From Pelagicoccus enzymogenes (lineage in GTDB: Bacteria > Verrucomicrobiota > Verrucomicrobiia > Opitutales > Opitutaceae), in the NCBI RefSeq assembly GCF_014803405.1, contig NZ_JACYFG010000036.1, positions 62,001 to 126,000 of the forward strand: a DNA stretch of 64,000 nucleotides, in the 5' to 3' direction. Positions 1-64,000 of the stretch are shown here, piece by piece (the first letter of the stretch is position 1; each line of letters starts with the position of its first letter). Below the pieces are notes generated by a model. It was given only the letters and a program-made list of their open reading frames with translations, made no database searches and was not told the origin of the DNA. Made by a program: the position numbers and the translations under genes.

Positions 1-328
1 AGCGGCCAAATCCGCGGCCTCGCTTGTCCGGACTGGAACAGACGCCAGCCAGAGCCAACACTGGCCATTGCCCATCGTCCGCGTCAAACTTGACGTACCT
101 GACAAAGCTCCGAGCCACAGCCAAAATTTCCGCGTCCCCTTCGATCAAGTGAAACCGTTCGCTCCCCGCTTGCCCTCGCTCGTCCGCAGATCGGTCGAGA
201 AAGAAATGCTCAAGGCTTTCCTCCAACGGGCCCTCGACCGCTTCCGGCCAAACGTCACCCCATAGCCGGAAAAGCTGTCCCGCCCTCTCACGAGAAAATC
301 CAAGTCGCGTTTTCTGAACCACCACCAT
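1..328 (-). CDS. GNAT-family N-acetyltransferase, 3' part cut by window edge
   Basis: The reverse strand reads open from an ATG at 328-326 to the window edge, giving the first 109 residues. The last visible residues, LAGVCSSPDKRGRGFGR, match GNAT motif A (V-x-x-x-x-x-R-G-x-G), which binds the acetyl-CoA pyrophosphate. The preceding strand (VLAL) is also typical. The start lies 3 bp after the stop of the deoxyribosyltransferase-like gene, with a GGAG about 8 bases upstream, so the two are probably co-transcribed. The substrate cannot be told because the acceptor-binding half is missing. The family call is fairly safe, the role is unknown. Confidence 0.75.
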   Translation of the reverse strand, partial: MVVVQKTRLGFSRERAGQLFRLWGDVWPEAVEGPLEESLEHFFLDRSADERGQAGSERFHLIEGDAEILAVARSFVRYVKFDADDGQWPVLALAGVCSSPDKRGRGFGR

Positions 329-331
329 TCC

Positions 332-901
332 CTAAACTCCTAACAATTTTTCCAAGCCCTCGCGTCGACTTACCCCTTCGAGGTCGACCGGTGGCAGCGC
401 CATCACTTCGTCCAACTTTTCAACGACCCGCTTGCCGAGCGTCACGAAGGCCTTGTCCGCCGCAAGGACACCTCCGCACTGTTCGTGCCCACTTTCCACA
501 TACAAGTGCATTGCATCCGCTACCAGCGATACCGTACGCGGATAAAAACTACACATCAGATTCCAAGGCTCTTCGTTACGATCGCCGCCTCGACGAAAGT
601 CGGTTCGTAGCAGCAAACTCGGAATATCCGCAAACTTCGCCGCCATAAACTCTACCACCGTACCAGAGTCCAACTCAGTGCCGTCATATTGAAATATCGC
701 CGCATCACAATCGAGCAACCCCTTGAAGTCGCTGTCGCGAATCGCCTTCGCGCCCAGAGACTCGGGTTCGTAGTCCTGCGGCAAATACGCTTCGTAACGC
801 CCGCCTGACTGAACTCCGACTTGCTCGCCGAGCTTCGCATTGCCCGCAAGGTGACGCAGGTCAAACAGGCCGCCCGCTAGGTATACTTTTTTCCTATTCA
901 T
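332..901 (-). CDS. Nucleoside 2-deoxyribosyltransferase-like protein
   Basis: This 189-residue soluble protein has the features of the nucleoside 2-deoxyribosyltransferase superfamily: an N-terminal VYLAGGLFD strand-loop, and a central DAAIFQYDGTELDSGTVVEF stretch with the Asp and Glu pattern used for sugar binding and nucleophilic attack. Known members exchange or hydrolyse the base of deoxynucleosides or nucleotides. It sits 65 bp downstream of a CNT nucleoside transporter on the same strand, which supports a salvage role. The C-terminal third (about residues 140-189) is less typical. Hydrolase and transferase activity cannot be separated from sequence alone. Confidence 0.72.
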   Translation of the reverse strand: MNRKKVYLAGGLFDLRHLAGNAKLGEQVGVQSGGRYEAYLPQDYEPESLGAKAIRDSDFKGLLDCDAAIFQYDGTELDSGTVVEFMAAKFADIPSLLLRTDFRRGGDRNEEPWNLMCSFYPRTVSLVADAMHLYVESGHEQCGGVLAADKAFVTLGKRVVEKLDEVMALPPVDLEGVSRREGLEKLLGV

Positions 902-966
902 ATAACTCGATCAAACTTCAAACCTCCATATGCCGCGGTGCTTGCGCTTTCCATATAATATCGAAC

Positions 967-2268
967 TCAGATACTGCCCTGAATCGATGACGCGACAATG
1001 GCAGTCAGATAACACGCGACCATACCGCCAAGCAATGAGCGAAATCCGTAACGCAAGAGATTCGGCCGTTGGCTTCTTTCCAAGGCAGAAATCCCGCCCA
1101 CTTGTATCCCGATGGAAGCGATATTCGCAAAACCGCACAAGGCGTAAGTCAGGACCAAGATGGAGTGGCCGTCTGTGAGCACCCCAGCGTCCTTCAGTTG
1201 AGACATGTGCAGGTAGGCGAAAAACTCGTTGAAAACCAACCTCTCGCCTAGCAGCTGCCCGACAATCAACAAATCCTCGCTTTGCACCCCCAGCAACCAG
1301 GCAAAAGGAGCGCTCACCACGCCAATCAGAAAACTAAAGTTGAACGCTTCGAAACGCCCTTCGGTGACAGAAGCCACCCAAGCGTTCAAACCCGTCCATT
1401 CTCCTAGCCAGGCTCCGATAATGTAGTTGAGCAAAGCCACTAAGCCGGTGAACGCCACCAGCATCGCCCCCACGTTGAGCGCCAGCTTCAAGCCATCCGA
1501 AGTTCCCTTGGTCGCCGCATCCAGCAAGCCCTCGTACTCCTTTTCCTTGGGAAAGGCGACTTGGCCGTCCACATCTTGAGTCTGCGGAGCGATGATCTTA
1601 GCCACCACCATCGCCGCCGGGGCGCTCAAGATGGAAGCCGTCAGGAGATGCTTGCCAAAAGCGATCCGCGCCGCCTCGTCGTCGCCACCGAGTTGCCGCA
1701 TGTAGATCGCCAGCACCCCGCCTGCGATCGTGGCCATCCCACCCGTCATCAAAGAATTGATTTCCGAGCGCGTCATCCTCGCCAAGTAGGGCTTCACCAC
1801 CAAGGGCGCCTCCGTTTGTCCGATAAATACGTTCGCCGCCGCCGCCAAGCACTCCGCACCGGAGAGCTTCAAAGCCTTGCTCAAGAGCCAGGCAAAACCA
1901 AACACGATCGCCTGCAGAATCCGGAGTTGATAGAGGATTGCCGAAAAGGCCGAGAAAAAGACGATGGCTGTCAGCACCGTCCAAGCGATGCCAAACACCG
2001 GCACATCCGTCGGCATGGAGCCAAACACCATGGCCGCTCCTTCGTCACTGAAACCGACCAAGCGGTTGAAGAACCCCGAAACGCCCTCCATAGCGGCATG
2101 GAACAGCGGTACCTTGAGGATCATCAGTCCCAAAACCAACTGCAGCGCGATACCGATGCACACCAGCTTCCAGTTCACCCGTTTCCGGTCTTCGCTCAAC
2201 CACCAGCACAAAGCCAACAAGCCGACCACACCCACTACAGCCCGAAGAAGCGTCAAAAGCGTATCCAT
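967..2268 (-). CDS. Concentrative nucleoside transporter (CNT/NupC family)
   Basis: The 433-residue protein is strongly hydrophobic with about ten membrane segments. It carries CNT family landmarks: the GQTEAPLVVKPYL re-entrant hairpin motif (Gln and Glu bind nucleoside and cation) followed by MTGGMATIAGGVLAIYM. Family members import nucleosides with sodium or protons across the inner membrane. A GAAAGGGG Shine-Dalgarno-like run lies just before the ATG. It is the first gene of a minus-strand group with the deoxyribosyltransferase-like and GNAT genes, consistent with nucleoside salvage. Length and motif order are normal for the family. Confidence 0.93.
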   Translation of the reverse strand: MDTLLTLLRAVVGVVGLLALCWWLSEDRKRVNWKLVCIGIALQLVLGLMILKVPLFHAAMEGVSGFFNRLVGFSDEGAAMVFGSMPTDVPVFGIAWTVLTAIVFFSAFSAILYQLRILQAIVFGFAWLLSKALKLSGAECLAAAANVFIGQTEAPLVVKPYLARMTRSEINSLMTGGMATIAGGVLAIYMRQLGGDDEAARIAFGKHLLTASILSAPAAMVVAKIIAPQTQDVDGQVAFPKEKEYEGLLDAATKGTSDGLKLALNVGAMLVAFTGLVALLNYIIGAWLGEWTGLNAWVASVTEGRFEAFNFSFLIGVVSAPFAWLLGVQSEDLLIVGQLLGERLVFNEFFAYLHMSQLKDAGVLTDGHSILVLTYALCGFANIASIGIQVGGISALERSQRPNLLRYGFRSLLGGMVACYLTAIVASSIQGSI

Positions 2269-2357
2269 CGGGGCCCCTTTCTGCGTTCAATGCCACCTGC
2301 CCGCAATGCTAAAGCCTCCCTATTCCACAACGTAACAATCCAGCCCTCCTCTCCAAA

Positions 2358-2523
2358 GGTGGGACGGCCGCTCCGCGGGCGTCAGCTACGCCCACACGCA
2401 TTGCCGTGCCTCCTTGTTAAGCCTCGCTCAAACTCTGCTGGAAAAACAGAACCTGCAATACGGACCGGGTGGCACCGGTCCCTCCCGTTCGAGCAAAAAT
2501 GGAGGGACGACCTCCGCGTCGTC
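2358..2523. repeat. Intergenic palindromic repeats, two families (2358-2397 and 2461-2523)
   Basis: The gap 2269-2603 holds no credible gene. It contains a GGTGGGACGGCCGCTCCGCG unit starting at 2358, seen again at 29119, and a composite element at 2461-2523. The composite joins CGGACCGGGTGGCACCGGTC with GGAGGGACGACCTCCGCGTC. The same composite occurs in inverted orientation at 14672-14736, and one half alone at 20621-20645. Each half can fold into a hairpin. They look like REP-type extragenic palindromes, here downstream of the ABC importer operon. Confidence 0.75.
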
Positions 2524-2603
2524 AGCGCTGCAGGATCAGCATACCACCACTCCCGCTCACATCGCGGCTAGGGCGAAACCAATGCATTCCTGTCAGCCCT
2601 CAA

Positions 2604-3560
2604 TCAATCCTTGCCGCGAGCCAACGCCCGTTGCGTCAGAATGAAGCCGAGCAGCAAGGCTGCGATGGCAATACGCAAGAAGGCCGGCTTGAAGCGACCG
2701 TCGAAGTTCAAGATGGTCTGGATTACCGCGAAGGTCAGTACCCCAAGCAAAGTACCCGTCGCTCCGCCGATGCCGCCTGTCAGCAACGTTCCGCCGATCA
2801 CCACCGCCGCGATGGCGTCGAGCTCCATGCCTACGCCTGTCAACGGATTGCCGCTACCCATGTAGAGCGTCGTCAAGATCCCTGCAAACGCCGAACAGAA
2901 GCCGTTGAACGCATAAACGCCGATCTTCACCCGATCTACTGGCAAGCCCATCAGACGAGCCGAATCCTCATTGCCGCCAACTGCGTAAACGTAGCGCCCG
3001 AATCGAGTCCACTTCAGCAAGTAGAGACAAAACACGAAAAACAGGATAAAGGCCAATGCTCCCGCTCCCAAGTAAGCGCCTGGGCCTACCTGTATCTGAA
3101 AATTGAGTACAGCATCGTAGAAACCGTTTTGGATGCCGATCGAGCTGCTGCTGATCACGAAGCCCATCCCCTTGGCGAAGAACAAGCCGCCCAAAGTCAC
3201 AAGAAAGGAAGGCAAATCGTAGAGCACGATCAAGGCTCCCATACCCGCTCCAAAGAGGACACCCACGACCAAGGCGATACCCCAAGCGACCGGCACCGAA
3301 ACCCCAGCATCCTGCACGAGGTAGGCTACCAAAATTGTTGTGAAGCCGATGACCGAACCGACCGAGAGGTCGATGCCTTTCGACAGAATTACCACCGTCA
3401 TTCCCAGAGCCGTAACTCCAAGGAACGAACTGTCCGTAAACAGATTCGCGATGACGCGAAGCGAGAAGAAGCCGTCGTAGCTGAACGACGCGATTGCGAA
3501 GAGCGACGCCAGTACGCCGATCGTTGCATATAGCGGATTGGATCGTAGCGAAATCTTCAT
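2604..3560 (-). CDS. Sugar ABC transporter permease (YjfF-like)
   Basis: The chosen ATG at 3560 overlaps the stop of the previous permease gene in an ATGA and has a GGAGGAAAGG ribosome site; an in-frame start further upstream would lie inside the other gene. The 318-residue product has eight to ten membrane segments. It contains the family signature MTVVILSKGIDLSVGSV, found in BPD_transp_2 permeases of ribose, galactofuranose and related importers. It should form the inner-membrane channel with the adjacent permease. The order SBP, ATPase, permease, permease matches the E. coli ytfQRT-yjfF operon, a galactofuranose importer. Confidence 0.88.
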   Translation of the reverse strand: MKISLRSNPLYATIGVLASLFAIASFSYDGFFSLRVIANLFTDSSFLGVTALGMTVVILSKGIDLSVGSVIGFTTILVAYLVQDAGVSVPVAWGIALVVGVLFGAGMGALIVLYDLPSFLVTLGGLFFAKGMGFVISSSSIGIQNGFYDAVLNFQIQVGPGAYLGAGALAFILFFVFCLYLLKWTRFGRYVYAVGGNEDSARLMGLPVDRVKIGVYAFNGFCSAFAGILTTLYMGSGNPLTGVGMELDAIAAVVIGGTLLTGGIGGATGTLLGVLTFAVIQTILNFDGRFKPAFLRIAIAALLLGFILTQRALARGKD

Positions 3561-4585
3561 GACGCCTTTCCTCCGATCTTGATAATGTTGGAAATCTGTT
3601 TGCGGAAACGATCCGACTGCAGCAGGCAAACGCCCACGATCACGATCGCCTTGGGCACCGGAGCAACGGCCGCTGGCACTCCCGCGTTATACAATGTCAA
3701 AGTAAGGGCCTGCAGCAAAATCGCGCCTAAGATGGATCCGAAGAGCAAGAAACGCCCCCCCGTCAAAGCCGTACCGCCAATCACAACCGCAAAAATCGCG
3801 TCCAGCTCCTTAAGCTCGCCGACCCGCATGGGGTCCGCCGCGCTCACCGAAGCCGCGTCCAGCACTCCAGCCATGCCCGCAAGAACACCGCAAACCGCGT
3901 AAACGATCAATTTGAGCCGACCCGCTTCGATACCGCTGAATCGACTCGCGTGTTCGTTGTCGCCCACCGCTTCGATCAGCAGACCTAGCGCCGTCTTCCG
4001 AATCAAAATGGCCATGACAACGAACACCGCCGCTACCAACCAAAGCGAAAAAGGCACTCCAAGGATGTAACCTTTTCCCAAATACAAGAAGGCCTCGTTC
4101 TGAATCTTCACCACATCGCTATCGGTGATGAGCAAGGCAACACCCCGTCCCGCGACCATGAGAATCAAAGTTGCAATGATGGGCTGAATCTTGCCCACCA
4201 CCACCATGGCTCCGTTGAAGAATCCCAAGGCTCCCACCACCAGCAAGGTGATAGGCAAAGCCGCATAAAGTCCGTAGCCCATGTTGGTCACTAACGTCGC
4301 GCACAAGGCTCCGCCTATAGCCATCACGGCACCGACCGAGAGATCAACTCCTCCCGTGGCAATCACAAGGGTCATGCCCAAAGCCAAAAGCATGACGCGA
4401 GCCCCTTGGCTAAAGATGTCCACCAAGTTTCCGTAAAGATGCCCGTCGCGCACGCTTACCGAGAAAAACTCGGGGCCCGTCACCAAGTTGAAGGCGATGA
4501 CCAACGCCAAGCCCGCCAAGGGCCACACTAGCGGATTGTCCCGTAGCGACTTTTTCGATACCGTCGGTTCTGCTGCCTCACTCAT
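3557..4585 (-). CDS. Sugar ABC transporter permease (YtfT-like)
   Basis: This 342-residue integral membrane protein carries the same permease signature as its neighbour (MTLVIATGGVDLSVGAVMAI). It is the first of two paired inner-membrane permeases, resembling YtfT. Its start overlaps the ATPase gene by 8 bp and its stop overlaps the second permease in an ATGA, so translation is probably coupled. Having two different permease genes, rather than one acting as a homodimer, is characteristic of the Ytf-type furanose importer and supports that substrate class, though the sugar is not proven. Confidence 0.88.
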   Translation of the reverse strand: MSEAAEPTVSKKSLRDNPLVWPLAGLALVIAFNLVTGPEFFSVSVRDGHLYGNLVDIFSQGARVMLLALGMTLVIATGGVDLSVGAVMAIGGALCATLVTNMGYGLYAALPITLLVVGALGFFNGAMVVVGKIQPIIATLILMVAGRGVALLITDSDVVKIQNEAFLYLGKGYILGVPFSLWLVAAVFVVMAILIRKTALGLLIEAVGDNEHASRFSGIEAGRLKLIVYAVCGVLAGMAGVLDAASVSAADPMRVGELKELDAIFAVVIGGTALTGGRFLLFGSILGAILLQALTLTLYNAGVPAAVAPVPKAIVIVGVCLLQSDRFRKQISNIIKIGGKAS

Positions 4586-6101
4586 GGTCTGCGATCTTCC
4601 TCACGATTTCACTTTCAGAGATCGCAGAACCCTGCAACTCCCCGATCACTTTCCGGTCACGCAGCACCAACACACGGTGACAGCAACGAACCTCTTCGTC
4701 CATTTCTGATGAAATCATAATCATGCTGAGCCCATCTTCGCTTAGCGTTTCGATGAGCTTCTCAATTTCCGCCCGAGCGCCGATGTCGATGCCACGCGTC
4801 GGCTCGTCCAAAATCAACACCTTCGGCTCCGCCGCCAACCAGCGCGCCAGCAGCACCTTTTGCTGATTGCCGCCGGACAGCTCCTTGATCTTCGCCTCCG
4901 GCCCGGAAGTCTTGATACGCATCGCCTTGATGTACTTTTCCGCAATGGCGTCCTGTTCTTCGCGCGGCACCGGATTCAAGGCCCCTCGACGCGACTGTAG
5001 AGCGATCATCATATTTTCGCGAACCGTAAGGTTAGGAAAGATTCCTTCTGCCTTGCGATCCTCGGACGCTAACATAATTCCCTCGCGTATCGATTCGCTG
5101 GGTACACCTTGCTTTATGCTGCGCCCTTTCAGGTCCACCGTCCCAGTAGTCGCCTTGTCGACTCCGAAGATCAAGCGGGCGCATTCCGTGCGGCCTGAAC
5201 CAAGCAAGCCAGCAAGTCCGACGACCTCGCCTTGCCGCAGCTCGAGATCCACCGAATCGATCATCCCCGGGGCCCCGAGACCACGCACTTCGAGTTGAGT
5301 TTCCCGCTGGGCCCGATCCGCGGCAATCGCATCCAAGGCGTCTCCGCGGCTTTGCATCTCCTCGAACGCTTTGCCGAGCATGTCTTGTAGCAAGTCCTGC
5401 TTGCTCAATCCCTTGGCTTCCCGCGTAGCGATGAAACGTCCGTTACGCAACACCGTCATGCGATCGCTCATGCGGAAAACCTGATCCAGGAAGTGCGTAA
5501 TAAAAATGATCCCTATCCCCTTGTCGCGCAGCAGATTCATCACGCGAAACAGGTTTTCGACTTCTGCCTCGTCCAAACTCGCCGTCGGCTCGTCCAAAAT
5601 CAACACCTTGGAATCCACCTCCAAAGCCCGGGCCAAAGCCACCAGTTGCTGCATGGCAACCGGCAGAGTGGAAAGCGTCGCGTCCAAATCGATATCCATC
5701 TCCAGCTTGCTCAAGGCCGACTTGGCCCGCTTGCGAGCATCCTTCCAGTCGATCTTGCCCCAAGCGCTGGTCTTCACGCGGCCGAGCACGATGTTCTCCA
5801 GCACCGTAAGATTCGGCAGCAGATTAACTTCCTGATAAACCGTACCGATTCCCATCAGCTCAGCCTCGCGCGGGCTGCGCGGGGCAATTTCCTGGCCGTT
5901 GAGCTCAACCGTCCCGGTTTCCGGGCGGTGCACTCCTGTGATGCACTTGATGGTGGTCGACTTGCCCGCCCCGTTCTCGCCCAGCAAGGAGTGGATTTCT
6001 CCCGCTCGCAATTCGAGGCTCACGTCGGACAAAGCCTGCACGCTTCCAAAACGCTTGGAAAGCCCGCTGACCTTAAGAAGGGGAGTCGCGTGGTTACTCA
6101 T
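4578..6101 (-). CDS. Sugar ABC transporter ATP-binding protein, two ABC domains (YtfR-like)
   Basis: The 507-residue protein has two fused nucleotide-binding domains, as usual for CUT2 sugar importers. The first has Walker A GENGAGKST, an unusual signature loop (LPVAMQQLVALARAL in place of LSGGQ) and Walker B VLILDEPTASLD. The second has a degenerate Walker A (GLLGSGRTE), a normal LSGGNQQKVLLARWL signature and Walker B VLILDEPTRGID. Degeneracy of one site is normal in this family. It powers the two downstream permeases. A 233-bp gap with repeats separates it from the upstream binding-protein gene. Confidence 0.93.
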   Translation of the reverse strand: MSNHATPLLKVSGLSKRFGSVQALSDVSLELRAGEIHSLLGENGAGKSTTIKCITGVHRPETGTVELNGQEIAPRSPREAELMGIGTVYQEVNLLPNLTVLENIVLGRVKTSAWGKIDWKDARKRAKSALSKLEMDIDLDATLSTLPVAMQQLVALARALEVDSKVLILDEPTASLDEAEVENLFRVMNLLRDKGIGIIFITHFLDQVFRMSDRMTVLRNGRFIATREAKGLSKQDLLQDMLGKAFEEMQSRGDALDAIAADRAQRETQLEVRGLGAPGMIDSVDLELRQGEVVGLAGLLGSGRTECARLIFGVDKATTGTVDLKGRSIKQGVPSESIREGIMLASEDRKAEGIFPNLTVRENMMIALQSRRGALNPVPREEQDAIAEKYIKAMRIKTSGPEAKIKELSGGNQQKVLLARWLAAEPKVLILDEPTRGIDIGARAEIEKLIETLSEDGLSMIMISSEMDEEVRCCHRVLVLRDRKVIGELQGSAISESEIVRKIADHE

Positions 6102-6128
6102 AATTGAAATGTTTGTCTGCCGAGTTAT

Positions 6129-6235
6129 TGTGGGAGCGTGCTTGTCACGCGATCTGTCGCAGATTCCCCACGGGAATCGAGGTACGCGACGCCCCGAAGT
6201 CTCGTCCAGAATCCCGCGGCTGTCACGCGGTTAAG
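6129..6235. repeat. Intergenic palindromic sequence between binding-protein and ATPase genes
   Basis: The gap 6102-6334 carries a GGGAGCGTGCTTGTCACGCG unit (6131-6150) whose ends pair as a hairpin. Further short inverted words follow up to a CGCGGCTGTCACGCG hairpin near 6220-6234. A degenerate relative of the first unit occurs at 14558-14577. Such a structure between a binding-protein gene and its ATPase gene could protect the upstream mRNA and raise binding-protein levels. That role is inferred. Confidence 0.5.
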
Positions 6236-6334
6236 GTCGATCTCCCCCACATGAGGGAGCATGCCTCCGAGGCGAAAGGCCAAGAACCAACAACCCTGGC
6301 ATATCGCATTCACTATCCTCCCGTATCCTAAATC

Positions 6335-7321
6335 TTAGTACATGCGAGAGTCGATGGCGGCAGCCGCGTTGGTCTGGTCGAACACCTTGTCCTTCATGAC
6401 CACGCGACGCTCATAGGGCTCGCCGTTAAGAATCTTTTCCGCCATGTCGAAAGCCAAGGGGCCGAAGAGCGGCGTGCACTCGACGATGCAGTTGATCTTG
6501 CCTGCAACCACCGCTTCGAACGCCTCCTTGATAGCGTCGATCGAGATGATCACGATGTCCTTGCCAGGCTTCAAGCCCGCTGCCTCGATAGCTTGGATGG
6601 CCCCCAGCGCCATGTCGTCGTTGTGGGCGTAGACCACGTCGATCTCGCTGTGCAGCTTGAGCAAGGACTCCATCAAGTCCTTGCCGTCGGAGCGACGGAA
6701 GTTAGCGCTCTGCGATTCGATGATCTTGAAATTGCTGTGCTTGTCCACGATCTCGCGGAAACCGGTTTGACGGTCGATGGCTGGAGCCGAACCAGGAGTC
6801 CCCTCCAGCTCCACGATCTTCACGTTGTCGCCCTTCACGTTCTCTACCATCCAGCGCGCCGCTAGACGTCCTTCCTCCACGAAGTCGGAACCGATGAAGG
6901 CCGCATAAAGCGACTCGTCAGACGTTTCGATTTCGCGGTCCATCAAGAGAACGGGGATGCCTGCGCGCTTGGCTTCCTTCAAGACAGGGTCCCATCCCGT
7001 TTCCACGATAGGAGAGAGAATGATCAAGTCCACTCCCTGGGCCACGAAGCTGCGGATCGCTCGGATCTGGTTCTCCTGCTTGCCCTCGCCCGAAGAGAAC
7101 TTGAAGTCCACGCCGCGCTTGGCTGCTTCCCTCTGCATGGAATCCGTGTTGGCCGTTCGCCAAACACTCTCCGCACCCACCTGGGCGAAACCAATTTTCA
7201 ACTTCTTTTCGGCGGAGTCACCACCGCCTCCGCAGCCGGAGAGAAAAACGCTCGCCAGCATCAGCGAGGGTGCAACAAAACGAGTTAGCATGGGCACGAG
7301 GCCAAAAAGACGAAAGTTCAT
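6335..7321 (-). CDS. Sugar ABC transporter substrate-binding lipoprotein (YtfQ-like)
   Basis: This is a periplasmic-binding protein of the ribose/galactofuranose type (Peripla_BP_4), 328 residues. It begins with a lipoprotein signal ending in LSGC (Cys30), so it is probably membrane-anchored in the periplasm. The KLKIGFAQVGAESVWRTAN opening and QGVDLIILSPIVETGW stretch are close to the galactofuranose-binding YtfQ pattern. An alternative ATG ten codons downstream would still leave a full signal peptide. It is divergent from the GH51 arabinofuranosidase 221 bp away, which suggests that arabinofuranose or galactofuranose from pectin side chains is the cargo. Confidence 0.88.
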   Translation of the reverse strand: MNFRLFGLVPMLTRFVAPSLMLASVFLSGCGGGGDSAEKKLKIGFAQVGAESVWRTANTDSMQREAAKRGVDFKFSSGEGKQENQIRAIRSFVAQGVDLIILSPIVETGWDPVLKEAKRAGIPVLLMDREIETSDESLYAAFIGSDFVEEGRLAARWMVENVKGDNVKIVELEGTPGSAPAIDRQTGFREIVDKHSNFKIIESQSANFRRSDGKDLMESLLKLHSEIDVVYAHNDDMALGAIQAIEAAGLKPGKDIVIISIDAIKEAFEAVVAGKINCIVECTPLFGPLAFDMAEKILNGEPYERRVVMKDKVFDQTNAAAAIDSRMY

Positions 7322-7427
7322 TACTTAAGGTCAGGGTTGGTATTGTAAGGGTAGATCGCCAAATAGGAAGCGGCGACGGTGAAACCAGAGTGCTTCCACC
7401 TCCGCATACATCCAATCCGAGAATTAC

Positions 7428-7449
7428 TTAACAGTAAAGCCTCTGTTAA
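7428..7449. promoter_or_regulatory. Candidate operator, TTAACAG-N8-CTGTTAA
   Basis: A perfect 7-bp inverted repeat with an 8-bp spacer lies about midway in the 221-bp divergent region between the binding-protein gene and the GH51 gene. Its size suits a dimeric repressor or activator that co-regulates both sides. A second exact palindrome, CGCTCGCGAGCG, sits at 7493-7504, 38 bp before the GH51 start. No regulator gene is adjacent, so the assignment rests only on symmetry and position. Confidence 0.4.
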
Positions 7450-7542
7450 ATTGGCGGTTGCAACGCTTGCGCGCTTATTGGTTACAGTCGAACGCTCGCG
7501 AGCGATTTCGATACCTACCCTTATACCGAACCAATACCAGCA

Positions 7543-9528
7543 ATGAACCGACTGACCCAAACCCTCGCGGTCCTTGGAGTGGCTGCGCTTAGTCCCATGG
7601 CATACCCCAACCACCACGAATCCCCGTCCCCTATTTCCATCGACCTCGACCACACGGGAGACCCCATCAACCCTTTCATCTACGGGCAATTTATCGAGCA
7701 CCTCGGACGCTGCGTCTACGGCGGAATCTGGGCCGAAATGCTGGAGGATCGCAAGTTCTACTTCCCCATAACCGAAGACTACAATCCCTACAAAAGCCTG
7801 CAAGACACCCAGTTTCCCGTGGTCGGCGCCTCGCCTTGGCAAATCCTCGGTGCCCCCACTGGGCTGCAAATGACCACCGCCGAATCCTTCGTCGGCCAGT
7901 ACACCCCCGCCCTTGCCGCCGGCACCGCCATCCGCCAGCACGACCTCGCCATCGTCTCCGGGCAATCTTACGACGGCTACATTTGGCTGCGCAACGCCGG
8001 CTCCGAACGCAGCACCGTGGAAGTCAGCTTATCCCCCAACGCCCAAGGCAAGAACGCCCAGAGCGCGACCTTCACCGTGCCGGAAGGCGAGTATCAAAAA
8101 TTTCCCTACACCTTCACCGCCTCCACTGACAGCGACAAGGCGAGCCTCACCGTAGGGGTCACCTCCGGGCACGTCCTGGTCGGCACCCTCTCCCTCATGC
8201 CCGCTGACAACATCCGCGGCATGCGGGCCGATACTCTCGCACTCCTCAAGGAGCTCGACTCCCCTATCTACCGCTGGCCGGGCGGCAACTTCGTCTCCGG
8301 CTACAACTGGCGCGACGGCATAGGCGACCGCGACCGCCGCCCTCCACGTAAAAACCCAGCCTGGACCGGCATCGAGCACAACGACTTCGGCACCGACGAG
8401 TTCATCGACTTCTGCCGCGAAATCGGCACCGAGCCCACCATCGCCGCCAACACCGGCTTCGGCGACGCCTATTCCGCCGCCCAGTGGGTCGAGTACTGCA
8501 ACGCTACCGGCGATACTATCGGCGGCCAGTGGCGGGTCGACAACGGCAACTACGAGCCCTACAACGTCAAGTACTGGTGCGTCGGCAACGAAATGTGGGG
8601 CCCCTGGCAGCTCGGCTTCATGCAGCTCGACCATTACGTTCTCAAGCACAACGAAGTCGCCGACGCTATGCGAGCCGTGGACGACGAGCTCGTTCTAATC
8701 GGAGTCGGCGCCGTCGACCAGATCAACAAGGATCACGATCCCGCCCAAGCCGAGGCCAACAAGCTCTGGTCCGTCGGTATGATGGAAAAGTCCGCCGACC
8801 ACATGGAAATGATCTCCGAACATTTCTACTCCGGCCAAACCCCTTGGACCCAGCAAGGCGAATTGCCCACCCTCGAGCACGTCGTGCTCATGCGCGACCA
8901 AATCCGCCGCATCACCAACGAGCACCGCCGCCTCCAACCCGAGATCGAGGCACTCAAAGGCAAGACCATGCCCATCGCCATGGACGAGTGGAACTACTGG
9001 CATCGCGACTACCAGTATGGCGAACTCGGCTGCGTCTACGACCTCAAGGACGCCCTCGGCACCGTCGTCGCCCTGCACGAATTCTACCGCCAAAGCGATC
9101 TCATCCAAATCGCCAACTACGCCCAAACCGTCAACGTCATCGGCTGTATCAAGACTTCCAAGACAGAAGCCGAATTCGCCACCACCGGTATCGCCCTCAA
9201 GCTCTACCGAGCCCAGTGGCAGCCCATTCCCGTGCAGCTGCCCGTCGACGCGCACGGACACCTCGACGTCGCCGCCTCCAAGTCGGAAGACGGCAAAGTC
9301 CTCACCATAAGCGTGGTCAACCCCACCGACAAGGCCGCCACCCTCGACCTCAACGGCCTTGACCTGCCCACCCGAGCCACTATTTGGACCATCACCGGGC
9401 CAGACCACCGCGCCCGCAACGCCCCTGGCAAGGAACGCCAAGTCGATGCCCTAGAAAGCAACGGCAATCCCCGTCAAGGCATCAAGGCCCCCGCCCTTAG
9501 CTCCGTCCTCTACCGCATCGAGCTTTAA
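7543..9528 (+). CDS. Exported GH51 alpha-L-arabinofuranosidase
   Basis: The 661-residue enzyme has an N-terminal signal peptide (about residues 1-22). The GH51 catalytic domain starts near NPFIYGQFIEHLGRCVYGG. The acid/base Glu is E350 in GNEMWGPW and the nucleophile is E482 in AMDEWNYW, both in the expected context. A beta-sandwich domain follows to the C-terminus. GH51 enzymes remove alpha-L-arabinofuranose from arabinan or arabinoxylan. Its position opposite a furanose-type ABC importer suggests that it releases the imported sugar in the periplasm. The gene ends at a strong terminator. Codon use is very GC-rich at third positions. Confidence 0.93.
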   Translation: MNRLTQTLAVLGVAALSPMAYPNHHESPSPISIDLDHTGDPINPFIYGQFIEHLGRCVYGGIWAEMLEDRKFYFPITEDYNPYKSLQDTQFPVVGASPWQILGAPTGLQMTTAESFVGQYTPALAAGTAIRQHDLAIVSGQSYDGYIWLRNAGSERSTVEVSLSPNAQGKNAQSATFTVPEGEYQKFPYTFTASTDSDKASLTVGVTSGHVLVGTLSLMPADNIRGMRADTLALLKELDSPIYRWPGGNFVSGYNWRDGIGDRDRRPPRKNPAWTGIEHNDFGTDEFIDFCREIGTEPTIAANTGFGDAYSAAQWVEYCNATGDTIGGQWRVDNGNYEPYNVKYWCVGNEMWGPWQLGFMQLDHYVLKHNEVADAMRAVDDELVLIGVGAVDQINKDHDPAQAEANKLWSVGMMEKSADHMEMISEHFYSGQTPWTQQGELPTLEHVVLMRDQIRRITNEHRRLQPEIEALKGKTMPIAMDEWNYWHRDYQYGELGCVYDLKDALGTVVALHEFYRQSDLIQIANYAQTVNVIGCIKTSKTEAEFATTGIALKLYRAQWQPIPVQLPVDAHGHLDVAASKSEDGKVLTISVVNPTDKAATLDLNGLDLPTRATIWTITGPDHRARNAPGKERQVDALESNGNPRQGIKAPALSSVLYRIEL

Positions 9529-9556
9529 GAGCGGCCTGCAGTTTCCCTCACCTACC

Positions 9557-9584
9557 AACGCCTCCCAGCCGGGAGGCGTTTTTC
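9557..9584 (+). terminator. Rho-independent terminator after the GH51 gene
   Basis: A perfect 10-bp stem (AACGCCTCCC paired with GGGAGGCGTT, loop AGCC) runs into a short T-tract, 28 bp after the GH51 stop codon. Confidence 0.9.
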
Positions 9585-9705
9585 ATGCAAGCTGCCGGAG
9601 CCTCGATCCAACAAGTCTTCGATGAAAGGACGGATACCACGCTAGGCTCCTCCTAGCTACACGCTTACACACCATTGGCGAAGGGCTAGATGTTTCGTGC
9701 CAATA

Positions 9706-9961
9706 ATGCCCCCACCCAGTATCCATTTTCAGACGTGCTCAACCATAGCTCTGCTCGCCCCATACTTCGCTGTTTTGCTGAAGGCAGAAAACTTTCTTGA
9801 GCTGAAGAACCTTCGTTTCGAGACACTGGATTCGGCAACTGGGCTATCAGCGAGTTCCTTAAAATATCATCTAGGATGAATTGGGTTATCTCCGGGTCGG
9901 CACCGCCAATGGGCTGAACCGGTACGATGGACGAGAGTTCCAAACGTTTCAGCGAGACTAA
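9706..9961 (+). pseudogene. Eroded N-terminus of a Reg_prop (two-component propeller) sensor
   Basis: From the ATG at 9706 one frame encodes a signal-peptide-like start, then LRFETLDSATGLSASSLKYH, and stops at 9877. The +1 frame continues the same protein from about 9875 with DELGYLRVGTANGLNRYDGR, then stops at 9961. Joined, they match the first repeats of two-component-regulator propeller proteins (GLSxSS...D-GYLWVGTxNGLNRYDG). A frameshift near 9866-9874 and the stop show that the gene is dead. Intact homologues are large periplasmic sensor domains of hybrid kinases or cyclases that often control nearby polysaccharide genes. Confidence 0.65.
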
Positions 9962-9966
9962 GAGAA

Positions 9967-10153
9967 ATCCCAAATTTCAAAGGTGGGAATCCAGCCCCCA
10001 ACCTTGGTCCAGACCGCCCACGTGCAAACGAAAGCTAGAAAAGTTCATGGAGGCTGGCGCCAACTTCGTTTTGGGCAAACCCTTCAGCCCCGACGAACGA
10101 CGCGTCGCTGTTGCTCATTCAATCGAACGCCCAGACGGACCCAGCCGGCAATA
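9967..10153 (+). pseudogene. Possible receiver-domain remnant
   Basis: A short open stretch encodes FMEAGANFVLGKPFSPDERR. This resembles the end of a response-regulator receiver domain (alpha-4 to beta-5, with the conserved Lys-Pro). It has no own start or upstream phospho-acceptor region. It follows directly after the propeller-sensor remnant, so both may be debris of one hybrid two-component gene with an internal deletion. The rest of the gap, to 10223, holds nothing recognisable. The family call is tentative because only about 25 residues are informative. Confidence 0.35.
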
Positions 10154-10223
10154 GCGTTGAACAAGGCCGTCACCCGCATAAGCCCATTTGAACAACGGCA
10201 CTGGCGAGCCCTCGTCGCTAGCT

Positions 10224-13040
10224 TCAATTCCCTAGCGGAGCGAGGTCGCTGCTGAATGGACTCGCTGCCATTTCGAACGTATCCACATCGTCAGGACGCT
10301 TTGGATCGTAGCCCTCGAAATCGTCAATGATGTGTTTCGCGAGCGGCAGCTTGGCGTCGACGATCCCTTGCACTACACACTTCGCCAACTGGTAGGCTCC
10401 GTAGTTGTTGTGGTGGGTCGCGTCCTTGCCCCCCGCGCTGAAGGCCTTGGGAGCGTCTTCTTCGCCAAGGGCCTCGTAAAGCATGACGCTCATGCGCTGC
10501 AGATCAATCAACGACACTTTTTGCGCCTTGGCGACCTCCCGCATCGCCTTCGGGTAGTCCCCGAGCGTGCTCACAATCTTCCCTTTTTCGTCAAATCTAC
10601 GCCGCTCCATGGAAGTGACAAGCACTGGAGTCGCTCCTCGCAAGCGGGCTTCCGCAATCAAAACGTTGAGGTAGGCCTTGTAGGTGGAATTTGCTTCTAC
10701 GTAGGTCTGCGGCCACTGGCGCTTCTGGTCGTTGTGCGTGAATTGGATAAAAAGGTAGTCCCCCTCCTTCATATCCTGCAAAACCTTGGCAAGGCGGAGC
10801 CCTGTCATGAAGGACTTCATGGTCTCGCCAGACTCAGCATGATTAGCGACCGCTATTTCGCCTTCGAAAAAGCGCGGCAACATCTGCCCCCAGCTAGCTG
10901 CCGGCTCGTACGGTTGGTCCGTGACCGTGGAGTCTCCCACCAAGTAAACGGTGGGTACTGCCGCCGGTTCGATACGGATGGAACGAACGCTTGGAGCGGA
11001 TCCGTTGAATTCGATTGTTAGCTTATCGTCCCAGTGCAGCTTGCCGATTTCTCGCTCATTGAGCACGACCGCCGTCCCGCCAGGGGCGAACTTTTCCGGA
11101 GGTACCAACTTCTCGTTACGAGTATTGGCGACTACACTACGCGTCACGAACTCACCCGGCTTGGTATCGACCTTCTCCAGCAGCAGGCGGCGCGACTCGA
11201 CCTTCACCGTATTCGACGAAGCGCTTTGCTCGTCTCCAAATTCGATTTCCAAACGATAGTTTCCATCTTCCGCGGAGACGGAAAAATAGTACGCACCATT
11301 AGCCGATTCCGGACTTGTACCCAAATCATATCCGTATCCACTTTCCTGATCATAGGATTGGTCCGAGGCCACTTCGATATCGCCTCTACGAGTCGCGGCG
11401 GGGTCGAAGCTAAAACGCAAAACGTTCCCGCCGGCGAGGCTTACCGTCATATAGGCAGCGAGGGGATTAGGCTCCAGAGCCCGCAAGCCTTCGGCCACGC
11501 ACTGAGCATTTAGGATTGCACCCTCCAAACTCGTATGGGTGTGGGCGTCTCCAAAAAGGGGATCCACGGCTTTCTTGCCCAAAGCGTCGTACTTGTCCGC
11601 AACCAAGCTGTTGAGATCGACGAAAGAAACGCCTTCCTGCTCAGCCACTTGCTCTGCCCAGTCGCGATAGCTGCCTACGCTGCGATTGATCTTCCCCTCC
11701 TCGTTCCAAGACTTTCTGGGAACCAGGGAACAAACGATCGGCGTCACTCCCATAGCTTCGGCAGTCTGGATGTACTGCCGCAGGTACCAACCGTAGGTGT
11801 GAACGACTTCGTGCTTGCCGGTAAGCATGTTGTCGATGGCTTCCGTTTCCTCGCCAATTCCCTTGATCGTTCCCCGCGCTCGCTTGGCGTCGTTGAGGGC
11901 GATGTTGTCATTGTGCCCGAACTGCATGATCAGGAAGTCGCCTTCCTTCATCATCCCTTTCACCCGCGGCCAGTAAGGACCGGTGAAAAAGGTACGGCTA
12001 CTCAAGCCGCCCACCGCTCGATTGACCACGTTCACCTTCGATTCGTCGAAATGAAGATCCAAGAAAGCGCCCCAGCCCCATTGCCCGTTGGAGCCGTCTC
12101 CACGGCCGTTTCGCACCGTGGAGTCGCCGATAAGGAAAACTGTCGGCTTTTGATTGTCGGCCGGGATGGGGAGCTTCAGCCATGACAAGGTATCCGGCTC
12201 CACCGCCTCCCCCTTCTCCGACAGCCATCCTTCGACGGGATTCGGACGCAGTCCCTTCAGGCCCGCCACAACGGTCTCGGCATTGACCAATGCTCCTTCC
12301 GGTCCAGTGTGCACGTAGTCCTTTGGAAAATACACATCCAGAGCTTCTTTACTCCCCAAGGGCTCGAAGCGATCCACCACGGGGTTGGTAATGTCGATAA
12401 AAGGCACGTCCAATTCCTTGGCGAGCAGGTAGGTCCAATAGCCATACTTTCCGGATCCGCGCTCCAGGCGACCGTTTTTCCAAAGGTTGCGAGCGGTCAG
12501 CGAGAGCAATACAGGAGTCGCCCCTTTTTCCCGCGTATCCGCAATCATCTTACGCATGTAGTGGCCGTAGGTGTAGACAATCTCCCGCTTGCCAGTAACC
12601 GCGTTGAGAATCTCTTCGCTTTCATCGCCAAGCCCCGGCAAACTTCCACGGGCCCGCAGCGGGCGGTTGGAGCCTTCCGGCTCGCGATTGATCGCACCTC
12701 CATCGTTGTGGCCAAATTGGATCAACACCACGTCGCCCACTTCCACTTCCTGCAGCAAGTCGTCCCAAAGGCCTTCCGTGATAAAGGTCCGACTGCTGCG
12801 ACCGCCCCGGGCTCGATTCTGCACCTCTACCTTCTCCGCATCGAAGAACTCCGCAAACGGAGCAGCCCATCCCACCCGATCCGTGCCGTCACCGGCCGCC
12901 GCCGTGGAATCGCCCGCCACGAAGATGCGAGGCAACTTTTCCGATGGGTCCTGAGCAAGGCAAAGGGACGCGAGGGTGGCGACGCCGAGAGATAACAGTC
13001 CCAACAAACGCAGGGGGTACGAAGACTTGCTGAAAATCAT
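10224..13040 (-). CDS. Three-domain SGNH hydrolase, rhamnogalacturonan acetylesterase-like (CE12 type)
   Basis: The 938-residue exported protein (signal peptide to about residue 30) contains three consecutive SGNH/GDSL esterase domains. Domain 1 (about 37-265) has GDST with Ser45, FGHND, and DYVHTGPEG with Asp241/His244. Domain 2 (about 298-525) has GDST with Ser307, FGHND and GDAHTHTS. Domain 3 (about 695-910) has GDST with Ser704, FTHND and DATHHNNYG. A beta-rich, non-SGNH segment (about 530-690) separates domains 2 and 3. Single-domain homologues deacetylate rhamnogalacturonan. All three Ser residues are present, so all may be active. It is divergent from the oligogalacturonate-lyase-like gene. 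Confidence 0.85.
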   Translation of the reverse strand: MIFSKSSYPLRLLGLLSLGVATLASLCLAQDPSEKLPRIFVAGDSTAAAGDGTDRVGWAAPFAEFFDAEKVEVQNRARGGRSSRTFITEGLWDDLLQEVEVGDVVLIQFGHNDGGAINREPEGSNRPLRARGSLPGLGDESEEILNAVTGKREIVYTYGHYMRKMIADTREKGATPVLLSLTARNLWKNGRLERGSGKYGYWTYLLAKELDVPFIDITNPVVDRFEPLGSKEALDVYFPKDYVHTGPEGALVNAETVVAGLKGLRPNPVEGWLSEKGEAVEPDTLSWLKLPIPADNQKPTVFLIGDSTVRNGRGDGSNGQWGWGAFLDLHFDESKVNVVNRAVGGLSSRTFFTGPYWPRVKGMMKEGDFLIMQFGHNDNIALNDAKRARGTIKGIGEETEAIDNMLTGKHEVVHTYGWYLRQYIQTAEAMGVTPIVCSLVPRKSWNEEGKINRSVGSYRDWAEQVAEQEGVSFVDLNSLVADKYDALGKKAVDPLFGDAHTHTSLEGAILNAQCVAEGLRALEPNPLAAYMTVSLAGGNVLRFSFDPAATRRGDIEVASDQSYDQESGYGYDLGTSPESANGAYYFSVSAEDGNYRLEIEFGDEQSASSNTVKVESRRLLLEKVDTKPGEFVTRSVVANTRNEKLVPPEKFAPGGTAVVLNEREIGKLHWDDKLTIEFNGSAPSVRSIRIEPAAVPTVYLVGDSTVTDQPYEPAASWGQMLPRFFEGEIAVANHAESGETMKSFMTGLRLAKVLQDMKEGDYLFIQFTHNDQKRQWPQTYVEANSTYKAYLNVLIAEARLRGATPVLVTSMERRRFDEKGKIVSTLGDYPKAMREVAKAQKVSLIDLQRMSVMLYEALGEEDAPKAFSAGGKDATHHNNYGAYQLAKCVVQGIVDAKLPLAKHIIDDFEGYDPKRPDDVDTFEMAASPFSSDLAPLGN

Positions 13041-13092
13041 AGGAGCTAGAGTTAGACAGAGCTACCGCGCCTAATCCAACTGAGCAATCCCG

Positions 13093-13140
13093 TACAGTCA
13101 GATGAGCACGATCTCCAGCAACTACAGTTGTCGGACTGTA
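13093..13140. promoter_or_regulatory. Nested inverted repeats in a divergent promoter region
   Basis: Between the esterase start (13040) and the lyase-like start (13201) lies TACAGTC (13093-13099) mirrored by GACTGTA (13134-13140). The arms enclose a smaller palindrome CAACTACAGTTG (13119-13130). The arrangement could be a shared operator. No matching box was found in the other divergent pectin-gene region, so this is speculative. Confidence 0.3.
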
Positions 13141-13200
13141 AACATTTATAGCTGGCGGCCTTCTTTGACCCCTGCCGAAAAAGCGGACAAGTTGGAGGCT

Positions 13201-14544
13201 ATGAAACACCCCTTGCTCCCGACCATTGCCGTCGCCGCATGCCTTATGGCAGCTCAGCTCTTCGCCGCTTCTCCCATCGGGACACGGCTTCCTTCGGAAA
13301 AGAAGATCATCTCCGATCCCGTCACTGGCGTGGAGTTGGCCTTCCTCACCAGCAAGCAATCCGGCGACTCCAAGATTTACCAGACCCATCCCCAGTGGAC
13401 CTCCGACGGAGAATGGCTCGTCTTCCGCTCCGACCGCATCCCTGGAGAAGCCCTCGCCGTAAACGAGGCCACCGGCGACATCGTGCAGGTCACCGAAGGC
13501 GGCTATTTCGGCATGCTCACCCTCGCCCGAAAGTCGATGAAACTCTACGTCATGCGCGACCCCGAGCTTCCTGCCACCGAACAACCGCGCTACGGTCGCG
13601 GCGATGCCGACAAGGCCATCGTCGAGGTTGACCTCCAATCCCTCTTCGCCGACAGCGCCGCAGGTACGCTCAAGCCGGCTGACCGCTATCAACGCATCGT
13701 CGGCAAGGTCCCTGGCGATATGGGGGCTGGCGGCGACATGGCCATCGACGCCAACGAGGACGTCATCTACTTCCGCGTCGGTCGCGAGGAAGCCGCCAAA
13801 CACCTCGACCCCAGCGTGGAAATCGCGGAAAACTTCGGCCCCCGCAACATGGGAGCCGGGCCCACCGGCATCGCTTCCATGCACATTCCCACCGGGAAAA
13901 TCGAATTCGTGGCGGCAGCTCCCTTCCAGATGGGGCACATCCAAACCAATCCCTGGGTCAGCGGAGAACTGGTTTTCTGCTGGGAAACGGGCGGCAAGTC
14001 ACCTCAGCGCCTCTGGACCGTCAAGGTCGGTGGAGAAATCGAAGCCCTGTATCCCGAAGCCGAATACGAATGGGTTACCCACGAAGCCATCATTTCTCCC
14101 GACGAAGTCGCCATCGCCATCATGGGTCACAACAAAGTAGGAACCGACGGCGACTGGGGGCCCTCTGGAACTCGCGAAAAGCCTACCGGTCTCGGCATCG
14201 TGAACCTGCGCACCCGCGAGATGCGCATCGCCGGCCAAACCCGCAGCGGTAGCGGACTCTGGCACGTGCACGGCTCCGCCGACGGTCGTTGGGCAGTCGG
14301 GGACGACTTCTCCCGCAGCCTCTACCTCATTGACCGCAAGACCGACGAGATGATGCTGCTCACTACCGGACACAAGCCCAGCGCCCGCGATCACGTACAC
14401 CCGACCTTCAGCCCCGACGGCACTAAAATACAAATACAGTCCGCCATGCTATCCGAAGACGATCGATCCATGAACATCTGCATCGTCTACCTGCCCGACA
14501 GCTTGCTGGATCGCGACTACAGCGGCGTGCTTCGCAAGGACTGA
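13201..14544 (+). CDS. Exported oligogalacturonate lyase-like beta-propeller protein (PL22-type)
   Basis: The start at 13201 is preferred over an in-frame ATG 99 bp upstream because GGAG lies just before it and it opens a clear signal peptide (MKHPLLPTIAVAACLMAAQL). The mature part is a WD40/TolB-like propeller with repeated blade motifs (HPQWTSDGEWLVFRSD, HVHGSADGRWAVGDD, HVHPTFSPDGTKIQIQS). The spaced histidines recall the metal-binding site of oligogalacturonate lyases. Such enzymes cleave unsaturated oligogalacturonides to keto-deoxyuronate. Related propeller lyases act on rhamnose-glucuronate linkages, so the exact substrate is open. Pectin context supports either. Confidence 0.7.
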   Translation: MKHPLLPTIAVAACLMAAQLFAASPIGTRLPSEKKIISDPVTGVELAFLTSKQSGDSKIYQTHPQWTSDGEWLVFRSDRIPGEALAVNEATGDIVQVTEGGYFGMLTLARKSMKLYVMRDPELPATEQPRYGRGDADKAIVEVDLQSLFADSAAGTLKPADRYQRIVGKVPGDMGAGGDMAIDANEDVIYFRVGREEAAKHLDPSVEIAENFGPRNMGAGPTGIASMHIPTGKIEFVAAAPFQMGHIQTNPWVSGELVFCWETGGKSPQRLWTVKVGGEIEALYPEAEYEWVTHEAIISPDEVAIAIMGHNKVGTDGDWGPSGTREKPTGLGIVNLRTREMRIAGQTRSGSGLWHVHGSADGRWAVGDDFSRSLYLIDRKTDEMMLLTTGHKPSARDHVHPTFSPDGTKIQIQSAMLSEDDRSMNICIVYLPDSLLDRDYSGVLRKD

Positions 14545-14557
14545 GCCACAGTCCGGA

Positions 14558-14736
14558 GGAGTGTGTTTGTCACGCACCGACACCTTGCTTGCACCCATCC
14601 TCTCCACGTATCCAAAAATTTGGTTCATCTGCAAAAGCAGTCGGAAAATTGGAGAACGCACGTGCAGCGCGGACGACGCGGAGGTCGTCCCTCCATCTCT
14701 GAGTAGCTCTGGAGGGACCGGTTCCACCCGGTCCGC
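14558..14736. repeat. Palindromic repeat cluster downstream of the lyase-like gene
   Basis: The gap 14545-14871 contains no gene. At 14558-14577 there is a degenerate copy of the 6131 unit (GGAGTGTGTTTGTCACGCAC). At 14672-14736 there is the inverted copy of the composite element at 2461-2523: GACGACGCGGAGGTCGTCCC, a short variable link, then GGAGGGACCGGTTCCACCCG. The variable link differs between the two copies while both hairpin halves are conserved. Confidence 0.75.
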
Positions 14737-14871
14737 TGCGCGCGAGCCGATCTCCACTGAACTCAAGCTCCACACATAAACTTCCAACGGCTGGCCGCAG
14801 ACGGCCAGCCATTTATCTTGTGTAACGAAACCATCGACAAGCGGGTACGTCGTTCTTCAAACTCCGGAGCA

Positions 14872-15642
14872 ATGATCAAACCCTTCATGCAAGGCTTGCG
14901 CGCCTACAAACACGCTCATCACCTGGTTTGGAAGGAGGGCATGTGGAAGCACCTCATCGTTCCCGGATTGCTGAGCATGCTCTATTTTCCGCTCTTCGTT
15001 GGCGGTTTGTTCGGCGGTGCCTTTTTCAGCGTACAGGAACTCAGCACCTATATCAGCGAAAAGTGGTTGCCCAACGAAGTAGCCAATGGCGTGGCTTGGG
15101 GCCTCAGCATCATAGTCGGCCTGCTCGCGATCTACCTCGCGTTCCTACTCTATCGCAGCGTGGTCATGATCATCTACGCGCCCTTTATAGGAGTCATATC
15201 CGAAACGGCCGAAGAAAAGTTTCACGGAACGAAAGGGCCAGGTTTTTCCATTGGCGGACTGATCTATGACCTCTATCGCAGCTCCATGGTAAGCATCATT
15301 ATGCTAGTCATCTCACTCATGCTGACGGTGGTCTGCTGGCTGCTATGGCTGCTCCCCATCGTCGGCGCAGCCATCTACTTCATGGGCATGCTCGTCGTGC
15401 AGGCCTTCTTCGCGGGAGCCGGCTTCATGGATCCCGTTCTCGAGCGACGACGCCTCGGAATCCGCGCCAGCCTCTCCCACTCCAACCGACACAAGTGGCA
15501 TGCCATGGGGAATGGAGCCGGCTTCGTGCTCATGATGTTCATTCCCATCGTCGGCTGGTTTCTTGCCCCCTCCTACGGCATCATTGCCGCAGCCGTCAGC
15601 GGTGTGGACACGCTCTACGATGGCAAAACCTTAAGACGCTGA
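14872..15642 (+). CDS. EI24/CysZ-like integral membrane protein
   Basis: From the ATG at 14872 (GGAG just upstream) the 256-residue product has four to five long hydrophobic segments. It fits the EI24 (DUF540) family, with a VWKEGMWKHLIVPGLLS start and the GAGFMDPVLERRRLG loop followed by NGAGFVLMMFIPIVGW. Family members include the sulfate permease CysZ and uncharacterised membrane proteins. There is no sulfur gene nearby, so no substrate is assigned. The next gene starts 8 bp later, suggesting co-transcription with the acetyltransferase. Confidence 0.7.
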   Translation: MIKPFMQGLRAYKHAHHLVWKEGMWKHLIVPGLLSMLYFPLFVGGLFGGAFFSVQELSTYISEKWLPNEVANGVAWGLSIIVGLLAIYLAFLLYRSVVMIIYAPFIGVISETAEEKFHGTKGPGFSIGGLIYDLYRSSMVSIIMLVISLMLTVVCWLLWLLPIVGAAIYFMGMLVVQAFFAGAGFMDPVLERRRLGIRASLSHSNRHKWHAMGNGAGFVLMMFIPIVGWFLAPSYGIIAAAVSGVDTLYDGKTLRR

Positions 15643-15650
15643 ACTTCTCA

Positions 15651-16205
15651 ATGCCGACCGAAAAAGAGAAAATGATCGCGGGCGAACCCTACGTCGCCAT
15701 GGACCAGGAACTAGCCAGCGAACGCTTAGCCGCTCGCCAAGCGATCCACCGCTACAACGCCAGCGCACCCGAACAGTTCAAGGAACGCGCCCAAATCCTA
15801 GAGCGGCTTTTGGGCGCCTATCACAAGACTGCCTTCATCGAGCCCGAGTTTCGCTGCGACTACGGCTATAACATCCACCTTGGGAAAGCCTTCTACGCAA
15901 ACTTCGGTTGCGTCATGCTCGACGTTTGCCCCATCACCATAGGCGAGTACGTGAAGTTCGGACCGAACGTACAGCTCTACACCGCAGCGCACCCTATCGA
16001 TCCGGACGAGCGAGCCACATTCACCGAATTCGGCAAGCCGATCACCATCGGCGACAAGGTTTGGATCGGTGGCAGTACCATCGTTTTGCCCGGCGTCACT
16101 ATCGGAGAAGGCACAACCATCGGAGCCGGCAGCGTAGTGACCAAACCGATGCCGCCTCGAGTCGTCGCCGCTGGCAACCCCTGCCGCGTGATCCGAGAAA
16201 TCTGA
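15651..16205 (+). CDS. Sugar O-acetyltransferase (maltose/galactoside acetyltransferase family)
   Basis: The 184-residue protein has the N-terminal Mac domain (EKEKMIAGEPYVAMDQEL) followed by a left-handed beta-helix of hexapeptide repeats (ITIGDKVWIGGSTIVLPGVT). The catalytic His lies in YTAAHPIDPDER. It ends with the typical VVAAGNPCRVIREI. Enzymes of this family acetylate free sugars in the cytoplasm with acetyl-CoA, perhaps as detoxification during sugar overload. The start is the ATG 8 bp after the EI24 gene. Confidence 0.92.
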   Translation: MPTEKEKMIAGEPYVAMDQELASERLAARQAIHRYNASAPEQFKERAQILERLLGAYHKTAFIEPEFRCDYGYNIHLGKAFYANFGCVMLDVCPITIGEYVKFGPNVQLYTAAHPIDPDERATFTEFGKPITIGDKVWIGGSTIVLPGVTIGEGTTIGAGSVVTKPMPPRVVAAGNPCRVIREI

Positions 16206-16262
16206 TTTTCTACACGCTGAGAAGCCAGCGTTTCCAATACCCCAAAACCAACCCCTACCCCT

Positions 16263-17930
16263 ATGATACGAAACTCCTGTCTCGTCTTCCTCGCGGCTGC
16301 AGCAGTCGCGGGTTCCCATGCTCAACCGTTTCCCGTATCCATAACTGTAGACGCCGAGAACAGCCTCGGCGAATACCGTCAGATCTGGCGTTTCTTTGGA
16401 GCTGACGAACCGAACTACGCCTACATGAAGGACGGCAAGAAACTCCTCTCCCAACTGGGAGAGCTGCAGGCGAAAAACGTCTACTTCCGTACCCATAATC
16501 TCATGACGAGCGGTGACGGTTCCCCCGCCTTGAAGTGGGGCAGCACCAACATGTACACGGAAGACGAAGAGGGAAACCCCATCTACGATTGGACTCTCGT
16601 CGATCTCATATTCGACACCTATCTCGAAAACGGTGTCCGTCCCTATGTCCAGCTCGGGTTCATGCCGGAAGCCCTTTCCAGCAAGCCGCACCCCTACAAG
16701 CATGAATGGCGGCCCGGCTTTCGCTACGAGAAAGTTTATACCGGTTGGGCATATCCGCCCGAAGACTACGAAAAATGGGGCGAACTCTGTTATCAATGGG
16801 CCAAGCATTGCCTCGAACGCTACGGGAAGGAAGAAGTCGAGAGCTGGTACTGGCAAACCTGGAACGAGGCGAATATCGGCTATTGGCAAGGCACGCTGGA
16901 AGAGTTTCTAAAACTCCACGACTACGCGATCGATGGAGTACAGAGAGCCATCCCCGGCGCTCGCGTCGGCGGGCCAGACGTCGCGGGAAGCGGTGGTGAT
17001 TTCACCAGAGGTTTTATAGAGCATTGCTTGCGCGGAAAGAATTACGCCACCGGCCATACGGGAACCCAGCTGGACTTCGTGTCCTTCCACGCCAAGGGGC
17101 ACCCCCGCTACCAGGAGGACCACATCCGCATGGGCATTTCCAACCAACTCAAAGCCATCGACAATGGATTTGGCATCGTAGCCTCTTTCCCCGAGTTGAA
17201 AGAGACGCCGATCATTATCGGGGAGTCCGATCCCGAGGGCTGCGCAGCCTGCCAAGGCGACATGTTTTCCTATCGCAACGGAACCGTCTATTCGAGCTAC
17301 ACTGCCGCTTCCTTCGCTCGCAAGCACGATCTGGCCGACAGGCACGGCGTCACCTTCGACGGAGCGCTCAGCTGGGCGTTCACCTTCGAAGACCAAGCCT
17401 ACTTCGCCGGCTTCCGCCAACTCGCTTCCAACGGCGTCGCCTTGCCCGTACTCAACGTTTTTCGCATGATGAGTAAAATGGGCGGCGACCGTATCCAAAC
17501 CGACAGTACGGCAGCAATCGAACTCCAAGAAATGATAGACGTCGGCGTTCGCGACCAGCCGGATGTCGCAGCATTCGCCACCCTTGAGGACAACCGCGTC
17601 GCAGTTATGGTCTGGCACTACCACGACGATGACCTGCCCGGGGAGGACGCCGCAGTCAGCCTCAGCTTGAGAAATCTCCCCGGCAATAGGTCCAACGCCA
17701 AGTTGACCCACTACCGAATCGACGAATATCACAGCAACGCCTACGACCTTTGGCTGCGCATGGGCAAGCCCGTAGCCCCCAACGAGGAAGCCTACGCAGA
17801 GCTGCAAGCCGCCTCGGAGCTCGCGATCCTCGAAAATTCCCCGAGCTCGGTCGAAATTTCCGCAGGCCAAGCCAAGCTTGATTTCGCCCTCCCTCGCCAA
17901 GGCGTATCGCTCCTCCTGCTTGAACTTTAG
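16263..17930 (+). CDS. Exported GH39-family glycoside hydrolase (beta-xylosidase-like)
   Basis: The 555-residue protein has a signal peptide (MIRNSCLVFLAAAAVAGSHA). It matches the GH39 clan-A barrel: the proton donor is E202 in QTWNEANIGYW and the nucleophile is E321 in PIIIGESDPEGC. A C-terminal beta-sandwich with AVMVWHYHDDDLPG is as in GH39 xylosidases. Known GH39 activities include beta-xylosidase, alpha-L-iduronidase and activities on arabinose- or galactose-containing glycans. The pectin setting leaves the true substrate open. It begins 57 bp after the acetyltransferase and ends before a large inverted repeat. Confidence 0.82.
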   Translation: MIRNSCLVFLAAAAVAGSHAQPFPVSITVDAENSLGEYRQIWRFFGADEPNYAYMKDGKKLLSQLGELQAKNVYFRTHNLMTSGDGSPALKWGSTNMYTEDEEGNPIYDWTLVDLIFDTYLENGVRPYVQLGFMPEALSSKPHPYKHEWRPGFRYEKVYTGWAYPPEDYEKWGELCYQWAKHCLERYGKEEVESWYWQTWNEANIGYWQGTLEEFLKLHDYAIDGVQRAIPGARVGGPDVAGSGGDFTRGFIEHCLRGKNYATGHTGTQLDFVSFHAKGHPRYQEDHIRMGISNQLKAIDNGFGIVASFPELKETPIIIGESDPEGCAACQGDMFSYRNGTVYSSYTAASFARKHDLADRHGVTFDGALSWAFTFEDQAYFAGFRQLASNGVALPVLNVFRMMSKMGGDRIQTDSTAAIELQEMIDVGVRDQPDVAAFATLEDNRVAVMVWHYHDDDLPGEDAAVSLSLRNLPGNRSNAKLTHYRIDEYHSNAYDLWLRMGKPVAPNEEAYAELQAASELAILENSPSSVEISAGQAKLDFALPRQGVSLLLLEL

Positions 17931-17965
17931 CTTACAAAGCAGAGGCGCCGCCAGATCGGCGGAAA

Positions 17966-18039
17966 GGTAGGGCAGACTGGCCCCGTCCGCCGTGGAGTAG
18001 ATCTTGCGCTGCGGCGGTCTGGGCCAGACCGCCCTACCA
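17966..18039. repeat. Large inverted repeat between convergent genes
   Basis: GGTAGGGCAGACTGGCCC (17966-17983) is mirrored by GGGCCAGACCGCCCTACC (18022-18039), with only a 3-base difference between arms. The second arm also contains its own short palindrome, GGTCTGGGCCAGACC. It lies between the GH39 stop and the kamA stop, so it can act as a bidirectional mRNA 3' end or be a REP-like mobile palindrome. It has no T-tract. Confidence 0.7.
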
Positions 18040-18065
18040 GGAGCGACTTACCAAATGATACCCCA

Positions 18066-19262
18066 CTAAAGCATGATCTCTTCCGCGTCGCACTTGCAGT
18101 CGTCATCGTCGTCAGACTCAAGCGGACCGTAGGTCTTAAGCGGATACCGGTAGAGCTTGCCTTCAAAGTTTTTGAAGTGGATCGCCTCGTCGTCGATCTT
18201 GGTGATGTACTGAGGGTTGATCGGTACCTTTCCACCCCCACCTGGAGCATCGATCACGAACTGCGGAACCGAATAGCCGGTCGTATGGCCGCGCAGCTGC
18301 TTCATAATTTCGATTCCCTTGCAGACGTTAGCCCTCAAGTGAGCGCTACCGGTGATTAAATCGCACTGGTAGATATAGTAGGGACGCACCCGCATGCGTA
18401 CGAGGCGGTGCACCAAGGCCTTCATGATGTCCGCGTCGTCGTTCACGTCCTTCAGCAAGACCGATTGATTGCCTAGCGGCACACCCGCGAAGGACAGACG
18501 CTCGCACGCATCTTTCAAAGTTTGAGTACACTCCCTAGGATGGTTCGCGTGGATGCTCATCCAAATCGGACCATGCTTCTTGAAGATCTCGCAAAGCTCG
18601 GGAGTGATGCGTTGCGGAAGAAAGACCGGAATACGCGAACCGATGCGGATAAACTCGACATGCGGAATCGCCCGCAAGCGACCGAGCAAATAGTCGATCT
18701 TTTTGTCCGAAAGCAGCAGCGGGTCACCTCCGCTCAAGAGCACGTCTCTCACTTCCGGATGCTCTTCGATGTACTTGAGCCCTGCCTCGAATTCGGGGTG
18801 GAAGTTGTAGTCCTGAGCGTTGCTGACCAGGCGACTACGGGTGCAATAGCGACAGTAAGCGGCACAGCGGTCCGTCACCAAAAACAGGACACGGTCCGGA
18901 TAGCGATGCACCAGCCCCGGCACCGGCGAATGGCCGTCTTCGCCCACCGGGTCGAGCATCTCTTCCTGGCCAACTGTCATTTCTCCAGCCCGCGGTATCA
19001 CCTGCTTGCGGATCGGGCAGTTCGGGTCCTCGCGATCGATCAAGTTGAAGAAGTACGGCGTGATGGCCATAGCCAACTTGGTGTTGGCGTGCTCGCAGCC
19101 AGCCCGTTCCTCCGGAGTGAGCTCCATGTGCTGCTCGAGTTGCTCGAGCGTGGTGATTCGATTCTTCAGCTGCCAGACCCAGTTGTTCCAGTCGGATTCG
19201 GGAACGTGCTCCCAGAGGCCTTGGCCTGTTTGCCAGTGTGTTCGGTCTTCAATGTAAGGCAT
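18066..19262 (-). CDS. kamA: Lysine 2,3-aminomutase
   Basis: This 398-residue radical-SAM enzyme has the cluster motif CAAYCRYC (Cys133, Cys137, Cys140) and a GGDPLLL SAM-binding segment. It has the PLP/lysine-binding region NPQYITK and DAPGGGGK near the C-terminus. These mark a true lysine 2,3-aminomutase rather than the shorter EpmB. It converts L-lysine to beta-lysine, used for lysine fermentation or for the osmolyte N-epsilon-acetyl-beta-lysine. No ablB-like acetyltransferase or lysine-degradation gene is nearby, so which use applies is unknown. The acidic tail (SDDDDDCKCD) is unusual. Confidence 0.93.
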   Translation of the reverse strand: MPYIEDRTHWQTGQGLWEHVPESDWNNWVWQLKNRITTLEQLEQHMELTPEERAGCEHANTKLAMAITPYFFNLIDREDPNCPIRKQVIPRAGEMTVGQEEMLDPVGEDGHSPVPGLVHRYPDRVLFLVTDRCAAYCRYCTRSRLVSNAQDYNFHPEFEAGLKYIEEHPEVRDVLLSGGDPLLLSDKKIDYLLGRLRAIPHVEFIRIGSRIPVFLPQRITPELCEIFKKHGPIWMSIHANHPRECTQTLKDACERLSFAGVPLGNQSVLLKDVNDDADIMKALVHRLVRMRVRPYYIYQCDLITGSAHLRANVCKGIEIMKQLRGHTTGYSVPQFVIDAPGGGGKVPINPQYITKIDDEAIHFKNFEGKLYRYPLKTYGPLESDDDDDCKCDAEEIML

Positions 19263-19401
19263 AATTACGGAAAAATCTGTAGAGAAGTAGTTGGGATTAG
19301 GCAGCGTTTCGCCGTGTGCAGCACGGGACGGCGATTTTATTTCAAATTGTCACAAAAAGGGATTGTAGCCCCACCGCAAACCAACTTTTGTCCCAAATCT
19401 A

Positions 19402-20559
19402 ATGAACGACAGCCAGACAGGTGTACTAGCATTAGAAGACGGATCCGTGTTCCGAGGCATTGCTTTCGGAGCGAAAAAGACGGTGGTAGGTGAAGCTGTT
19501 TTTAATACCAGCATGACCGGTTATCAGGAAATCCTGACAGATCCATCGTACTACGGCCAAATCATAACCATGACTGCGCCGATGATAGGCAACTACGGCG
19601 TAAACGAAGAAGACATCGAGGCCGACAAGCCCATGTGCTCCGGCTTCGTCGTCCGCGAGCTCAGTCCTATTTCCAGCAACTGGCGCAGCACCGCCACCCT
19701 CCCCGAGTACCTCGAAAAGAACGGTATTCCTGGCATCGAGGGCGTCGACACCCGGGCCATCACCAAGAAGCTCCGCGTATCCGGCGCCATGAAGTGCTGC
19801 ATCAGCACGGAAGACATCTCCGACGAGGAAGCAGTCAAGCGAGCGAAAGAGTGGGAAGGCATCGTTGGCGCCGACTACGTCAAGGAAGTCACCTGCAAGG
19901 CGACCTACGTTTACGGCGCCGCCGAAAGCAGCTGGCCCTACAATCCCGTCAGCTCCGTAATCCGCCAGCCCGCCCGCCAACGCGAGAAGTTCAAGATCGC
20001 AGCCCTCGACTTGGGCGCGAAGAAATCCATTTTCCGCGAACTCGCCCACCACGGCTTCGAGGTGCACGTATTCCCCGCCACTTCCTCCGTCGAGGAAATC
20101 AAGGCCATCAACCCGGACGGCATTTTCCTTTCCAACGGTCCCGGCGACCCCGAGCCCGTCACCTACGTGCACGAGACAGTCCGTGCCCTGATCAACGACT
20201 ACCCGATCTTCGGCATCTGCCTCGGCCACCAGATCATAACGCACGCCATCGGAGCCAAGACCTACAAGCTCAAGTTCGGGCATCGCGGCGGAAATCAACC
20301 GGTGAAGAACTTCGAAACCGACTTCGTGGCGATCACCGCTCACAACCACGGTTTTGCGACCTCCGAAGAGGGCCTGGAAGCCTGCGGCGCCGTCGTTACC
20401 GAGAAGAACCTGAACGACAACACCATCGCCGGCATCAAGCTCAAGGACAAGCCAGTCTTCTCCGTGCAGTACCACCCGGAAGCCGGCCCCGGACCAAGCG
20501 ACGCCAACCCGAACTTCGAGAAGTTCTACCAGCTCGTCGCCCAATCCAAGAAGGCGTAA
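19402..20559 (+). CDS. carA: Carbamoyl-phosphate synthase small subunit
   Basis: The 385-residue protein has the CPSase small-chain N-terminal domain (ALEDGSVFRGIAFGA, NTSMTGYQEILTDPSY). A class-I glutamine amidotransferase domain follows, with the nucleophile in IFGICLGHQ and the His-Glu pair in SVQYHPEAGPG. It hydrolyses glutamine and feeds ammonia to CarB for arginine and pyrimidine synthesis. CarB is not in the window, so the subunits are encoded apart here. It is divergent from kamA and followed by a clear terminator. Confidence 0.97.
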   Translation: MNDSQTGVLALEDGSVFRGIAFGAKKTVVGEAVFNTSMTGYQEILTDPSYYGQIITMTAPMIGNYGVNEEDIEADKPMCSGFVVRELSPISSNWRSTATLPEYLEKNGIPGIEGVDTRAITKKLRVSGAMKCCISTEDISDEEAVKRAKEWEGIVGADYVKEVTCKATYVYGAAESSWPYNPVSSVIRQPARQREKFKIAALDLGAKKSIFRELAHHGFEVHVFPATSSVEEIKAINPDGIFLSNGPGDPEPVTYVHETVRALINDYPIFGICLGHQIITHAIGAKTYKLKFGHRGGNQPVKNFETDFVAITAHNHGFATSEEGLEACGAVVTEKNLNDNTIAGIKLKDKPVFSVQYHPEAGPGPSDANPNFEKFYQLVAQSKKA

Positions 20560-20578
20560 CTTTATTCCCCAAAAAACA

Positions 20579-20611
20579 AAGCGCGGTTCCTAACGGACCG
20601 CGCTTTTTTGT
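20579..20611 (+). terminator. Terminator after carA
   Basis: AAGCGCGGTTCC pairs with GGACCGCGCTT (one bulged T, loop TAAC) and is followed by six T residues, 20 bp after the carA stop. Confidence 0.9.
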
Positions 20612-20620
20612 GGATAATCT

Positions 20621-20645
20621 GGAGGGACCGGTTCCACCCGGTCCG
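20621..20645. repeat. Half of the composite palindromic element
   Basis: GGAGGGACCGGTTCCACCCG followed by GTCCG is identical to one half of the composite element at 14672-14736. It lies between the carA terminator and the end of kdsB. The other half is absent, which shows that the halves can occur separately. Confidence 0.7.
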
Positions 20646-20667
20646 CGTTGCAAGATGCCGAATCGGA

Positions 20668-21414
20668 CTAATCCTCCTTCAACAGGTAAGCCGCGAATGC
20701 AGCCGCATCCTCGGACGTGTCGATCCCGATGGAAACCTCCTCCGTCAGGCCCACCTTGATCGCTACCCCATTTTCCAAAGCCCTCAGCTGCTCCAGTTTT
20801 TCGATCACCTCCAGTTTCCCCTGCGGCAGGGCGCAAAACTGCTTCAAAAACTCCGCTCGATACGCGTAGAGGCCTAGGTGACGGTAGGCTGGGGCTGCAT
20901 CCACCCATGCGTCATCGAAGGTATCGAAGGCATCTCGGTTGTAGGGTATGGGCGCCCGCGAAAAATAAAGGGCGTCCTGCTGCTCGTTCATAACCACCTT
21001 GACTTGGTTCGGATCGAGAAAGTCCTTCCGGCGGCGGAAGGGAGTGGCCAAGGTAGCCATGGTTGCCCCCTCCTCCATGAACTTGGCAAGAGCAGCGATC
21101 TGGGAGGCCGCGACCAATGGCTCGTCGGCCTGTACGTTGATCAGGACATCCGCCCCGATTTGCTCGTTGGCTTCCGCCAAGCGGTCGGTGCCGCTTTGGT
21201 GATCCGTGCGGGTCATGATGGCACGGAAGCCGGCGCCTTCCACCACCTCCTGGAGCCGCGCGTCGTCCACGGCGAAATAGGCGGGAATGTCCGGAGCTTG
21301 GTCTCGAATGCGCTCCGCGACCCACAAGATGAGAGGTTTGCCGCAGATGGGATGTAGCAGCTTCTCGGGGAAGCGAGTTGAGGCAAGGCGGGCAGGAGCG
21401 ACGATAGCTAGCAT
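20668..21414 (-). CDS. kdsB: 3-deoxy-manno-octulosonate cytidylyltransferase (CMP-KDO synthetase)
   Basis: The start at 21414 (MLAIVAPARLASTRFPEKLL) matches the conserved KdsB N-terminus; the open frame upstream is unlikely to be coding. The 248-residue protein has the nucleotide-binding PARLASTRFPxK loop, RTDHQSGTDRLAEA, the NVQADEPL motif that binds metal, and YRHLGLYAYR. It activates KDO with CTP for attachment to lipid A, which implies an LPS-bearing outer membrane. Confidence 0.96.
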   Translation of the reverse strand: MLAIVAPARLASTRFPEKLLHPICGKPLILWVAERIRDQAPDIPAYFAVDDARLQEVVEGAGFRAIMTRTDHQSGTDRLAEANEQIGADVLINVQADEPLVAASQIAALAKFMEEGATMATLATPFRRRKDFLDPNQVKVVMNEQQDALYFSRAPIPYNRDAFDTFDDAWVDAAPAYRHLGLYAYRAEFLKQFCALPQGKLEVIEKLEQLRALENGVAIKVGLTEEVSIGIDTSEDAAAFAAYLLKED

Positions 21415-21441
21415 AATTGTCTTAGGGTAAAATATCCGTAC

Positions 21442-21470
21442 TTGTACTTGGGCTAGTCCATACGTATACA
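21442..21470 (+). promoter_or_regulatory. Candidate promoter for the HPr gene
   Basis: TTGTAC and TATACA are separated by 17 bases and lie 40 bp before the HPr start, in the divergent kdsB/HPr region. The hexamers overlap a CTTGTA...TACAAG inverted repeat (21441-21446 with 21467-21472) that could be an operator. The match to the consensus is moderate. Confidence 0.3.
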
Positions 21471-21509
21471 AGACCTTTACTCAAAGTAATTTTATCGACT
21501 TATCAGCTT

Positions 21510-21809
21510 ATGGATTCTGCGAACTTACAATCAGACGGAAACGCTTTGGAACGAATGCTCACGGTGCAAAACCAAATGGGCATCCACGCTCGGCCCGCCG
21601 CCATGATTGTGAGAGTCACCAATAAGTTCACCTCGGACGTCTTCTTCGAGAAGGACGACGAGCAAGTGAACGGCAAGTCCATCATGGGCCTCATGATGCT
21701 CGCAGCCGGCAAGGGGTCCGAAATCAAAACCCTCGCTACCGGCCCCGACGCCGCCGAGTGTCTCGACGCGCTGGAAGCGCTTTTCGCCACCAAGTTCGAC
21801 GAAAAGTAA
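21510..21809 (+). CDS. HPr family phosphocarrier protein
   Basis: The 99-residue protein has the HPr active site GIHARPAAMIV, with the phospho-accepting His26. It has the regulatory-serine region VNGKSIMGLMML, with Ser57 at the position of Ser46. There is an N-terminal extension of about 15 residues. No ptsI, EII or HPr kinase gene is adjacent. In Gram-negative bacteria without sugar PTS, such HPr proteins often serve regulation. Presence of both sites suggests that both phosphorylations are possible. Confidence 0.93.
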   Translation: MDSANLQSDGNALERMLTVQNQMGIHARPAAMIVRVTNKFTSDVFFEKDDEQVNGKSIMGLMMLAAGKGSEIKTLATGPDAAECLDALEALFATKFDEK

Positions 21810-21891
21810 AACCTAGCCGGATCGCTCTCCCTGAGAGCGTTCGAAACGGGCTCTGCGAACAAAATCCAAAGCCTCATTGTTTCACTACTCG

Positions 21892-21924
21892 AACCGCCTT
21901 TCCTGATCCGGAAAGCGGTTTTTT
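21892..21924 (+). terminator. Terminator downstream of the HPr gene
   Basis: AACCGCCTTTCC pairs with GGAAAGCGGTT (one bulge, loop TGATCC), followed by six T residues. It is 82 bp past the HPr stop. The rest of the gap to 22189 holds only the promoter noted at 22053. Confidence 0.85.
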
Positions 21925-22052
21925 AGCAGGTTCAGCGGGGCTTATGGCGGTCGGGAACGACGCCCTCCCCCTCTTCATTGACCCTTCTGGTAAGAGCGCC
22001 CCACGCCGGGTAGCTCCCTATTAATTTCCCTGAACCATTCCATTAGCTCGAC

Positions 22053-22081
22053 TTGATAATTTCCCGTTTTCGCACTACAAT
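22053..22081 (+). promoter_or_regulatory. Promoter of the multiheme cytochrome operon
   Basis: TTGATA, a 17-base spacer and TACAAT give a near-consensus vegetative promoter about 108 bp upstream of the first cytochrome gene. The region between it and the ATG is AT-rich and leaves room for a long 5' leader. No clear Shine-Dalgarno precedes that ATG. Confidence 0.6.
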
Positions 22082-22189
22082 AAAAGAATTCTTTGTATCT
22101 TATTATTTAGTGCTGGATTTATCCGATTTGAAGATTACCATCCCTAATATCGGTTCTCTTCTTCATAAACTAAGTTAATCCCCTAGGCC

Positions 22190-22981
22190 ATGAACGATCA
22201 TACCTCGTCCCGTTCAGGCGGCTTTCGCAAGAGCAAGGCCGCACTTTTTGGCAGCATCGCCGTGATGACGATTCTTGCTGCTTGTAGCGTGAACTACCAG
22301 GCCTACTTCCGGCCCCCTCAAATCCCCGGAGCCTCCTTCATGGGAGTGCAGAGCTGCGAGGAGTGCCACGAAGAAATCGTTTCCGGCTTCGACTCGGCCA
22401 CCCACGCCAAGCTGCTCGCCGACGGCAACCACGCCGTCAACATGGGCTGCGAGGCCTGCCACGGGCCCGGCAGTATCCACAACGATAGCGGTGGAGAAAT
22501 CGGAACGATCCACAATCCGCAGGCCGACCCCGATACCTGCTACCAGTGCCACCTCGACGTGAAAGGCTCGTTCGCCCTTGCCCACGCCCACCCAATCGGG
22601 GACCAAATCACCTGCAACGACTGCCATGACCCGCATTACGGATCGGCGATCAAAGGAGGAGGCGTCGCTAGCATGAGAGAAGGCGAAACCTGCGTGCAAT
22701 GTCACCAAGCCCAGGCTGGACCTTTCGTATTCGAGCACGAAGCCACCCGGGACGGATGCACGACTTGCCACACGCCCCACGGGTCGCCCAGCGAGAAGAT
22801 GCTCAAGACCAGCAACCAAATGCTCTGCCTCCAATGCCACTTCCAACAACAAACCGCTCCTGACGTCATCCTAATCGGAGGCCGCAACCACGCCTCTTTT
22901 GTTAGCCGCGGCACTTGCTGGACTGCCGGCTGCCACGAGTCGGTCCACGGATCGCACGTAAATTCCTCCCTCAGGTATTAA
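22190..22981 (+). CDS. Octaheme c-type cytochrome lipoprotein (MtrA/DmsE-like)
   Basis: The 263-residue protein has a lipobox ending at LAAC (Cys32). It has seven CXXCH sites (CEECH, CEACH, CYQCH, CNDCH, CVQCH, CTTCH, CLQCH) and a final CX4CH site, CWTAGCH, followed by ESVHGSHVNSSLRY. That ending is typical of the MtrA/DmsE family of periplasmic cytochromes that plug an outer-membrane porin. Known members are usually decaheme, so this is a shorter form. It directly precedes the beta-barrel gene (24 bp gap). It probably carries electrons between periplasm and outer-membrane barrel, anchored by lipid. Confidence 0.88.
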   Translation: MNDHTSSRSGGFRKSKAALFGSIAVMTILAACSVNYQAYFRPPQIPGASFMGVQSCEECHEEIVSGFDSATHAKLLADGNHAVNMGCEACHGPGSIHNDSGGEIGTIHNPQADPDTCYQCHLDVKGSFALAHAHPIGDQITCNDCHDPHYGSAIKGGGVASMREGETCVQCHQAQAGPFVFEHEATRDGCTTCHTPHGSPSEKMLKTSNQMLCLQCHFQQQTAPDVILIGGRNHASFVSRGTCWTAGCHESVHGSHVNSSLRY

Positions 22982-23005
22982 CATTTCGAGTACAAGGAGC
23001 CAAAA

Positions 23006-25084
23006 ATGAAAAATGCAGTTTCGACACCCCTTAGCCCCGTCTCCGCTCTTTCCACAACCCTGAGCGCCGCCGTCCTTGCGATCGCATTTCCCCTCACCGC
23101 CCATTCGCAAGAGCAGTTGCCGGATTCCGGCAACTACGTGGACATCACACTGGGACACGCCTCCCACAATGGAAACGAAGCAGCCTACCTTGCTCGCCAC
23201 CCCATCAAGAAGCACGCCTACGGCGGGATCGAGCGCTTCCAGTACGAAGGCTACGTGGGCGACTATACGGAGTTCTCCGTGGAAGGCCGCGCCATGTTCG
23301 ACAACAACGACTACCTCTTCGGTATGGAGTTCCTCAACGAGGAAGTCGGCTTCCTCAAGCTGAAGTACGAGGAGTACCGCGTCTACTACGACGGTAGCGG
23401 AAAGTACTTTCCGGGAGGCGACACCTGGATCGATATCTACGACGATGAGCTCGCCATCGATCGCAGCACCTTCGAACTCTCCGCCGGACTGACGCTCGAG
23501 GATTTGCCCGAAGTGGAGTTCAGCTACATCCGCCACGAAAGGAACGGATTGAAGTCGTCTTCCGCCCTCGCCGATACCACCCTTACCAACGGGTTCGGCA
23601 CCCGCAACATCGTTCCCACCTTCTGGGACATCGACGAGTCGCGCGACATCTTCGAGATCGCCGCCAAGGAGAAATTCGGAAACACCAAGACGAAGCTTTC
23701 CCTGCGCAGCGAAAGCAGCGACACCGACAACGCTCGCAAGATGACAAGGCGGCCTAACGAATCCGCGTTCCGGCGTATCACCCACCGCGAAACCTACGAT
23801 AGCGACCTTCTCAGCGCCCGCTTCTCCTCGATCACCGAGATCGACGACAAGAATACCTTTACCGCAGGCATCGCCTACACCGAAATCGACGCCAACGTTA
23901 CCGGAGGCAGAATCTACGGGTCCGAGTTCGACGCGCCCTTCGACGTCGACTTCCAAGGCCAACGTCGCGACCACGGCTGGACCAACCTAATCGCCGACAG
24001 CCAAATCGACCAATGGCTGCTCAACGCTAACTGGTTGAGCAAACCGGCAAAGAACTGGAAGGCAGTCTACTCGCTACGTCTCGAGGAAATGAATACAGGC
24101 ATCGTCAGCGAATTCGACGAAACCGAATTCTCCACCTCATCCAACGAGTTCGAGATCCACCCCATAGCTCTTGACGCCCACAGCGACTGGAAGGACGTGG
24201 CCGCGTCCGCCGAGTTCACCTACACCGGCCAGGAGAATACGGTTTACAGCGGAGCCATCCTCTACACCACCGGCGACGGAGACCAATTCGAAGAAGAATT
24301 CGACGCGGAAACAGGCAGCCAATTGCTGGAACGCTTGTCCAACAACGAACGGGACGTTCTGAAAGTCTCCGCCAGCGCGAAGTTCTACCCCAGCTCCGAC
24401 TTGCGCTACATCGTCAACGTTTACCACAAGGAACGCGACAACAAGTTCACGCATATAATCGATCCAGATCCCGGAGCCTATCCCGCATTCACCTCGGGAC
24501 AGGACTTCACCACCGACGACATCAATGTCTCCGTCCGCTGGAAAGCCAGCAAGCGCCTTAGCGGATTAACCCGCATCGACTACCAGAAATCTTCCATCGA
24601 TTCTCAAGGCCTGGGGCTCGAATGGGTCAACTCCTACGATCGCAAGGCTCTCATTTTCAGCCAATCCGCGACCCTCGCTTTCGAGAAGTTCTACATCCAA
24701 GCATCAGGCGTCTTCATGGACGACGCTCGCGAGTCTCCTGTGTCCACCATCGGAGGCGGAGTCGCCGATACAGTCGCAGTCCTAGACGGCGACTTCTGGA
24801 ATGGAAACCTCTCTGCTTCCTGGGGCATCGACGAAAACTCCAGCGCCGCCGTTACGCTATTCTACAACGCCGTCGACAACTACGTCGACAACAGCGAATT
24901 CGCCCAACCCTACGGCGAGGACCTAGTCGAAACAGGAGCCAGCGCCACCTACACCCGCCAGCTGACCGACAACGCTCAGCTAACCCTCCGCTACTCCTAC
25001 TACGACAGCGAAGACAAAGCCGCAGGAGGCTTCAACGACTACGACGCCCAAGTGCTCTACAGCTCCATCCGCTATCGCTTCTAA
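23006..25084 (+). CDS. Outer-membrane beta-barrel protein, MtrB/PioB-like porin
   Basis: The 692-residue protein has a signal peptide (to about residue 35). Alternating hydrophobic/polar strands run throughout, and it ends in SSIRYRF with the terminal Phe of outer-membrane barrels. Acidic loops are abundant (for example GDGDQFEEEFDAETG). A strong AAGGAG site precedes the ATG. Located between an MtrA-like cytochrome and a monoheme cytochrome, it is best read as the porin sheath of a porin-cytochrome conduit, like MtrB, PioB or DmsF. No N-terminal CXXC pair typical of MtrB is seen, so it may belong to a separate barrel family. Confidence 0.75.
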   Translation: MKNAVSTPLSPVSALSTTLSAAVLAIAFPLTAHSQEQLPDSGNYVDITLGHASHNGNEAAYLARHPIKKHAYGGIERFQYEGYVGDYTEFSVEGRAMFDNNDYLFGMEFLNEEVGFLKLKYEEYRVYYDGSGKYFPGGDTWIDIYDDELAIDRSTFELSAGLTLEDLPEVEFSYIRHERNGLKSSSALADTTLTNGFGTRNIVPTFWDIDESRDIFEIAAKEKFGNTKTKLSLRSESSDTDNARKMTRRPNESAFRRITHRETYDSDLLSARFSSITEIDDKNTFTAGIAYTEIDANVTGGRIYGSEFDAPFDVDFQGQRRDHGWTNLIADSQIDQWLLNANWLSKPAKNWKAVYSLRLEEMNTGIVSEFDETEFSTSSNEFEIHPIALDAHSDWKDVAASAEFTYTGQENTVYSGAILYTTGDGDQFEEEFDAETGSQLLERLSNNERDVLKVSASAKFYPSSDLRYIVNVYHKERDNKFTHIIDPDPGAYPAFTSGQDFTTDDINVSVRWKASKRLSGLTRIDYQKSSIDSQGLGLEWVNSYDRKALIFSQSATLAFEKFYIQASGVFMDDARESPVSTIGGGVADTVAVLDGDFWNGNLSASWGIDENSSAAVTLFYNAVDNYVDNSEFAQPYGEDLVETGASATYTRQLTDNAQLTLRYSYYDSEDKAAGGFNDYDAQVLYSSIRYRF

Positions 25085-25109
25085 CCACCAAGACTAATCC
25101 AGATTCAAT

Positions 25110-25445
25110 ATGAAACTCAAAACTTACGCACTGTTTGCTGTCGCTGCCATCTTCGGCGGATCCTTAGCCGCCGATGACTTCGATGTCGTCGCCGCTTGGG
25201 GAAAGGACTGCCAAAAGTGCCACGCCGAAGACGGCAGCGGCCTCACCAAAAAAGGCCGCAAGCTCCGCCTAAAGGACTACCGCAAAGCCGAAGTCCAAGC
25301 CGAAATGTCAGACGAGGAAATCGTGAAAGCCATCAAGGAAGGCGTGAAGGAGGACGGCGAGTTCACTATGAACGCCTACGGCGAAGATTACACCGACGAG
25401 CAAATCGCAGCTTTCCTCGCCTACGTTCGCTCGCTGGCGAAATAG
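25110..25445 (+). CDS. Small monoheme c-type cytochrome
   Basis: The 111-residue exported protein has a signal peptide (about 1-20), one heme site CQKCH, and a class-I cytochrome c fold. The distal ligand is probably the Met in FTMNAYGEDYTDEQ, and the protein ends in AFLAYVRSLAK. It lies 25 bp after the barrel gene and is probably a soluble periplasmic electron shuttle between the membrane heptaheme protein and the octaheme lipoprotein. Confidence 0.88.
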   Translation: MKLKTYALFAVAAIFGGSLAADDFDVVAAWGKDCQKCHAEDGSGLTKKGRKLRLKDYRKAEVQAEMSDEEIVKAIKEGVKEDGEFTMNAYGEDYTDEQIAAFLAYVRSLAK

Positions 25446-25581
25446 CGCGAACCCCATGGGACGGCTCTTCCAGGGTCGTTCCTCGACTTAAGCCCTATCA
25501 AGAAAACGAGGAGCTTCCCCTCCTCCCCCTGAGACTCGCCTAGAAAGCGAGCCTATGTAACACTGTATCCAAATACCGAAT

Positions 25582-27081
25582 ATGCCAAACGACCCAAACG
25601 ACGACAACGAACGCGGACTGCTCCTGCACTTTCGCAACTGGCTGAGCCTTGCCGGCTTGATCGTCGTCGGTGGCAGCTTCTTCGCCTTCCTTCTGCTCAT
25701 CGGATTCGACCTCGTGACTGGCGGATCGAATCCCTATGTCGGCATTCTCAGCTACATCGTAGCGCCCCTCTTCTTCGGATTCGGCTCCCTGCTCACATTC
25801 GTGGGTTGGCTGTGGCACTGGCGAAAACGCCGTGGGCAAGGCGTCACGCTTCGCTTCGACCTGTCGAAGCTGAAGGACCGTCGCATATTCGGAGCCTTCA
25901 TCGGAGCCGCTATGGTATTCATGTTCGCCACCAGCATGGGCAGCTACCAGACCTATACCTACACGAGTTCCAACCAATTCTGCGGCGTGCTCTGCCACTC
26001 CGTGATGGAGCCCGAGTTCGTTGCCTACGACGACGACATCCATTCGCACCTCAACTGCGTCGACTGCCACGTAGGCGAGGGAGCGAAAGGGGCCTTCAAA
26101 GCCAAATGGCACGGCATCTACAAGGTTTACTCGCTCGCCTTCAACAAGTATCCCACGCCGCTGCGAGCCGATCCCCACTACCTGCCAAGCACCCAAGAAA
26201 GCTGCAACAAGTGCCACGAAGACGGTCCCGATTTCAAGGACGTCGCCAAGACCTACCACCATTACCTAAGCGACGACGAAAACACACCTTTCTCCGTCAC
26301 CTTACGCCTCAAACTGGGCCCCGAGAAGAACGCCCTAGGCGAAACCAACGGCATTCACTGGCACGCGAAGGAGGAAAACAAGATCGAGTTCACCACCGCC
26401 CAGGAGAATCCAGACGTCATCCCCTGGATAAAGGTAAGCAAGGAAGACGGAAGCGTAACAGAGTACACCTTTACTCCAGACGAAGACGCGGAGGACCTGC
26501 CCGACCTAAATCTCGTAAGCGACGTCCAAACCATGGACTGCATCGACTGCCATAGCCGCCCCGCCCATGGTTTCAAGAAACCCAACGACCTTGTCGACCG
26601 AGCCCTCCACCATGGTCACCTGTCCATGGAGCTCCCCGAACTCAAGTACGTCGTCGCCCGCGCCCTCGACCCCACTTACGAGTCGCGCGAAGAGGCCAAG
26701 ACCTCCATTACCAAAACCCTGCGCGAAGAACTCAAAGGCCCGGCTCCCGCGATCGAGCAAGCCATCGCCATCGTGCACGACTTCTACGCGAAAAACATTT
26801 TTCCGGAAATGAAAGCCGACTGGCGGGCCTACCCGGACCACATCGGACACAAGGACACGCTCGGCTGCTTCCGCTGCCATGACGACAAGCACACTACTTT
26901 TGACGGCTCCAAAACCCTTTCCGCCAAGAACTGCCACACCTGCCACGACGTCATCTCGCAAGGCGATCCGGAAAACATGACCTTCGCTACCTCGCAAGAA
27001 ACCGAGTTCGACCACCCTGACGGTTCCTACCTCGGCTTCACCTGCGCCGAATGCCACACCGGCGGCCTCCAGCTCGAATAG
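25582..27081 (+). CDS. Heptaheme NapC/NirT-like membrane cytochrome
   Basis: The 499-residue protein has three N-terminal membrane segments (about 20-42, 56-80 and 104-122). A periplasmic domain follows with seven heme sites: CGVLCH (CX3CH, residues 134-139) in the NapC/NirT context FCGVLCHSVMEPEF, then CVDCH, CNKCH, CIDCH, CFRCH, CHTCH and CAECH. NapC-type proteins oxidise menaquinol and pass electrons to periplasmic partners. This one is more than twice the length of NapC. The 136-bp gap before it contains two small hairpins (25508-25525, 25535-25551), which may tune expression. It is the inferred inner-membrane entry of the electron chain. Confidence 0.87.
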   Translation: MPNDPNDDNERGLLLHFRNWLSLAGLIVVGGSFFAFLLLIGFDLVTGGSNPYVGILSYIVAPLFFGFGSLLTFVGWLWHWRKRRGQGVTLRFDLSKLKDRRIFGAFIGAAMVFMFATSMGSYQTYTYTSSNQFCGVLCHSVMEPEFVAYDDDIHSHLNCVDCHVGEGAKGAFKAKWHGIYKVYSLAFNKYPTPLRADPHYLPSTQESCNKCHEDGPDFKDVAKTYHHYLSDDENTPFSVTLRLKLGPEKNALGETNGIHWHAKEENKIEFTTAQENPDVIPWIKVSKEDGSVTEYTFTPDEDAEDLPDLNLVSDVQTMDCIDCHSRPAHGFKKPNDLVDRALHHGHLSMELPELKYVVARALDPTYESREEAKTSITKTLREELKGPAPAIEQAIAIVHDFYAKNIFPEMKADWRAYPDHIGHKDTLGCFRCHDDKHTTFDGSKTLSAKNCHTCHDVISQGDPENMTFATSQETEFDHPDGSYLGFTCAECHTGGLQLE

Positions 27082-27143
27082 GTAGGAGCGACCTTGGTCG
27101 CGATCTCTCAAAGGTAGTGTCCGCTGTCCCAGCGGACACGATT
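27082..27143. repeat. Two REP-like palindromes between convergent genes
   Basis: GTAGGAGCGACCTTGGTCGC starts at 27082 and is followed by a second hairpin, TGTCCGCTGTCCCAGCGGAC, flanked by GGTAG and CTACC. The first word belongs to the same family as 34299-34316 (GGAGCGACACAAGTCGC). They separate the heptaheme gene from tatD and may serve as mRNA 3' ends. Confidence 0.7.
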
Positions 27144-27145
27144 CC

Positions 27146-27946
27146 CTACCTCAAGCCATAAAAAGCCGTCGCCGTAGCCGTAGTCTTTGCCGCAAACGCC
27201 TCCAGCGACACCCCAAACAGCTCCGCGCAATACGCAGCCGTATAGGCCAAGTACGCCGGCTCGTTCGGCTTTCCCCGCTTCGGCATCGGCGCCAGATAAG
27301 GCGCATCCGTCTCAATCATCAAGCGATCCAAGCCCTGCAGCTTGGCAGCCTCTCTCACGCTCTCCGCGTTCTTGAAGGTGATGACGCCTGTGAAACTGCC
27401 GAAGCCGCCGCGATCGAGCAACTGCTTCATCTCGCCCGGACCTTCGGAAAAGCAGTGGAAAACCACCTTGCTCCAATCCACCCCGCTCGCGTCGATCAGC
27501 TCCACGCACTCCTCGAAAGCCCCGCGCGAATGGATCACCACCGGGCAATCCAGCTTCTTAGCCAATTGCAACTGCGCCTCGCAGGCCGCCACCTGCAGCT
27601 CGAAAATTCGCTTCGCCGCCGCCTCGTCGCCGCGCGGCAGGTGGAAACGATCCAAGCCAATTTCCCCCAGCGCCACCGGCTTCAAATTCCGACTCCAAAA
27701 AGCCTCGATCTGCTCGAAGCCCCTATCCCAGCCCGTCTCCACGGAGCACGGATGGATACCCACCGTGTAGTCGACCTGGGAATACTTCTCGGCCATCTCG
27801 GCATACACATCCCAGTCGTCCGTATCCGTCCCTACCGTAACCAGTCGCTCCAGACCAGCCTCGGACGCAGCCTCCAAGGTCTGGTCCAGCAAGCCCTTGA
27901 GAGCGAAGCTATGTAAATGCGTGTGCGAATCGACGATTCCAGCCAT
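27146..27946 (-). CDS. TatD-family metal-dependent hydrolase/DNase
   Basis: The start at 27946 (MAGIVDSHTHLHSF) places the metal-binding DSHTHLH at the N-terminus as in TatD; the longer open frame upstream lacks family similarity. The 266-residue protein also has GEIGLDRFH (metal-bridging Glu), VIHSRGAFEE, FHCFSEG and IETDAPYLAP, the full set of TIM-barrel metal ligands. TatD proteins are 3'-5' DNases or D-aminoacyl-tRNA-related hydrolases in the cytoplasm. It is convergent with the cytochrome operon. Confidence 0.93.
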   Translation of the reverse strand: MAGIVDSHTHLHSFALKGLLDQTLEAASEAGLERLVTVGTDTDDWDVYAEMAEKYSQVDYTVGIHPCSVETGWDRGFEQIEAFWSRNLKPVALGEIGLDRFHLPRGDEAAAKRIFELQVAACEAQLQLAKKLDCPVVIHSRGAFEECVELIDASGVDWSKVVFHCFSEGPGEMKQLLDRGGFGSFTGVITFKNAESVREAAKLQGLDRLMIETDAPYLAPMPKRGKPNEPAYLAYTAAYCAELFGVSLEAFAAKTTATATAFYGLR

Positions 27947-28007
27947 GCCCACCAAACCGCCAACGACCCGCCCTATCCGCAACCTTAAAACGACCCGAGC
28001 TCGTATG

Positions 28008-28048
28008 GGGTGTCTGTCCCCCGACAAACTCGAGGGACGGAAGGACAC
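28008..28048. repeat. Imperfect palindrome upstream of trxB
   Basis: GGTGTCTGTCCC (28009-28020) is followed by a 13-base loop region and then GGGACGGAAGGACAC, which pairs imperfectly. It lies in the tatD/trxB divergent gap and is another REP-like form, distinct from the other families in the window. Confidence 0.4.
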
Positions 28049-28176
28049 ATTAGAAAATCTAAAGCCACGAATCTATCTCCAAGCTTCCCAATTCTCCCAT
28101 TGCCAAAGCCCCTCCAATCGCTTTGCTGCATGACTTTCCGCACTCCCTTCGTTCATCAGATTCAAGAAAATCACTC

Positions 28177-29115
28177 ATGTCAGCCGAAGTCGAAAACGTC
28201 ATCATCATCGGAACCGGATGCTCGGGCCTTACCGCCGCCATCTACACTGCGCGTGCGAACCTGAACCCGCTCGTGCTCGAAGGTACGCTCCCGGGCGGTC
28301 AGCTAACCCAAACGAGCGAAGTGGAAAACTTCCCCGGCTTCCCTGAGGGCATCGACGGCTTCATGCTCATGGACAACCTGCGCAAGCAAGCTGCCCGCTT
28401 CGGCACCCGCTATGGCCAGGCCGTCATCGACAGCGTCGACTTCTCCCAGTCGCCCTACACCCTCAAGGCAGGTGACAAGGAATACAAAGCCAAGTCCGTC
28501 ATCATCTCCACCGGAGCCTCGCCTCGCTTGCTCGGCGTTCCCGGCGAAAAGGAAATGTTCGGCGGCAAGGGCGTCACCACCTGCGCCACCTGCGACGGAG
28601 CCTTCTATCGCAACATGGACGTAGTCGTGGTCGGCGGCGGCGACACCGCTTGCGAGGAAGCCCTCTTCCTCACTCGCTTCGCCTCCAAGGTCTATCTCAT
28701 CCACCGCCGCGACGAGCTGCGCGCCTCAAAGCTCATGGCCGAGCGCACCCTGGCCCACGAGAAGATCGAAATGGTCTGGGATACCGTGGTCGACGAGGTC
28801 GTGGCCGACGAGCAAGGTTTCGCCACCTCCGTTAAGGTAACGAACCGCAAGAGCGGCGAGAGCAGCTCCATCGATGCCAAAGGCATCTTTATCGCCATCG
28901 GACACATTCCCAACACCGGCCCCTTCGCCGATGCCATCGACACCGACGAAGAAGGCTACTTCAAGCCAGTCCTCGGCAGCCAGGTTAAGACCAACATCCC
29001 CGGCGTCTACGTATCCGGCGACTGCGCCGACCACGTCTACCGCCAAGCCATCACCGCCGCCGGCATGGGCTGCCAAGCCGCCATCGAAGCCGAACGCTGG
29101 CTCGCCGAGCAATAA
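28177..29115 (+). CDS. trxB: Thioredoxin reductase
   Basis: The start at 28177 ([17 protein letters not shown]) puts the FAD-binding glycine loop at the expected place. The 312-residue protein has the redox-active CATC (Cys136, Cys139), the NADPH-binding [13 protein letters not shown], and the C-terminal FAD motif [16 protein letters not shown]. It reduces thioredoxin with NADPH in the cytoplasm. The glycine loop GTGCSG, in place of the usual GSGPAG, is a small oddity. A terminator follows about 50 bp after the stop. Confidence 0.95.
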
Positions 29116-29118
29116 CGA

Positions 29119-29142
29119 GGTGGGACGGCCGCTCCGCGGGCG
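29119..29142. repeat. GGTGGGACGGCCGCTCCGCG repeat, second copy
   Basis: This is an exact second copy of the word at 2358. The inner CCGCTCCGCGG can fold. It sits between the trxB stop and the trxB terminator, just as other copies sit directly after coding regions. Confidence 0.7.
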
Positions 29143-29162
29143 TTTAATCGATTTCCAACCAC

Positions 29163-29197
29163 AAAGCCGCGTCCCCCAGCAGGAACGCGGCTTTTCT
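29163..29197 (+). terminator. Terminator after trxB
   Basis: AAAGCCGCGT pairs with ACGCGGCTTT across a 12-base loop and leads into TTTTC. Confidence 0.8.
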
Positions 29198-29241
29198 ATA
29201 AACTCGCAGGTTTCCGAGAGAGCGTTTGGCAAGCGATCTCC

Positions 29242-30615
29242 CTAAACGCCAGCCACCGACTTCAAAATCCGCTTCGAAACTTGTATCCCCTTCTTCAATA
29301 CCTCGAGCGACATACTCTCGTTAGGAGCGTGCAAATTATCTTCCGGCAAGAACAAGCCGATCATCACCGAGTCTAGGCCCGTCACCCGCTTCACGTCCGC
29401 GATAATAGGAATGCTTCCGCCTTCGCGCAAAAAGAGCGGCTTCTTGCCAAAGACATCCGTCACGGCCGCTTCAGTCGCCCGGTAAGCGTTGGCCAAAACC
29501 TCGCTCTGCCCCGCCGGCGTGTTCGGACGATCCGGCGGCACGACCAAGTACGGCACTCCTTTGTGCCCCATCTTGACCTTGGCCTTCAAGCCCTTCGGCA
29601 CCCGCGAGAGGATTGCGTCTGCCACTTGCTTGCCCACCACATCCGGCTTCATGTTGCCAACGAGGCGACAAGTGATCTTAACCGAAGCTTTCGCAGGCAC
29701 GATGGTCTTGCTGCCTTCTCCCGTGTAACCGCCCCATAGGCCGTTGAATTCGAGCGTCGGCATATAGCGAATTGCCTCGAAAGGCGTGTATCCAGCGATC
29801 GGATGCAAGGCATCGACCCCAACGCTCGCCGCATAGGCATCCATGTCCGCGCCGAGTTCCTTCAGCTCGTCTCGCTCCCACTCTTCGACTTCCGTCACGT
29901 CGTCGTAGAAGCCAGGCACGTTCACTCGATTGTCGGGAGTGTGCAAGGAGGCGCAAATCTCCGCCATGGCTTGCAAAGGATTGTAAACCGCCCCGCCGTG
30001 GAGACCGGAATGCAGGTCGGACTTCGGCCCAACCAGCTCCACCTCCATATCCACGATTCCCCGCAAGCCTACCGTAACCGCAATCTGGTCTTCGCTCGGA
30101 CTCAGCGTATCGGAAAGCAAAACGAAATCAGCCTCGCTCAGCTCTTCCTTTCGCTCTTCCAGCAGCGGCAGCAGACTCGGGCTCCCCACCTCCTCTTCGC
30201 CCTCGATCAAGAAGGTGATGCGCAAAGGCAAGTCCGGGCACTCTTCCAACAACTCAGCTACCGCGGCGATATGCGCCATTTGCGGACCCTTGTTATCAGC
30301 CGCTCCACGACCGTAGATCCGATCTCCCTTTATCGTAGCCTCGAAAGGCTTCGTTTCCCAAAGCTCGATCGGATCGACCGGCTGTACGTCGTAGTGACCG
30401 TAAATCACCACATGCGGCCAAGAGGGGTCCCCGGTCCGGCGAGCCATCACGATGGGGTGTTTTGGCGTATTCACGATCTCAACACTAAGCCCCAAATCTC
30501 CCAGCATCTTCGCCACAAAATCCCGCGTCTGCCCCATGCCTTCCTTGTAGGCCGAGTCCGCTGAAACGCTTTGATATCCAATATACTCTTTTAGCTTTTC
30601 GATCGCATCAAACAT
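29242..30615 (-). CDS. M20-family metallodipeptidase
   Basis: The 457-residue protein matches M20 dipeptidases of the carnosinase/PepV-like group. It has VVIYGHYDVQPVDP (metal His and Asp), YGRGAADNKGPQMAH (bridging Asp), IEGEEEVGSPS (catalytic Glu pair), and LREGGSIPII with HAPNES at the C-terminal metal site. The central dimerisation domain includes DLHSGLHGGAVYNP. It hydrolyses dipeptides in the cytoplasm. No operon partner is seen; it is convergent with trxB. Confidence 0.93.
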   Translation of the reverse strand: MFDAIEKLKEYIGYQSVSADSAYKEGMGQTRDFVAKMLGDLGLSVEIVNTPKHPIVMARRTGDPSWPHVVIYGHYDVQPVDPIELWETKPFEATIKGDRIYGRGAADNKGPQMAHIAAVAELLEECPDLPLRITFLIEGEEEVGSPSLLPLLEERKEELSEADFVLLSDTLSPSEDQIAVTVGLRGIVDMEVELVGPKSDLHSGLHGGAVYNPLQAMAEICASLHTPDNRVNVPGFYDDVTEVEEWERDELKELGADMDAYAASVGVDALHPIAGYTPFEAIRYMPTLEFNGLWGGYTGEGSKTIVPAKASVKITCRLVGNMKPDVVGKQVADAILSRVPKGLKAKVKMGHKGVPYLVVPPDRPNTPAGQSEVLANAYRATEAAVTDVFGKKPLFLREGGSIPIIADVKRVTGLDSVMIGLFLPEDNLHAPNESMSLEVLKKGIQVSKRILKSVAGV

Positions 30616-30793
30616 GGGCGACTACCCAAAACAAAGCCCTGCCAATGGCAATCTGGAATCGCGCCGACCACCCCCCAACGACTCGTCACTCCAAAAAGTA
30701 GGGTTTCGACGAACGGTAACCATTCGGTAACATCCGCAAGATACAATCTGGCTCAAAACACGACCCAACCCTTAACCCAACAACTTCAGGCAA

Positions 30794-31144
30794 ATGGAAC
30801 ACATAAACGTGATGCTAGGTATCGTAAACGGCTCTGTCGCCACCATAATAGCCCTCATCGCCCTTCCCATGATCTACGAAAAAATCGGGATGAACCGATT
30901 CTATGGAGCCCGCTTCGCCAAGAGCTTCCAATCGGACGAGCTATGGCGCAAGATCAACAAGAAGGCTGGGAAGCTATTACTGATTTGGGCCCTCGCGCAT
31001 CTCGCGATCAGCCTCAGCTGCTTTCTGCTTCCACCCCTCGACGAAACCGGAAAGCTCGCGTTTTCATTCCTTTCAGGCCTCTACCTGATCCCAGCCCTCC
31101 AGGCCTACCGCTATGCCCAGAGCCTGACGTCGCCAACCGCATAA
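30794..31144 (+). CDS. SdpI-like small membrane protein
   Basis: The 116-residue protein has three hydrophobic segments (about 8-28, 60-80 and 85-105). Between the first two is MNRFYGARFAKSFQSDELWR, followed by KINKKAGK, which matches the SdpI-family pattern (N-x-x-YG-R-x-x-x-S-x-x-S-x-x-x-W-x-x-x-N-x-x-x-G). SdpI is an immunity and signal protein in Bacillus, but most members are uncharacterised membrane proteins. The gene lies 14 bp before the GPP34 gene, so they are probably co-transcribed. No toxin gene was seen nearby. Confidence 0.65.
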   Translation: MEHINVMLGIVNGSVATIIALIALPMIYEKIGMNRFYGARFAKSFQSDELWRKINKKAGKLLLIWALAHLAISLSCFLLPPLDETGKLAFSFLSGLYLIPALQAYRYAQSLTSPTA

Positions 31145-31158
31145 ACCACACCTTCCCC

Positions 31159-31824
31159 ATGCTCCACCTCTACCAAGAAATCACCCTTCTCGCGCTCCGC
31201 GACGACAAAGGAACCGTCGCCATCGACCACCTCGCCCAAGTGTTGGCCGGAGCCTTGGCTGCCGAACTGGTCCTGAAAAACAAAATATCGCTTTCCAACG
31301 ACAAGAAAAAGTTCGTCGATCTCCAGGACGCAAGCCCCACGGGGGATCTTCTACTCGACGAATGCTTGGACAAACTCTCCAACGCCAAACGACGAGCCAA
31401 GCTCGAAACGTGGGTCAGTCGCTTCGCTTCCATTAAGCGAATCCACCACAAGGCAGCCCAAAGCCTCTGCCAATTGGGAATCCTCAGGCAAGACACCGGC
31501 AAGCTCCTGCTCATCTTCAATCGGACGATCTATCCGGAGGTGGATCCCAAACCGGAAAGCCAGATCGTCGAACGCTTAGAACAAGCCATCTTCTCGTCAA
31601 AGACAGACCTCAGTCCCCAAGACACCTTACTCGTCTCGCTCGCCAACGCCAGCGGCCTTCTCAGCCGTATCTTCGGCCGCAAGCGCATCAAGCCCGAGCG
31701 GAAGCGCATCAAACAAATCGTCGAGGGCGAAGCCGTCGGAAAAGCCACTCAACAGGTGATCGAGGCGATCCAAATCGCGATCATCGTCACTGCGGTGATC
31801 GTGCCGGTAATCGCCAGCTCCTGA
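31159..31824 (+). CDS. GPP34 (GOLPH3/Vps74-like) family protein
   Basis: From the ATG at 31159 the 221-residue product begins MLHLYQEITLLALRDDKGTV. It continues with LAGALAAELVLKNKISL, the helical pattern of the GPP34 family. Eukaryotic members bind phosphatidylinositol-4-phosphate at the Golgi; the function of bacterial members is largely unknown. The C-terminus ends in a hydrophobic segment (IQIAIIVTAVIVPVIASS) that could anchor it in the membrane. This tail and the SdpI-like neighbour suggest membrane-associated work. Confidence 0.8.
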   Translation: MLHLYQEITLLALRDDKGTVAIDHLAQVLAGALAAELVLKNKISLSNDKKKFVDLQDASPTGDLLLDECLDKLSNAKRRAKLETWVSRFASIKRIHHKAAQSLCQLGILRQDTGKLLLIFNRTIYPEVDPKPESQIVERLEQAIFSSKTDLSPQDTLLVSLANASGLLSRIFGRKRIKPERKRIKQIVEGEAVGKATQQVIEAIQIAIIVTAVIVPVIASS

Positions 31825-31853
31825 AAAACGCGAGACTGAGGAGAGCGGCGACT

Positions 31854-33296
31854 CTAGAGGCGCCGCATTCCCTTGCTCATGCCGAGCAAAACCAATCCGC
31901 AGTCGTTGGCCGCTTGCCGCAAAGCCTCCACTTCGCCACCCATCGGCAGCAGAACCGCTCGTACCCCCAGTTCCTTCATCCGGGTCAAGCACACGGGCTC
32001 CACTTCCGGCACGTCGAATACCGCAACGGTATTCGCTAACCCGATACCGCTTTCCTCCACCGCGTTCCAAGCGAGCTTCGGTGCGTAGCGACCCACCTCT
32101 AGCGAGATCAATTGTTCGCCAGAGATGATTGCCACCGCTGCAGAGTCCGCATGCCGTACGATTTTGGCTCCAAACATCAAGGACTCCCAATCCTCCACCA
32201 AAGGTTGAGCCAAGCTGAGCACGGTCCACTCCATCGGATTCACGGCAACGCGGTCCTTGTCCTGCACCAGAACCCCTCCCACTACGCTGCGAACTTCCTG
32301 CAATGCTTCGTAGCCCATGCCCGAAATCGAAGACAGAGCCGTAACGGATTCCACTTGGCGGAGCGCGACCAGCTCTTCCTCGGAAAAGTCCGGCGCTAAA
32401 ATCCCCCTCAACCTACCTTCCACCCCAGATTGCAAATTCGAGCGTCCAAGGCTGCCATTCACCACCAACCACGCGCCAACTGAATCCCGATGCTTAAGGA
32501 CTTTTCTCGTTACCGCCTGCAAGTCGTCCCCCACTCTTGCAGTCACGATTTTGCCGTTACGCAAGAGAGCTGCGGCCGGTTTTTCGAACTCGCCGATAAA
32601 ATAGGCGGCCCGCGAAACGGTTAACACGGAGGCATAGTCAAGCTTTCCTCCAGACTTCAGTTCGAAGTGATCGAAGAAGCTTCCGTAAACGGCCGCGAGC
32701 TGATGTCCGTTTTCTCCCGTATCCAAGAGCTGGGCACGAGGCCATGCAAATCGCATCGCCTTGGAATAGCCGCTCAACGCCCCCATATCCGGAGCGTCCG
32801 CCCCTTGGACTTCAAGGTATTGAGCCACTGCGAAATCGAATTCGCTCGCCGCTCTCAACGCAGCCGTCGCCCGCTGCATGCGAAAAGGCTGGCTCAGCTT
32901 GCCCGCCCTTGAATTCAGCTCAGACAAGGCCGCTTCGTAATCCGAGGGATTACCCAAAACCGCCACGCGATCCACCGCAAAGGCTGCCGCCCGAATCGCG
33001 TCCACGATTCCCCTGTCGAAAGCGCCCAAGGCAGATTTCCAGGACAGGAAGGCTCGGCCTGCCGACTCGACATCCACGAAATTCGCGATGACCAAAACGA
33101 TCTCACTTTCCTTCGACGCAACCATCGCTGCAGCGTCGATCTCACTTACCGGCTCGTAAGCAATGCGCTTCGCTCGCAAGGCCTCCCCAGCGATCTCGTT
33201 CGCCAACAAATCGAATCCAAAGTCTGCAACCAGCCGCTCTGCCAACGAGGCAACTCCCGAAACATCTTTAACCACTAGCAACGCGCGTTTTGCCAT
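31854..33296 (-). CDS. Divergent PurH homologue, probable pseudoenzyme or specialised paralogue
   Basis: The 480-residue protein aligns along its whole length with bifunctional PurH. The N-terminal [19 protein letters not shown] matches the IMP cyclohydrolase start, and [19 protein letters not shown] with PSDYEAAL matches its middle. However, the highly conserved GRVKTLHPK block is absent. In the transformylase part RYGENPHQ has become DTGENGHQ. The KH pair of KHxNPCG remains (LKHRDSVG) but NPCG is lost. VKSNAIV is replaced by [15 protein letters not shown] by LPMGG, and the RHFRH end by GMRRL. Loss of several catalytic and binding residues argues against normal purine synthesis. It overlaps nothing and is divergent from thiG. 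Confidence 0.7.
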
Positions 33297-33501
33297 CCCC
33301 CTACATCGCGAGCCAACTGCCCGCTCTCAAGCCAAAAGCACCCCAAACCCCATCCATCCCATTCAACAAATCCATGAAAAAAACTGCGGCTGCTCCCAAG
33401 TCTCGCCCTCCGCCCCGAGAGCTCCAACAAGCGCTCCGAGCAAATTCTCTTTTCCTATTGATCTCGCGACTTGCCACCCTGAGATTCCCCGCTTCCCGAG
33501 C

Positions 33502-34296
33502 ATGACTCAACAAACGACACAACCACTAAGAATAGGAGATCGCGAGTTCACCTCTCGCTTGTTTGTCGGAACCGGCAAGTTCAGCAGCAACGAAGCCATG
33601 CGCGACGCCGCTGCCGCATCAGGCACTGAGCTCGTCACCGTGGCCCTCAAACGGGCAAACCTTTCCGGCGACTCCGATCCCTTCGCCAACATACTGGATT
33701 TCCTGGAGTCGGACCGGTACTTGATCCTGCCCAACACCTCCGGAGCCATGAACGCCGAAGAGGCCGTCCGCATCGCGCGCCTCGCAGCCGCAGCAGGCCT
33801 TCCGAAATGGGTGAAGCTGGAAATCCACCCCGATCCGAACTACCTGCTGCCCGATCCGATCGAAACCTTAGCCGCCGCGGAAACCTTGGTCAAAGAAGGC
33901 TTCACTGTGATGCCCTACATCAACGCAGACCCGGTCCTCGCGCTTCGCTTGCAGGACGTCGGCTGTGCCACGGTTATGCCGCTCGGCGCCCCCATTGGAT
34001 CCAATCGAGGCATCGAAACCCGCGCTCAAATCGAGATTATCATAGAGCAAGCTCGCGTGCCCGTAGTGGTCGACGCCGGCATCGGCGCCCCTTCCCACGC
34101 CGCCGCAGCCATGGAAATGGGAGCTGACGCCGTGCTGGTAAACACCGCGATCGCGATCGCTTCCGATCCCGCCGCCATGGCTCGCGCCTTCGCCAAAGCG
34201 ACCCAAGCCGGCCGCGAAGCCTACGAAATAGGGCTCGGAGCCACCTCCAGCAAAGCCGAGGCCTCCAGCCCGCTCACCGCGTTTCTCAACGCCTAA
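33502..34296 (+). CDS. thiG: Thiazole synthase ThiG
   Basis: The start at 33502 ([20 protein letters not shown]) fits ThiG; the longer frame upstream is low-complexity and unlikely. The 264-residue TIM-barrel protein has [11 protein letters not shown], the Schiff-base Lys in [51 protein letters not shown] and [20 protein letters not shown]. It joins deoxyxylulose phosphate, dehydroglycine and ThiS-thiocarboxylate into the thiazole of thiamin. The order thiG-thiH-thiS continues downstream. No TPP riboswitch is visible ahead. Confidence 0.96.
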
Positions 34297-34318
34297 GCAG
34301 GAGCGACACAAGTCGCGT
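34297..34318. repeat. REP-like palindrome between thiG and thiH
   Basis: GCAGGAGCGACACAAGTCGC (from 34297) is a variant of the GTAGGAGCGACCTTGGTCGC word at 27082. The GCGAC/GTCGC arms form a hairpin. It sits in the 33-bp gap inside the thiamin operon. Confidence 0.6.
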
Positions 34319-34329
34319 TCACACCCAAC

Positions 34330-35478
34330 ATGCCCACTTTCTCCGAAAAATATAAAACCCTCGATCTAGACCGGCCGCTCGACATTGCCGCCACCGCGTC
34401 CATCGCATCGGTCGAGCGAATCCTCCAGCAAGGGCGCGCCCGCAGCTTGGAGGAGTTCGCCGCCCTGCTCTCGCCAGCTGCCGAGGGCTACCTCGAGCCG
34501 CTCTGCCACCTTTCGCAAAAAATCACGCAGAAGCACTTCGGCAAGACCATGCGCATGTTCGCGCCGCTCTACCTTTCCAACGAGTGCGTAAACGTTTGCA
34601 AATATTGCGGCTTCTCCCGTCACAACGACATCCCCCGCATCACTCTCGAACTCGAGACAGTGGAAGCCGAAGCCCGCATCCTGCACAAGCAAGGCTTCCG
34701 CTCCATTCTCCTCGTTGCAGGCGAGCACCCCAAGTACGTATCGAATGGATACGTGGAAGAATGCGTACGCCGCCTTTCCAAGTTCTTCCCAAGCATCGCT
34801 CTGGAGCTCGGTCCGCTCGAGTCGGAACGCTACCAGCCCCTAGTGGCCGCCGGCTGCGAGGCCCTGCTCGTATATCAGGAAACCTATCACGAGGAAACCT
34901 ACCGCTCCTTGCACACCGCCGGACCAAAGAAACACTTCCACTGGCGAATGGACACTCCCGAGCGAGCTTACGCTGCCGGTTTTCGGCGCCTCGGGATAGG
35001 CGCTCTGTTTGGATTGCACGATTGGCACCGGGAGGCCTTGGCCCTTGCCTCTCACGCCGAGCACCTGCTGCAAGTTTGCTGGAAGGCTCAACTAAACGTA
35101 TCCATGCCACGGATGCGACCCGCCAAGGGAGAATTCGAGCAAGTCGAATTCCTCAAAGACCACCATTTCGTGCAACTCATCACCGCGTTGCGCCTGTTCC
35201 TCCCACACGCCGGCATCACCCTATCCACCCGCGAACCCGCGACGCTCCGCGACGGACTAGCGCCCATTGGCATCACCACGATGTCAGCCGGATCCTCAAC
35301 CGAACCCGGCGGCTACAGCAGCTTCGACGAATCCACCTTCCAGCAAACAAGAGAACAAGAAGGCGAACAATTCCACATCGCCGACGAACGTTCCCCCAAG
35401 GAAGTCGCAGCCGTGCTCGCCCGCCTCGGCTACGAGCCCGTCTGGAAAGACTTTGACCAATCGCTCGTCCGTGCCTGA
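34330..35478 (+). CDS. thiH: 2-iminoacetate synthase ThiH
   Basis: The 382-residue radical-SAM enzyme has CVNVCKYCGFSRHN (Cys86, Cys90, Cys93) holding the 4Fe-4S cluster. It also has LLVAGEHPKYV, VYQETYHEETY and AGFRRLGIGALFGLHDW, all ThiH signatures. It cleaves tyrosine to give dehydroglycine for thiazole synthesis. Use of ThiH rather than the oxidase ThiO fits an organism able to live with little oxygen. It lies 33 bp after thiG and is followed by thiS. Confidence 0.95.
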   Translation: MPTFSEKYKTLDLDRPLDIAATASIASVERILQQGRARSLEEFAALLSPAAEGYLEPLCHLSQKITQKHFGKTMRMFAPLYLSNECVNVCKYCGFSRHNDIPRITLELETVEAEARILHKQGFRSILLVAGEHPKYVSNGYVEECVRRLSKFFPSIALELGPLESERYQPLVAAGCEALLVYQETYHEETYRSLHTAGPKKHFHWRMDTPERAYAAGFRRLGIGALFGLHDWHREALALASHAEHLLQVCWKAQLNVSMPRMRPAKGEFEQVEFLKDHHFVQLITALRLFLPHAGITLSTREPATLRDGLAPIGITTMSAGSSTEPGGYSSFDESTFQQTREQEGEQFHIADERSPKEVAAVLARLGYEPVWKDFDQSLVRA

Positions 35479-35506
35479 AAAAAGACGAGCGCCTTCCACC
35501 GTTCCC

Positions 35507-35707
35507 ATGACCATCACCGCCAACGGAAAAGAATTCGTCCTCGAGTCGAGCACCAGCCTGCCCGCTTTCCTCGAATCCATCAGCCTCCAAGTCGGGCTCG
35601 TCATCGTGGAACGCAACAAGCAAGCCCTCTCGCCCAGCGAGGCGGCGGACGTCACCCTCGAGGACGGCGACACCCTCGAGATCGTCAAGATCGTCGCCGG
35701 AGGTTGA
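35507..35707 (+). CDS. thiS: Sulfur carrier protein ThiS
   Basis: The 66-residue ubiquitin-like protein starts MTITANGKEFVLESSTSLP. It ends IVKIVAGG with the C-terminal Gly-Gly that is adenylated and thiocarboxylated by ThiF. It supplies sulfur to ThiG. No thiF lies nearby. It starts 28 bp after thiH, and apaG begins 4 bp after its stop. Confidence 0.92.
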   Translation: MTITANGKEFVLESSTSLPAFLESISLQVGLVIVERNKQALSPSEAADVTLEDGDTLEIVKIVAGG

Positions 35708-35711
35708 GCCT

Positions 35712-36098
35712 ATGCCGAGCAGCCCTTCCGAAGAACTCGATGGCCTTGTCGTGACACTCGACGACCTGCGTTACCAGTACGGCGGACCCAACGTGCCCTC
35801 GGAAACGCCGCACGTCTTCATCTACTTCATCACCATCGAGAACCAGTCTGATCGCACCGTCACTTTGCTGGGCCGCAAGTGGATCATTCACGACGAAGAG
35901 GGGGAGACCCTCGTCGTGGAGGGCGACAAGATCGTCGGCGAGGAGCCCGAACTGGTTCCAGGGGAACGCTTTTCCTACAACAGCTTCCACATCGGATCCT
36001 GCAACGCGACCGCCCGCGGGAGCTTCCATGGCCAGGACGAGTTCGGCAACAAGATCCACTGCCTGATCCCTCCCTTCGAACTCACGATTCCAGAGTAG
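35712..36098 (+). CDS. apaG: ApaG-domain protein
   Basis: The 128-residue protein is a single ApaG/Fn3-like domain: HVFIYFITIENQSDRTVTLL, LLGRKWIIHDEEGE, PELVPGERFSYNSF and ARGSFHGQDEFG are the family's standard blocks. ApaG is linked to cobalt/magnesium resistance and diadenosine-tetraphosphate levels, but its biochemical role is unsettled. It follows thiS by 4 bp, so it is probably transcribed with the thiamin genes. Confidence 0.93.
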   Translation: MPSSPSEELDGLVVTLDDLRYQYGGPNVPSETPHVFIYFITIENQSDRTVTLLGRKWIIHDEEGETLVVEGDKIVGEEPELVPGERFSYNSFHIGSCNATARGSFHGQDEFGNKIHCLIPPFELTIPE

Positions 36099-36187
36099 GA
36101 GCGGGCTCCCAATCGTCAGAACCCTTGACGTCGGCACCCGCACTTCGAGTATCGACAATCCGCCGCCAATAAACTTTTAGCTACACC

Positions 36188-37060
36188 ATGAGCAACGTCC
36201 TACTCGGCCTCGCCGACAAACAATGGATCTGGATCGCAACCGTCGTCTTCGCGTCCACCTTCGTGCTCGGCAGCTACTCCGCTCTCAAGTTGCGACGCAA
36301 GACGGGACGGCCCTACATTCTCGGTCTGGTGACCTTCGGTTGGGTGCTGCAGACAATCGGCCTCTACGCTCGCGGTTTGCAGTACGGAGGTTGCCCGCTC
36401 TCCAACCAATTCGAACTGGTCCAGTTTATGGTTTGGTCGGCCATCGCCATCTACATCTTCGTGGGCCCCGCCTTCCGGGTGAGCCTGCTAGGAGTCTTCG
36501 CCTCAGGCTTCGCCTGCGTTTTTTCCATCCTGTCGCTCGCTTTGGAGAACTGGGACGACCCGAGTCGCAAGCCGATCTTTGGCGAATCCCCTTGGATCGA
36601 AACCCACGCCGCCCTCGCCCTGTTCAGCTACGGGGTATTCGGCGTGCTCACGCTCACTTCCGCCATGTACCTGCTGCAAAGCCGTAGCCTCAAGACCAAG
36701 AAGGTCGTCGGCGGACTCTTCCCCTTCCTGCCTTCCATCGTGGAACTAGTCAGCATCAACCGCCGATTGCTGGTTATGGGATTCAGTATCCTCACTGTGT
36801 CCTTGGCTATCGGATACAGATATTTTATGGAGGACCTCGAATCGGTGCTGACGATCAAACTCGCTTCTACGGTCGCTGTCTGGATCGCCTACGCTATCAC
36901 CTTAGCCCTGCGCCTGAAGTTCTCCCTCACCTCCAAAAAATTCGCTTGGGCCTGCATCGGGATTTTCCTCGCAGCGCTGCTCTCGCTCGCCGCCGTCAAC
37001 CGAAGCACCAAGTCGAGCAGCCCAACCGCAGAACCAGCCCAGTCCTCCGAGGTCTCATGA
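36188..37060 (+). CDS. HemX/CcsA-like cytochrome c assembly membrane protein
   Basis: The 290-residue protein has about eight membrane segments and the CytC_asm fold (LVTFGWVLQTIGLYARG, GGCPLSNQFELVQFMVW, ETHAALALFSYGVFGVLT with a conserved His). The tryptophan-rich WWD heme-handling motif of true CcsA/CcmC is not seen, so a HemX-type role is more likely. Its stop overlaps the hemA start in ATGA, as in hemAX-type operons, where HemX lowers HemA levels. It may couple heme synthesis with cytochrome c assembly. Confidence 0.78.
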   Translation: MSNVLLGLADKQWIWIATVVFASTFVLGSYSALKLRRKTGRPYILGLVTFGWVLQTIGLYARGLQYGGCPLSNQFELVQFMVWSAIAIYIFVGPAFRVSLLGVFASGFACVFSILSLALENWDDPSRKPIFGESPWIETHAALALFSYGVFGVLTLTSAMYLLQSRSLKTKKVVGGLFPFLPSIVELVSINRRLLVMGFSILTVSLAIGYRYFMEDLESVLTIKLASTVAVWIAYAITLALRLKFSLTSKKFAWACIGIFLAALLSLAAVNRSTKSSSPTAEPAQSSEVS

Positions 37061-38112
37061 GCCGCCCGCACGACTCATTTTCAGTCATCAGCATCAACCA
37101 CGAAGTCGCCCCCCTCGAAGTGCGGGAGCGCTACTCCATGGACGATGCCAAAGTCGCAACCCTCTACACTACCCTGAAAAACAAAGGAAAAGTGGAGGAG
37201 TCACTCGTGCTGAACACCTGCAATCGCTTCGAGCTCTATACCCAATGCGAGGATGGGGCAGACGCGGAATTCGTGCTGCACACGCTGGCGAACGCCTATG
37301 GCGTGTCGCCAGATGAGCTCGCAGGGCATCTCCACCTCCGCTCCGGGCGGGATGCCGTCCAGCACCTCATCGAGGTCGCCGCAGGGCTGCGTTCCCAAAT
37401 CACTGGCGAAGCGGAGATATTCGGCCAAGTCAAGGCCGCCTACGCCCTGTCACAAGAACACGGATACGCTGGAAAAACCATTAACCGCGTTTTCCAAAAG
37501 GGATTCCAGGCAGCTAAGCTCATCCGCAATTCGACCACCGTAGGCCAAGGCCAAATCAACATAGCGAACGTCGCAGTCGACCTCGCCGGAAAAATCTTCG
37601 GCGAGCTACGCTCCGCAGCCGCTCTTTCATTGGGTACCGGGGAAATCGGCGAGAAGACGGTGAAGGCGCTGCGCAGCCGCGGAGCGGAAACCTTCGGAAT
37701 TGCCAGCCGGAGCCAAGACCGAGCCGAAGAGGTTGCCCGCGAGTGGGGCGGCACTCCGCGACTCCTGCAAGACCTGGAATCCTATTTGCCAGAATACGAC
37801 ATCGTCATCGCCTCCGTGGGAGCGGAGGAAGCGGTGCTCACCCGCAAGATCGTCAAGCAGTGCTCCTCGCGCCGCAAAGGACGCCCCCTTTTCCTCATCG
37901 ACCTCGGCCTGCCGCGCAACATCGAGCAAGGCTGCGAGGATTTCGACAACGTCTTCCTCTACAATCTCGACGACCTCGCCAGCATCGCCGACGAAAACCT
38001 GGCTCAACGAAAAGAGGCGGTCGTCGATGCGACAGCCATCGCCGAGCAAAAGTCGGAGTTCATCTGGAACGCCATCTTGAAACGCCGCGAGTACGAGAGG
38101 AATCAAGCGTAA
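37057..38112 (+). CDS. hemA: Glutamyl-tRNA reductase
   Basis: The start at 37057 overlaps the upstream stop and gives MSRPHDSFSVISINHEVAPL, the normal HemA start. The 351-residue protein has the catalytic Cys55 in VLNTCNRFELY, GLRSQITGEAEIFGQVK, the NADPH loop GTGEIGEKT, and LIDLGLPRNIEQ. It reduces glutamyl-tRNA to glutamate-1-semialdehyde, the first step of heme synthesis by the C5 route. It is shorter than many HemA proteins at the C-terminal dimerisation helix. Confidence 0.95.
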   Translation: MSRPHDSFSVISINHEVAPLEVRERYSMDDAKVATLYTTLKNKGKVEESLVLNTCNRFELYTQCEDGADAEFVLHTLANAYGVSPDELAGHLHLRSGRDAVQHLIEVAAGLRSQITGEAEIFGQVKAAYALSQEHGYAGKTINRVFQKGFQAAKLIRNSTTVGQGQINIANVAVDLAGKIFGELRSAAALSLGTGEIGEKTVKALRSRGAETFGIASRSQDRAEEVAREWGGTPRLLQDLESYLPEYDIVIASVGAEEAVLTRKIVKQCSSRRKGRPLFLIDLGLPRNIEQGCEDFDNVFLYNLDDLASIADENLAQRKEAVVDATAIAEQKSEFIWNAILKRREYERNQA

Positions 38113-38169
38113 CCGCCCCAACCGACTTCGGGTATTGCCTAGAGAACAGCTAACAGCACACTCCGCATC

Positions 38170-38568
38170 ATGTCACTTTTCTCATTCTTGTTTCCCAACA
38201 AACCCGAAGAAACCTCCAGCTGGAGCCAAACCCAGCGCGAAGCGCTCGTCGACCTGCTCTACCTCTCGATCTACATCGACAACCATCTTTCCCTAGTCGA
38301 GGAAAAGAAGGTCGAAGACGAACTCAAGAAAGCCGACTGGGACGGGCTCCACTCTTCCAGCTTGTACGCCCAAGCCGCCATCAATCGGGCTCGGGATGCG
38401 AAGTCCAACGTCCGGATAAAATCCGAATACCTCGCCAATATCGCCGAACGCCTCGACGAAAAGAAAATCACCGCTCTCGAAGCGCTCGACGCCGTGCTCA
38501 GCTCCGACGGGACGGACAAGAAGGAAGCTGCCTTCCTCAAGGAAGTTCGCTCCGCCTTCAAGTTGTAG
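38170..38568 (+). CDS. TerB-like helical protein, function unknown
   Basis: The 132-residue protein is predicted almost wholly helical. QREALVDLLYLSIYIDNHLS and ALDAVLSSDGTDKKEAAFLK, with acidic pairs after the helices, resemble the TerB/DjlA-N fold. No other tellurite-resistance genes are present. The N-terminal MSLFSFLFPNKP is hydrophobic but too short for a sure membrane anchor. It is convergent with pilT and has no clear partner. Confidence 0.5.
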   Translation: MSLFSFLFPNKPEETSSWSQTQREALVDLLYLSIYIDNHLSLVEEKKVEDELKKADWDGLHSSSLYAQAAINRARDAKSNVRIKSEYLANIAERLDEKKITALEALDAVLSSDGTDKKEAAFLKEVRSAFKL

Positions 38569-38590
38569 GAACCCGAGGGGGCGAGCGAAT

Positions 38591-39694
38591 CTAGTTCCCC
38601 AAGATTCGGTTCGAGTCGCTGAGGTAGATTCCCTTCAGGTTCATGTCGAGCGCCTGAGGGTTCGGCGAATTCTTCATGCCGGTCTTCTTGCTGATCTTTC
38701 CTTCCTTGATCAGTCGCGAAAGTTCCTTGTTGAAAGAACGGGATCCGCTGTCGGATGAGACGTCGAGCAAGGTGCCTACCTTGTCGAAGCGCCCTTCGCG
38801 AATAGTGGTCCGCACCACCGAGTCCCCGATCAAAATTTCTTGGGCCGGCACGCGACCGTCTCCTTCGAGGTTCGGAAGCAGCTTTTGCACGATGATGCCA
38901 CGTAGGGTTTCCGACAACTTGCGCTGAACGAGCTGGTGCTGTTCGGCCGGAAAGTACTCGAAAAGTCGCGTGATCGCCTGCTGGGCGCTGGCGGCGTGGA
39001 GCGTTGTGAACACCAGGTGACCCGTTTCCGCCGCGGCAAGAGCTGTTTCGAAAGTCTCCTTGTCGCGCATTTCCCCGATCAGAATCATATCGGGATTCTG
39101 TCGCAGAACCGCCTTAAGGGCCTTTTGGAAGCTGGGAGCGTCGATCCCCACCTCCCGCTGCTGGAAGACCGATTTCGAATCGATGAAGTTAAATTCGATC
39201 GGATCCTCCAGTGTCACCACATGCTTGTCCATGTTGTGATTGATCCAATTCAGCAAGCAGGCCAGGGTCGTCGACTTTCCGGAACCCGTCGCTCCACAAA
39301 CGAAAACAATCCCGTCCTTCTTTTGGGCGAGGTTTAGCAGCACGTCTTGATCTAGGGCAAGGTCCTCGAAATTGGGTATTTTGCTCTTAATGTGTCGGAA
39401 GACGATGCTCACCGTGCCGCGCTGCAAGAAGGCGTTTACACGGAAGCGCCCGGCTCGTTCCAAGAAGTAGGCGAAGTCGACCTGACCCTCCATCTCCCAG
39501 GTTTCCTTGTAGTTGCTGGGCACATTGTCGTCCACGAACGCCAAAACCGTCTCCCCGTCGATCGGCGGCATTTCCACCGGCTCCAAGTTGCCGTGCAGGC
39601 GAAGGAAGCCCGGCTTGTCACTCTTGACCACGATGTCGGAAGCGCCGTTGTCCACAGCGAGATAAAGAAGTTCGTCGAAGATTTCTGATGCCAT
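38591..39694 (-). CDS. PilT/PilU-type pilus retraction ATPase
   Basis: The 367-residue secretion ATPase has Walker A GATGSGKST (134-142). It has an Asp-box (VTLEDPIEFNF), Walker B (PDMILIGEMRDKETFETA) and the His-box TGHLVFTTLHAASAQQAI, with the retraction-ATPase motif in FFPAEQ-like form (FEYFPAEQHQ). It drives type IV pilus disassembly and twitching. No other pilus genes are in the window, and its long C-terminus (to ILGN) resembles PilU. It is divergent from dapA. Confidence 0.9.
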   Translation of the reverse strand: MASEIFDELLYLAVDNGASDIVVKSDKPGFLRLHGNLEPVEMPPIDGETVLAFVDDNVPSNYKETWEMEGQVDFAYFLERAGRFRVNAFLQRGTVSIVFRHIKSKIPNFEDLALDQDVLLNLAQKKDGIVFVCGATGSGKSTTLACLLNWINHNMDKHVVTLEDPIEFNFIDSKSVFQQREVGIDAPSFQKALKAVLRQNPDMILIGEMRDKETFETALAAAETGHLVFTTLHAASAQQAITRLFEYFPAEQHQLVQRKLSETLRGIIVQKLLPNLEGDGRVPAQEILIGDSVVRTTIREGRFDKVGTLLDVSSDSGSRSFNKELSRLIKEGKISKKTGMKNSPNPQALDMNLKGIYLSDSNRILGN

Positions 39695-39798
39695 TTTTCT
39701 GAAGTGGGAAATGCGTTGGAGAAAAGAGCCTCCCCTCAGGTATAGGGTTGACCGTCCTTATAAATCGGCTTGGAACTCGAATCCTTCACTTTCGAATT

Positions 39799-40707
39799 AT
39801 GAGCGCACAAAAGTATACCGGATCAATGACCGCACTAGCGACCCCCTTCCTTGGAGACGGGTCTTTAGCAGAGGCCGATCTGAAAAAATTGGTCGAAGCC
39901 CAAATCCAGGCGGGAATCGACGCGCTCGTGCCCGTGGGAACCACCGGCGAGTGCCCGACCCTCAGCCATGACGAGCACCAACGCGTGGTCGAGCTGACCA
40001 TTCAAACCGCGAACGGCCGCGTGCCAGTGATAGCGGGTGCCGGCTCCAACGCGACCCGCGAAGCGGTATCCTTGACCAAATTCGCGCACGAGGCTGGAGC
40101 CGCAGGCTTCCTGCACGTGGCTCCCTATTACAACAAGCCAAGCCAAGAGGGACTCTTCCGCCACTTTTCCGCCATCGCTGAAGCTACGGACCGCCCCGTC
40201 GTGCTCTACTCGATCCCTGGGCGCTGCGGCATCCAGATCGACGTAGCCACCGTGGAGCGACTCCTCTCCAAGTATCCACACGTCAACCACATCAAGGAAG
40301 CTGGCGGCAGCGTCGAACGCGTCGACGAACTCAAGAAGGCCATGGGCGACGATCTCGTGGTCCTCAGCGGGGACGACAGCCTGACCCTGCCCTTCATAAG
40401 CGCCGGAGCCGAGGGCGTAATTTCCGTGGCTTCAAACGTCCTTCCTGCCGAGGTCGTTGCTCTCGTCAAGGCCTCGCTTGCCGGCGATCTCAAGACCGCG
40501 AGCCTGTGGCACCAGAAGCTGTACCCGCTCTTCAAGAACCTCTTCATCGAGCCCAATCCCGTTCCCGTTAAGGCCTGTATGGTGCAGGCAGGCATTTTCC
40601 AAACCGGACGCGTTCGCCTTCCGCTCTGCGAGATGCAGCCTGAGAACAAGGAACTTGTGCTCTCAATCTTCAGCGCCTTGCAGGCAGAACTCACCGCTCA
40701 AGCGTAG
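39799..40707 (+). CDS. dapA: 4-hydroxy-tetrahydrodipicolinate synthase
   Basis: The start at 39799 (MSAQKYTGSMTALATPFLGD) matches DapA. The 302-residue TIM barrel has PVGTTGECPTL (the Thr pair of the proton relay), VAPYYNKPSQEG, LYSIPGRCG (Tyr) and the Schiff-base Lys in VNHIKEAGGS. It condenses pyruvate with aspartate semialdehyde in lysine and diaminopimelate synthesis. The adjacent dapB confirms this role and separates it from the DapA-family paralogue at 60331-61254. Confidence 0.95.
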   Translation: MSAQKYTGSMTALATPFLGDGSLAEADLKKLVEAQIQAGIDALVPVGTTGECPTLSHDEHQRVVELTIQTANGRVPVIAGAGSNATREAVSLTKFAHEAGAAGFLHVAPYYNKPSQEGLFRHFSAIAEATDRPVVLYSIPGRCGIQIDVATVERLLSKYPHVNHIKEAGGSVERVDELKKAMGDDLVVLSGDDSLTLPFISAGAEGVISVASNVLPAEVVALVKASLAGDLKTASLWHQKLYPLFKNLFIEPNPVPVKACMVQAGIFQTGRVRLPLCEMQPENKELVLSIFSALQAELTAQA

Positions 40708-40716
40708 TAAGCCACC

Positions 40717-41448
40717 ATGTCACTCAAGATTTGCATCGTTGGCGCCAAAGGGCGCATGGGCCAAGCTATAGCCGAAGCGACCGAAGAAGCGGGACACACC
40801 GTGGCGGCAAAGGTCGACCAAGGCGACGACCTCCGTGCCGGAATCGAAGCGGCAGACGCCGTCATCGACTTTTCCTACCACACGGTTACCGAATCCGTCT
40901 TTCGCACGGCTGCCGAACTGGGCAAGCCCGTCGTCTGCGGAACCACCGGACATAGCCAAGAGGAGCGTGCGAAACTGTTGGAAATAGCCGCTCAGACTCC
41001 CACCGTCTGGGCTGGGAACTTCTCCATCGGCGTCAACTTGCTTTGCTACCTCGTAGAAAAGGCTGCGGACATTCTGCCGCTCGACTACAACGCCGAGATC
41101 GTCGAGATGCACCATCGCCTCAAGAAGGACGCGCCTAGCGGCACCGCTCTCATGCTCGCGGATTCCGTGCTCGAGCCGCGTGGCTTGAACCACGACGATC
41201 TCCGCCATGGTCGCGAAGGCATCACCGGCGAACGCACCCAACGCGAGGTCGGCATGCACTCCCTCCGTGGAGGCGACGTCGTAGGCGACCACACGGTAAT
41301 CTTTTCGGACGTAGGCGAACGCGTGGAGCTGACGCACAAAGCCTCCAGCAGAGCGATCTTCGCGCGTGGAGCAGTTCGCGCCGCAGCTTGGTCAGTCGGC
41401 AAGGAGCCTGGCATTTACGGCATTCGCGAAGTGCTTGGTCTCGCCTAA
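40717..41448 (+). CDS. dapB: 4-hydroxy-tetrahydrodipicolinate reductase
   Basis: The 243-residue protein has the N-terminal nucleotide loop IVGAKGRMGQAI, CGTTGHSQEE, and the substrate-binding EIVEMHHRLKKDAPSGTA with the catalytic His pair and Lys. It performs the second step of the diaminopimelate branch. It begins 9 bp after dapA and ends 9 bp before ruvA, so all three form an operon. Confidence 0.96.
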   Translation: MSLKICIVGAKGRMGQAIAEATEEAGHTVAAKVDQGDDLRAGIEAADAVIDFSYHTVTESVFRTAAELGKPVVCGTTGHSQEERAKLLEIAAQTPTVWAGNFSIGVNLLCYLVEKAADILPLDYNAEIVEMHHRLKKDAPSGTALMLADSVLEPRGLNHDDLRHGREGITGERTQREVGMHSLRGGDVVGDHTVIFSDVGERVELTHKASSRAIFARGAVRAAAWSVGKEPGIYGIREVLGLA

Positions 41449-41457
41449 AGGACGCAA

Positions 41458-42078
41458 ATGATCGTATCCATCGAGGGAATACTGGAAAGAGCCACACCGC
41501 TCACCGCTATCATCAACGCTGGCGGTCTCGGCTATTTGGTAAACATCCCCGTCTCGACAGCTGCCAAGCTCCCCGCGAACGGCGAGAAAGTGAAACTGCA
41601 CACTCACGCCGTTTACCGCGAGGACTCGCAGTCCCTCTACGGATTCGCCAACGAGCAGGAACGCAATTTCTTCCAACTCCTCATCGAAAAAGTCTCCGGA
41701 GTTGGTCCCAAGGTGGGCATCAGCATGATGAGCAAACTGGAACTTCCTTCGCTACTCTCGGCCATCGGAAGCGAAGACGCCGTCCTGCTGGCCAAGACTC
41801 CCGGTATCGGCAAAAAAACCGCCGAACGCGTAATCATCGAATTGAAAGACAAGCTCGGAGCCTTCTCCCAGTCTGCCGGTGCGAGCGCCCTGCCCGGCTT
41901 CGTGAGCGATGCGAACGCTCCTGCGAAAGCGGGTGTCAATCATACGGACGACGCCATTCTCGCCCTGCTGGCCCTCGGCTACAAACAGAGCGAAGCATCC
42001 AAAGCTGTGGGCAAAGCCGTCGACGCTCTCGGTCCCAACGCCTCCACCGAAGCCTTGATCAAAGCCGCCTTGGGCTAG
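41458..42078 (+). CDS. ruvA: Holliday junction DNA helicase subunit RuvA
   Basis: The 206-residue protein has the OB-fold domain I (MIVSIEGILERATPLTAIIN), helix-hairpin-helix domain II (SGVGPKVGISMMSK, TPGIGKKTAERVIIELKDKL) and the mobile domain III (DAILALLALGYKQSEASKAV) that contacts RuvB. It binds the four-way junction during branch migration. RuvB is not adjacent. A small hairpin without T-tract follows the stop. Confidence 0.95.
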   Translation: MIVSIEGILERATPLTAIINAGGLGYLVNIPVSTAAKLPANGEKVKLHTHAVYREDSQSLYGFANEQERNFFQLLIEKVSGVGPKVGISMMSKLELPSLLSAIGSEDAVLLAKTPGIGKKTAERVIIELKDKLGAFSQSAGASALPGFVSDANAPAKAGVNHTDDAILALLALGYKQSEASKAVGKAVDALGPNASTEALIKAALG

Positions 42079-42118
42079 CTCCGATAAACGCGGAGCTTCA
42101 GCCTAGCTAGTTCTTCCG

Positions 42119-42148
42119 CAAAAAAAACGCAGGCGTTTCAGCCTGCGT
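42119..42148 (-). terminator. Terminator of the sigma/anti-sigma operon
   Basis: ACGCAGGC pairs with GCCTGCGT (6-base loop). On the minus strand the stem is followed by eight T residues, 46 bp past the anti-sigma stop. Confidence 0.85.
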
Positions 42149-42194
42149 CTCAACGGCAACAGTGGATAGCTGCTGTCTGTTAGAATCCAAAATC

Positions 42195-42929
42195 TTAAGG
42201 CTTCGCAGCGGTCTTCGCTGCAGCGGCCCGACTCAATTCGTATCGAACGTTCTCGCCCTGGGAGTCGAAGGCAGAGCCAACCGATTGAACCGTAAAACTC
42301 CTGTCGGCTGCTTCTTGCAAGCTGAGCTCTTCGTGAGCGAAAGTCGATGTCTCAACCGCATCTCCAAAGGTAAAGGAACGCTTTTTCCACACGTCCTTGA
42401 TCTGCGTGTCCTGCACCACCGTGAAACTGGCAAACTTGACGTCCGACTCGCTTCCAAAATTGTGCGGCTCGCCGCTACGGTCAAAAGCGCTGTCCAAATC
42501 AAAGGCTACGGGTACCAATGCATCACCAAACAAAACCGTACGGCCGTTGAGATCATTGACGTCCATAACCCGCAGCGGCTCGGAAAACTCTCCATTCACG
42601 CTGTGGGGGGCCGAATCCGCCAGCGCGAGTTCACCGTCCAAGCCTTCGAGCATGGGAGTGAGGTTGCGAGCGGCTAGCAGCAACAACGCGACTGCCGCCG
42701 CCATCCCGCCGTAAGCGTAGACTCGCTGGCGCCATTGCCCGCTGGGCTTGGGCTCCGAGAACTTGCTCCCCAGTTGGGAACATGCGTTGAAAAGCTGGCA
42801 ATACTGGATGTAGATCCTGTGGTACTCGGGGTTGGCCCGAATCTCTGCAAGTAGCTCCTCAGACTCCTCGGGAGATAACTCCTCGTCCAAGTGAAGGTTC
42901 AGACGCTCGATGAAGTCCTGCTTATTCAT
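42195..42929 (-). CDS. Probable anti-sigma factor, single-pass membrane protein
   Basis: The 244-residue protein begins with an acidic helical domain (FIERLNLHLDEELSPEESEE) typical of the sigma-binding part of ECF anti-sigma factors. One membrane segment follows (about 73-87, MAAAVALLLLAA), then an extracytoplasmic part of about 155 residues with no known motif. The zinc-binding HxxxCxxC motif is not present. Its ATG overlaps the sigma gene's stop in ATGA, so the two are translationally coupled, which is the main reason for the call. Confidence 0.7.
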   Translation of the reverse strand: MNKQDFIERLNLHLDEELSPEESEELLAEIRANPEYHRIYIQYCQLFNACSQLGSKFSEPKPSGQWRQRVYAYGGMAAAVALLLLAARNLTPMLEGLDGELALADSAPHSVNGEFSEPLRVMDVNDLNGRTVLFGDALVPVAFDLDSAFDRSGEPHNFGSESDVKFASFTVVQDTQIKDVWKKRSFTFGDAVETSTFAHEELSLQEAADRSFTVQSVGSAFDSQGENVRYELSRAAAAKTAAKP

Positions 42930-43573
42930 AAAAGTTCGTGACCCATCTTCTCACGAAGGCTTTCGCGAGCTCGGGCGATTCTGCTTTTGACGGTTCCAAT
43001 GCTGATTTGCAACTCATCAGCGATTTCTTCGTAAGTGAGGTTCTTAACATTCCTCATGATCAGAGCCTCCCGATGCTTCTCGTTCAGCAACTTCATAGCG
43101 GCCGCCACGCGGTCCTTGAACTCGTTGGTGATCGCGATGTCCTCCGGGGACTCTACGTCGGCAGGGAAAACCTCCGCCAAGGTGGTGGCCGATTCCGAGG
43201 CGATTGGCTGGTCGAAGGATACGGACTTGTCCCGCTTGCGGCGCCACCAGTACCAGTAGCGGTTGCGAGCCAGATTCGTCGCGATTTGATACAGCCAAGT
43301 CGAGAAGCTAGAATCTCCTCGAAAGTTCTCCAAACCACGGTGGGCTCGGATAAAGGCGTCTTGCGTAACTTCTTCCGCATCTTGCGTATTGCGCAGAAGC
43401 TTGTGAACCATCGCGTAAATGCGATCCCAGTATCGAGAAACCATTTCTTCGAAGGCCGATTCGTCTCCGGCCTTGAAACGCGCTACCAGCGCTTTGTCTA
43501 AGGCGACTTCTTGAGCTTTAGTTGACATAGCAGTTGTCGCTTTGGGACGTTCTTGACCAGCAATTGTTCCCAT
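42926..43573 (-). CDS. ECF-subfamily RNA polymerase sigma factor (RpoE-like)
   Basis: The protein has region 2 (ARFKAGDESAFEEMVSRYWD, then DAEEVTQDAFIRAHRGLENF and SSFSTWLYQIATNLARNRYW). Region 4 follows (LNEKHREALIMRNVKNLTYE, EIADELQISIGTVKSRIARA). The ATG at 43573 (MGTIAGQE) is chosen over a TTG 18 bp upstream because an AAAGGGA lies close to it; the start remains uncertain, since MSTKAQ at 43528 is also possible. It directs transcription in response to an envelope signal sensed by its partner anti-sigma protein. Confidence 0.92.
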   Translation of the reverse strand: MGTIAGQERPKATTAMSTKAQEVALDKALVARFKAGDESAFEEMVSRYWDRIYAMVHKLLRNTQDAEEVTQDAFIRAHRGLENFRGDSSFSTWLYQIATNLARNRYWYWWRRKRDKSVSFDQPIASESATTLAEVFPADVESPEDIAITNEFKDRVAAAMKLLNEKHREALIMRNVKNLTYEEIADELQISIGTVKSRIARARESLREKMGHELL

Positions 43574-43899
43574 CTTTTCCCTTTCTTCCAATTTTCTTTT
43601 AAAATCCTCCTTTTCAGGAACTTAAAGCCCTTGATCGCCGCCCCTCAGCAGCTCGGAGGAAACATCCCACGTTGTAAACTTTCGATCCAATAGCGGCTCG
43701 CCCGCGGATGAGGAACGAACGAACCAGTTCTAGTAAGCATATACGCGCTCAGCGCCTTCTCGGTTGCTCAAATTTATTCGTAAAAACCTAGTCGGAGAAG
43801 AGATCAACAGCAACACCTGAAACATGTAAAATTAGGACTTGCCATCCCTCGATGCACATCCTGTATTCCCCACCTTCCGAACGCCCACTGGGCGCTGAT
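43574..43899. other. Intergenic region upstream of sigma factor and tRNA
   Basis: No gene is visible. A GGAGG lies at 43606-43612 on the minus strand but is too far from any start codon to be its ribosome site. The plus strand should hold the tRNA promoter, but no convincing pair of hexamers was found. A GCGCCCACTGGGCGC-like hairpin (43882-43895) sits directly before the tRNA. Confidence 0.4.
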
Positions 43900-43975
43900 G
43901 GGTCGATAGCTCAATCGGTAGAGCAGTTGCCTTTTAAGCAATTGGTTCTGGGTTCGAGTCCCAGTCGGCCTACCA
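43900..43975 (+). tRNA. tRNA-Lys (anticodon UUU)
   Basis: The 76-nt sequence folds as a standard cloverleaf: acceptor GGGTCGA with TCGGCCT, D-loop AATCGGTA, anticodon loop CTTTTAA (anticodon TTT) and T-arm CTGGGTTCGAGTCCCAG. The CCA end is encoded. Confidence 0.96.
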
Positions 43976-44013
43976 AAAGCCCCTGCAAGTCAACGACTTG
44001 CAGGGGCTTTTTT
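43976..44013 (+). terminator. Strong terminator after tRNA-Lys
   Basis: A perfect 16-bp stem (AAAGCCCCTGCAAGTC with GACTTGCAGGGGCTTT, loop AAC) ends in a T-tract. On the minus strand it has only four T residues, but it could also stop the long pectin operon that ends at 44079. Confidence 0.93.
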
Positions 44014-44078
44014 GTAGCGGTTCAAAAAGCTCGGACTAATTTAACCCGTTGAAGTCAACCCGCTTTCGGCAAGGAAGC

Positions 44079-47000
44079 CTAGTCAACCTCGAAACGCCAG
44101 GTCCCGGAGCCTACCACGAGCTGCAAGTGACCTTGATTGTCCTCTCCAATCGCGATCCCCTCCGCTTCCGCTGCGAGCGTCCCATTTGCAAAAACGGTTC
44201 CGCTTCCCCATTCGGGCAGATTCACCCTCGCAGTACAGTTCGCTGGCACCGCCAAGAACAGTTCAAATTTGCCCTCGGACTTCTTCCAACGAGCTTGGAC
44301 CGGACCACGAACACTGTCGAATCGAGCCTCTGCCCAATCGATGCCTTCAATAGGCTGCGGATCCACGATCACGTTGCTGAATCCGGGAGCAGATTCGTCG
44401 GGCTTCAATCCCACCAACGAACCGTAAAACCACTCCATGATATGGCCCAGCATGAAGTGGTTGTGGGAGGAGTGCCGATCCGCGTCCCATGCCTCCGTCA
44501 AGCTAGTCGCCCCTTTGGCCAATTGCATTCCGTAACCGGGACGATCCGACTGGTGGTGCATGTCGAAAATAACATCGGACCGGCCGGCCTTCGAGAGCGC
44601 CAAGAGCAGGTAACGATGTCCCACGTCGCCCGCGGTAAACGCGTTACCGCGGGAACGGATATCTGCAACGATCGTATCAATCACTGAATCTTCGTGCCCC
44701 TCCGGCACCAAACCCAGCACGTACGCCATAGCATTGCCGGCTTGGCTCGTCGCGCCGTAGTGTCCCGCCTCCCGATCGAAATGGGCCGCGTTGAAAGCAT
44801 GCTCAATCTGCTCGGCCAGGCTGTCCAAACGTTTCGCTTCTTGGCGCTTTCCGAGAAGCTTCGCCATCTTTTGCAGCGTCCTTACATCTTGATGATAGAT
44901 AGCCGTAGCGCTCAGGGAAATAGGAGTCAGCTGAGAAAACCCCGGTCTGCCCGGCCCCAAGTCGTACCAATCACCCAAACCATGATCCAGCAAATGCCCC
45001 GACGCCTTGCTTCCCAAGTACTCGACATAGCGTTTCATCTCATCGTAGTGAGAACTGAATACACCGCGATCTCCCGTCCACAGGTATTGCTGCCAGGACG
45101 CGAGGATCAAGGAGCTCCCCCATTCCGGAGAATCGCGAAAAGCGCCGTCAAAAGTTATAAACTCGGGCGAGATATTGGTAACAAGTCCGTCGTCCGTTTG
45201 GGATTCGACCATATCGCCGAATGCCTTGCGGAAGAGCCTGTTCACATCGAACTCGTAGCGCAACGAGGGTCCGTTCAAGTGATACTGCTCCATCCAGCCC
45301 AGCCGCTCTCGGTGCGGACAATCCGTTAAGACGCTCACCATATTGCTGCGCTGAGCCCAGCGTATCAACTCGCGGGTTCGGTTGAACAAATCGCTGGAGC
45401 TCGCAAATTCTCCGATTCCTTGAGAGCTTGAATGCGTCACCACACTTTCAATACGCAAGATCTCCGGACGGCTCGTTCCCTCAGAACCTTCTCGCCGCTC
45501 GACCTGCAAATAACGAGCTCCATGATAAAAGAACTCCGGACGCCAGGTTTCCACCTTACCTTCACCCCGCAAGGTGTATTGCCAATACGCATCCTTGCCC
45601 CCGTGGGCCGATGAACCGCGGTAAACCGATCCGTCCTCCCGCAGGAGCTCCCCCGGGGTCATTTTCACCACTGCGCCACACTCACCTTTCACTTGGATCT
45701 CAGGGATCATGGACGCGTTCTGGCCAAAGTCGTATACAGAGACCCCATCCCCCAAATCTATGACCTTCACAGGCTTCAACCGTTCGTGACCCACCAATGG
45801 GGGAGCCGAGTGAGACGCTCCTTTCAGCTGCCCAGCCGGTCGTGGAGCGAGCGCCACCGCCAGCCAGCCATCCCCAGCAAAGCCAGGCTTCGCCCAACCC
45901 TCCTCCTCAAGCCGCCCGTCGAAATCCTCTCCCCCATAGACATGGCTGTAAACCGTCGGCCCCACCTTCGTTTGCCAAGCTTCGTCGGTAACCAACTCCT
46001 CAACCGAACCGTCCTCATATTCAATCCTCAGACAAGCTATCGCTTTAAGCGGTCGAAAACGCCCCACAAACTTGGTGTATCGGTTTCCTGGATGCGATAC
46101 GCTGTACATCCCGCTTGCCAGCTCTAGCCCGATCGCGTTTTCGCCAGAATTGAGCAGAGCAGTTACATCACGGGAATCGTACAAAACCGTTCGATCCGTA
46201 TCCGTCCACCCCGGACTCAAGCGATCTTCGCCCACTCGAGTTCCATTGATGCGCAATGCGTAGTGACCGAGACCAGTTACGTGAATCAGCGCCCTCCTGA
46301 CGCCCTTCCCCACCTGAAACTCTCTCCGCAAACGGATCGTTTTGGTACCCAATGAGTTGCTCCCCGGGACACCTTTTCCGTCTACCACAGCAGCAGCTGA
46401 CCACAACCCCTCCTCAAGACTGTCGCTCGCCGTAACCTTCGCTCCCAATGCCACATTCTCTCCCCCGCTGCGAATCTCGATTTGACTGAGAGCTAAACAT
46501 ATTTCTCCGTCCAATTCCCTCAAGCGAGGCACTTCCAACCTCAGGTAGCGAGCCGACTGAGCTTGCTCTAACTTGAACTCGTGCTTGGTAAACCACTTGT
46601 TGGTGTGCGGCGGCTTCGTGTAGTCGACGATCAAATACGGTTGCGAGAAACTGGGATCTTTCGACAGCTCCAACTTGAACTCAGTTGGAAATCCCAAACG
46701 CTCGGCCACCGTGTGACGCAGGGCGTGCAGCAACACCTCCTCCACCGCATAGACTTTCCCGAGATCGACTTCAATCCACTTGGGCGCGTCCACCGATGCA
46801 GCGGTTTCGGAGCGGTAGCCGAGATGAGAGCGATTCGCTTCCAACCAATCCGGATGAGCAATCCACTTCGCTCCCTTCCACGCTGCCTCATCCAAGGCAC
46901 CCATGGCCCATCGCCCCGCAGGAGACCAATCTGAAACCGATCCGCCCTGATCCCACACCCGAAGCTTCCAGAAGACTTCTTGGTCCGACTGCAACGCCTC

Positions 47001-48506
47001 ACCTGCATACGGCACTCCATATTGACGATCGGACTTTACCTTTCCACTGTCCCACAAGTCGCCTTTCTCCGCGGAGAGCAGCTCAGCATTTGACGCTACC
47101 AGAATCTGGTAGGCACGTTGCCTCACGTTCCGCGCTTCACTTTCTAGCTTCCAAGACAGTCGCGGCCTCTCCGTATCCACCCCAAGTGGACTGTCCATGT
47201 CGTCCGTCCTCAAATCGTAAATACTAATCGTCTCTAGCGGTTTGTCCTCCTGAAGACGGTCCAAAACACGCCCCACCGCCTCTGCGCTGCGCAAGCCCCC
47301 CACTGGAACGCGATGCAGGTCGTCGAACACACGCAGCTGCTCCCATGACTCGATTACGATGCCCGATTCGTCTATCTCCGCTCCTCCATCAGAAATCGCC
47401 GACAAGTCCAAGCCAAAGGCATCAGCGAAAAACGAATACATGGCCTTGCGCTTGTTCGGCCCATAATTGTGCCCTTCCTCCGGCAAATGCGTGTTCGAAA
47501 CACGATCCCTTGCTCCGTAAAGCGAATAAACGTGTTGAAGAAACGGATACTCGTCCTTGGGAGTATTTACCGACCAGTCGCCTCCCACCGAAATAAGCGT
47601 CTGCGGCCTCGGCGCCGCCATGGCAGCAATCATGGCGTTACTCGCAAAATGGTCTTTGCTGCGATGCACTGGACGCCCACTCTCGCAAGGGCATCCACCA
47701 AAGAAATAGGCGGACACCATAGTTACGGGCGCCGTTGCGGCGATTCGATCGTCAACCGCCGCCAGCAAAAAAGCCTGCGTACCGCCTCCCGAGTAACCAG
47801 TTACTCCCAGCCTCTGGGAATCGACCTCCGGCAATGACTCCAGAAAATCGAGCGCTCGTATGGCGTTCCAAAGCTGGATCCGCATCGCGACCTCAGTTCG
47901 GTGAGCATCCTCTCCAACCTGGGCAATGCCATCCGCATACCCAAACATGTCGATGCTGAAAACCACTGCGCCCATCTTGGCCAAGGCCGCAGCTCGATGC
48001 TGGTTTTGCTCATGATACCGACCGTACCTTGCCCACTGCTCAGGACGCTCCACCCGTCCAGCATGCCCGTGTGTATTCAAAATGGCGGGTACCTTTCCCT
48101 CTGGATCGATCGGACGAAACAAGTTACCCGTCGCCCAAAATCCGGGCACCGTCTCAATCGCTACATTTTCAACGCTGTAGCCGTCGTACTCCCGCCGCGA
48201 ATGAACGATAGGATTGAGGGGTGTCCGCTGCGGTAAGGGGGCTAGGCCCGCTCCTTGCAATATCCTTTCCCTCACCAGCTCCCGGTAGGCTTCCCATTTC
48301 TCTTTGGTATCGAACTCCTCTGCCGCCGCCTGCAGCACACGAGCCCCCATCTCTTCGCTTAGAAAAGACCGCGTGCACAACATCGACTCGTCCGCCTCCG
48401 GAAATCCCTCCGGCAACCAATCGAGCTTGGATGCCTGAACAAGGCTCGCGGCACCAAACGCCAATAGAGAAAAAAATCTTACAAATCTGAATTCAGAAAG
48501 TGTCAT
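44079..48506 (-). CDS. Fusion of alpha/beta-hydrolase esterase and GH78 alpha-L-rhamnosidase
   Basis: The 1475-residue exported protein (signal peptide to about 26) has two enzymes. Residues about 30-380 are an acetyl-esterase-like alpha/beta hydrolase with Ser239 in GVTGYSGGGTQAFL and a C-terminal His in EEGHNYGP. Residues about 445-1475 are GH78, with RPRLSWKLESEARNVRQRAY and the catalytic-region motif DCPHRERLGWMEQYHLNG from Asp1062, and TEAWDAD near the end. Inside the GH78 N-terminal part, about 590-725, lies a discoidin-like insert (WIEVDLGKVYAVEEVLL, LRLEVPRLRE). It probably deacetylates and removes rhamnose from rhamnogalacturonan. Last gene of the operon. Confidence 0.88.
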   Translation of the reverse strand: MTLSEFRFVRFFSLLAFGAASLVQASKLDWLPEGFPEADESMLCTRSFLSEEMGARVLQAAAEEFDTKEKWEAYRELVRERILQGAGLAPLPQRTPLNPIVHSRREYDGYSVENVAIETVPGFWATGNLFRPIDPEGKVPAILNTHGHAGRVERPEQWARYGRYHEQNQHRAAALAKMGAVVFSIDMFGYADGIAQVGEDAHRTEVAMRIQLWNAIRALDFLESLPEVDSQRLGVTGYSGGGTQAFLLAAVDDRIAATAPVTMVSAYFFGGCPCESGRPVHRSKDHFASNAMIAAMAAPRPQTLISVGGDWSVNTPKDEYPFLQHVYSLYGARDRVSNTHLPEEGHNYGPNKRKAMYSFFADAFGLDLSAISDGGAEIDESGIVIESWEQLRVFDDLHRVPVGGLRSAEAVGRVLDRLQEDKPLETISIYDLRTDDMDSPLGVDTERPRLSWKLESEARNVRQRAYQILVASNAELLSAEKGDLWDSGKVKSDRQYGVPYAGEALQSDQEVFWKLRVWDQGGSVSDWSPAGRWAMGALDEAAWKGAKWIAHPDWLEANRSHLGYRSETAASVDAPKWIEVDLGKVYAVEEVLLHALRHTVAERLGFPTEFKLELSKDPSFSQPYLIVDYTKPPHTNKWFTKHEFKLEQAQSARYLRLEVPRLRELDGEICLALSQIEIRSGGENVALGAKVTASDSLEEGLWSAAAVVDGKGVPGSNSLGTKTIRLRREFQVGKGVRRALIHVTGLGHYALRINGTRVGEDRLSPGWTDTDRTVLYDSRDVTALLNSGENAIGLELASGMYSVSHPGNRYTKFVGRFRPLKAIACLRIEYEDGSVEELVTDEAWQTKVGPTVYSHVYGGEDFDGRLEEEGWAKPGFAGDGWLAVALAPRPAGQLKGASHSAPPLVGHERLKPVKVIDLGDGVSVYDFGQNASMIPEIQVKGECGAVVKMTPGELLREDGSVYRGSSAHGGKDAYWQYTLRGEGKVETWRPEFFYHGARYLQVERREGSEGTSRPEILRIESVVTHSSSQGIGEFASSSDLFNRTRELIRWAQRSNMVSVLTDCPHRERLGWMEQYHLNGPSLRYEFDVNRLFRKAFGDMVESQTDDGLVTNISPEFITFDGAFRDSPEWGSSLILASWQQYLWTGDRGVFSSHYDEMKRYVEYLGSKASGHLLDHGLGDWYDLGPGRPGFSQLTPISLSATAIYHQDVRTLQKMAKLLGKRQEAKRLDSLAEQIEHAFNAAHFDREAGHYGATSQAGNAMAYVLGLVPEGHEDSVIDTIVADIRSRGNAFTAGDVGHRYLLLALSKAGRSDVIFDMHHQSDRPGYGMQLAKGATSLTEAWDADRHSSHNHFMLGHIMEWFYGSLVGLKPDESAPGFSNVIVDPQPIEGIDWAEARFDSVRGPVQARWKKSEGKFELFLAVPANCTARVNLPEWGSGTVFANGTLAAEAEGIAIGEDNQGHLQLVVGSGTWRFEVD

Positions 48507-48533
48507 AATAAATTCCTGCAGGGGCTGACCTAA

Positions 48534-51257
48534 TTAGAGAGCGCAGCGAAAAACATAGCGCCCGGAGCCAGCAGCGTAAACGGGGCATTCTCCTTCGAAT
48601 CCGATTCGCTCCAACGCGGCATCTACCGTTACGCTCTTTGCCTTGGCCGTAGGCAGCACGATCTCCGCCTCCGTGTTGATGGGTATCTCAACTTCAATTC
48701 GCAGGCTTCCCTCACCACGCTCCCAACGGACCGAAATTTCTCCGTGTCGCGACAAGTAACTCCCTTCGCACCACTCAAGATCCCCTACCGGATTGGGAGC
48801 GATACGTATCCGGTCAAAGCCTACAGATCCTTCCGCGTTGTCGATACCCAGCAAGTGACGATAGTACCATTCGGTTACCTGCCCCAACATAAAGTGGTTA
48901 TTGGAGCTCGTAGGACTTGCGAACCAAGACTCAGTCAGAGCCGTTCCTCCTTGCTGCAGGATGTAAGCGTAGCCGGGAGCCGAGTCACGACTGATGATTT
49001 TGTAAACTGCCTCTTGTTCGCCCAGATCGGCAAGGGCTAATAGCAGATAGCGAAATCCGACGTCACCTGCCGTCATCGCGTAGTCTCGCTTCTCCAAATC
49101 TTCCAACAACGCTCTTCGTATTCCTTCGCGGCTTCCCTCAGGAGCGATTCCCATCACCCACGGCAACGCGTTCGCGCATTGCGATTCAGGATCGTAGCAT
49201 CCAAGGGCTTCGTCGAAAAAAGCTTCGTTGTAGTCAGCTCGAATACCTCGAGCTTTCTCTGCGTAACGTACCCTCGATGCCTCGTCCCCGAGCACGGCAG
49301 CCATCTTGGAGAGAATCAACGCATCGTAGAAATAGAAGGCCGTCGCCGTGCGTGGCGGCAGAGTCAGCTCCGATCGGCTTACATTCTCTGGCCCGATGTC
49401 GTACCAATCGCCAAGGCCTTCCGAGAGGATTCCGTTCTCATCCACCTTGCTCTGCAGGTAGGCAAAGTAGCGTTCCATATTCGCCCAATGGGCTCGAATC
49501 AAAGCTTCGTCGCCAAGAAACTGATACTGCTGCCAAGCAACCAGAATATAAGCAGCTCCCCACTCCGCCGCAGCCCGAAAAGTGTTCTTGAATTGCACGA
49601 ACTCCGGGGCGATGTTCGGAATCAAGCCTTCTTCGGTTTGCGCATCCGCCATATCGCCCATCCCTTTCGTATACATGCGAGCCATGTCGAACTCGTAGCG
49701 AATGGCAGGACCATTGAGATGGTATTGTTCCAACCAACCCAACTTCTCGCGGTGGGGACAATCCGTCAGGACCGAAACCATGTTGGAACGTTGAGCCCAA
49801 CGCACCAAATCACGGATCCGGTTGAGCAGCGGATCCGAAGTCTCGAATCGTCCCGTCACTTCCGCCACCGAATGCACCACCTCACTGCGCAGATCCTCGA
49901 TAATAGGATGCTCGCTTTCGCCCTCCGCTGGGAAGGTCTGGGTCTGCAGATAGCGATAGCCTTGGTAATAGAACTGAGGCCGCCACTCCTCAACGCCATC
50001 GCTCGCTTTGATGTACTCCCACCAAGCGCTGCCTCGATGCATGCCACCCATACTCGCCCGCGTGATGCGACCGTCTGGATACAAGACCTCCCCGGGAATG
50101 AGGCGAACCTTGCTTCCCTTGGGACCTGAAATCTTGAGGCGCGGAAAGTAGGATGCGTTCTGCCCAAAGTCGTATAAGCGGGCACCTACTCCGCTGAGGT
50201 CGCGAATCTCCGTCGCATTGCGGGTCTCGATGACCTCGATCGCTTCACTCCCGCCAGTGAATCCCGTCAATCGTCCCTGCTTTGCATCGACGATCACTGC
50301 GTCCCGCCATCCACTGCCATCAAATCCCGTCTCGTTCCAACCACTTTCCCAAAGGCGAGCATCGAAGTCTTCACCAGAGTAGATGTTGGAAAAGGTAATC
50401 GGGCCCGCCTTGCTTTGCCAAGACTCGTCGCTGAGCAGCCATTCCACCGATCCGTCCTCATATTCTAAATACATTTGGAAGATCGCTTTCTGCTGTCCAA
50501 AGGATCCAACGAACTTGGCGAAACGCCCGGGAACGCGCTCCACGTGATGCATTCCATTTCCCAGCGAAATACCGACGGCGTTGTTTCCTCTATTTAGCAA
50601 CTTTGTCAGGTCGCGCGTCTCATAGAGGATCGTCTCCTCGTAATCCGTCCAACCGGGAGACAGCAGGTCGTCTCCCACCTTTTCGCCATTCACGAACAGC
50701 TCGTACTGGCCAAGGCCTGTGACAAAGGCAAGAGCGCGAACCAGGCCGCTCCTCGTCGTAAATTCACGACGCAACAAGGTGTTCGGAACCGCTTCCCCAT
50801 GTCCGATCCACTTCGCCTGCCATTCACTATCCGACAATATTCCCATGGTCCACTGCGATGGATCGCTCCAATCGCATACGGTACCCACTTGGTCCCACAC
50901 ACGAACTTGCCAGAACACGGTTTGACCGGAGACCAGCTCCTTTCCCTCATAGGGAATTTGACTGCTTGATCGCGATACTGTCTTGCCGCTATCCCACAAA
51001 TCAGCTTCGCCCCGTACGAGCGCTTCCCTACTGGAGGCGACCCTTATTTGGTAAGCGCTCTGGGCAAGCCCCCGTCCCTTGCCCTCAAGCCTCCAAGACA
51101 ATCGGGGCGACTGGGTGTCGATGCCCATCGGCTCGATCCCGTATTCACATTTCAAGGATACCGGATCGATCGACGCCCAAGCTGTGACGCAAAGGCACGC
51201 CAGCAAACAAGTGGCCAGCGCGCTTGGAAAAGTAGATAATTGAAAAAACGCTCGCAC
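48534..51257 (-). CDS. Exported GH78 alpha-L-rhamnosidase
   Basis: The 907-residue protein has a signal peptide (FPSALATCLLACLCVTAWA). It has the GH78 arrangement: an Fn3-like start (SPRLSWRLEGKGRGLAQSAY), Bac_rhamnosid_N carbohydrate-binding part (GLGQYELFVNGEKVGDD), and an (alpha/alpha)6 barrel with DCPHREKLGWLEQYHLNG from Asp499 and ALTESWFASPTSSNNHF near the end. It releases terminal alpha-L-rhamnose. It resembles the GH78 half of the next gene but has no esterase. Only 1 bp separates it from the GH2 fusion gene upstream. Confidence 0.94.
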   Translation of the reverse strand: MRAFFQLSTFPSALATCLLACLCVTAWASIDPVSLKCEYGIEPMGIDTQSPRLSWRLEGKGRGLAQSAYQIRVASSREALVRGEADLWDSGKTVSRSSSQIPYEGKELVSGQTVFWQVRVWDQVGTVCDWSDPSQWTMGILSDSEWQAKWIGHGEAVPNTLLRREFTTRSGLVRALAFVTGLGQYELFVNGEKVGDDLLSPGWTDYEETILYETRDLTKLLNRGNNAVGISLGNGMHHVERVPGRFAKFVGSFGQQKAIFQMYLEYEDGSVEWLLSDESWQSKAGPITFSNIYSGEDFDARLWESGWNETGFDGSGWRDAVIVDAKQGRLTGFTGGSEAIEVIETRNATEIRDLSGVGARLYDFGQNASYFPRLKISGPKGSKVRLIPGEVLYPDGRITRASMGGMHRGSAWWEYIKASDGVEEWRPQFYYQGYRYLQTQTFPAEGESEHPIIEDLRSEVVHSVAEVTGRFETSDPLLNRIRDLVRWAQRSNMVSVLTDCPHREKLGWLEQYHLNGPAIRYEFDMARMYTKGMGDMADAQTEEGLIPNIAPEFVQFKNTFRAAAEWGAAYILVAWQQYQFLGDEALIRAHWANMERYFAYLQSKVDENGILSEGLGDWYDIGPENVSRSELTLPPRTATAFYFYDALILSKMAAVLGDEASRVRYAEKARGIRADYNEAFFDEALGCYDPESQCANALPWVMGIAPEGSREGIRRALLEDLEKRDYAMTAGDVGFRYLLLALADLGEQEAVYKIISRDSAPGYAYILQQGGTALTESWFASPTSSNNHFMLGQVTEWYYRHLLGIDNAEGSVGFDRIRIAPNPVGDLEWCEGSYLSRHGEISVRWERGEGSLRIEVEIPINTEAEIVLPTAKAKSVTVDAALERIGFEGECPVYAAGSGRYVFRCAL

Positions 51258-51258
51258 T

Positions 51259-54200
51259 CTAGAGTTTGTCTGCGTCCAAGACCACGTGCTTGATCAGCTC
51301 GCGGTTCCATGTGTAGGTAATGTGGATACGACCGTCCTTACCTTCGATAATGGCTGGGTAGGCGTAGCCCGCTCCCCGCGGCTCGGTTTCCAAGGTCATG
51401 ACGCGATCCCAGTTCACTCCGTCACTGGAAACAGCTAGGTCGATGGGGTAGCGCACACCTTTGCTCAAGCGCTCAGGGGGGCCCGAAGTGTGGTTGTAAA
51501 TCAAGAGGTGGCGACCATCCTTGAGCGTAACCGCGTCGGTGCCGGAACCGGTATTCGGCAGCGCTGTCGCGCGGGTTGGAGTCCACGTCTCTCCATTGTC
51601 ATAGGACCAAGAGCTCGAGAGGTAGCCTTGCTTGGTACGGCAAAGCACCTGCAAGACACCATCCCCATGATCGAGAACGCTTCCCTGGATCGAGTCGATT
51701 TCCTCGCCATGTACACCTGGATGAATCGGACCGATCCACTCCCAAGTCTTGCCTTGATCGCGCGATCGCTCGAAGTGAGCGCGCCAGCCGTCGTAAGTCG
51801 CCTCGGTGCTGGAGGGCGCCAACCAGTCGCCATTAGCCAACTCCACCGGCTTATTCTTGATCGGACCGAGAAATCCGTCCTCTAGACGCACTGCTTCGCT
51901 CCAAGTCTTGCCGCCGTTCTTGGAAGTCCGGTAGAGCCCCCACCACTCACGGGGATTCGGGCCGACTTTGTAGAAAAGATAGATCGGGCCACCTTCCGGC
52001 TGGAACAATACTGGGTTCCAAGAGGGGTGACGCGTGCCATCCTCCTGCACTCCGTTGGCCACCTCCACTGCGTCGCCCCAGCGGCCGTTCTCGAAACGAG
52101 AAACCCAAATGCCGACGTCCGGATTACGTTCCTTGGTGCCGCCAAACCATGTCGCCAGCAGCTTCCCCTTTCCGAGGTCGATGATAGACGAGGCATGACA
52201 TTCCTTGTAGGTCTTGCTCTCGTTGATGAACTGCGAGGACAAAACAGCTGGGTGATCGATCACCGCTTCCGCAGCCGCTTCAATCTCCGGATCCTTCGCC
52301 GTCGGAACCAAGCGGAAGGAGCCTTCAAACGCGGAATCGCTGCCAACCGGGATGTTCCATTCCTCGCGTTCCGCGGGTCCGTTCTTCACCCAAGAACCAG
52401 CCACATTGGAAAGCAGATGCAGTTTGCTCCCCTCGCCATAAACGCCATCCAATCGAAAAGCTGGCATACCATCCGCGTAGAAGCCAATGCCGTCGCCAAG
52501 GGCGATGCGTGCCCACTCTACCTGCGTCTTGTGCCCGCGCGCCTCCTTGCTGAACACGGGAGCGATCCATTGTCCGAAACGGGCTGCAGCGGTCTTTCCT
52601 GGCGTTGTATCCAAGATGCCGAGACCCTGCCATTCAACATTCGCCGGTTCGTCAACAATCTTGAGCGAAACTCCGATCTCCGGAATCCAGTCGTGGTCGA
52701 TACGCGGACGAGCCACGTACGATAGATCCAGAACGCCTCTCGCATCGATAGAGTAACGATAGTCCACTTCGATGACATTCTTCTCGTCGTAGCGATGCTC
52801 TACACTTGTCTCAAGCGTGACGCCTTCTGCGCCCTTTTCCACCTTCCAGCTCAGGGCCTTCGCCTCCAGCTCGCCCAAGTAAGATTCCCAAGGATATCCG
52901 TCCTTACGCTTGTCCAAGCGGTTTCGTTCCGCAAAGGTTGCAGGTCTCCAAGCAGTAAAACTCGAGTCCTCCACCACGCGCACCCCATCGACCTTAATTG
53001 ACTCGATAATTCCTTTGGAGCGGTCAAACGCGTAACGTACGGTCCCGGTGGATACAACCAACTCGTCCGCTTTTTCAGATACGCTCAGCTCACCCGCTTC
53101 TACAATGGCATCCGATACCGCTTCGCTTTCTCCGCCAAGGCGCACTGCATATTCAGCCATCTCGCTGCCGTCCTCGCGCCGCACCTCTACCACCGCGTAG
53201 TAGGCGCCCGGCACGGACAGGTCGACTGATTCGGCAGGTATTTTTAAGGAAACGGTCTGGTGCGGCTCGCCGTACAAAGAGGCGGTTCCTTCGTCCAGCA
53301 GATCGTCCTCACGATAAATCGACCAGTTAAAGGATACCGTCGAAAGGTTCAAGAAGTCGTATCCATTGTTCACGGGTACGCGGAAGAATGAATCCCCCAT
53401 GCCTAAGCTCGCTTCTTCGACAAGAACTTGCACCGGAGCATAGACGGCTTTCGCCTCAAAGTAGTCACGCTGCGGCAAGCGGTCCGCATCGACGATACCA
53501 TCGGAACCGTAATTGCCGTGGGAATCGATAATCTTCTTTTCACCGCGCCCTACGTACTTGTCCAAGACGAGCTCTCCACCATCGCGGGAGTACTTGTCCT
53601 TGTCCTTCATCGGGTCCGCGACCTCGCGGTCTCCCACTTCGCGCAGCAATCCTTCGTTGGCCCAAAGCCAAATCATGGCGCCAGCGCCGGTGCCATGTTG
53701 AGTGAGGGCCTTCCAGCGTTGCTCCATTTCGCCAAAGTCATTCGGTCCGATGGCATGTGTGTACTCTGTGGATACGATCGGGCGACGCGCTTCGCTGGCC
53801 AACTTGTCGTAGGCTTCCGCCGTCCAGTAATGAGGGGCGAGGATATCTACCTCCTCCGGCAAATCTTGGGAATGGCGGAACGGCATCAAGACCGGACGCG
53901 TTTTGTCCAAGCCTTTGATCGCCTTTAGTCCGGTGAGATGCAGCGCTGAAAACGGATCTTCATTCCCGAAGTCCCAAATGATAACAGAGGGGCGGTTCCG
54001 GTCACGCTCTATCGTTTCGTGGATTCGCAGGTAGGCGCCTGCAGCGAAGATGGGATTGCCCATGCGGTCGCCGCCGAAGCCGAGCGGGATTTCGTCCAGC
54101 AGGTAGAGCCCGTATTCATCGCACAAGCGCACAAATCCTTCGGCGTGCGGGTAGTGAGCCATGCGAACCGTATTGATATTTGCCGCCTTCATCAACTCGA

Positions 54201-55272
54201 TATCGCGTATCCAATGCTCGCGAGTCGTCGCTCTTCCGACGTCCGGCCAAAGGTCGTGGCTGGCCACGCCACGTAGCTTCACCGCTTGTCCGTTGATCCG
54301 CAACACTCCGCCATCGGTCGATACTTCGCGGAATCCGATTCGATCGCTCCAGCTGTCCTTCACCACGCCGTCTTGCACAACCTCGACCTTCAGATTGTAG
54401 AGGTTAGGCGTCTCGGCAGTCCAGAGCTCAGGATTGTCGACCAACACTGACATGCTTACTTCTCGCCCATTGTGGCGGCCCATCACGGAAGCTTCGTACG
54501 ACTTCTTGGCGACCTCTTCCCCAGCAAGCGTCGAAAGCGTGGCAACCACATCGAACGGAGGACCAGGAGCAAAGTAGTCGCCCTTGTCGTTCCGCTGCAC
54601 GAACACGCCGAGCTTCAAGTCAGCGTCAACGAAAAGCTCGTCTAGATCCGTCTCGACCGCCACCCGTTCGATAAAGAGTTCTTTGGGCTTATAGTCGATA
54701 GAAACGCTGCGATAGATACCGGCGAGGGCCCAGTCGTCGTTTGCGTCGAACTTGAAAAGCTGCCCCTCAATTTGCTGGCGTACCCGTACCGCAATTACAT
54801 TTTCTTCGCCTGGCTTGATCTGGCCGCTGATGTCGTAGGAAAATGCGGTAAAGCCGCTGTCGTGGCGGCCCATGCCTTCACCATTTACCCAAACTTCGGT
54901 TGATACCCAAACGCCATCGAACTTGAGGAAGGTCCTCAGCTCGCTCGCGTTTTCCGGAGCCACGAAGGTCTTGAAGTAAAAGCCTTCCGCTTCCGAGCCA
55001 TTGACCCACCTAGGATCCTCGTAGCCAAGTAGACTCCAGTGGGACGGCACCGGAATTGTATCCCAGTCGCTGTAATCGTAGCCCTCCTCAAAGAACCAGC
55101 GATATTCGTCCGCCGCCTTCTTGTCCTCCGCAAACTTGAACTTCCACTCTCCATCCAAGGACAGAGGTTCAGGAACGTCCACCGCGTTCAGATTCTGAGA
55201 AAAACCGGCTATCGCCATTCCAATTGCGACCGCCCAATGACGACCTCGATCGAAAACTCTACTTATATCCAT
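51259..55272 (-). CDS. Fusion of GH2 hydrolase and sialidase-like (BNR) propeller
   Basis: The 1337-residue exported protein begins with GH2 sandwich domains (DGEWKFKF, PVPSHWSLLGYEDPRW, FDGVWVSTEVWVNGEGMGRH). A GH2 barrel follows, with the acid/base E438 in WDFGNEDPF and the nucleophile E503 in PIVSTEYTHAIG. A long beta-rich segment (about 560-990) is followed by a six-bladed propeller (about 1005-1337) with four Asp-boxes (SKNGGKTW, SRDQGKTW, SYDNGETW, SSDGVNW). The GH2 part is probably a beta-galactosidase or beta-glucuronidase. The propeller belongs to the sialidase-like BNR group, whose members have varied or unknown activity. Confidence 0.88.
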   Translation of the reverse strand: MDISRVFDRGRHWAVAIGMAIAGFSQNLNAVDVPEPLSLDGEWKFKFAEDKKAADEYRWFFEEGYDYSDWDTIPVPSHWSLLGYEDPRWVNGSEAEGFYFKTFVAPENASELRTFLKFDGVWVSTEVWVNGEGMGRHDSGFTAFSYDISGQIKPGEENVIAVRVRQQIEGQLFKFDANDDWALAGIYRSVSIDYKPKELFIERVAVETDLDELFVDADLKLGVFVQRNDKGDYFAPGPPFDVVATLSTLAGEEVAKKSYEASVMGRHNGREVSMSVLVDNPELWTAETPNLYNLKVEVVQDGVVKDSWSDRIGFREVSTDGGVLRINGQAVKLRGVASHDLWPDVGRATTREHWIRDIELMKAANINTVRMAHYPHAEGFVRLCDEYGLYLLDEIPLGFGGDRMGNPIFAAGAYLRIHETIERDRNRPSVIIWDFGNEDPFSALHLTGLKAIKGLDKTRPVLMPFRHSQDLPEEVDILAPHYWTAEAYDKLASEARRPIVSTEYTHAIGPNDFGEMEQRWKALTQHGTGAGAMIWLWANEGLLREVGDREVADPMKDKDKYSRDGGELVLDKYVGRGEKKIIDSHGNYGSDGIVDADRLPQRDYFEAKAVYAPVQVLVEEASLGMGDSFFRVPVNNGYDFLNLSTVSFNWSIYREDDLLDEGTASLYGEPHQTVSLKIPAESVDLSVPGAYYAVVEVRREDGSEMAEYAVRLGGESEAVSDAIVEAGELSVSEKADELVVSTGTVRYAFDRSKGIIESIKVDGVRVVEDSSFTAWRPATFAERNRLDKRKDGYPWESYLGELEAKALSWKVEKGAEGVTLETSVEHRYDEKNVIEVDYRYSIDARGVLDLSYVARPRIDHDWIPEIGVSLKIVDEPANVEWQGLGILDTTPGKTAAARFGQWIAPVFSKEARGHKTQVEWARIALGDGIGFYADGMPAFRLDGVYGEGSKLHLLSNVAGSWVKNGPAEREEWNIPVGSDSAFEGSFRLVPTAKDPEIEAAAEAVIDHPAVLSSQFINESKTYKECHASSIIDLGKGKLLATWFGGTKERNPDVGIWVSRFENGRWGDAVEVANGVQEDGTRHPSWNPVLFQPEGGPIYLFYKVGPNPREWWGLYRTSKNGGKTWSEAVRLEDGFLGPIKNKPVELANGDWLAPSSTEATYDGWRAHFERSRDQGKTWEWIGPIHPGVHGEEIDSIQGSVLDHGDGVLQVLCRTKQGYLSSSWSYDNGETWTPTRATALPNTGSGTDAVTLKDGRHLLIYNHTSGPPERLSKGVRYPIDLAVSSDGVNWDRVMTLETEPRGAGYAYPAIIEGKDGRIHITYTWNRELIKHVVLDADKL

Positions 55273-55291
55273 TTGTCTAAATCCTATTTAC

Positions 55292-58200
55292 TTAGTTTTT
55301 GAAATACGTCTCCAGCTCAACGCCGGCACGAATGAAAGGTCCAAGGCCTTTCAGGTCATTAAAGATCACGGGTTCGCTCAGGTAGTAGTCGAACGATCCG
55401 TCGCGCGAATCGCTCAAGCCCGCCACACGACAACACTGCGCCAGTTGCAGCTCGCCTTCGTGAACATCCAAAAATTCCGATTGTATGCCCTCCCAGCCGC
55501 GGCGTAGCACAGCGTCGTACTCCTCTCGCTCGAGGTAGCCGTGGTTCAACGCTTTGGCCAGAACGAATACGAACATGCTGGACGCAGTGCTCTCCAAGTA
55601 GTTGCCTTCGCGGTCAGGCAGGTCCGTCACCTGCCACCACAGCCCTGTATCCAAATCCTGGTGCGTCGCGACGCCCTCCGCCCAACGGCCGAGGATCTCC
55701 AACAACACCTCCCTTCCTTGGTGTCCCTGCGGCAAGTAATCCAGCACATCCACCAAGGCCATCCCGTACCAGCCAATGGAGCGGGACCAAAAGTTAGAAG
55801 ATAGCCCCGTCTTCGGGTCGGCCCAAGGCTGTTTCCGTTCCTCGTCCCAAGCATGGTAATGCAACTTCGCCTCAAGATCATAGGCGTACTTATCCATCAG
55901 CACGAATTGCTTCACCACATCGTCGAAAGCCGCTGGCTCCTCATAGATGTTGGCGTACTGCGCCAGAAAGGGAGCTCCCATATACAAGCCATCCAACCAC
56001 ATCTGGGAGGTATATTTCTTCTTATGCCAGAACCCGCCCTCGCTGGTGCGTGGTTGCTTCAAAAGCTGGGTCCGCATGGCAGCGATTGGCTTTTGATAGA
56101 TCGAGTCACCAGATATCTGATACAAGTCGAGCATGCCGCTTCCGGGTTTCACCATGTCTATGTTGAAATCCTCCATCGCGTAGCCACGAATCGAGCCGTC
56201 CTCCAACAGGTTCGGGCGTATGATCTCCTCCGCATAGTCGAACCACTTTTGCTCGCCACTCGCTCGAAAAAGCTCAATGTTGGCAACAGCCAACATCCCT
56301 AGGCCGTAGTCCCAAGCAGAGTAAACCGTCTTGCCTTCGGGGACCCAGGTCTGGAATCGCTCCGAAACCGAATCCATCATCCATTGGGAAAGCTCGATCG
56401 GCGATCTATCGCCTTGGTAGTAGGCCGCACCCAATCTGAGCGCTTTTCCGAAGCGAGCCGAATCCCCTTCTTTCAGTTGCACGTCAACCACTCGATTGCC
56501 GTAACGAAGGCGAGCTTCCCCACCTTTTTCGCTACGGATGGAAACGCTTTTGAGTACGCCTTCGCTCCACTCGATATCCAGCTCGAAACCGCCTCGCGCT
56601 TTCACCCCACGAATCGAGCCTTCCTTCCACGAAGAGGGCAGCGCGGGCAAAAGCGCGATCTCCCTACGCTTCTCCTTCGAAGACGCAAACTCATGGCTTT
56701 GCACCAACATTTCGCAAACTCCAGCCGTCGCGGCAAAGTTCCCATCGATCTGAAAAGGAGGGTGCGCGTCGAAGAGATTTGGATACACACCTCCACCCCC
56801 TTTTCCTCCGTGCCCGGGATCAACCAAGTTCAGCTGGTTGTGCACGATTTTCAGGGCATGGTCTCCATCCTGCATACGAGCCCAAAGATTAATTTTCCAC
56901 CCGAGCGACCAACCCGTTCCGCCGTCACCTCGCATCTCAAGCGACTTTTGGGCTGCCGCCAGTAGTTCAGGCGTCCGTGTTGTGATCTCCCGGCCTGGAA
57001 AAACGCCCCAAAGGTGTGAAACGTGACGGTGGCGGTTGTCAGGATCGTCCACGTCTTCCAGCCACTCCTGCAACTGCCCGAGCCGTCCAATCTGATTCGG
57101 CGCCATACGTGAGGCCAAGCGCTCCAGCTGTCTAGCAAACGCCTTGTCTCTCTCTAGAATGTCTGCCGAACGCGAAACTGCGTCGAAGAGGCTGCGGATG
57201 ATCTGATGATCCATAGTCGGCCCCATGACCAGGCCTCCGTGCTCGGGCGAATTTGAAGGACCGCTGATCAGATAGCCTGTTTCAGGATCCTCGTACAATA
57301 CGTCTACGAAAAACTCCGCAGCTTCCTTCATGATAGGGTAGGCACGCTCTTCTAGAAAAACCTTGTCTCCAGTAAACAGATACCGTTCCCAAAGGTGATA
57401 GCAGAGCCAAGCTCCCCCTGTTGGCCAGATACCGTGATTGGAATTGTTAATGGGAGCCGTGCCACGCCAGAGGTCAGTGTTGTGATGCAAGACCCATCCG
57501 TCGGCGTCGTAGTGGGTTTTGGCAGTCTTTCGACCGCTCACGACCAAATCGTCGATCATGTCGAAAAGCGGATCCGCCAGCTCGCTGAGGTTCGCCACCT
57601 CCGCAGGCCAGTAATTCATCTCCGCGTTGATGTTCATCGTGTACTTGCTTCCCCAAGGCGGGCGCACCTGATCGTTCCAAATGCCCTGCAAATTCGCGGG
57701 TTGCGATCCCGGACGGCTACTCGAAATCAAAAGGTAGCGGCCGTAGTTGAAAAGCAACGCTACCAAACCAGGATCTCGCGAACGGTCCTCCGCCCTCAAG
57801 CGCTCGTAGGTATTCCACTCGCTGCGTTCCGTGGTCCCTAGATCTACGGCCATGCGATCGAAAAGCGAAGCGAAGTCGGAACGATGCTCTGCTATCAATT
57901 CGTCATAGGTCTTGGTCTTGGCTTTATCAATCGCTGCACCGACCCGGGCAATCGGATCACCTGAAATGTCCTGGAACGTAACGAAGCAAGTCGCTCCGCT
58001 TAAAATGAGCGTCGCCGCATCCGCCTTGCGCACTTCGATTTGATTCCCCTTACGCCGCATCTTTCCTCCCTCTAGCAGGACCGTTACTTTCGCGGCAAAG
58101 CGCAGTCCATTATCCGGATACATTTCTCTAAAATAGGCCGACTGCTCCTCGCTCATCCGCTCGTGGGTCAAGTCGTCGACCTGACCGGTGAGCAAAAGAC

Positions 58201-58819
58201 TGTCCTTGCCCACCCATTTAATCTCGCTGTCCGGATGCTCGGTCCCAAAGCGAAGCGTGAAGTCGAGCGACTTGCCCTCGCTAGCGGTCAAACGCTGTAC
58301 GATCACCTGATCGGGATAGCTCGAAAAGGTAGTACGCTTGTACTCAACATTACCCACCTTGTAAGCGACCCGGGCGATGCCTTCCGACATATCCAGCTCG
58401 CGCCTGTAATGCTCCGCTCCCTCATGCCCCGGAAAAGCAAGGTAGAGATCCCCCATCGGTTGGTACCACTTTTGGCGCAGCGGCACGCTCATGAACCGCT
58501 CGTTCGCAAGCGCTTCCGCCTCATCCTGCTTGCCGTCCTCCAACAAGCGCCGCAATTCCGGCAAAACCTCGGCCGCTCCTTCATGTTGGTACTCGTGTGG
58601 ATTTCCGTTCCAAAGCGTGTCCTCGTTGAACTGAAGATGCTCTTCTTCCAGGCCTCCGAAAACCATAGCTCCGAGACTTCCGTTACCCACCGGCAAGGCT
58701 TCCGTCCAATGCACCGCGGGTTCGTCGTACCAGAGCGTAACCTCCTCTGCGCTCGCGAGCGACTGGCTGCCAAACGCGATCAATCCACCAACTGTTATTT
58801 CCCTTAATCCTACTATCAT
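55292..58819 (-). CDS. Fusion of GH95 and GH105 (unsaturated rhamnogalacturonyl hydrolase)
   Basis: The 1175-residue exported protein (signal peptide ending LASAEE) joins two enzymes. Residues about 26-800 are GH95: [34 protein letters not shown] (395-408) with the paired Asn, [13 protein letters not shown] and [15 protein letters not shown]95 acts on alpha-L-fucose or alpha-L-galactose. Residues about 825-1175 are GH105: [19 protein letters not shown], the catalytic Asp943 in [12 protein letters not shown], and [22 protein letters not shown]105 removes the unsaturated uronate left by rhamnogalacturonan lyases. Its ATG overlaps the symporter stop in TAATG. Confidence 0.93.
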
Positions 58820-60309
58820 TATAAAGCTTTCTTTCCTATTAGCAGGCTCACGAAACCACCCACCAGAAGGATGGTCGCCGTACCGAATACGATTATTAAA
58901 TTACTGTGGAACGGGCTCTGGATCGCCTCTGGAATGAGATTTTCCCGCAAGGAAAGCGACATCCACACGATCAACAGCACTCCCACCGAAACGCCTGCCA
59001 CCGCTGCAGCATTCTTGGCTCGACGGGCGATCATACCAAAGAGGAACAAGCCCAAAGTACCGCCGCCAAAGATCCCGGCCAAGCTCCACCAGGCATCCAA
59101 TGCGCTCTTCACTTGCGTCATGGCCAGAGCCATACAGGTACCTAGGATCCCCCAAACGATGGTAGTTCCGTGCAGGAAACGCATGCTTGAGGCCTCGTCC
59201 GCCTGGCGATTCCTGAAGCGCTTGTAGTAGTCGTTCAGCACAATCGTCGAAGACGAGTTCAAGCTGGTGGAAACCGTGCTCATCGCGGCCGCAAACACCG
59301 CAGCGATCAGCAATCCCGTCACCCCGCTCGGCAGGGCGTCCACGATGAAGTGGGGAAAAACTTTGTCTGCGTTCTGAGCATCGAAATAGGCCTCGGGCAA
59401 CAGATCAGGAAACGCTTTATAGTACGCGAAAAGCGCCGTCCCCAGGAAAAAGAAGATCGCGGAAACTGGCAGGTATGTCGCCCCGCCTACCCAGAGACTT
59501 TTGCGCGCTTCCGCGTTGGACTTCGAGGCCACGTAGCGTTGCACGTAATTCTGGTCGATGCCGAAATTTTGCAGGTTGATTACGAGGCCGTAGACAAGCA
59601 CCACCCAGAAGGAAGACTCCGTCAGGCTGAAACCATAGTCACCCAAGCTAAACTTGTTCGACTCGCTCGCGACCTGAAAGAGCTCCCCCAACCCACCTGG
59701 CAAGGAGAACACCATAATCGCTCCGCAAACAAACGCTCCGACAATAAGAATGATCGTCTGGATAGCGTCCGTCCAAATGACAGCCACCAACCCGCCTAAG
59801 AAGGTATAAGCGGTAACGCAGATTCCCGTGCCGATGATGATGTAGTTGATATTCCACCCCAGAAGCACGTTCAGCGGCAAGGCCATCAAGTACATGACCG
59901 TTCCCATACGAGCAAGCTGCGTAAGCAAATAGCAACTACTCGCATATGTCCTCGCCCAGACGCCAAAACGCTCTTCCAAGTGTTCGTAGGCCGATACCGA
60001 ATCGCTGTTGCGATAGAAAGGCAGAAACCAGCGAATGGCAATCAACGTCGCCAAAGGTAAGGTCAAACTGAATACGAACGAATTCCAATCCGCCGCATAT
60101 GCCTTCCCAGGAATCGCGAGAAAACTAATGCTGCTCACATAAGTTCCCAAAATCGACAAACCAGTCAACCAACCGGGCAAGCTGCGGTTCGCAGCTGTAA
60201 ATCCTTCAACACTGGAGCTCTTCTTGCGAAAACCGTATCCAACGCCGAGGATGGCTATGAAATAAACAGCCAAAACCGCTAAGTCTAAATTGCTAAATTC
60301 GGAGTGCAT
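58819..60309 (-). CDS. Sodium:solute symporter (SSS/SLC5 family)
   Basis: The 496-residue protein has about thirteen membrane segments and the SSS pattern: [46 protein letters not shown]-like [18 protein letters not shown] and [17 protein letters not shown] near the sodium site. It should import a sugar or sugar acid with sodium across the inner membrane. Flanked by the aldolase gene (21 bp) and the GH95-GH105 gene (1-bp overlap), its cargo is probably a monosaccharide or uronate released by this operon. Such symporters also carry sialic acid, so the substrate is not proven. Confidence 0.92.
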
Positions 60310-60330
60310 GGGGTACTGCTAGCGTAAATC

Positions 60331-61254
60331 TCAAACCGATACCGGTCGCTCGACCGATAGGTTCCATTTCTCGAATAGACGTCTGAGCTCTTCGCTCGAG
60401 CGATTCATCTCTTCCCGAAAAGCTGCCGAAACATTGGTACGCGAACTTCCAGGTTCAAAGCCACGGGCCAACATCCCCATGCCTACGTTAACCGGGAAAC
60501 TTAATCGATCGATGATTGCGCCCACTTCCTTCATACGAGCGGCGTACAAGTCCATGTCACAAGCTTTCCCTTTGCGGCAGTGCTCAAAGATCGCGACCAT
60601 ATATTCCGGCACGAAGTTAACCAATCCTCCGATCGCCGCCTTCACTCCAAGTCCGAAGGCCTCCGGCAAGCGCGTATCCGCACCACTGTACACAGAGAAC
60701 CCCTTCGCTTCCCCTATCGCGACCAACTCCCGGTGGTAGGCGAACTCTCCGCCACTCTGCTTGATTCCAAACATGGGAGCGGCAGCGGCAAAGGCTGCGA
60801 CCGTTTCCGGAGCAATCCGATTTCCAGTGAGCTCTGGAAAGTTGTAGAGCATCACGGGCAATTCTACAGCAGAGGCAACACGCAGGAAGAAGCTAAGCTG
60901 CTCCTGAGCATTCACTGGATAAAAGCTGGGCGGCATCACAGCGACTCCGGGCAGGCCAATCGACTTAGCGTGACGCCCCAAGGCTTCCACGTTCCTGGGA
61001 TTGATGTCGCTTATATTCGCGATCACCGGAAGGTCTCCGGCCAATTTAAGTACCGTATCCAAAGCTTCCTTACGCTCATCGACCGACATCAATGGAAACT
61101 CGCCCGTGCTACCGAGCGCTAGGACTCCGTGTATTCCTTTGCTGCGCAGCCAGGAGAGGTGGGCTTCGAGAGCAGGCTCTAGCAGTTGCCCGTCGTTTCC
61201 TACCGGCAAACAAAGCGCAGCGAGCACTCCTTCAGTTGGTAAATTCGTATTCAT
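60331..61254 (-). CDS. DapA/NAL-family aldolase or lyase
   Basis: The 307-residue TIM barrel has GVLALGSTGEFPLMS, the Tyr motif LYNFPELTG and the Schiff-base Lys165 in FGIKQSGGEF. YNFPELTG resembles N-acetylneuraminate lyase (YNIP-L-G) more than the true DapA at 39799 (YSIPGRCG). The family includes sialate, 2-keto-3-deoxygluconate and 2-keto-3-deoxy-L-rhamnonate aldolases. In an operon releasing rhamnose and uronates, one of the last two is the better guess, but no dehydrogenase or dehydratase partner is in view. It lies between the beta-helix and symporter genes. Confidence 0.85.
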   Translation of the reverse strand: MNTNLPTEGVLAALCLPVGNDGQLLEPALEAHLSWLRSKGIHGVLALGSTGEFPLMSVDERKEALDTVLKLAGDLPVIANISDINPRNVEALGRHAKSIGLPGVAVMPPSFYPVNAQEQLSFFLRVASAVELPVMLYNFPELTGNRIAPETVAAFAAAAPMFGIKQSGGEFAYHRELVAIGEAKGFSVYSGADTRLPEAFGLGVKAAIGGLVNFVPEYMVAIFEHCRKGKACDMDLYAARMKEVGAIIDRLSFPVNVGMGMLARGFEPGSSRTNVSAAFREEMNRSSEELRRLFEKWNLSVERPVSV

Positions 61255-61272
61255 TTTTCGATGTCTAGAAAT

Positions 61273-62196
61273 CTATAAATCCACTTCAACGCGTCCCGCG
61301 GGCACGTCGGGTCCCACCATTACAGGCGCCCTCGATTGCGAGAGTTCGTTGCCCCGAGCCACGATCCCCCTGCTTTGGGAACCGAGTATCTGTAAAAAGG
61401 TTTTCGTTCCGCTCACAGCTTGGCTGTTGGTCAGCAACAAATCCTGCACGTCGTGAGCCGAAACGATCGGTTCGCTACTGCGTTCCTGGCTCCCAATCGC
61501 GTCGAGAAGCACAGCGCTCGATTCCATAATCAAGAACTGCGGTCCCGCTTTCGAGTCGATACGAACATCAACGAACTCGATATCGTTCACCCTGCGACAA
61601 ATCAGTCCCTTCTCGCTCGTAGCACCCAACTGCGAAATGCGAACGTTCGAGGAATCACTTATCCCGATCGCTTGCCCTCCACCGGTAATTGAACAGCCCT
61701 CTACGCGTACCTCAGTCGAAGATGTTAGCGTAATCCCGTCGCCGGTGGATCCTAGTGTTTCAAGATGCAGACCTCGAATCACTACCCTCTCGCTATCGAC
61801 AACTTGCAGCAAGCCACTTGGCGACAGTCCTTGGAGTGTGCCCTCACCTCCAACGGTGATGTCCTCTTTTCCTAAGATCGAGATCAACGATTTGTGATCA
61901 CCGTCATTGGCACCTGTCTTCCAGATAAGCGTCGCCCCTTTATCGACATAAAGCGTAAGCCCACTTTGCACCAAAATCGTATCCGTCAGGTATACTCCAG
62001 CAGGGAAAACGACCGTAGTTCTCCCCTTCTTAGCTCCGGCAACTATCGCTTTCGCGATTCCAGAAGTGTCGTCATTCACTCCATCTCCCTTCGCCCCAAA
62101 GTCACGCACGCTTAGTCGCTCGTCCTGCCCCCAGCTTATGATTGGCATAGCGACGACAGCGAGTACTGCAATCAAGGTTCGTAGGTTATGGATCAT
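61273..62196 (-). CDS. Exported right-handed beta-helix protein (pectate-lyase-3 fold)
   Basis: The ATG at 62196 (MIHNLRTLIAVLAVVAMPII) opens a clear signal peptide; the open frame further upstream is unlikely. The 307-residue protein begins its mature part with LSVRDFGAKGDGVNDDTSGI, the start of Pectate_lyase_3/GH28-like helices. Parallel turns follow (ERVVIRGLHLETLGSTGDGI, NVRISQL, DIEFVDVRIDSK). The GH28 catalytic blocks (NTDG, GDDC, GHG, RIK) are missing. It may be a lyase of another type, a binding protein, or inactive. Confidence 0.75.
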   Translation of the reverse strand: MIHNLRTLIAVLAVVAMPIISWGQDERLSVRDFGAKGDGVNDDTSGIAKAIVAGAKKGRTTVVFPAGVYLTDTILVQSGLTLYVDKGATLIWKTGANDGDHKSLISILGKEDITVGGEGTLQGLSPSGLLQVVDSERVVIRGLHLETLGSTGDGITLTSSTEVRVEGCSITGGGQAIGISDSSNVRISQLGATSEKGLICRRVNDIEFVDVRIDSKAGPQFLIMESSAVLLDAIGSQERSSEPIVSAHDVQDLLLTNSQAVSGTKTFLQILGSQSRGIVARGNELSQSRAPVMVGPDVPAGRVEVDL

Positions 62197-62230
62197 CAAA
62201 AAATTCGTATTCGTGAAGCGATTACAGGAA

Positions 62231-63283
62231 TCAAAGAGCCAGAAGCGGTTCGAGTATCGACCGGTCCACTTCGATGAAGCAGCCATGCCGCACGTCTTTT
62301 GGGAAACTCAAGGTTTCGCTAACATCCTCCCAGTTTTCCAGATCGCGGGATCGCACCGCGCCATATGCATTGAACATATGCTTGTCGAAATAGACATACC
62401 AGTAATCCCCCAACTTAAACGGCGAGGGGCCTTCCGCCCAATAATCTCCCGAAATCGGATTCGAGGGAGCCGAAAAAGGACCATGCGACGTCTTACCGCG
62501 AACCAAGCGAATGTTCTTTTGAGTGGTGGGACTGAGTTGCTCGTGCTTCACAAACATGAGCCAGTCTGCCCCGTCCTTGGCCAGGACGGCATCGATCACA
62601 TTGAACCCGCCATCGTAGTAAAGCCGCGTCGGTGCAAAGCGCTCAAAGTCCTCTGTAGTCGTGCAGTAAATACGATGGTTTCTAGTGGGTCGGCGGTTGC
62701 TTAGGGCCGTTTCTGGAAATTCACCCTTCAAGGTTGTCGACCATAGGATGATAAAATTCTCTGCGTCCGGATCCCAGAAAACTTCCGGCGCCCAAGAGTT
62801 TTGCGCCCCTTCTTCATGAACCATTACGGGTATGGTCTTCTGTTCTGACCAATTGATAAAGTCCTTGGTTGAAGCGTAACCGATCGTCTTGCTGCCCCAG
62901 GAATCCGTCCAAACCATGTGATAAGCGCCATCCGGTCCTCGCGCCACAGAAGGGTCGCGCAAGAGCTTGGATTCACCTACCACTGGCGTGATCATGCTCT
63001 TCCCGTCATTCAAAAGTTCCCATGAAAGCCCGTCCCGACTCCATGCCAAATGCATGCCGGAATCCCCATTCCAGTAGAAATGGGGGAAGAGGTACGCCTT
63101 TTCCGGAACCTCAGCGGAGGCGAAAGGAATCGAAGCGAATGCAAAGCCGTAGCGCTGAGCTTTAGCCAGCGTAGTATTAAATCGAATCCTGCATTGATGG
63201 ATACGCTGGCTAAAGCACAGCGCTACGAACTGCAGCAACCGATATATCCCGCCCATTCTAACTCGTGTTTGATTCGTATCCAT
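62231..63283 (-). CDS. GH43-like exported glycosidase with a repeat-encoded N-terminus
   Basis: The 350-residue protein shows the five-bladed GH43-type propeller. LLRDPSVARGPDGAYHMVWT holds the probable base Asp, and NSWAPEVFWDPD holds the probable acid Glu; FNVIDAVL and YWAEGPSPFK follow. Such enzymes act on arabinose or galactose side chains of pectin. Codons 20-45 are exactly encoded by a 78-bp palindromic repeat (63149-63226). Without it the N-terminus would read LLQF joined to GFAFASIPFASAEV, a plausible signal peptide. Export may therefore be impaired, or a downstream start could be used. Confidence 0.78.
   Translation of the reverse strand: MDTNQTRVRMGGIYRLLQFVALCFSQRIHQCRIRFNTTLAKAQRYGFAFASIPFASAEVPEKAYLFPHFYWNGDSGMHLAWSRDGLSWELLNDGKSMITPVVGESKLLRDPSVARGPDGAYHMVWTDSWGSKTIGYASTKDFINWSEQKTIPVMVHEEGAQNSWAPEVFWDPDAENFIILWSTTLKGEFPETALSNRRPTRNHRIYCTTTEDFERFAPTRLYYDGGFNVIDAVLAKDGADWLMFVKHEQLSPTTQKNIRLVRGKTSHGPFSAPSNPISGDYWAEGPSPFKLGDYWYVYFDKHMFNAYGAVRSRDLENWEDVSETLSFPKDVRHGCFIEVDRSILEPLLAL
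63149..63226. repeat. 78-bp palindromic repeat inside the GH43-like gene
   Basis: A 25-bp left arm (63149-63173, from GTAGCGCTGAGCTTTAGCCA) and right arm (63202-63226, from TACGCTGGCTAAAGCACAGC) are inverted copies with one mismatch, separated by 28 bp. The total of 78 bp is 26 codons and aligns with codon borders, so the frame is kept. It is the only repeat in the window lying inside a gene. Confidence 0.85.
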
Positions 63284-63316
63284 AACTCGTATACCTCTCT
63301 CTGCCCTACTCCAGAC

Positions 63317-64000
63317 CTAGTCTACACGCGTGATACGAAGCGCCTGGTAAGGTTTGCCACTGAGCGTTATCTTCCGCCCCTTGGTATCGTAGTGGTAATA
63401 CCCGTCCTTTTCGCCAATCTCGAAGATACCTTTCACTGGTGTGATCGACATATTCCACGCATCGATAATCTCGACCTTGAATCGGGTCCCCGCCTCTAGC
63501 CCCTTGTAAAGCTTGAACTCCCACTCCTCCGGCGTTTCACGGCCAAAGTACTGCAGGTAATACTCCCCTGCTACCCCCGTCATGCCAGGGTTCATCCAAC
63601 TGTCGATCAGATTGAGCCCGGCCTTGGGACCGTCCTCTACAATCTCTCGCAGAAAAGCGATGCGCGGCACGCTATCACCGAGGATCTTACCCCCGAACGA
63701 AGTCCATGTGTCTTCGTCCAGAGTATTGAAATAATCGCCGTGACCTACATAGGTTCCAGCCATCATGGCTGCCCAGAATCGATGGGTCATGCCCTTGCCA
63801 TCTAGGTCCGCCCAGCGGAACTTAGCATCTCCCTCGTACTTGATCTCGTCGAAAACGACCGGCTTGCGAAAGGCGTCCCGGTAGATCTTGGCGCTAGCAG
63901 GTGACTCGCAGGCATGGCCGTCTTGCACGCTCACATGCGTTACCCAGTCTTGGCGATGGTCGAAGAGCAAATGTCCGTTGTGAATCGAACGAAGGTGATT
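63317..64000 (-). CDS. C-terminal part of a DUF5060/DUF5605-type putative glycoside hydrolase (cut by window edge)
   Basis: Reverse-strand reading is open from the window edge to the stop at 63317, giving the last 227 residues. The visible part starts NHLRSIHNGHLLFDHRQDWV and THVSVQDG. It contains PVVFDEIKYEGD (a likely barrel catalytic strand) and FWAAMMAGTYVGHGDYF. It ends with a small beta domain (GEYYLQYFG, FKVEIIDAWNMSITP) typical of DUF5605. Relatives are TIM-barrel proteins in polysaccharide loci, related to apiosidase-like enzymes. It is the first visible gene of the operon, 33 bp ahead of the GH43-like gene. Confidence 0.75.
   Translation of the reverse strand, partial: NHLRSIHNGHLLFDHRQDWVTHVSVQDGHACESPASAKIYRDAFRKPVVFDEIKYEGDAKFRWADLDGKGMTHRFWAAMMAGTYVGHGDYFNTLDEDTWTSFGGKILGDSVPRIAFLREIVEDGPKAGLNLIDSWMNPGMTGVAGEYYLQYFGRETPEEWEFKLYKGLEAGTRFKVEIIDAWNMSITPVKGIFEIGEKDGYYHYDTKGRKITLSGKPYQALRITRVD

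Follow-up and report, generated by a model that had tools for sequence, protein, structure and literature searches.

A four-gene cassette of Pelagicoccus with a predicted MtrA/MtrB-like octaheme-barrel pair and an ImcH-like heptaheme cytochrome, probably an outward path for extracellular electron transfer

Shewanella and Geobacter, with their long cytochrome chains and surface reductases, provide the usual picture of electron export. Chains A and B of the solved Shewanella MtrAB(C) complex (6r2q) are taken here to be MtrA and MtrB, which fits the chain make-up of that entry. In Geobacter, GSU2203 (OmcK), a decaheme, and GSU2204 are reported to rise on iron-oxide minerals (PMC4070692), and ImcH, a menaquinol oxidase, is described as a protein of 495-519 aa with three N-terminal membrane helices, a CX3CH motif beside the helices and six CX2CH motifs (PMC6295460). 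The same 2018 survey reports ImcH from Fe(III) reducers alone and in no role other than quinol oxidation, and it found no mtrAB adjoining imcH. An earlier note on the DNA analyzed here had called porin-cytochrome sets from Verrucomicrobia little studied, which is fair, yet clusters of a porin and an 8-heme cytochrome from this phylum have been in print since 2017, when He et al. described them, also from Opitutus terrae and others, and proposed electron export (PMC5615132).

The window, a stretch of 64 kb from a Pelagicoccus genome (Verrucomicrobiota), contains four same-strand ORFs at 22190-27081, all found where they had first been noted. The features of the locus are the following.

21510..21809, + strand: left flank, HPr gene, which adjoins TatD in four same-genus genomes without the cassette
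22053..22081, + strand: promoter-like site TTGATA-17-TACAAT, 108 bp before the octaheme ATG (10/12 matches)
22190..22981, + strand: octaheme c-type cytochrome, MtrA/DmsE-like, probable lipoprotein (lipobox-position Cys at aa 32)
23006..25084, + strand: predicted MtrB-like outer-membrane barrel (AlphaFold2 model, fold match 6r2q_B)
25110..25445, + strand: small monoheme c-type cytochrome (PF13442, PF00034, one CX2CH)
25582..27081, + strand: ImcH-like heptaheme inner-membrane cytochrome (NapC/NirT domain PF03264, CX3CH and six CX2CH)
27146..28048, - strand: right flank, TatD-family DNase gene, convergent with HPr

The four cassette genes are separated by intergenic gaps of 24, 25 and 136 bp. The sixteen heme sites announced for the operon were recovered by motif counting (8 + 1 + 7), in addition to the one barrel. 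Gene order recurs in relatives and heme columns are conserved, so the four-gene set is more than a chance arrangement. The promoter-like site is weak, as three such sites were found against 1.5 expected by chance. Several polysaccharide-degrading genes also lie within the window.

The octaheme (263 aa) carries seven CX2CH motifs and one CX4CH (CWTAGCH, aa 243), which binds the last heme; the heme columns are conserved among its aligned relatives. A search of PDB by sequence retrieved 6r2q_A (E 2.6e-26), and the same chain ranked first by fold (E 6.1e-9, the next match at E 0.53), with a heme-free model of only fair quality (pLDDT 79.6). In the alignment, all 14 octahemes are empty at the columns of hemes 3 and 4, which all 11 nona- and decahemes fill. 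The protein is an MtrA/DmsE relative in which these two hemes of the decahemes are lacking; this, the CX4CH motif at the last heme and the probable lipid anchor set it apart from its Shewanella counterpart. It scores 145.0 bits with TIGR03508 (DmsE family), below the curated cut-off of 192.2, having eight hemes versus the ten of the MtrA/DmsE-family decahemes of that model. Its best-scoring NCBIfam model is that of the Geobacter GSU2203 family (NF041028), again below cut-off (154.8 versus 325 bits).

All 56 aligned octahemes have a Cys at the position corresponding to aa 32, and a stricter lipobox pattern is matched by 51 of them, versus 2/15 nona- and decahemes; judging from sequence, the octaheme is probably lipid-anchored. 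In E. coli, an Asp following the lipobox Cys acts as an inner-membrane retention signal, a rule not established for Verrucomicrobiota. None of the 56 aligned octahemes has an Asp at this position, and a check for an inner-membrane location therefore found the E. coli-type signal absent. The earlier description of an octaheme lipoprotein with an MtrA/DmsE-type ending holds as to heme number and kinship, while lipidation stays a prediction.

The barrel gene is preceded by AGGAG just upstream of its ATG, and encodes 692 aa with a hydrophobic N terminus and no heme motif. The AlphaFold2 model (pLDDT 87.9) has 26 strands that are at least ten residues long; 26 is also the strand number given for MtrB (PMC12133095). 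Among the best 50 of 789 Foldseek matches, 6r2q_B comes first (E 9.0e-15, TM 0.63/0.67), and the other 49 do not exceed a TM of 0.49. The octaheme and barrel models thus pick MtrA and MtrB, partners of one solved complex.

Sequence searches were less telling. The single barrel sequence matched nothing in Pfam, NCBIfam or PDB sequences, and PF11854 (MtrB_PioB) gave no match to it at E 1. Within a set of 53 barrel relatives, PF11854 matches two (best 3.3e-10), and the unrelated PF07396 (Porin_O_P) matches more, namely four (best 2e-4), which indicates that generic barrel similarity contributes to profile matches. NF041027, the GSU2204 family, also matches 4/53 (best E 5.2e-5), a likeness to the Geobacter pair on the barrel side. 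A profile of the 53 barrels retrieved from PDB sequences two chance-level matches only (E 0.27 and 0.39). Profile-profile comparison with barrels lying beside MtrA/DmsE-type cytochromes reached 99.2% (E 3.1e-19, 613 columns). Against 15 single MtrB-type partners, probabilities ranged from 1.9 to 92.5, so single sequences are uneven as partners. Four control ORFs scored 0.1-0.8; this control is weak, since only these four, of unverified barrel status, were left of 72 candidates after removal of barrel-set hits and duplicates. The link to MtrB came only from profile-profile and fold comparison, and the Foldseek margin is the firmer evidence of the two. By its predicted model, the barrel belongs with MtrB as a distant relative. 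It had been said not to match the standard MtrB form, which agrees with the missing sequence-family match; it is related to MtrB by fold and profile instead of being unrelated.

The organization around the pair was compared in relatives. In 63 of 64 distinct relatives, the barrel gene immediately follows that of the octaheme, and the monoheme occupies its position in 33 of the 58 with at least 3.5 kb of downstream sequence. The heptaheme has its window position in no more than 16 of the 54 relatives that could be tested, so the octaheme-barrel pair is used in other settings by other lineages. For these counts, members of the 4/5-heme class were required to measure 200-285 aa and to match a short sequence pattern; three loci (L158, L167 and L174) are counted as lacking either module, yet other 5-heme proteins occur in those stretches.

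These data bear on the possibility that no trans-membrane wire exists: the barrel would be an unrelated porin, and the octaheme would buffer electrons or act as a reductase in the periplasm. Single-sequence methods give no barrel-MtrB link, a porin family matches some of the barrel relatives, and He et al. found nothing homologous to the Shewanella and Geobacter systems in their Verrucomicrobia genomes (PMC5615132); this reading is nevertheless very unlikely, given that the two predicted folds select two partners of the same complex, and given the profile comparison and the nearly constant adjacency of the two genes. The check on an unrelated porin thus ended, at the level of a predicted model, with an MtrB fold.

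The cassette corresponds to the clusters of He et al. as described, which are from the same phylum and have a porin of at least 20 predicted strands beside an eight-heme cytochrome; it is a variant of this already published kind. Set side by side by description, the two differ in that the cassette shows remote MtrA/MtrB homology and includes an ImcH-like gene, whereas no quinol oxidase is named for the published clusters in the text available (section 12).

The heptaheme (499 aa) has one CX3CH and six CX2CH motifs and three hydrophobic stretches by hydropathy, and is matched by PF03264 (NapC/NirT) with 44 bits versus a cut-off of 24.1. Six of its heme columns are filled in 29/29 relatives, and the seventh in 25/29. 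Compared with the published description, it fits ImcH in length, membrane stretches and motif pattern. Of 58 genomes from the class of a Desulfuromonadaceae MAG, 39 have matches at E 6.2e-40 or better; the twelve best, at loci of this class, share 35-37% identity with it, and none is labelled ImcH. The family tree was obtained by a quick search with no bootstrap, and carries a long-branch warning. CymA, a tetraheme with one membrane helix, was rejected as an identity on both counts, and so was NrfH, by heme and helix number and by a TIGR03153 score of 55.4 bits versus a cut-off of 134.2. The heptaheme had rightly been called unlike standard CymA; rather than an odd CymA, it is better described as ImcH-like.

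The monoheme (111 aa) has a hydrophobic N terminus and is proposed to be a periplasmic shuttle. Taken together, the four genes are likely to form an outward extracellular electron transfer path as one cassette, and a porin-cytochrome conduit equipped with a quinol oxidase of its own, as the earlier note had it, is the best reading of the MtrA and MtrB folds, the ImcH fit and the synteny. The architecture of the cassette is well supported; we infer the lipid anchor, the complex of octaheme and barrel, and the sequence of steps with its direction and acceptor. The ImcH-like protein would oxidize menaquinol at the inner membrane, and electrons would hop from it to the small periplasmic monoheme. 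The latter would reduce the octaheme, which would run through the 26-strand barrel and be held by its lipid at the periplasmic side of the outer membrane. From the outermost heme, probably that of the CX4CH motif, electrons would then pass to an acceptor outside the cell; under low oxygen, minerals of Fe(III) or Mn(IV), or else humic quinones, are the most likely candidates. In the literature, as far as the texts available go, no experiment on any member of the cassette family was found.

Neither a surface cytochrome nor a terminal reductase is encoded among the four genes, as had been noted for the latter; here the operon differs from Shewanella MtrAB(C), in that MtrC is missing and an ImcH-like protein stands in place of CymA. 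The genome was searched for both. The OmcA/MtrC family (TIGR03507) has no match over cut-off (best 23.7 versus 209.3 bits), nor has DmsA (best 120 versus 777.7 bits, for a gene read as NapA-like). In a protein scan, PF22113 (MtrC/MtrF domain, cut-off 30 bits) is passed by two multihemes of this genome, both outside the operon: a 10-heme protein of 446 aa (L124, 40.6 bits) and an 8-heme TPR protein (L123, 34.3 bits). By these scores, a surface partner may be encoded elsewhere in the genome. The six-frame scan gave nothing over 30 bits (best 28.5). For multihemes at large, PF22113 seems a permissive model; a 5-heme protein encoded at another locus (L056) also passes it, with 34.5 bits. Of the 9- to 13-heme proteins near relatives, the two scanned (L047 and L052) were discarded as surface reductases, as they have a cytochrome b domain (PF01292) and look like inner-membrane proteins. 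Another protein near a relative (L140, 792 aa, 9 hemes) scores 56.8 bits with PF22113 and is a possible surface cytochrome.

Two readings turn on these searches. Electrons might enter through the same conduit from outside, for instance from Fe(II), with the heptaheme reducing quinone, as proposed for MtoAB and PioAB; this is improbable, and the heterotrophic character of Pelagicoccus counts against it. The lack of a surface cytochrome in the operon, and of any over the TIGR03507 cut-off in the genome, would suit inward flow, PioAB and MtoAB having no extracellular cytochrome (PMC6344600), but the heptaheme fits a protein known from Fe(III) reducers as a quinol oxidase (PMC6295460) and PMC10288369 describes Pelagicoccus as obligately aerobic or facultatively anaerobic. 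Alternatively, the conduit could feed a surface or extracellular enzyme encoded elsewhere, such as a DmsA-type reductase or an oxidative polysaccharide-cutting enzyme, rather than a mineral. Resemblance to DmsE, which serves extracellular DMSO respiration (PMC3669403), and the polysaccharide-related genes of the window speak for this; we regard it as unlikely in view of the DmsA result and of a cassette with no enzyme gene.

The inferred parts of the route between quinol and the outer membrane are encoded in one 4.9-kb operon, which links the MtrAB superfamily with the octaheme-porin clusters known from Verrucomicrobia. In it, an ImcH-like oxidase also stands next to an MtrAB-like pair: unlike at the imcH loci of the 2018 survey, such a pair lies upstream of the heptaheme, one gene away. 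The pairing is not wholly new, since ImcH- or NapC/NirT-like genes are reported in 6/8 clusters with small decahemes (PMC13264449).

The cassette was found between HPr and TatD in 4/8 Pelagicoccus genomes; in the other four, the two flanking genes adjoin at the same site, and octaheme, barrel and heptaheme were undetected, an all-or-none occurrence of these three genes across the eight genomes. To our knowledge, Pelagicoccus has not been associated with electron export. We suggest, with somewhat less than even confidence, that the cassette is minimal and self-contained, in that quinol oxidase, single-heme carrier and shortened octaheme-barrel pair suffice without a surface cytochrome and are gained or lost as a unit; if true, a whole path would come and go as one block in a cultivated marine genus. 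A named strain, Pelagicoccus mobilis KCTC 13126, has all four genes, which, together with the cassette-free congeners, makes the function testable by comparison and gene removal.

Four same-strand open reading frames were found where the earlier note had placed a four-gene operon, separated by 24, 25 and 136 bp and flanked by HPr and a TatD-family gene; the window covers 62001-126000 of C35 in a 6.2-Mb draft genome. Taken in gene order, they carry 7 CX2CH plus one CX4CH heme motifs, none, one CX2CH, and one CX3CH plus six CX2CH; the observation of the operon is thus confirmed, including its 16 heme sites. The region, with other genes seen in the window, is as follows.

22190-27081, forward strand: cassette of octaheme, barrel, monoheme and heptaheme genes
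36188-37057: gene for a cytochrome c assembly protein (PF01578), some 9 kb past the 3' end of the cassette
7543-9525, 16263-17927, 44082-48506: polysaccharide-degrading genes (arabinofuranosidase, GH39, large alpha-L-rhamnosidase)

In a PDB sequence search the octaheme protein matches chain A of 6r2q, the solved Mtr complex of Shewanella, with an E value of 2.6e-26. The same chain is the first fold match (E 6.1e-9; runner-up 0.53) of an AlphaFold2 model built from the 62-row alignment A2, with a pLDDT of 79.6. This chain is taken here to be MtrA; the database copy labels it cystathionine beta-synthase. The protein does not reach the curated cut-off of the DmsE family (145.0 vs 192.2) or of the GSU2203 family (154.8 vs 325).

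Heme columns were compared in an alignment of 14 octahemes and 11 nona-/decahemes: both groups share eight, and all 11 nona-/decahemes but none of the 14 octahemes also fill the columns of hemes 3 and 4. Within the collected set, 56 proteins carry 7 CX2CH plus one CX4CH, a motif missing from all 15 nona-/decahemes and likewise from seven remote, low-scoring matches that have 7 CX2CH. CX4CH is also present in 64/64 distinct octaheme genes of relatives, used below as the synteny set. A cysteine occupies the lipobox column in 56/56 octahemes, never followed by aspartate, and in 0/6 decahemes aligned with these 56; a stricter lipobox pattern is found in 51/56 octahemes vs 2/15 nona-/decahemes. A tree legend from 2013, in the accessible part of PMC3669403, gives Opitutus MtrA 7-8 canonical heme sites, the eighth being 'TxxCH'. 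This is probably the CX4CH motif; CWTAGCH, its form in the window, includes TAGCH.

As a single sequence the window barrel matched no family and no PDB sequence, nor did its family profile match any PDB sequence. An AlphaFold2 model from 53 sequences (mean pLDDT 87.9) contains 26 strands of at least 10 residues, the number reported for MtrB in the available text of PMC12133095. Foldseek placed chain B of 6r2q first (TM 0.63/0.67), the rest of the best 50 of 789 matches having TM values of 0.49 or less. Profile-profile comparison with 15 barrels adjoining MtrA/DmsE-type cytochromes, five of the eight scanned matching PF11854, gave 99.2% (E 3.1e-19) over 613 columns. Among the 53 members of the barrel family itself, PF11854 was matched by 2, the GSU2204 family by 4 and the unrelated PF07396 by 4.

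The barrel gene lies directly 3' of the octaheme gene in 63 of the 64 relatives; frames are broken in the sole exception, L043. The monoheme gene is found in the window's position in 33/58 relatives with at least 3.5 kb downstream. Where at least 4.5 kb are available, the heptaheme gene is so placed in 16/54, with all four genes in 15, and lies elsewhere in the stretch in a further nine. A 4-/5-heme protein of one type is present in 11/54, mostly where the heptaheme is missing, only one locus having both (Fisher p 0.007, kinship uncorrected). Neither is found in 19/54, three of which carry other 5-heme proteins. The octaheme-barrel pair is the fixed core, and the electron-entry module is variable. 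The 4-/5-heme protein lies near the pair, and its N terminus has a hydrophobic stretch in all seven sequences read; it is possibly an alternative entry module (L053:8298-9035, L056:7309-8148, L057, L061, L154:8543-9181, L162, L163, L166, L168, L169, L172).

Proteins with 9-13 hemes and a fused cytochrome b domain share clusters with an ImcH-like gene; PF01292 was matched in the two scanned (L047:3748-5592, L052:13433-15754), and L063, L146 and L161 were judged similar by reading. They resemble CbcL/MtoC-type quinol oxidases. Two tandem octaheme-barrel pairs lie on one contig at L050:4738-10801. The pair, with CX4CH, also occurs in MAGs whose labels, Ca. Binatota (L065) and 'Proteobacteria' (L061), lie outside Verrucomicrobiota, by horizontal transfer or misbinning.

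Cassette presence was compared in eight same-genus genomes, the window's included. The cassette lies between HPr and TatD in four of them (G000, the window's own, G001, G004, G006); in the others (G002, G003, G005, G007) these two genes adjoin, with 31-93 bp between matched parts. Genome-wide searches of the latter four found no barrel, octaheme or full-length heptaheme; short weak heptaheme matches occur in three. The cassette genes are gained or lost as a unit, as observed genome-wide for octaheme, barrel and heptaheme, which is good evidence for joint function. Pelagicoccus sp. SDUM812005 has a counterpart of the window octaheme gene at 90% identity, and Pelagicoccus mobilis KCTC 13126 one at 76%; both genes recur in the same-genus genomes G001 and G004 (L036 = L159, L037 = L160), which places the host in Pelagicoccus (Verrucomicrobiota).

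The heptaheme protein (499 aa) has hydrophobic stretches at 23-41, 53-71 and 102-120, a CX3CH at 134 and six CX2CH. It agrees in length, membrane stretches and heme pattern with Geobacter-type ImcH, as described in the accessible part of PMC6295460: 495-519 aa, with an atypical CX3CH next to three membrane motifs, plus six CX2CH. Searches covered 58 genomes of the class, presumably Desulfuromonadia, of the Desulfuromonadaceae genome G141 (source of L095). The heptaheme was matched at E 0.001 in 44, strongly in 39 (E 6.2e-40 or better; 30-38% identity where matched in one piece) and only weakly in 5. It was also matched, at 33-34%, in genomes reached via loci whose titles name Anaeromyxobacter, Acidobacteria (two) and Binatota; 5/10 genomes gave a match in this search. 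Among 29 aligned sequences, six heme columns are filled in all and the seventh in 25, the first heme being CX3CH in 28; the 14 verrucomicrobial members form one supported group in a quick tree. The protein fits an ImcH-like assignment, a name based on architecture and on the class-level match.

The earlier interpretation, a possible extracellular electron conduit with its own quinol oxidase, is supported with these refinements. Homologies, folds, synteny and all-or-none occurrence are observed. The route is taken to lead from menaquinol through heptaheme, monoheme and a putatively lipid-anchored octaheme, probably in complex with the barrel, to an outside acceptor. According to the part available of a review (PMC12307469), ImcH oxidises menaquinol and operates above about -0.1 V. 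Outward is the preferred direction of flow, since the accessible text of PMC6295460 describes ImcH solely as a quinol oxidase.

Porin plus 8-heme clusters had already been described in Verrucomicrobia by He et al. 2017 (PMC5615132), whose accessible text reports no homologues of the Shewanella or Geobacter systems in its Verrucomicrobia genomes and proposes electron export to humics. In the available portion of PMC6295460, mtrAB is never beside imcH, and one ImcH is listed in Verrucomicrobia; that of PMC13264449 reports ImcH- or NapC/NirT-like genes in 6/8 clusters with small decahemes. No earlier description of the four-gene set was found in the partly covered open-licence literature on verrucomicrobial porin-cytochromes, on porins and multiheme cytochromes of Opitutus and its kin, and on ImcH, nor anything in open-licence literature linking Pelagicoccus to extracellular electron transfer or horizontal spread of MtrCAB to verrucomicrobial MtrA. 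The genus is described (PMC10288369, accessible part) as comprising obligate aerobes or facultative anaerobes that come from seawater, marine sediment and seagrass settings. What makes the finding most valuable is that Pelagicoccus with the cassette can be tested against Pelagicoccus without it.

Nothing in the genome exceeded the cut-offs for OmcA/MtrC (TIGR03507; best 23.7 vs 209.3 bits) or DmsA (best 120 vs 777.7). Should there be no surface cytochrome, the outermost heme may be exposed to the medium, an arrangement also supposed for PioAB and MtoAB. Other multihemes of the genome are an 8-heme TPR protein (L123:6581-8821, C6), a 10-heme 446-aa protein (L124:6101-7441, C8), whose neighbour is a 668-aa protein that on reading resembles an FAD oxidoreductase, and a 4-heme protein next to a NapA-like gene (as read). 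As proteins, the first two passed the 30-bit cut-off of PF22113, the Pfam MtrC/MtrF domain, with 34.3 and 40.6 bits, so that the conduit may have a surface partner encoded elsewhere; a six-frame genome search with PF22113 gave none over cut-off (best 28.5). The two could be conduit partners or unrelated. A NapC/NirT-type gene over cut-off with an NrfA-like gene (as read) lies at L184:5418-7548 (C35, about 195.4-197.5 kb), on the cassette's own contig but some 106 kb away from it.
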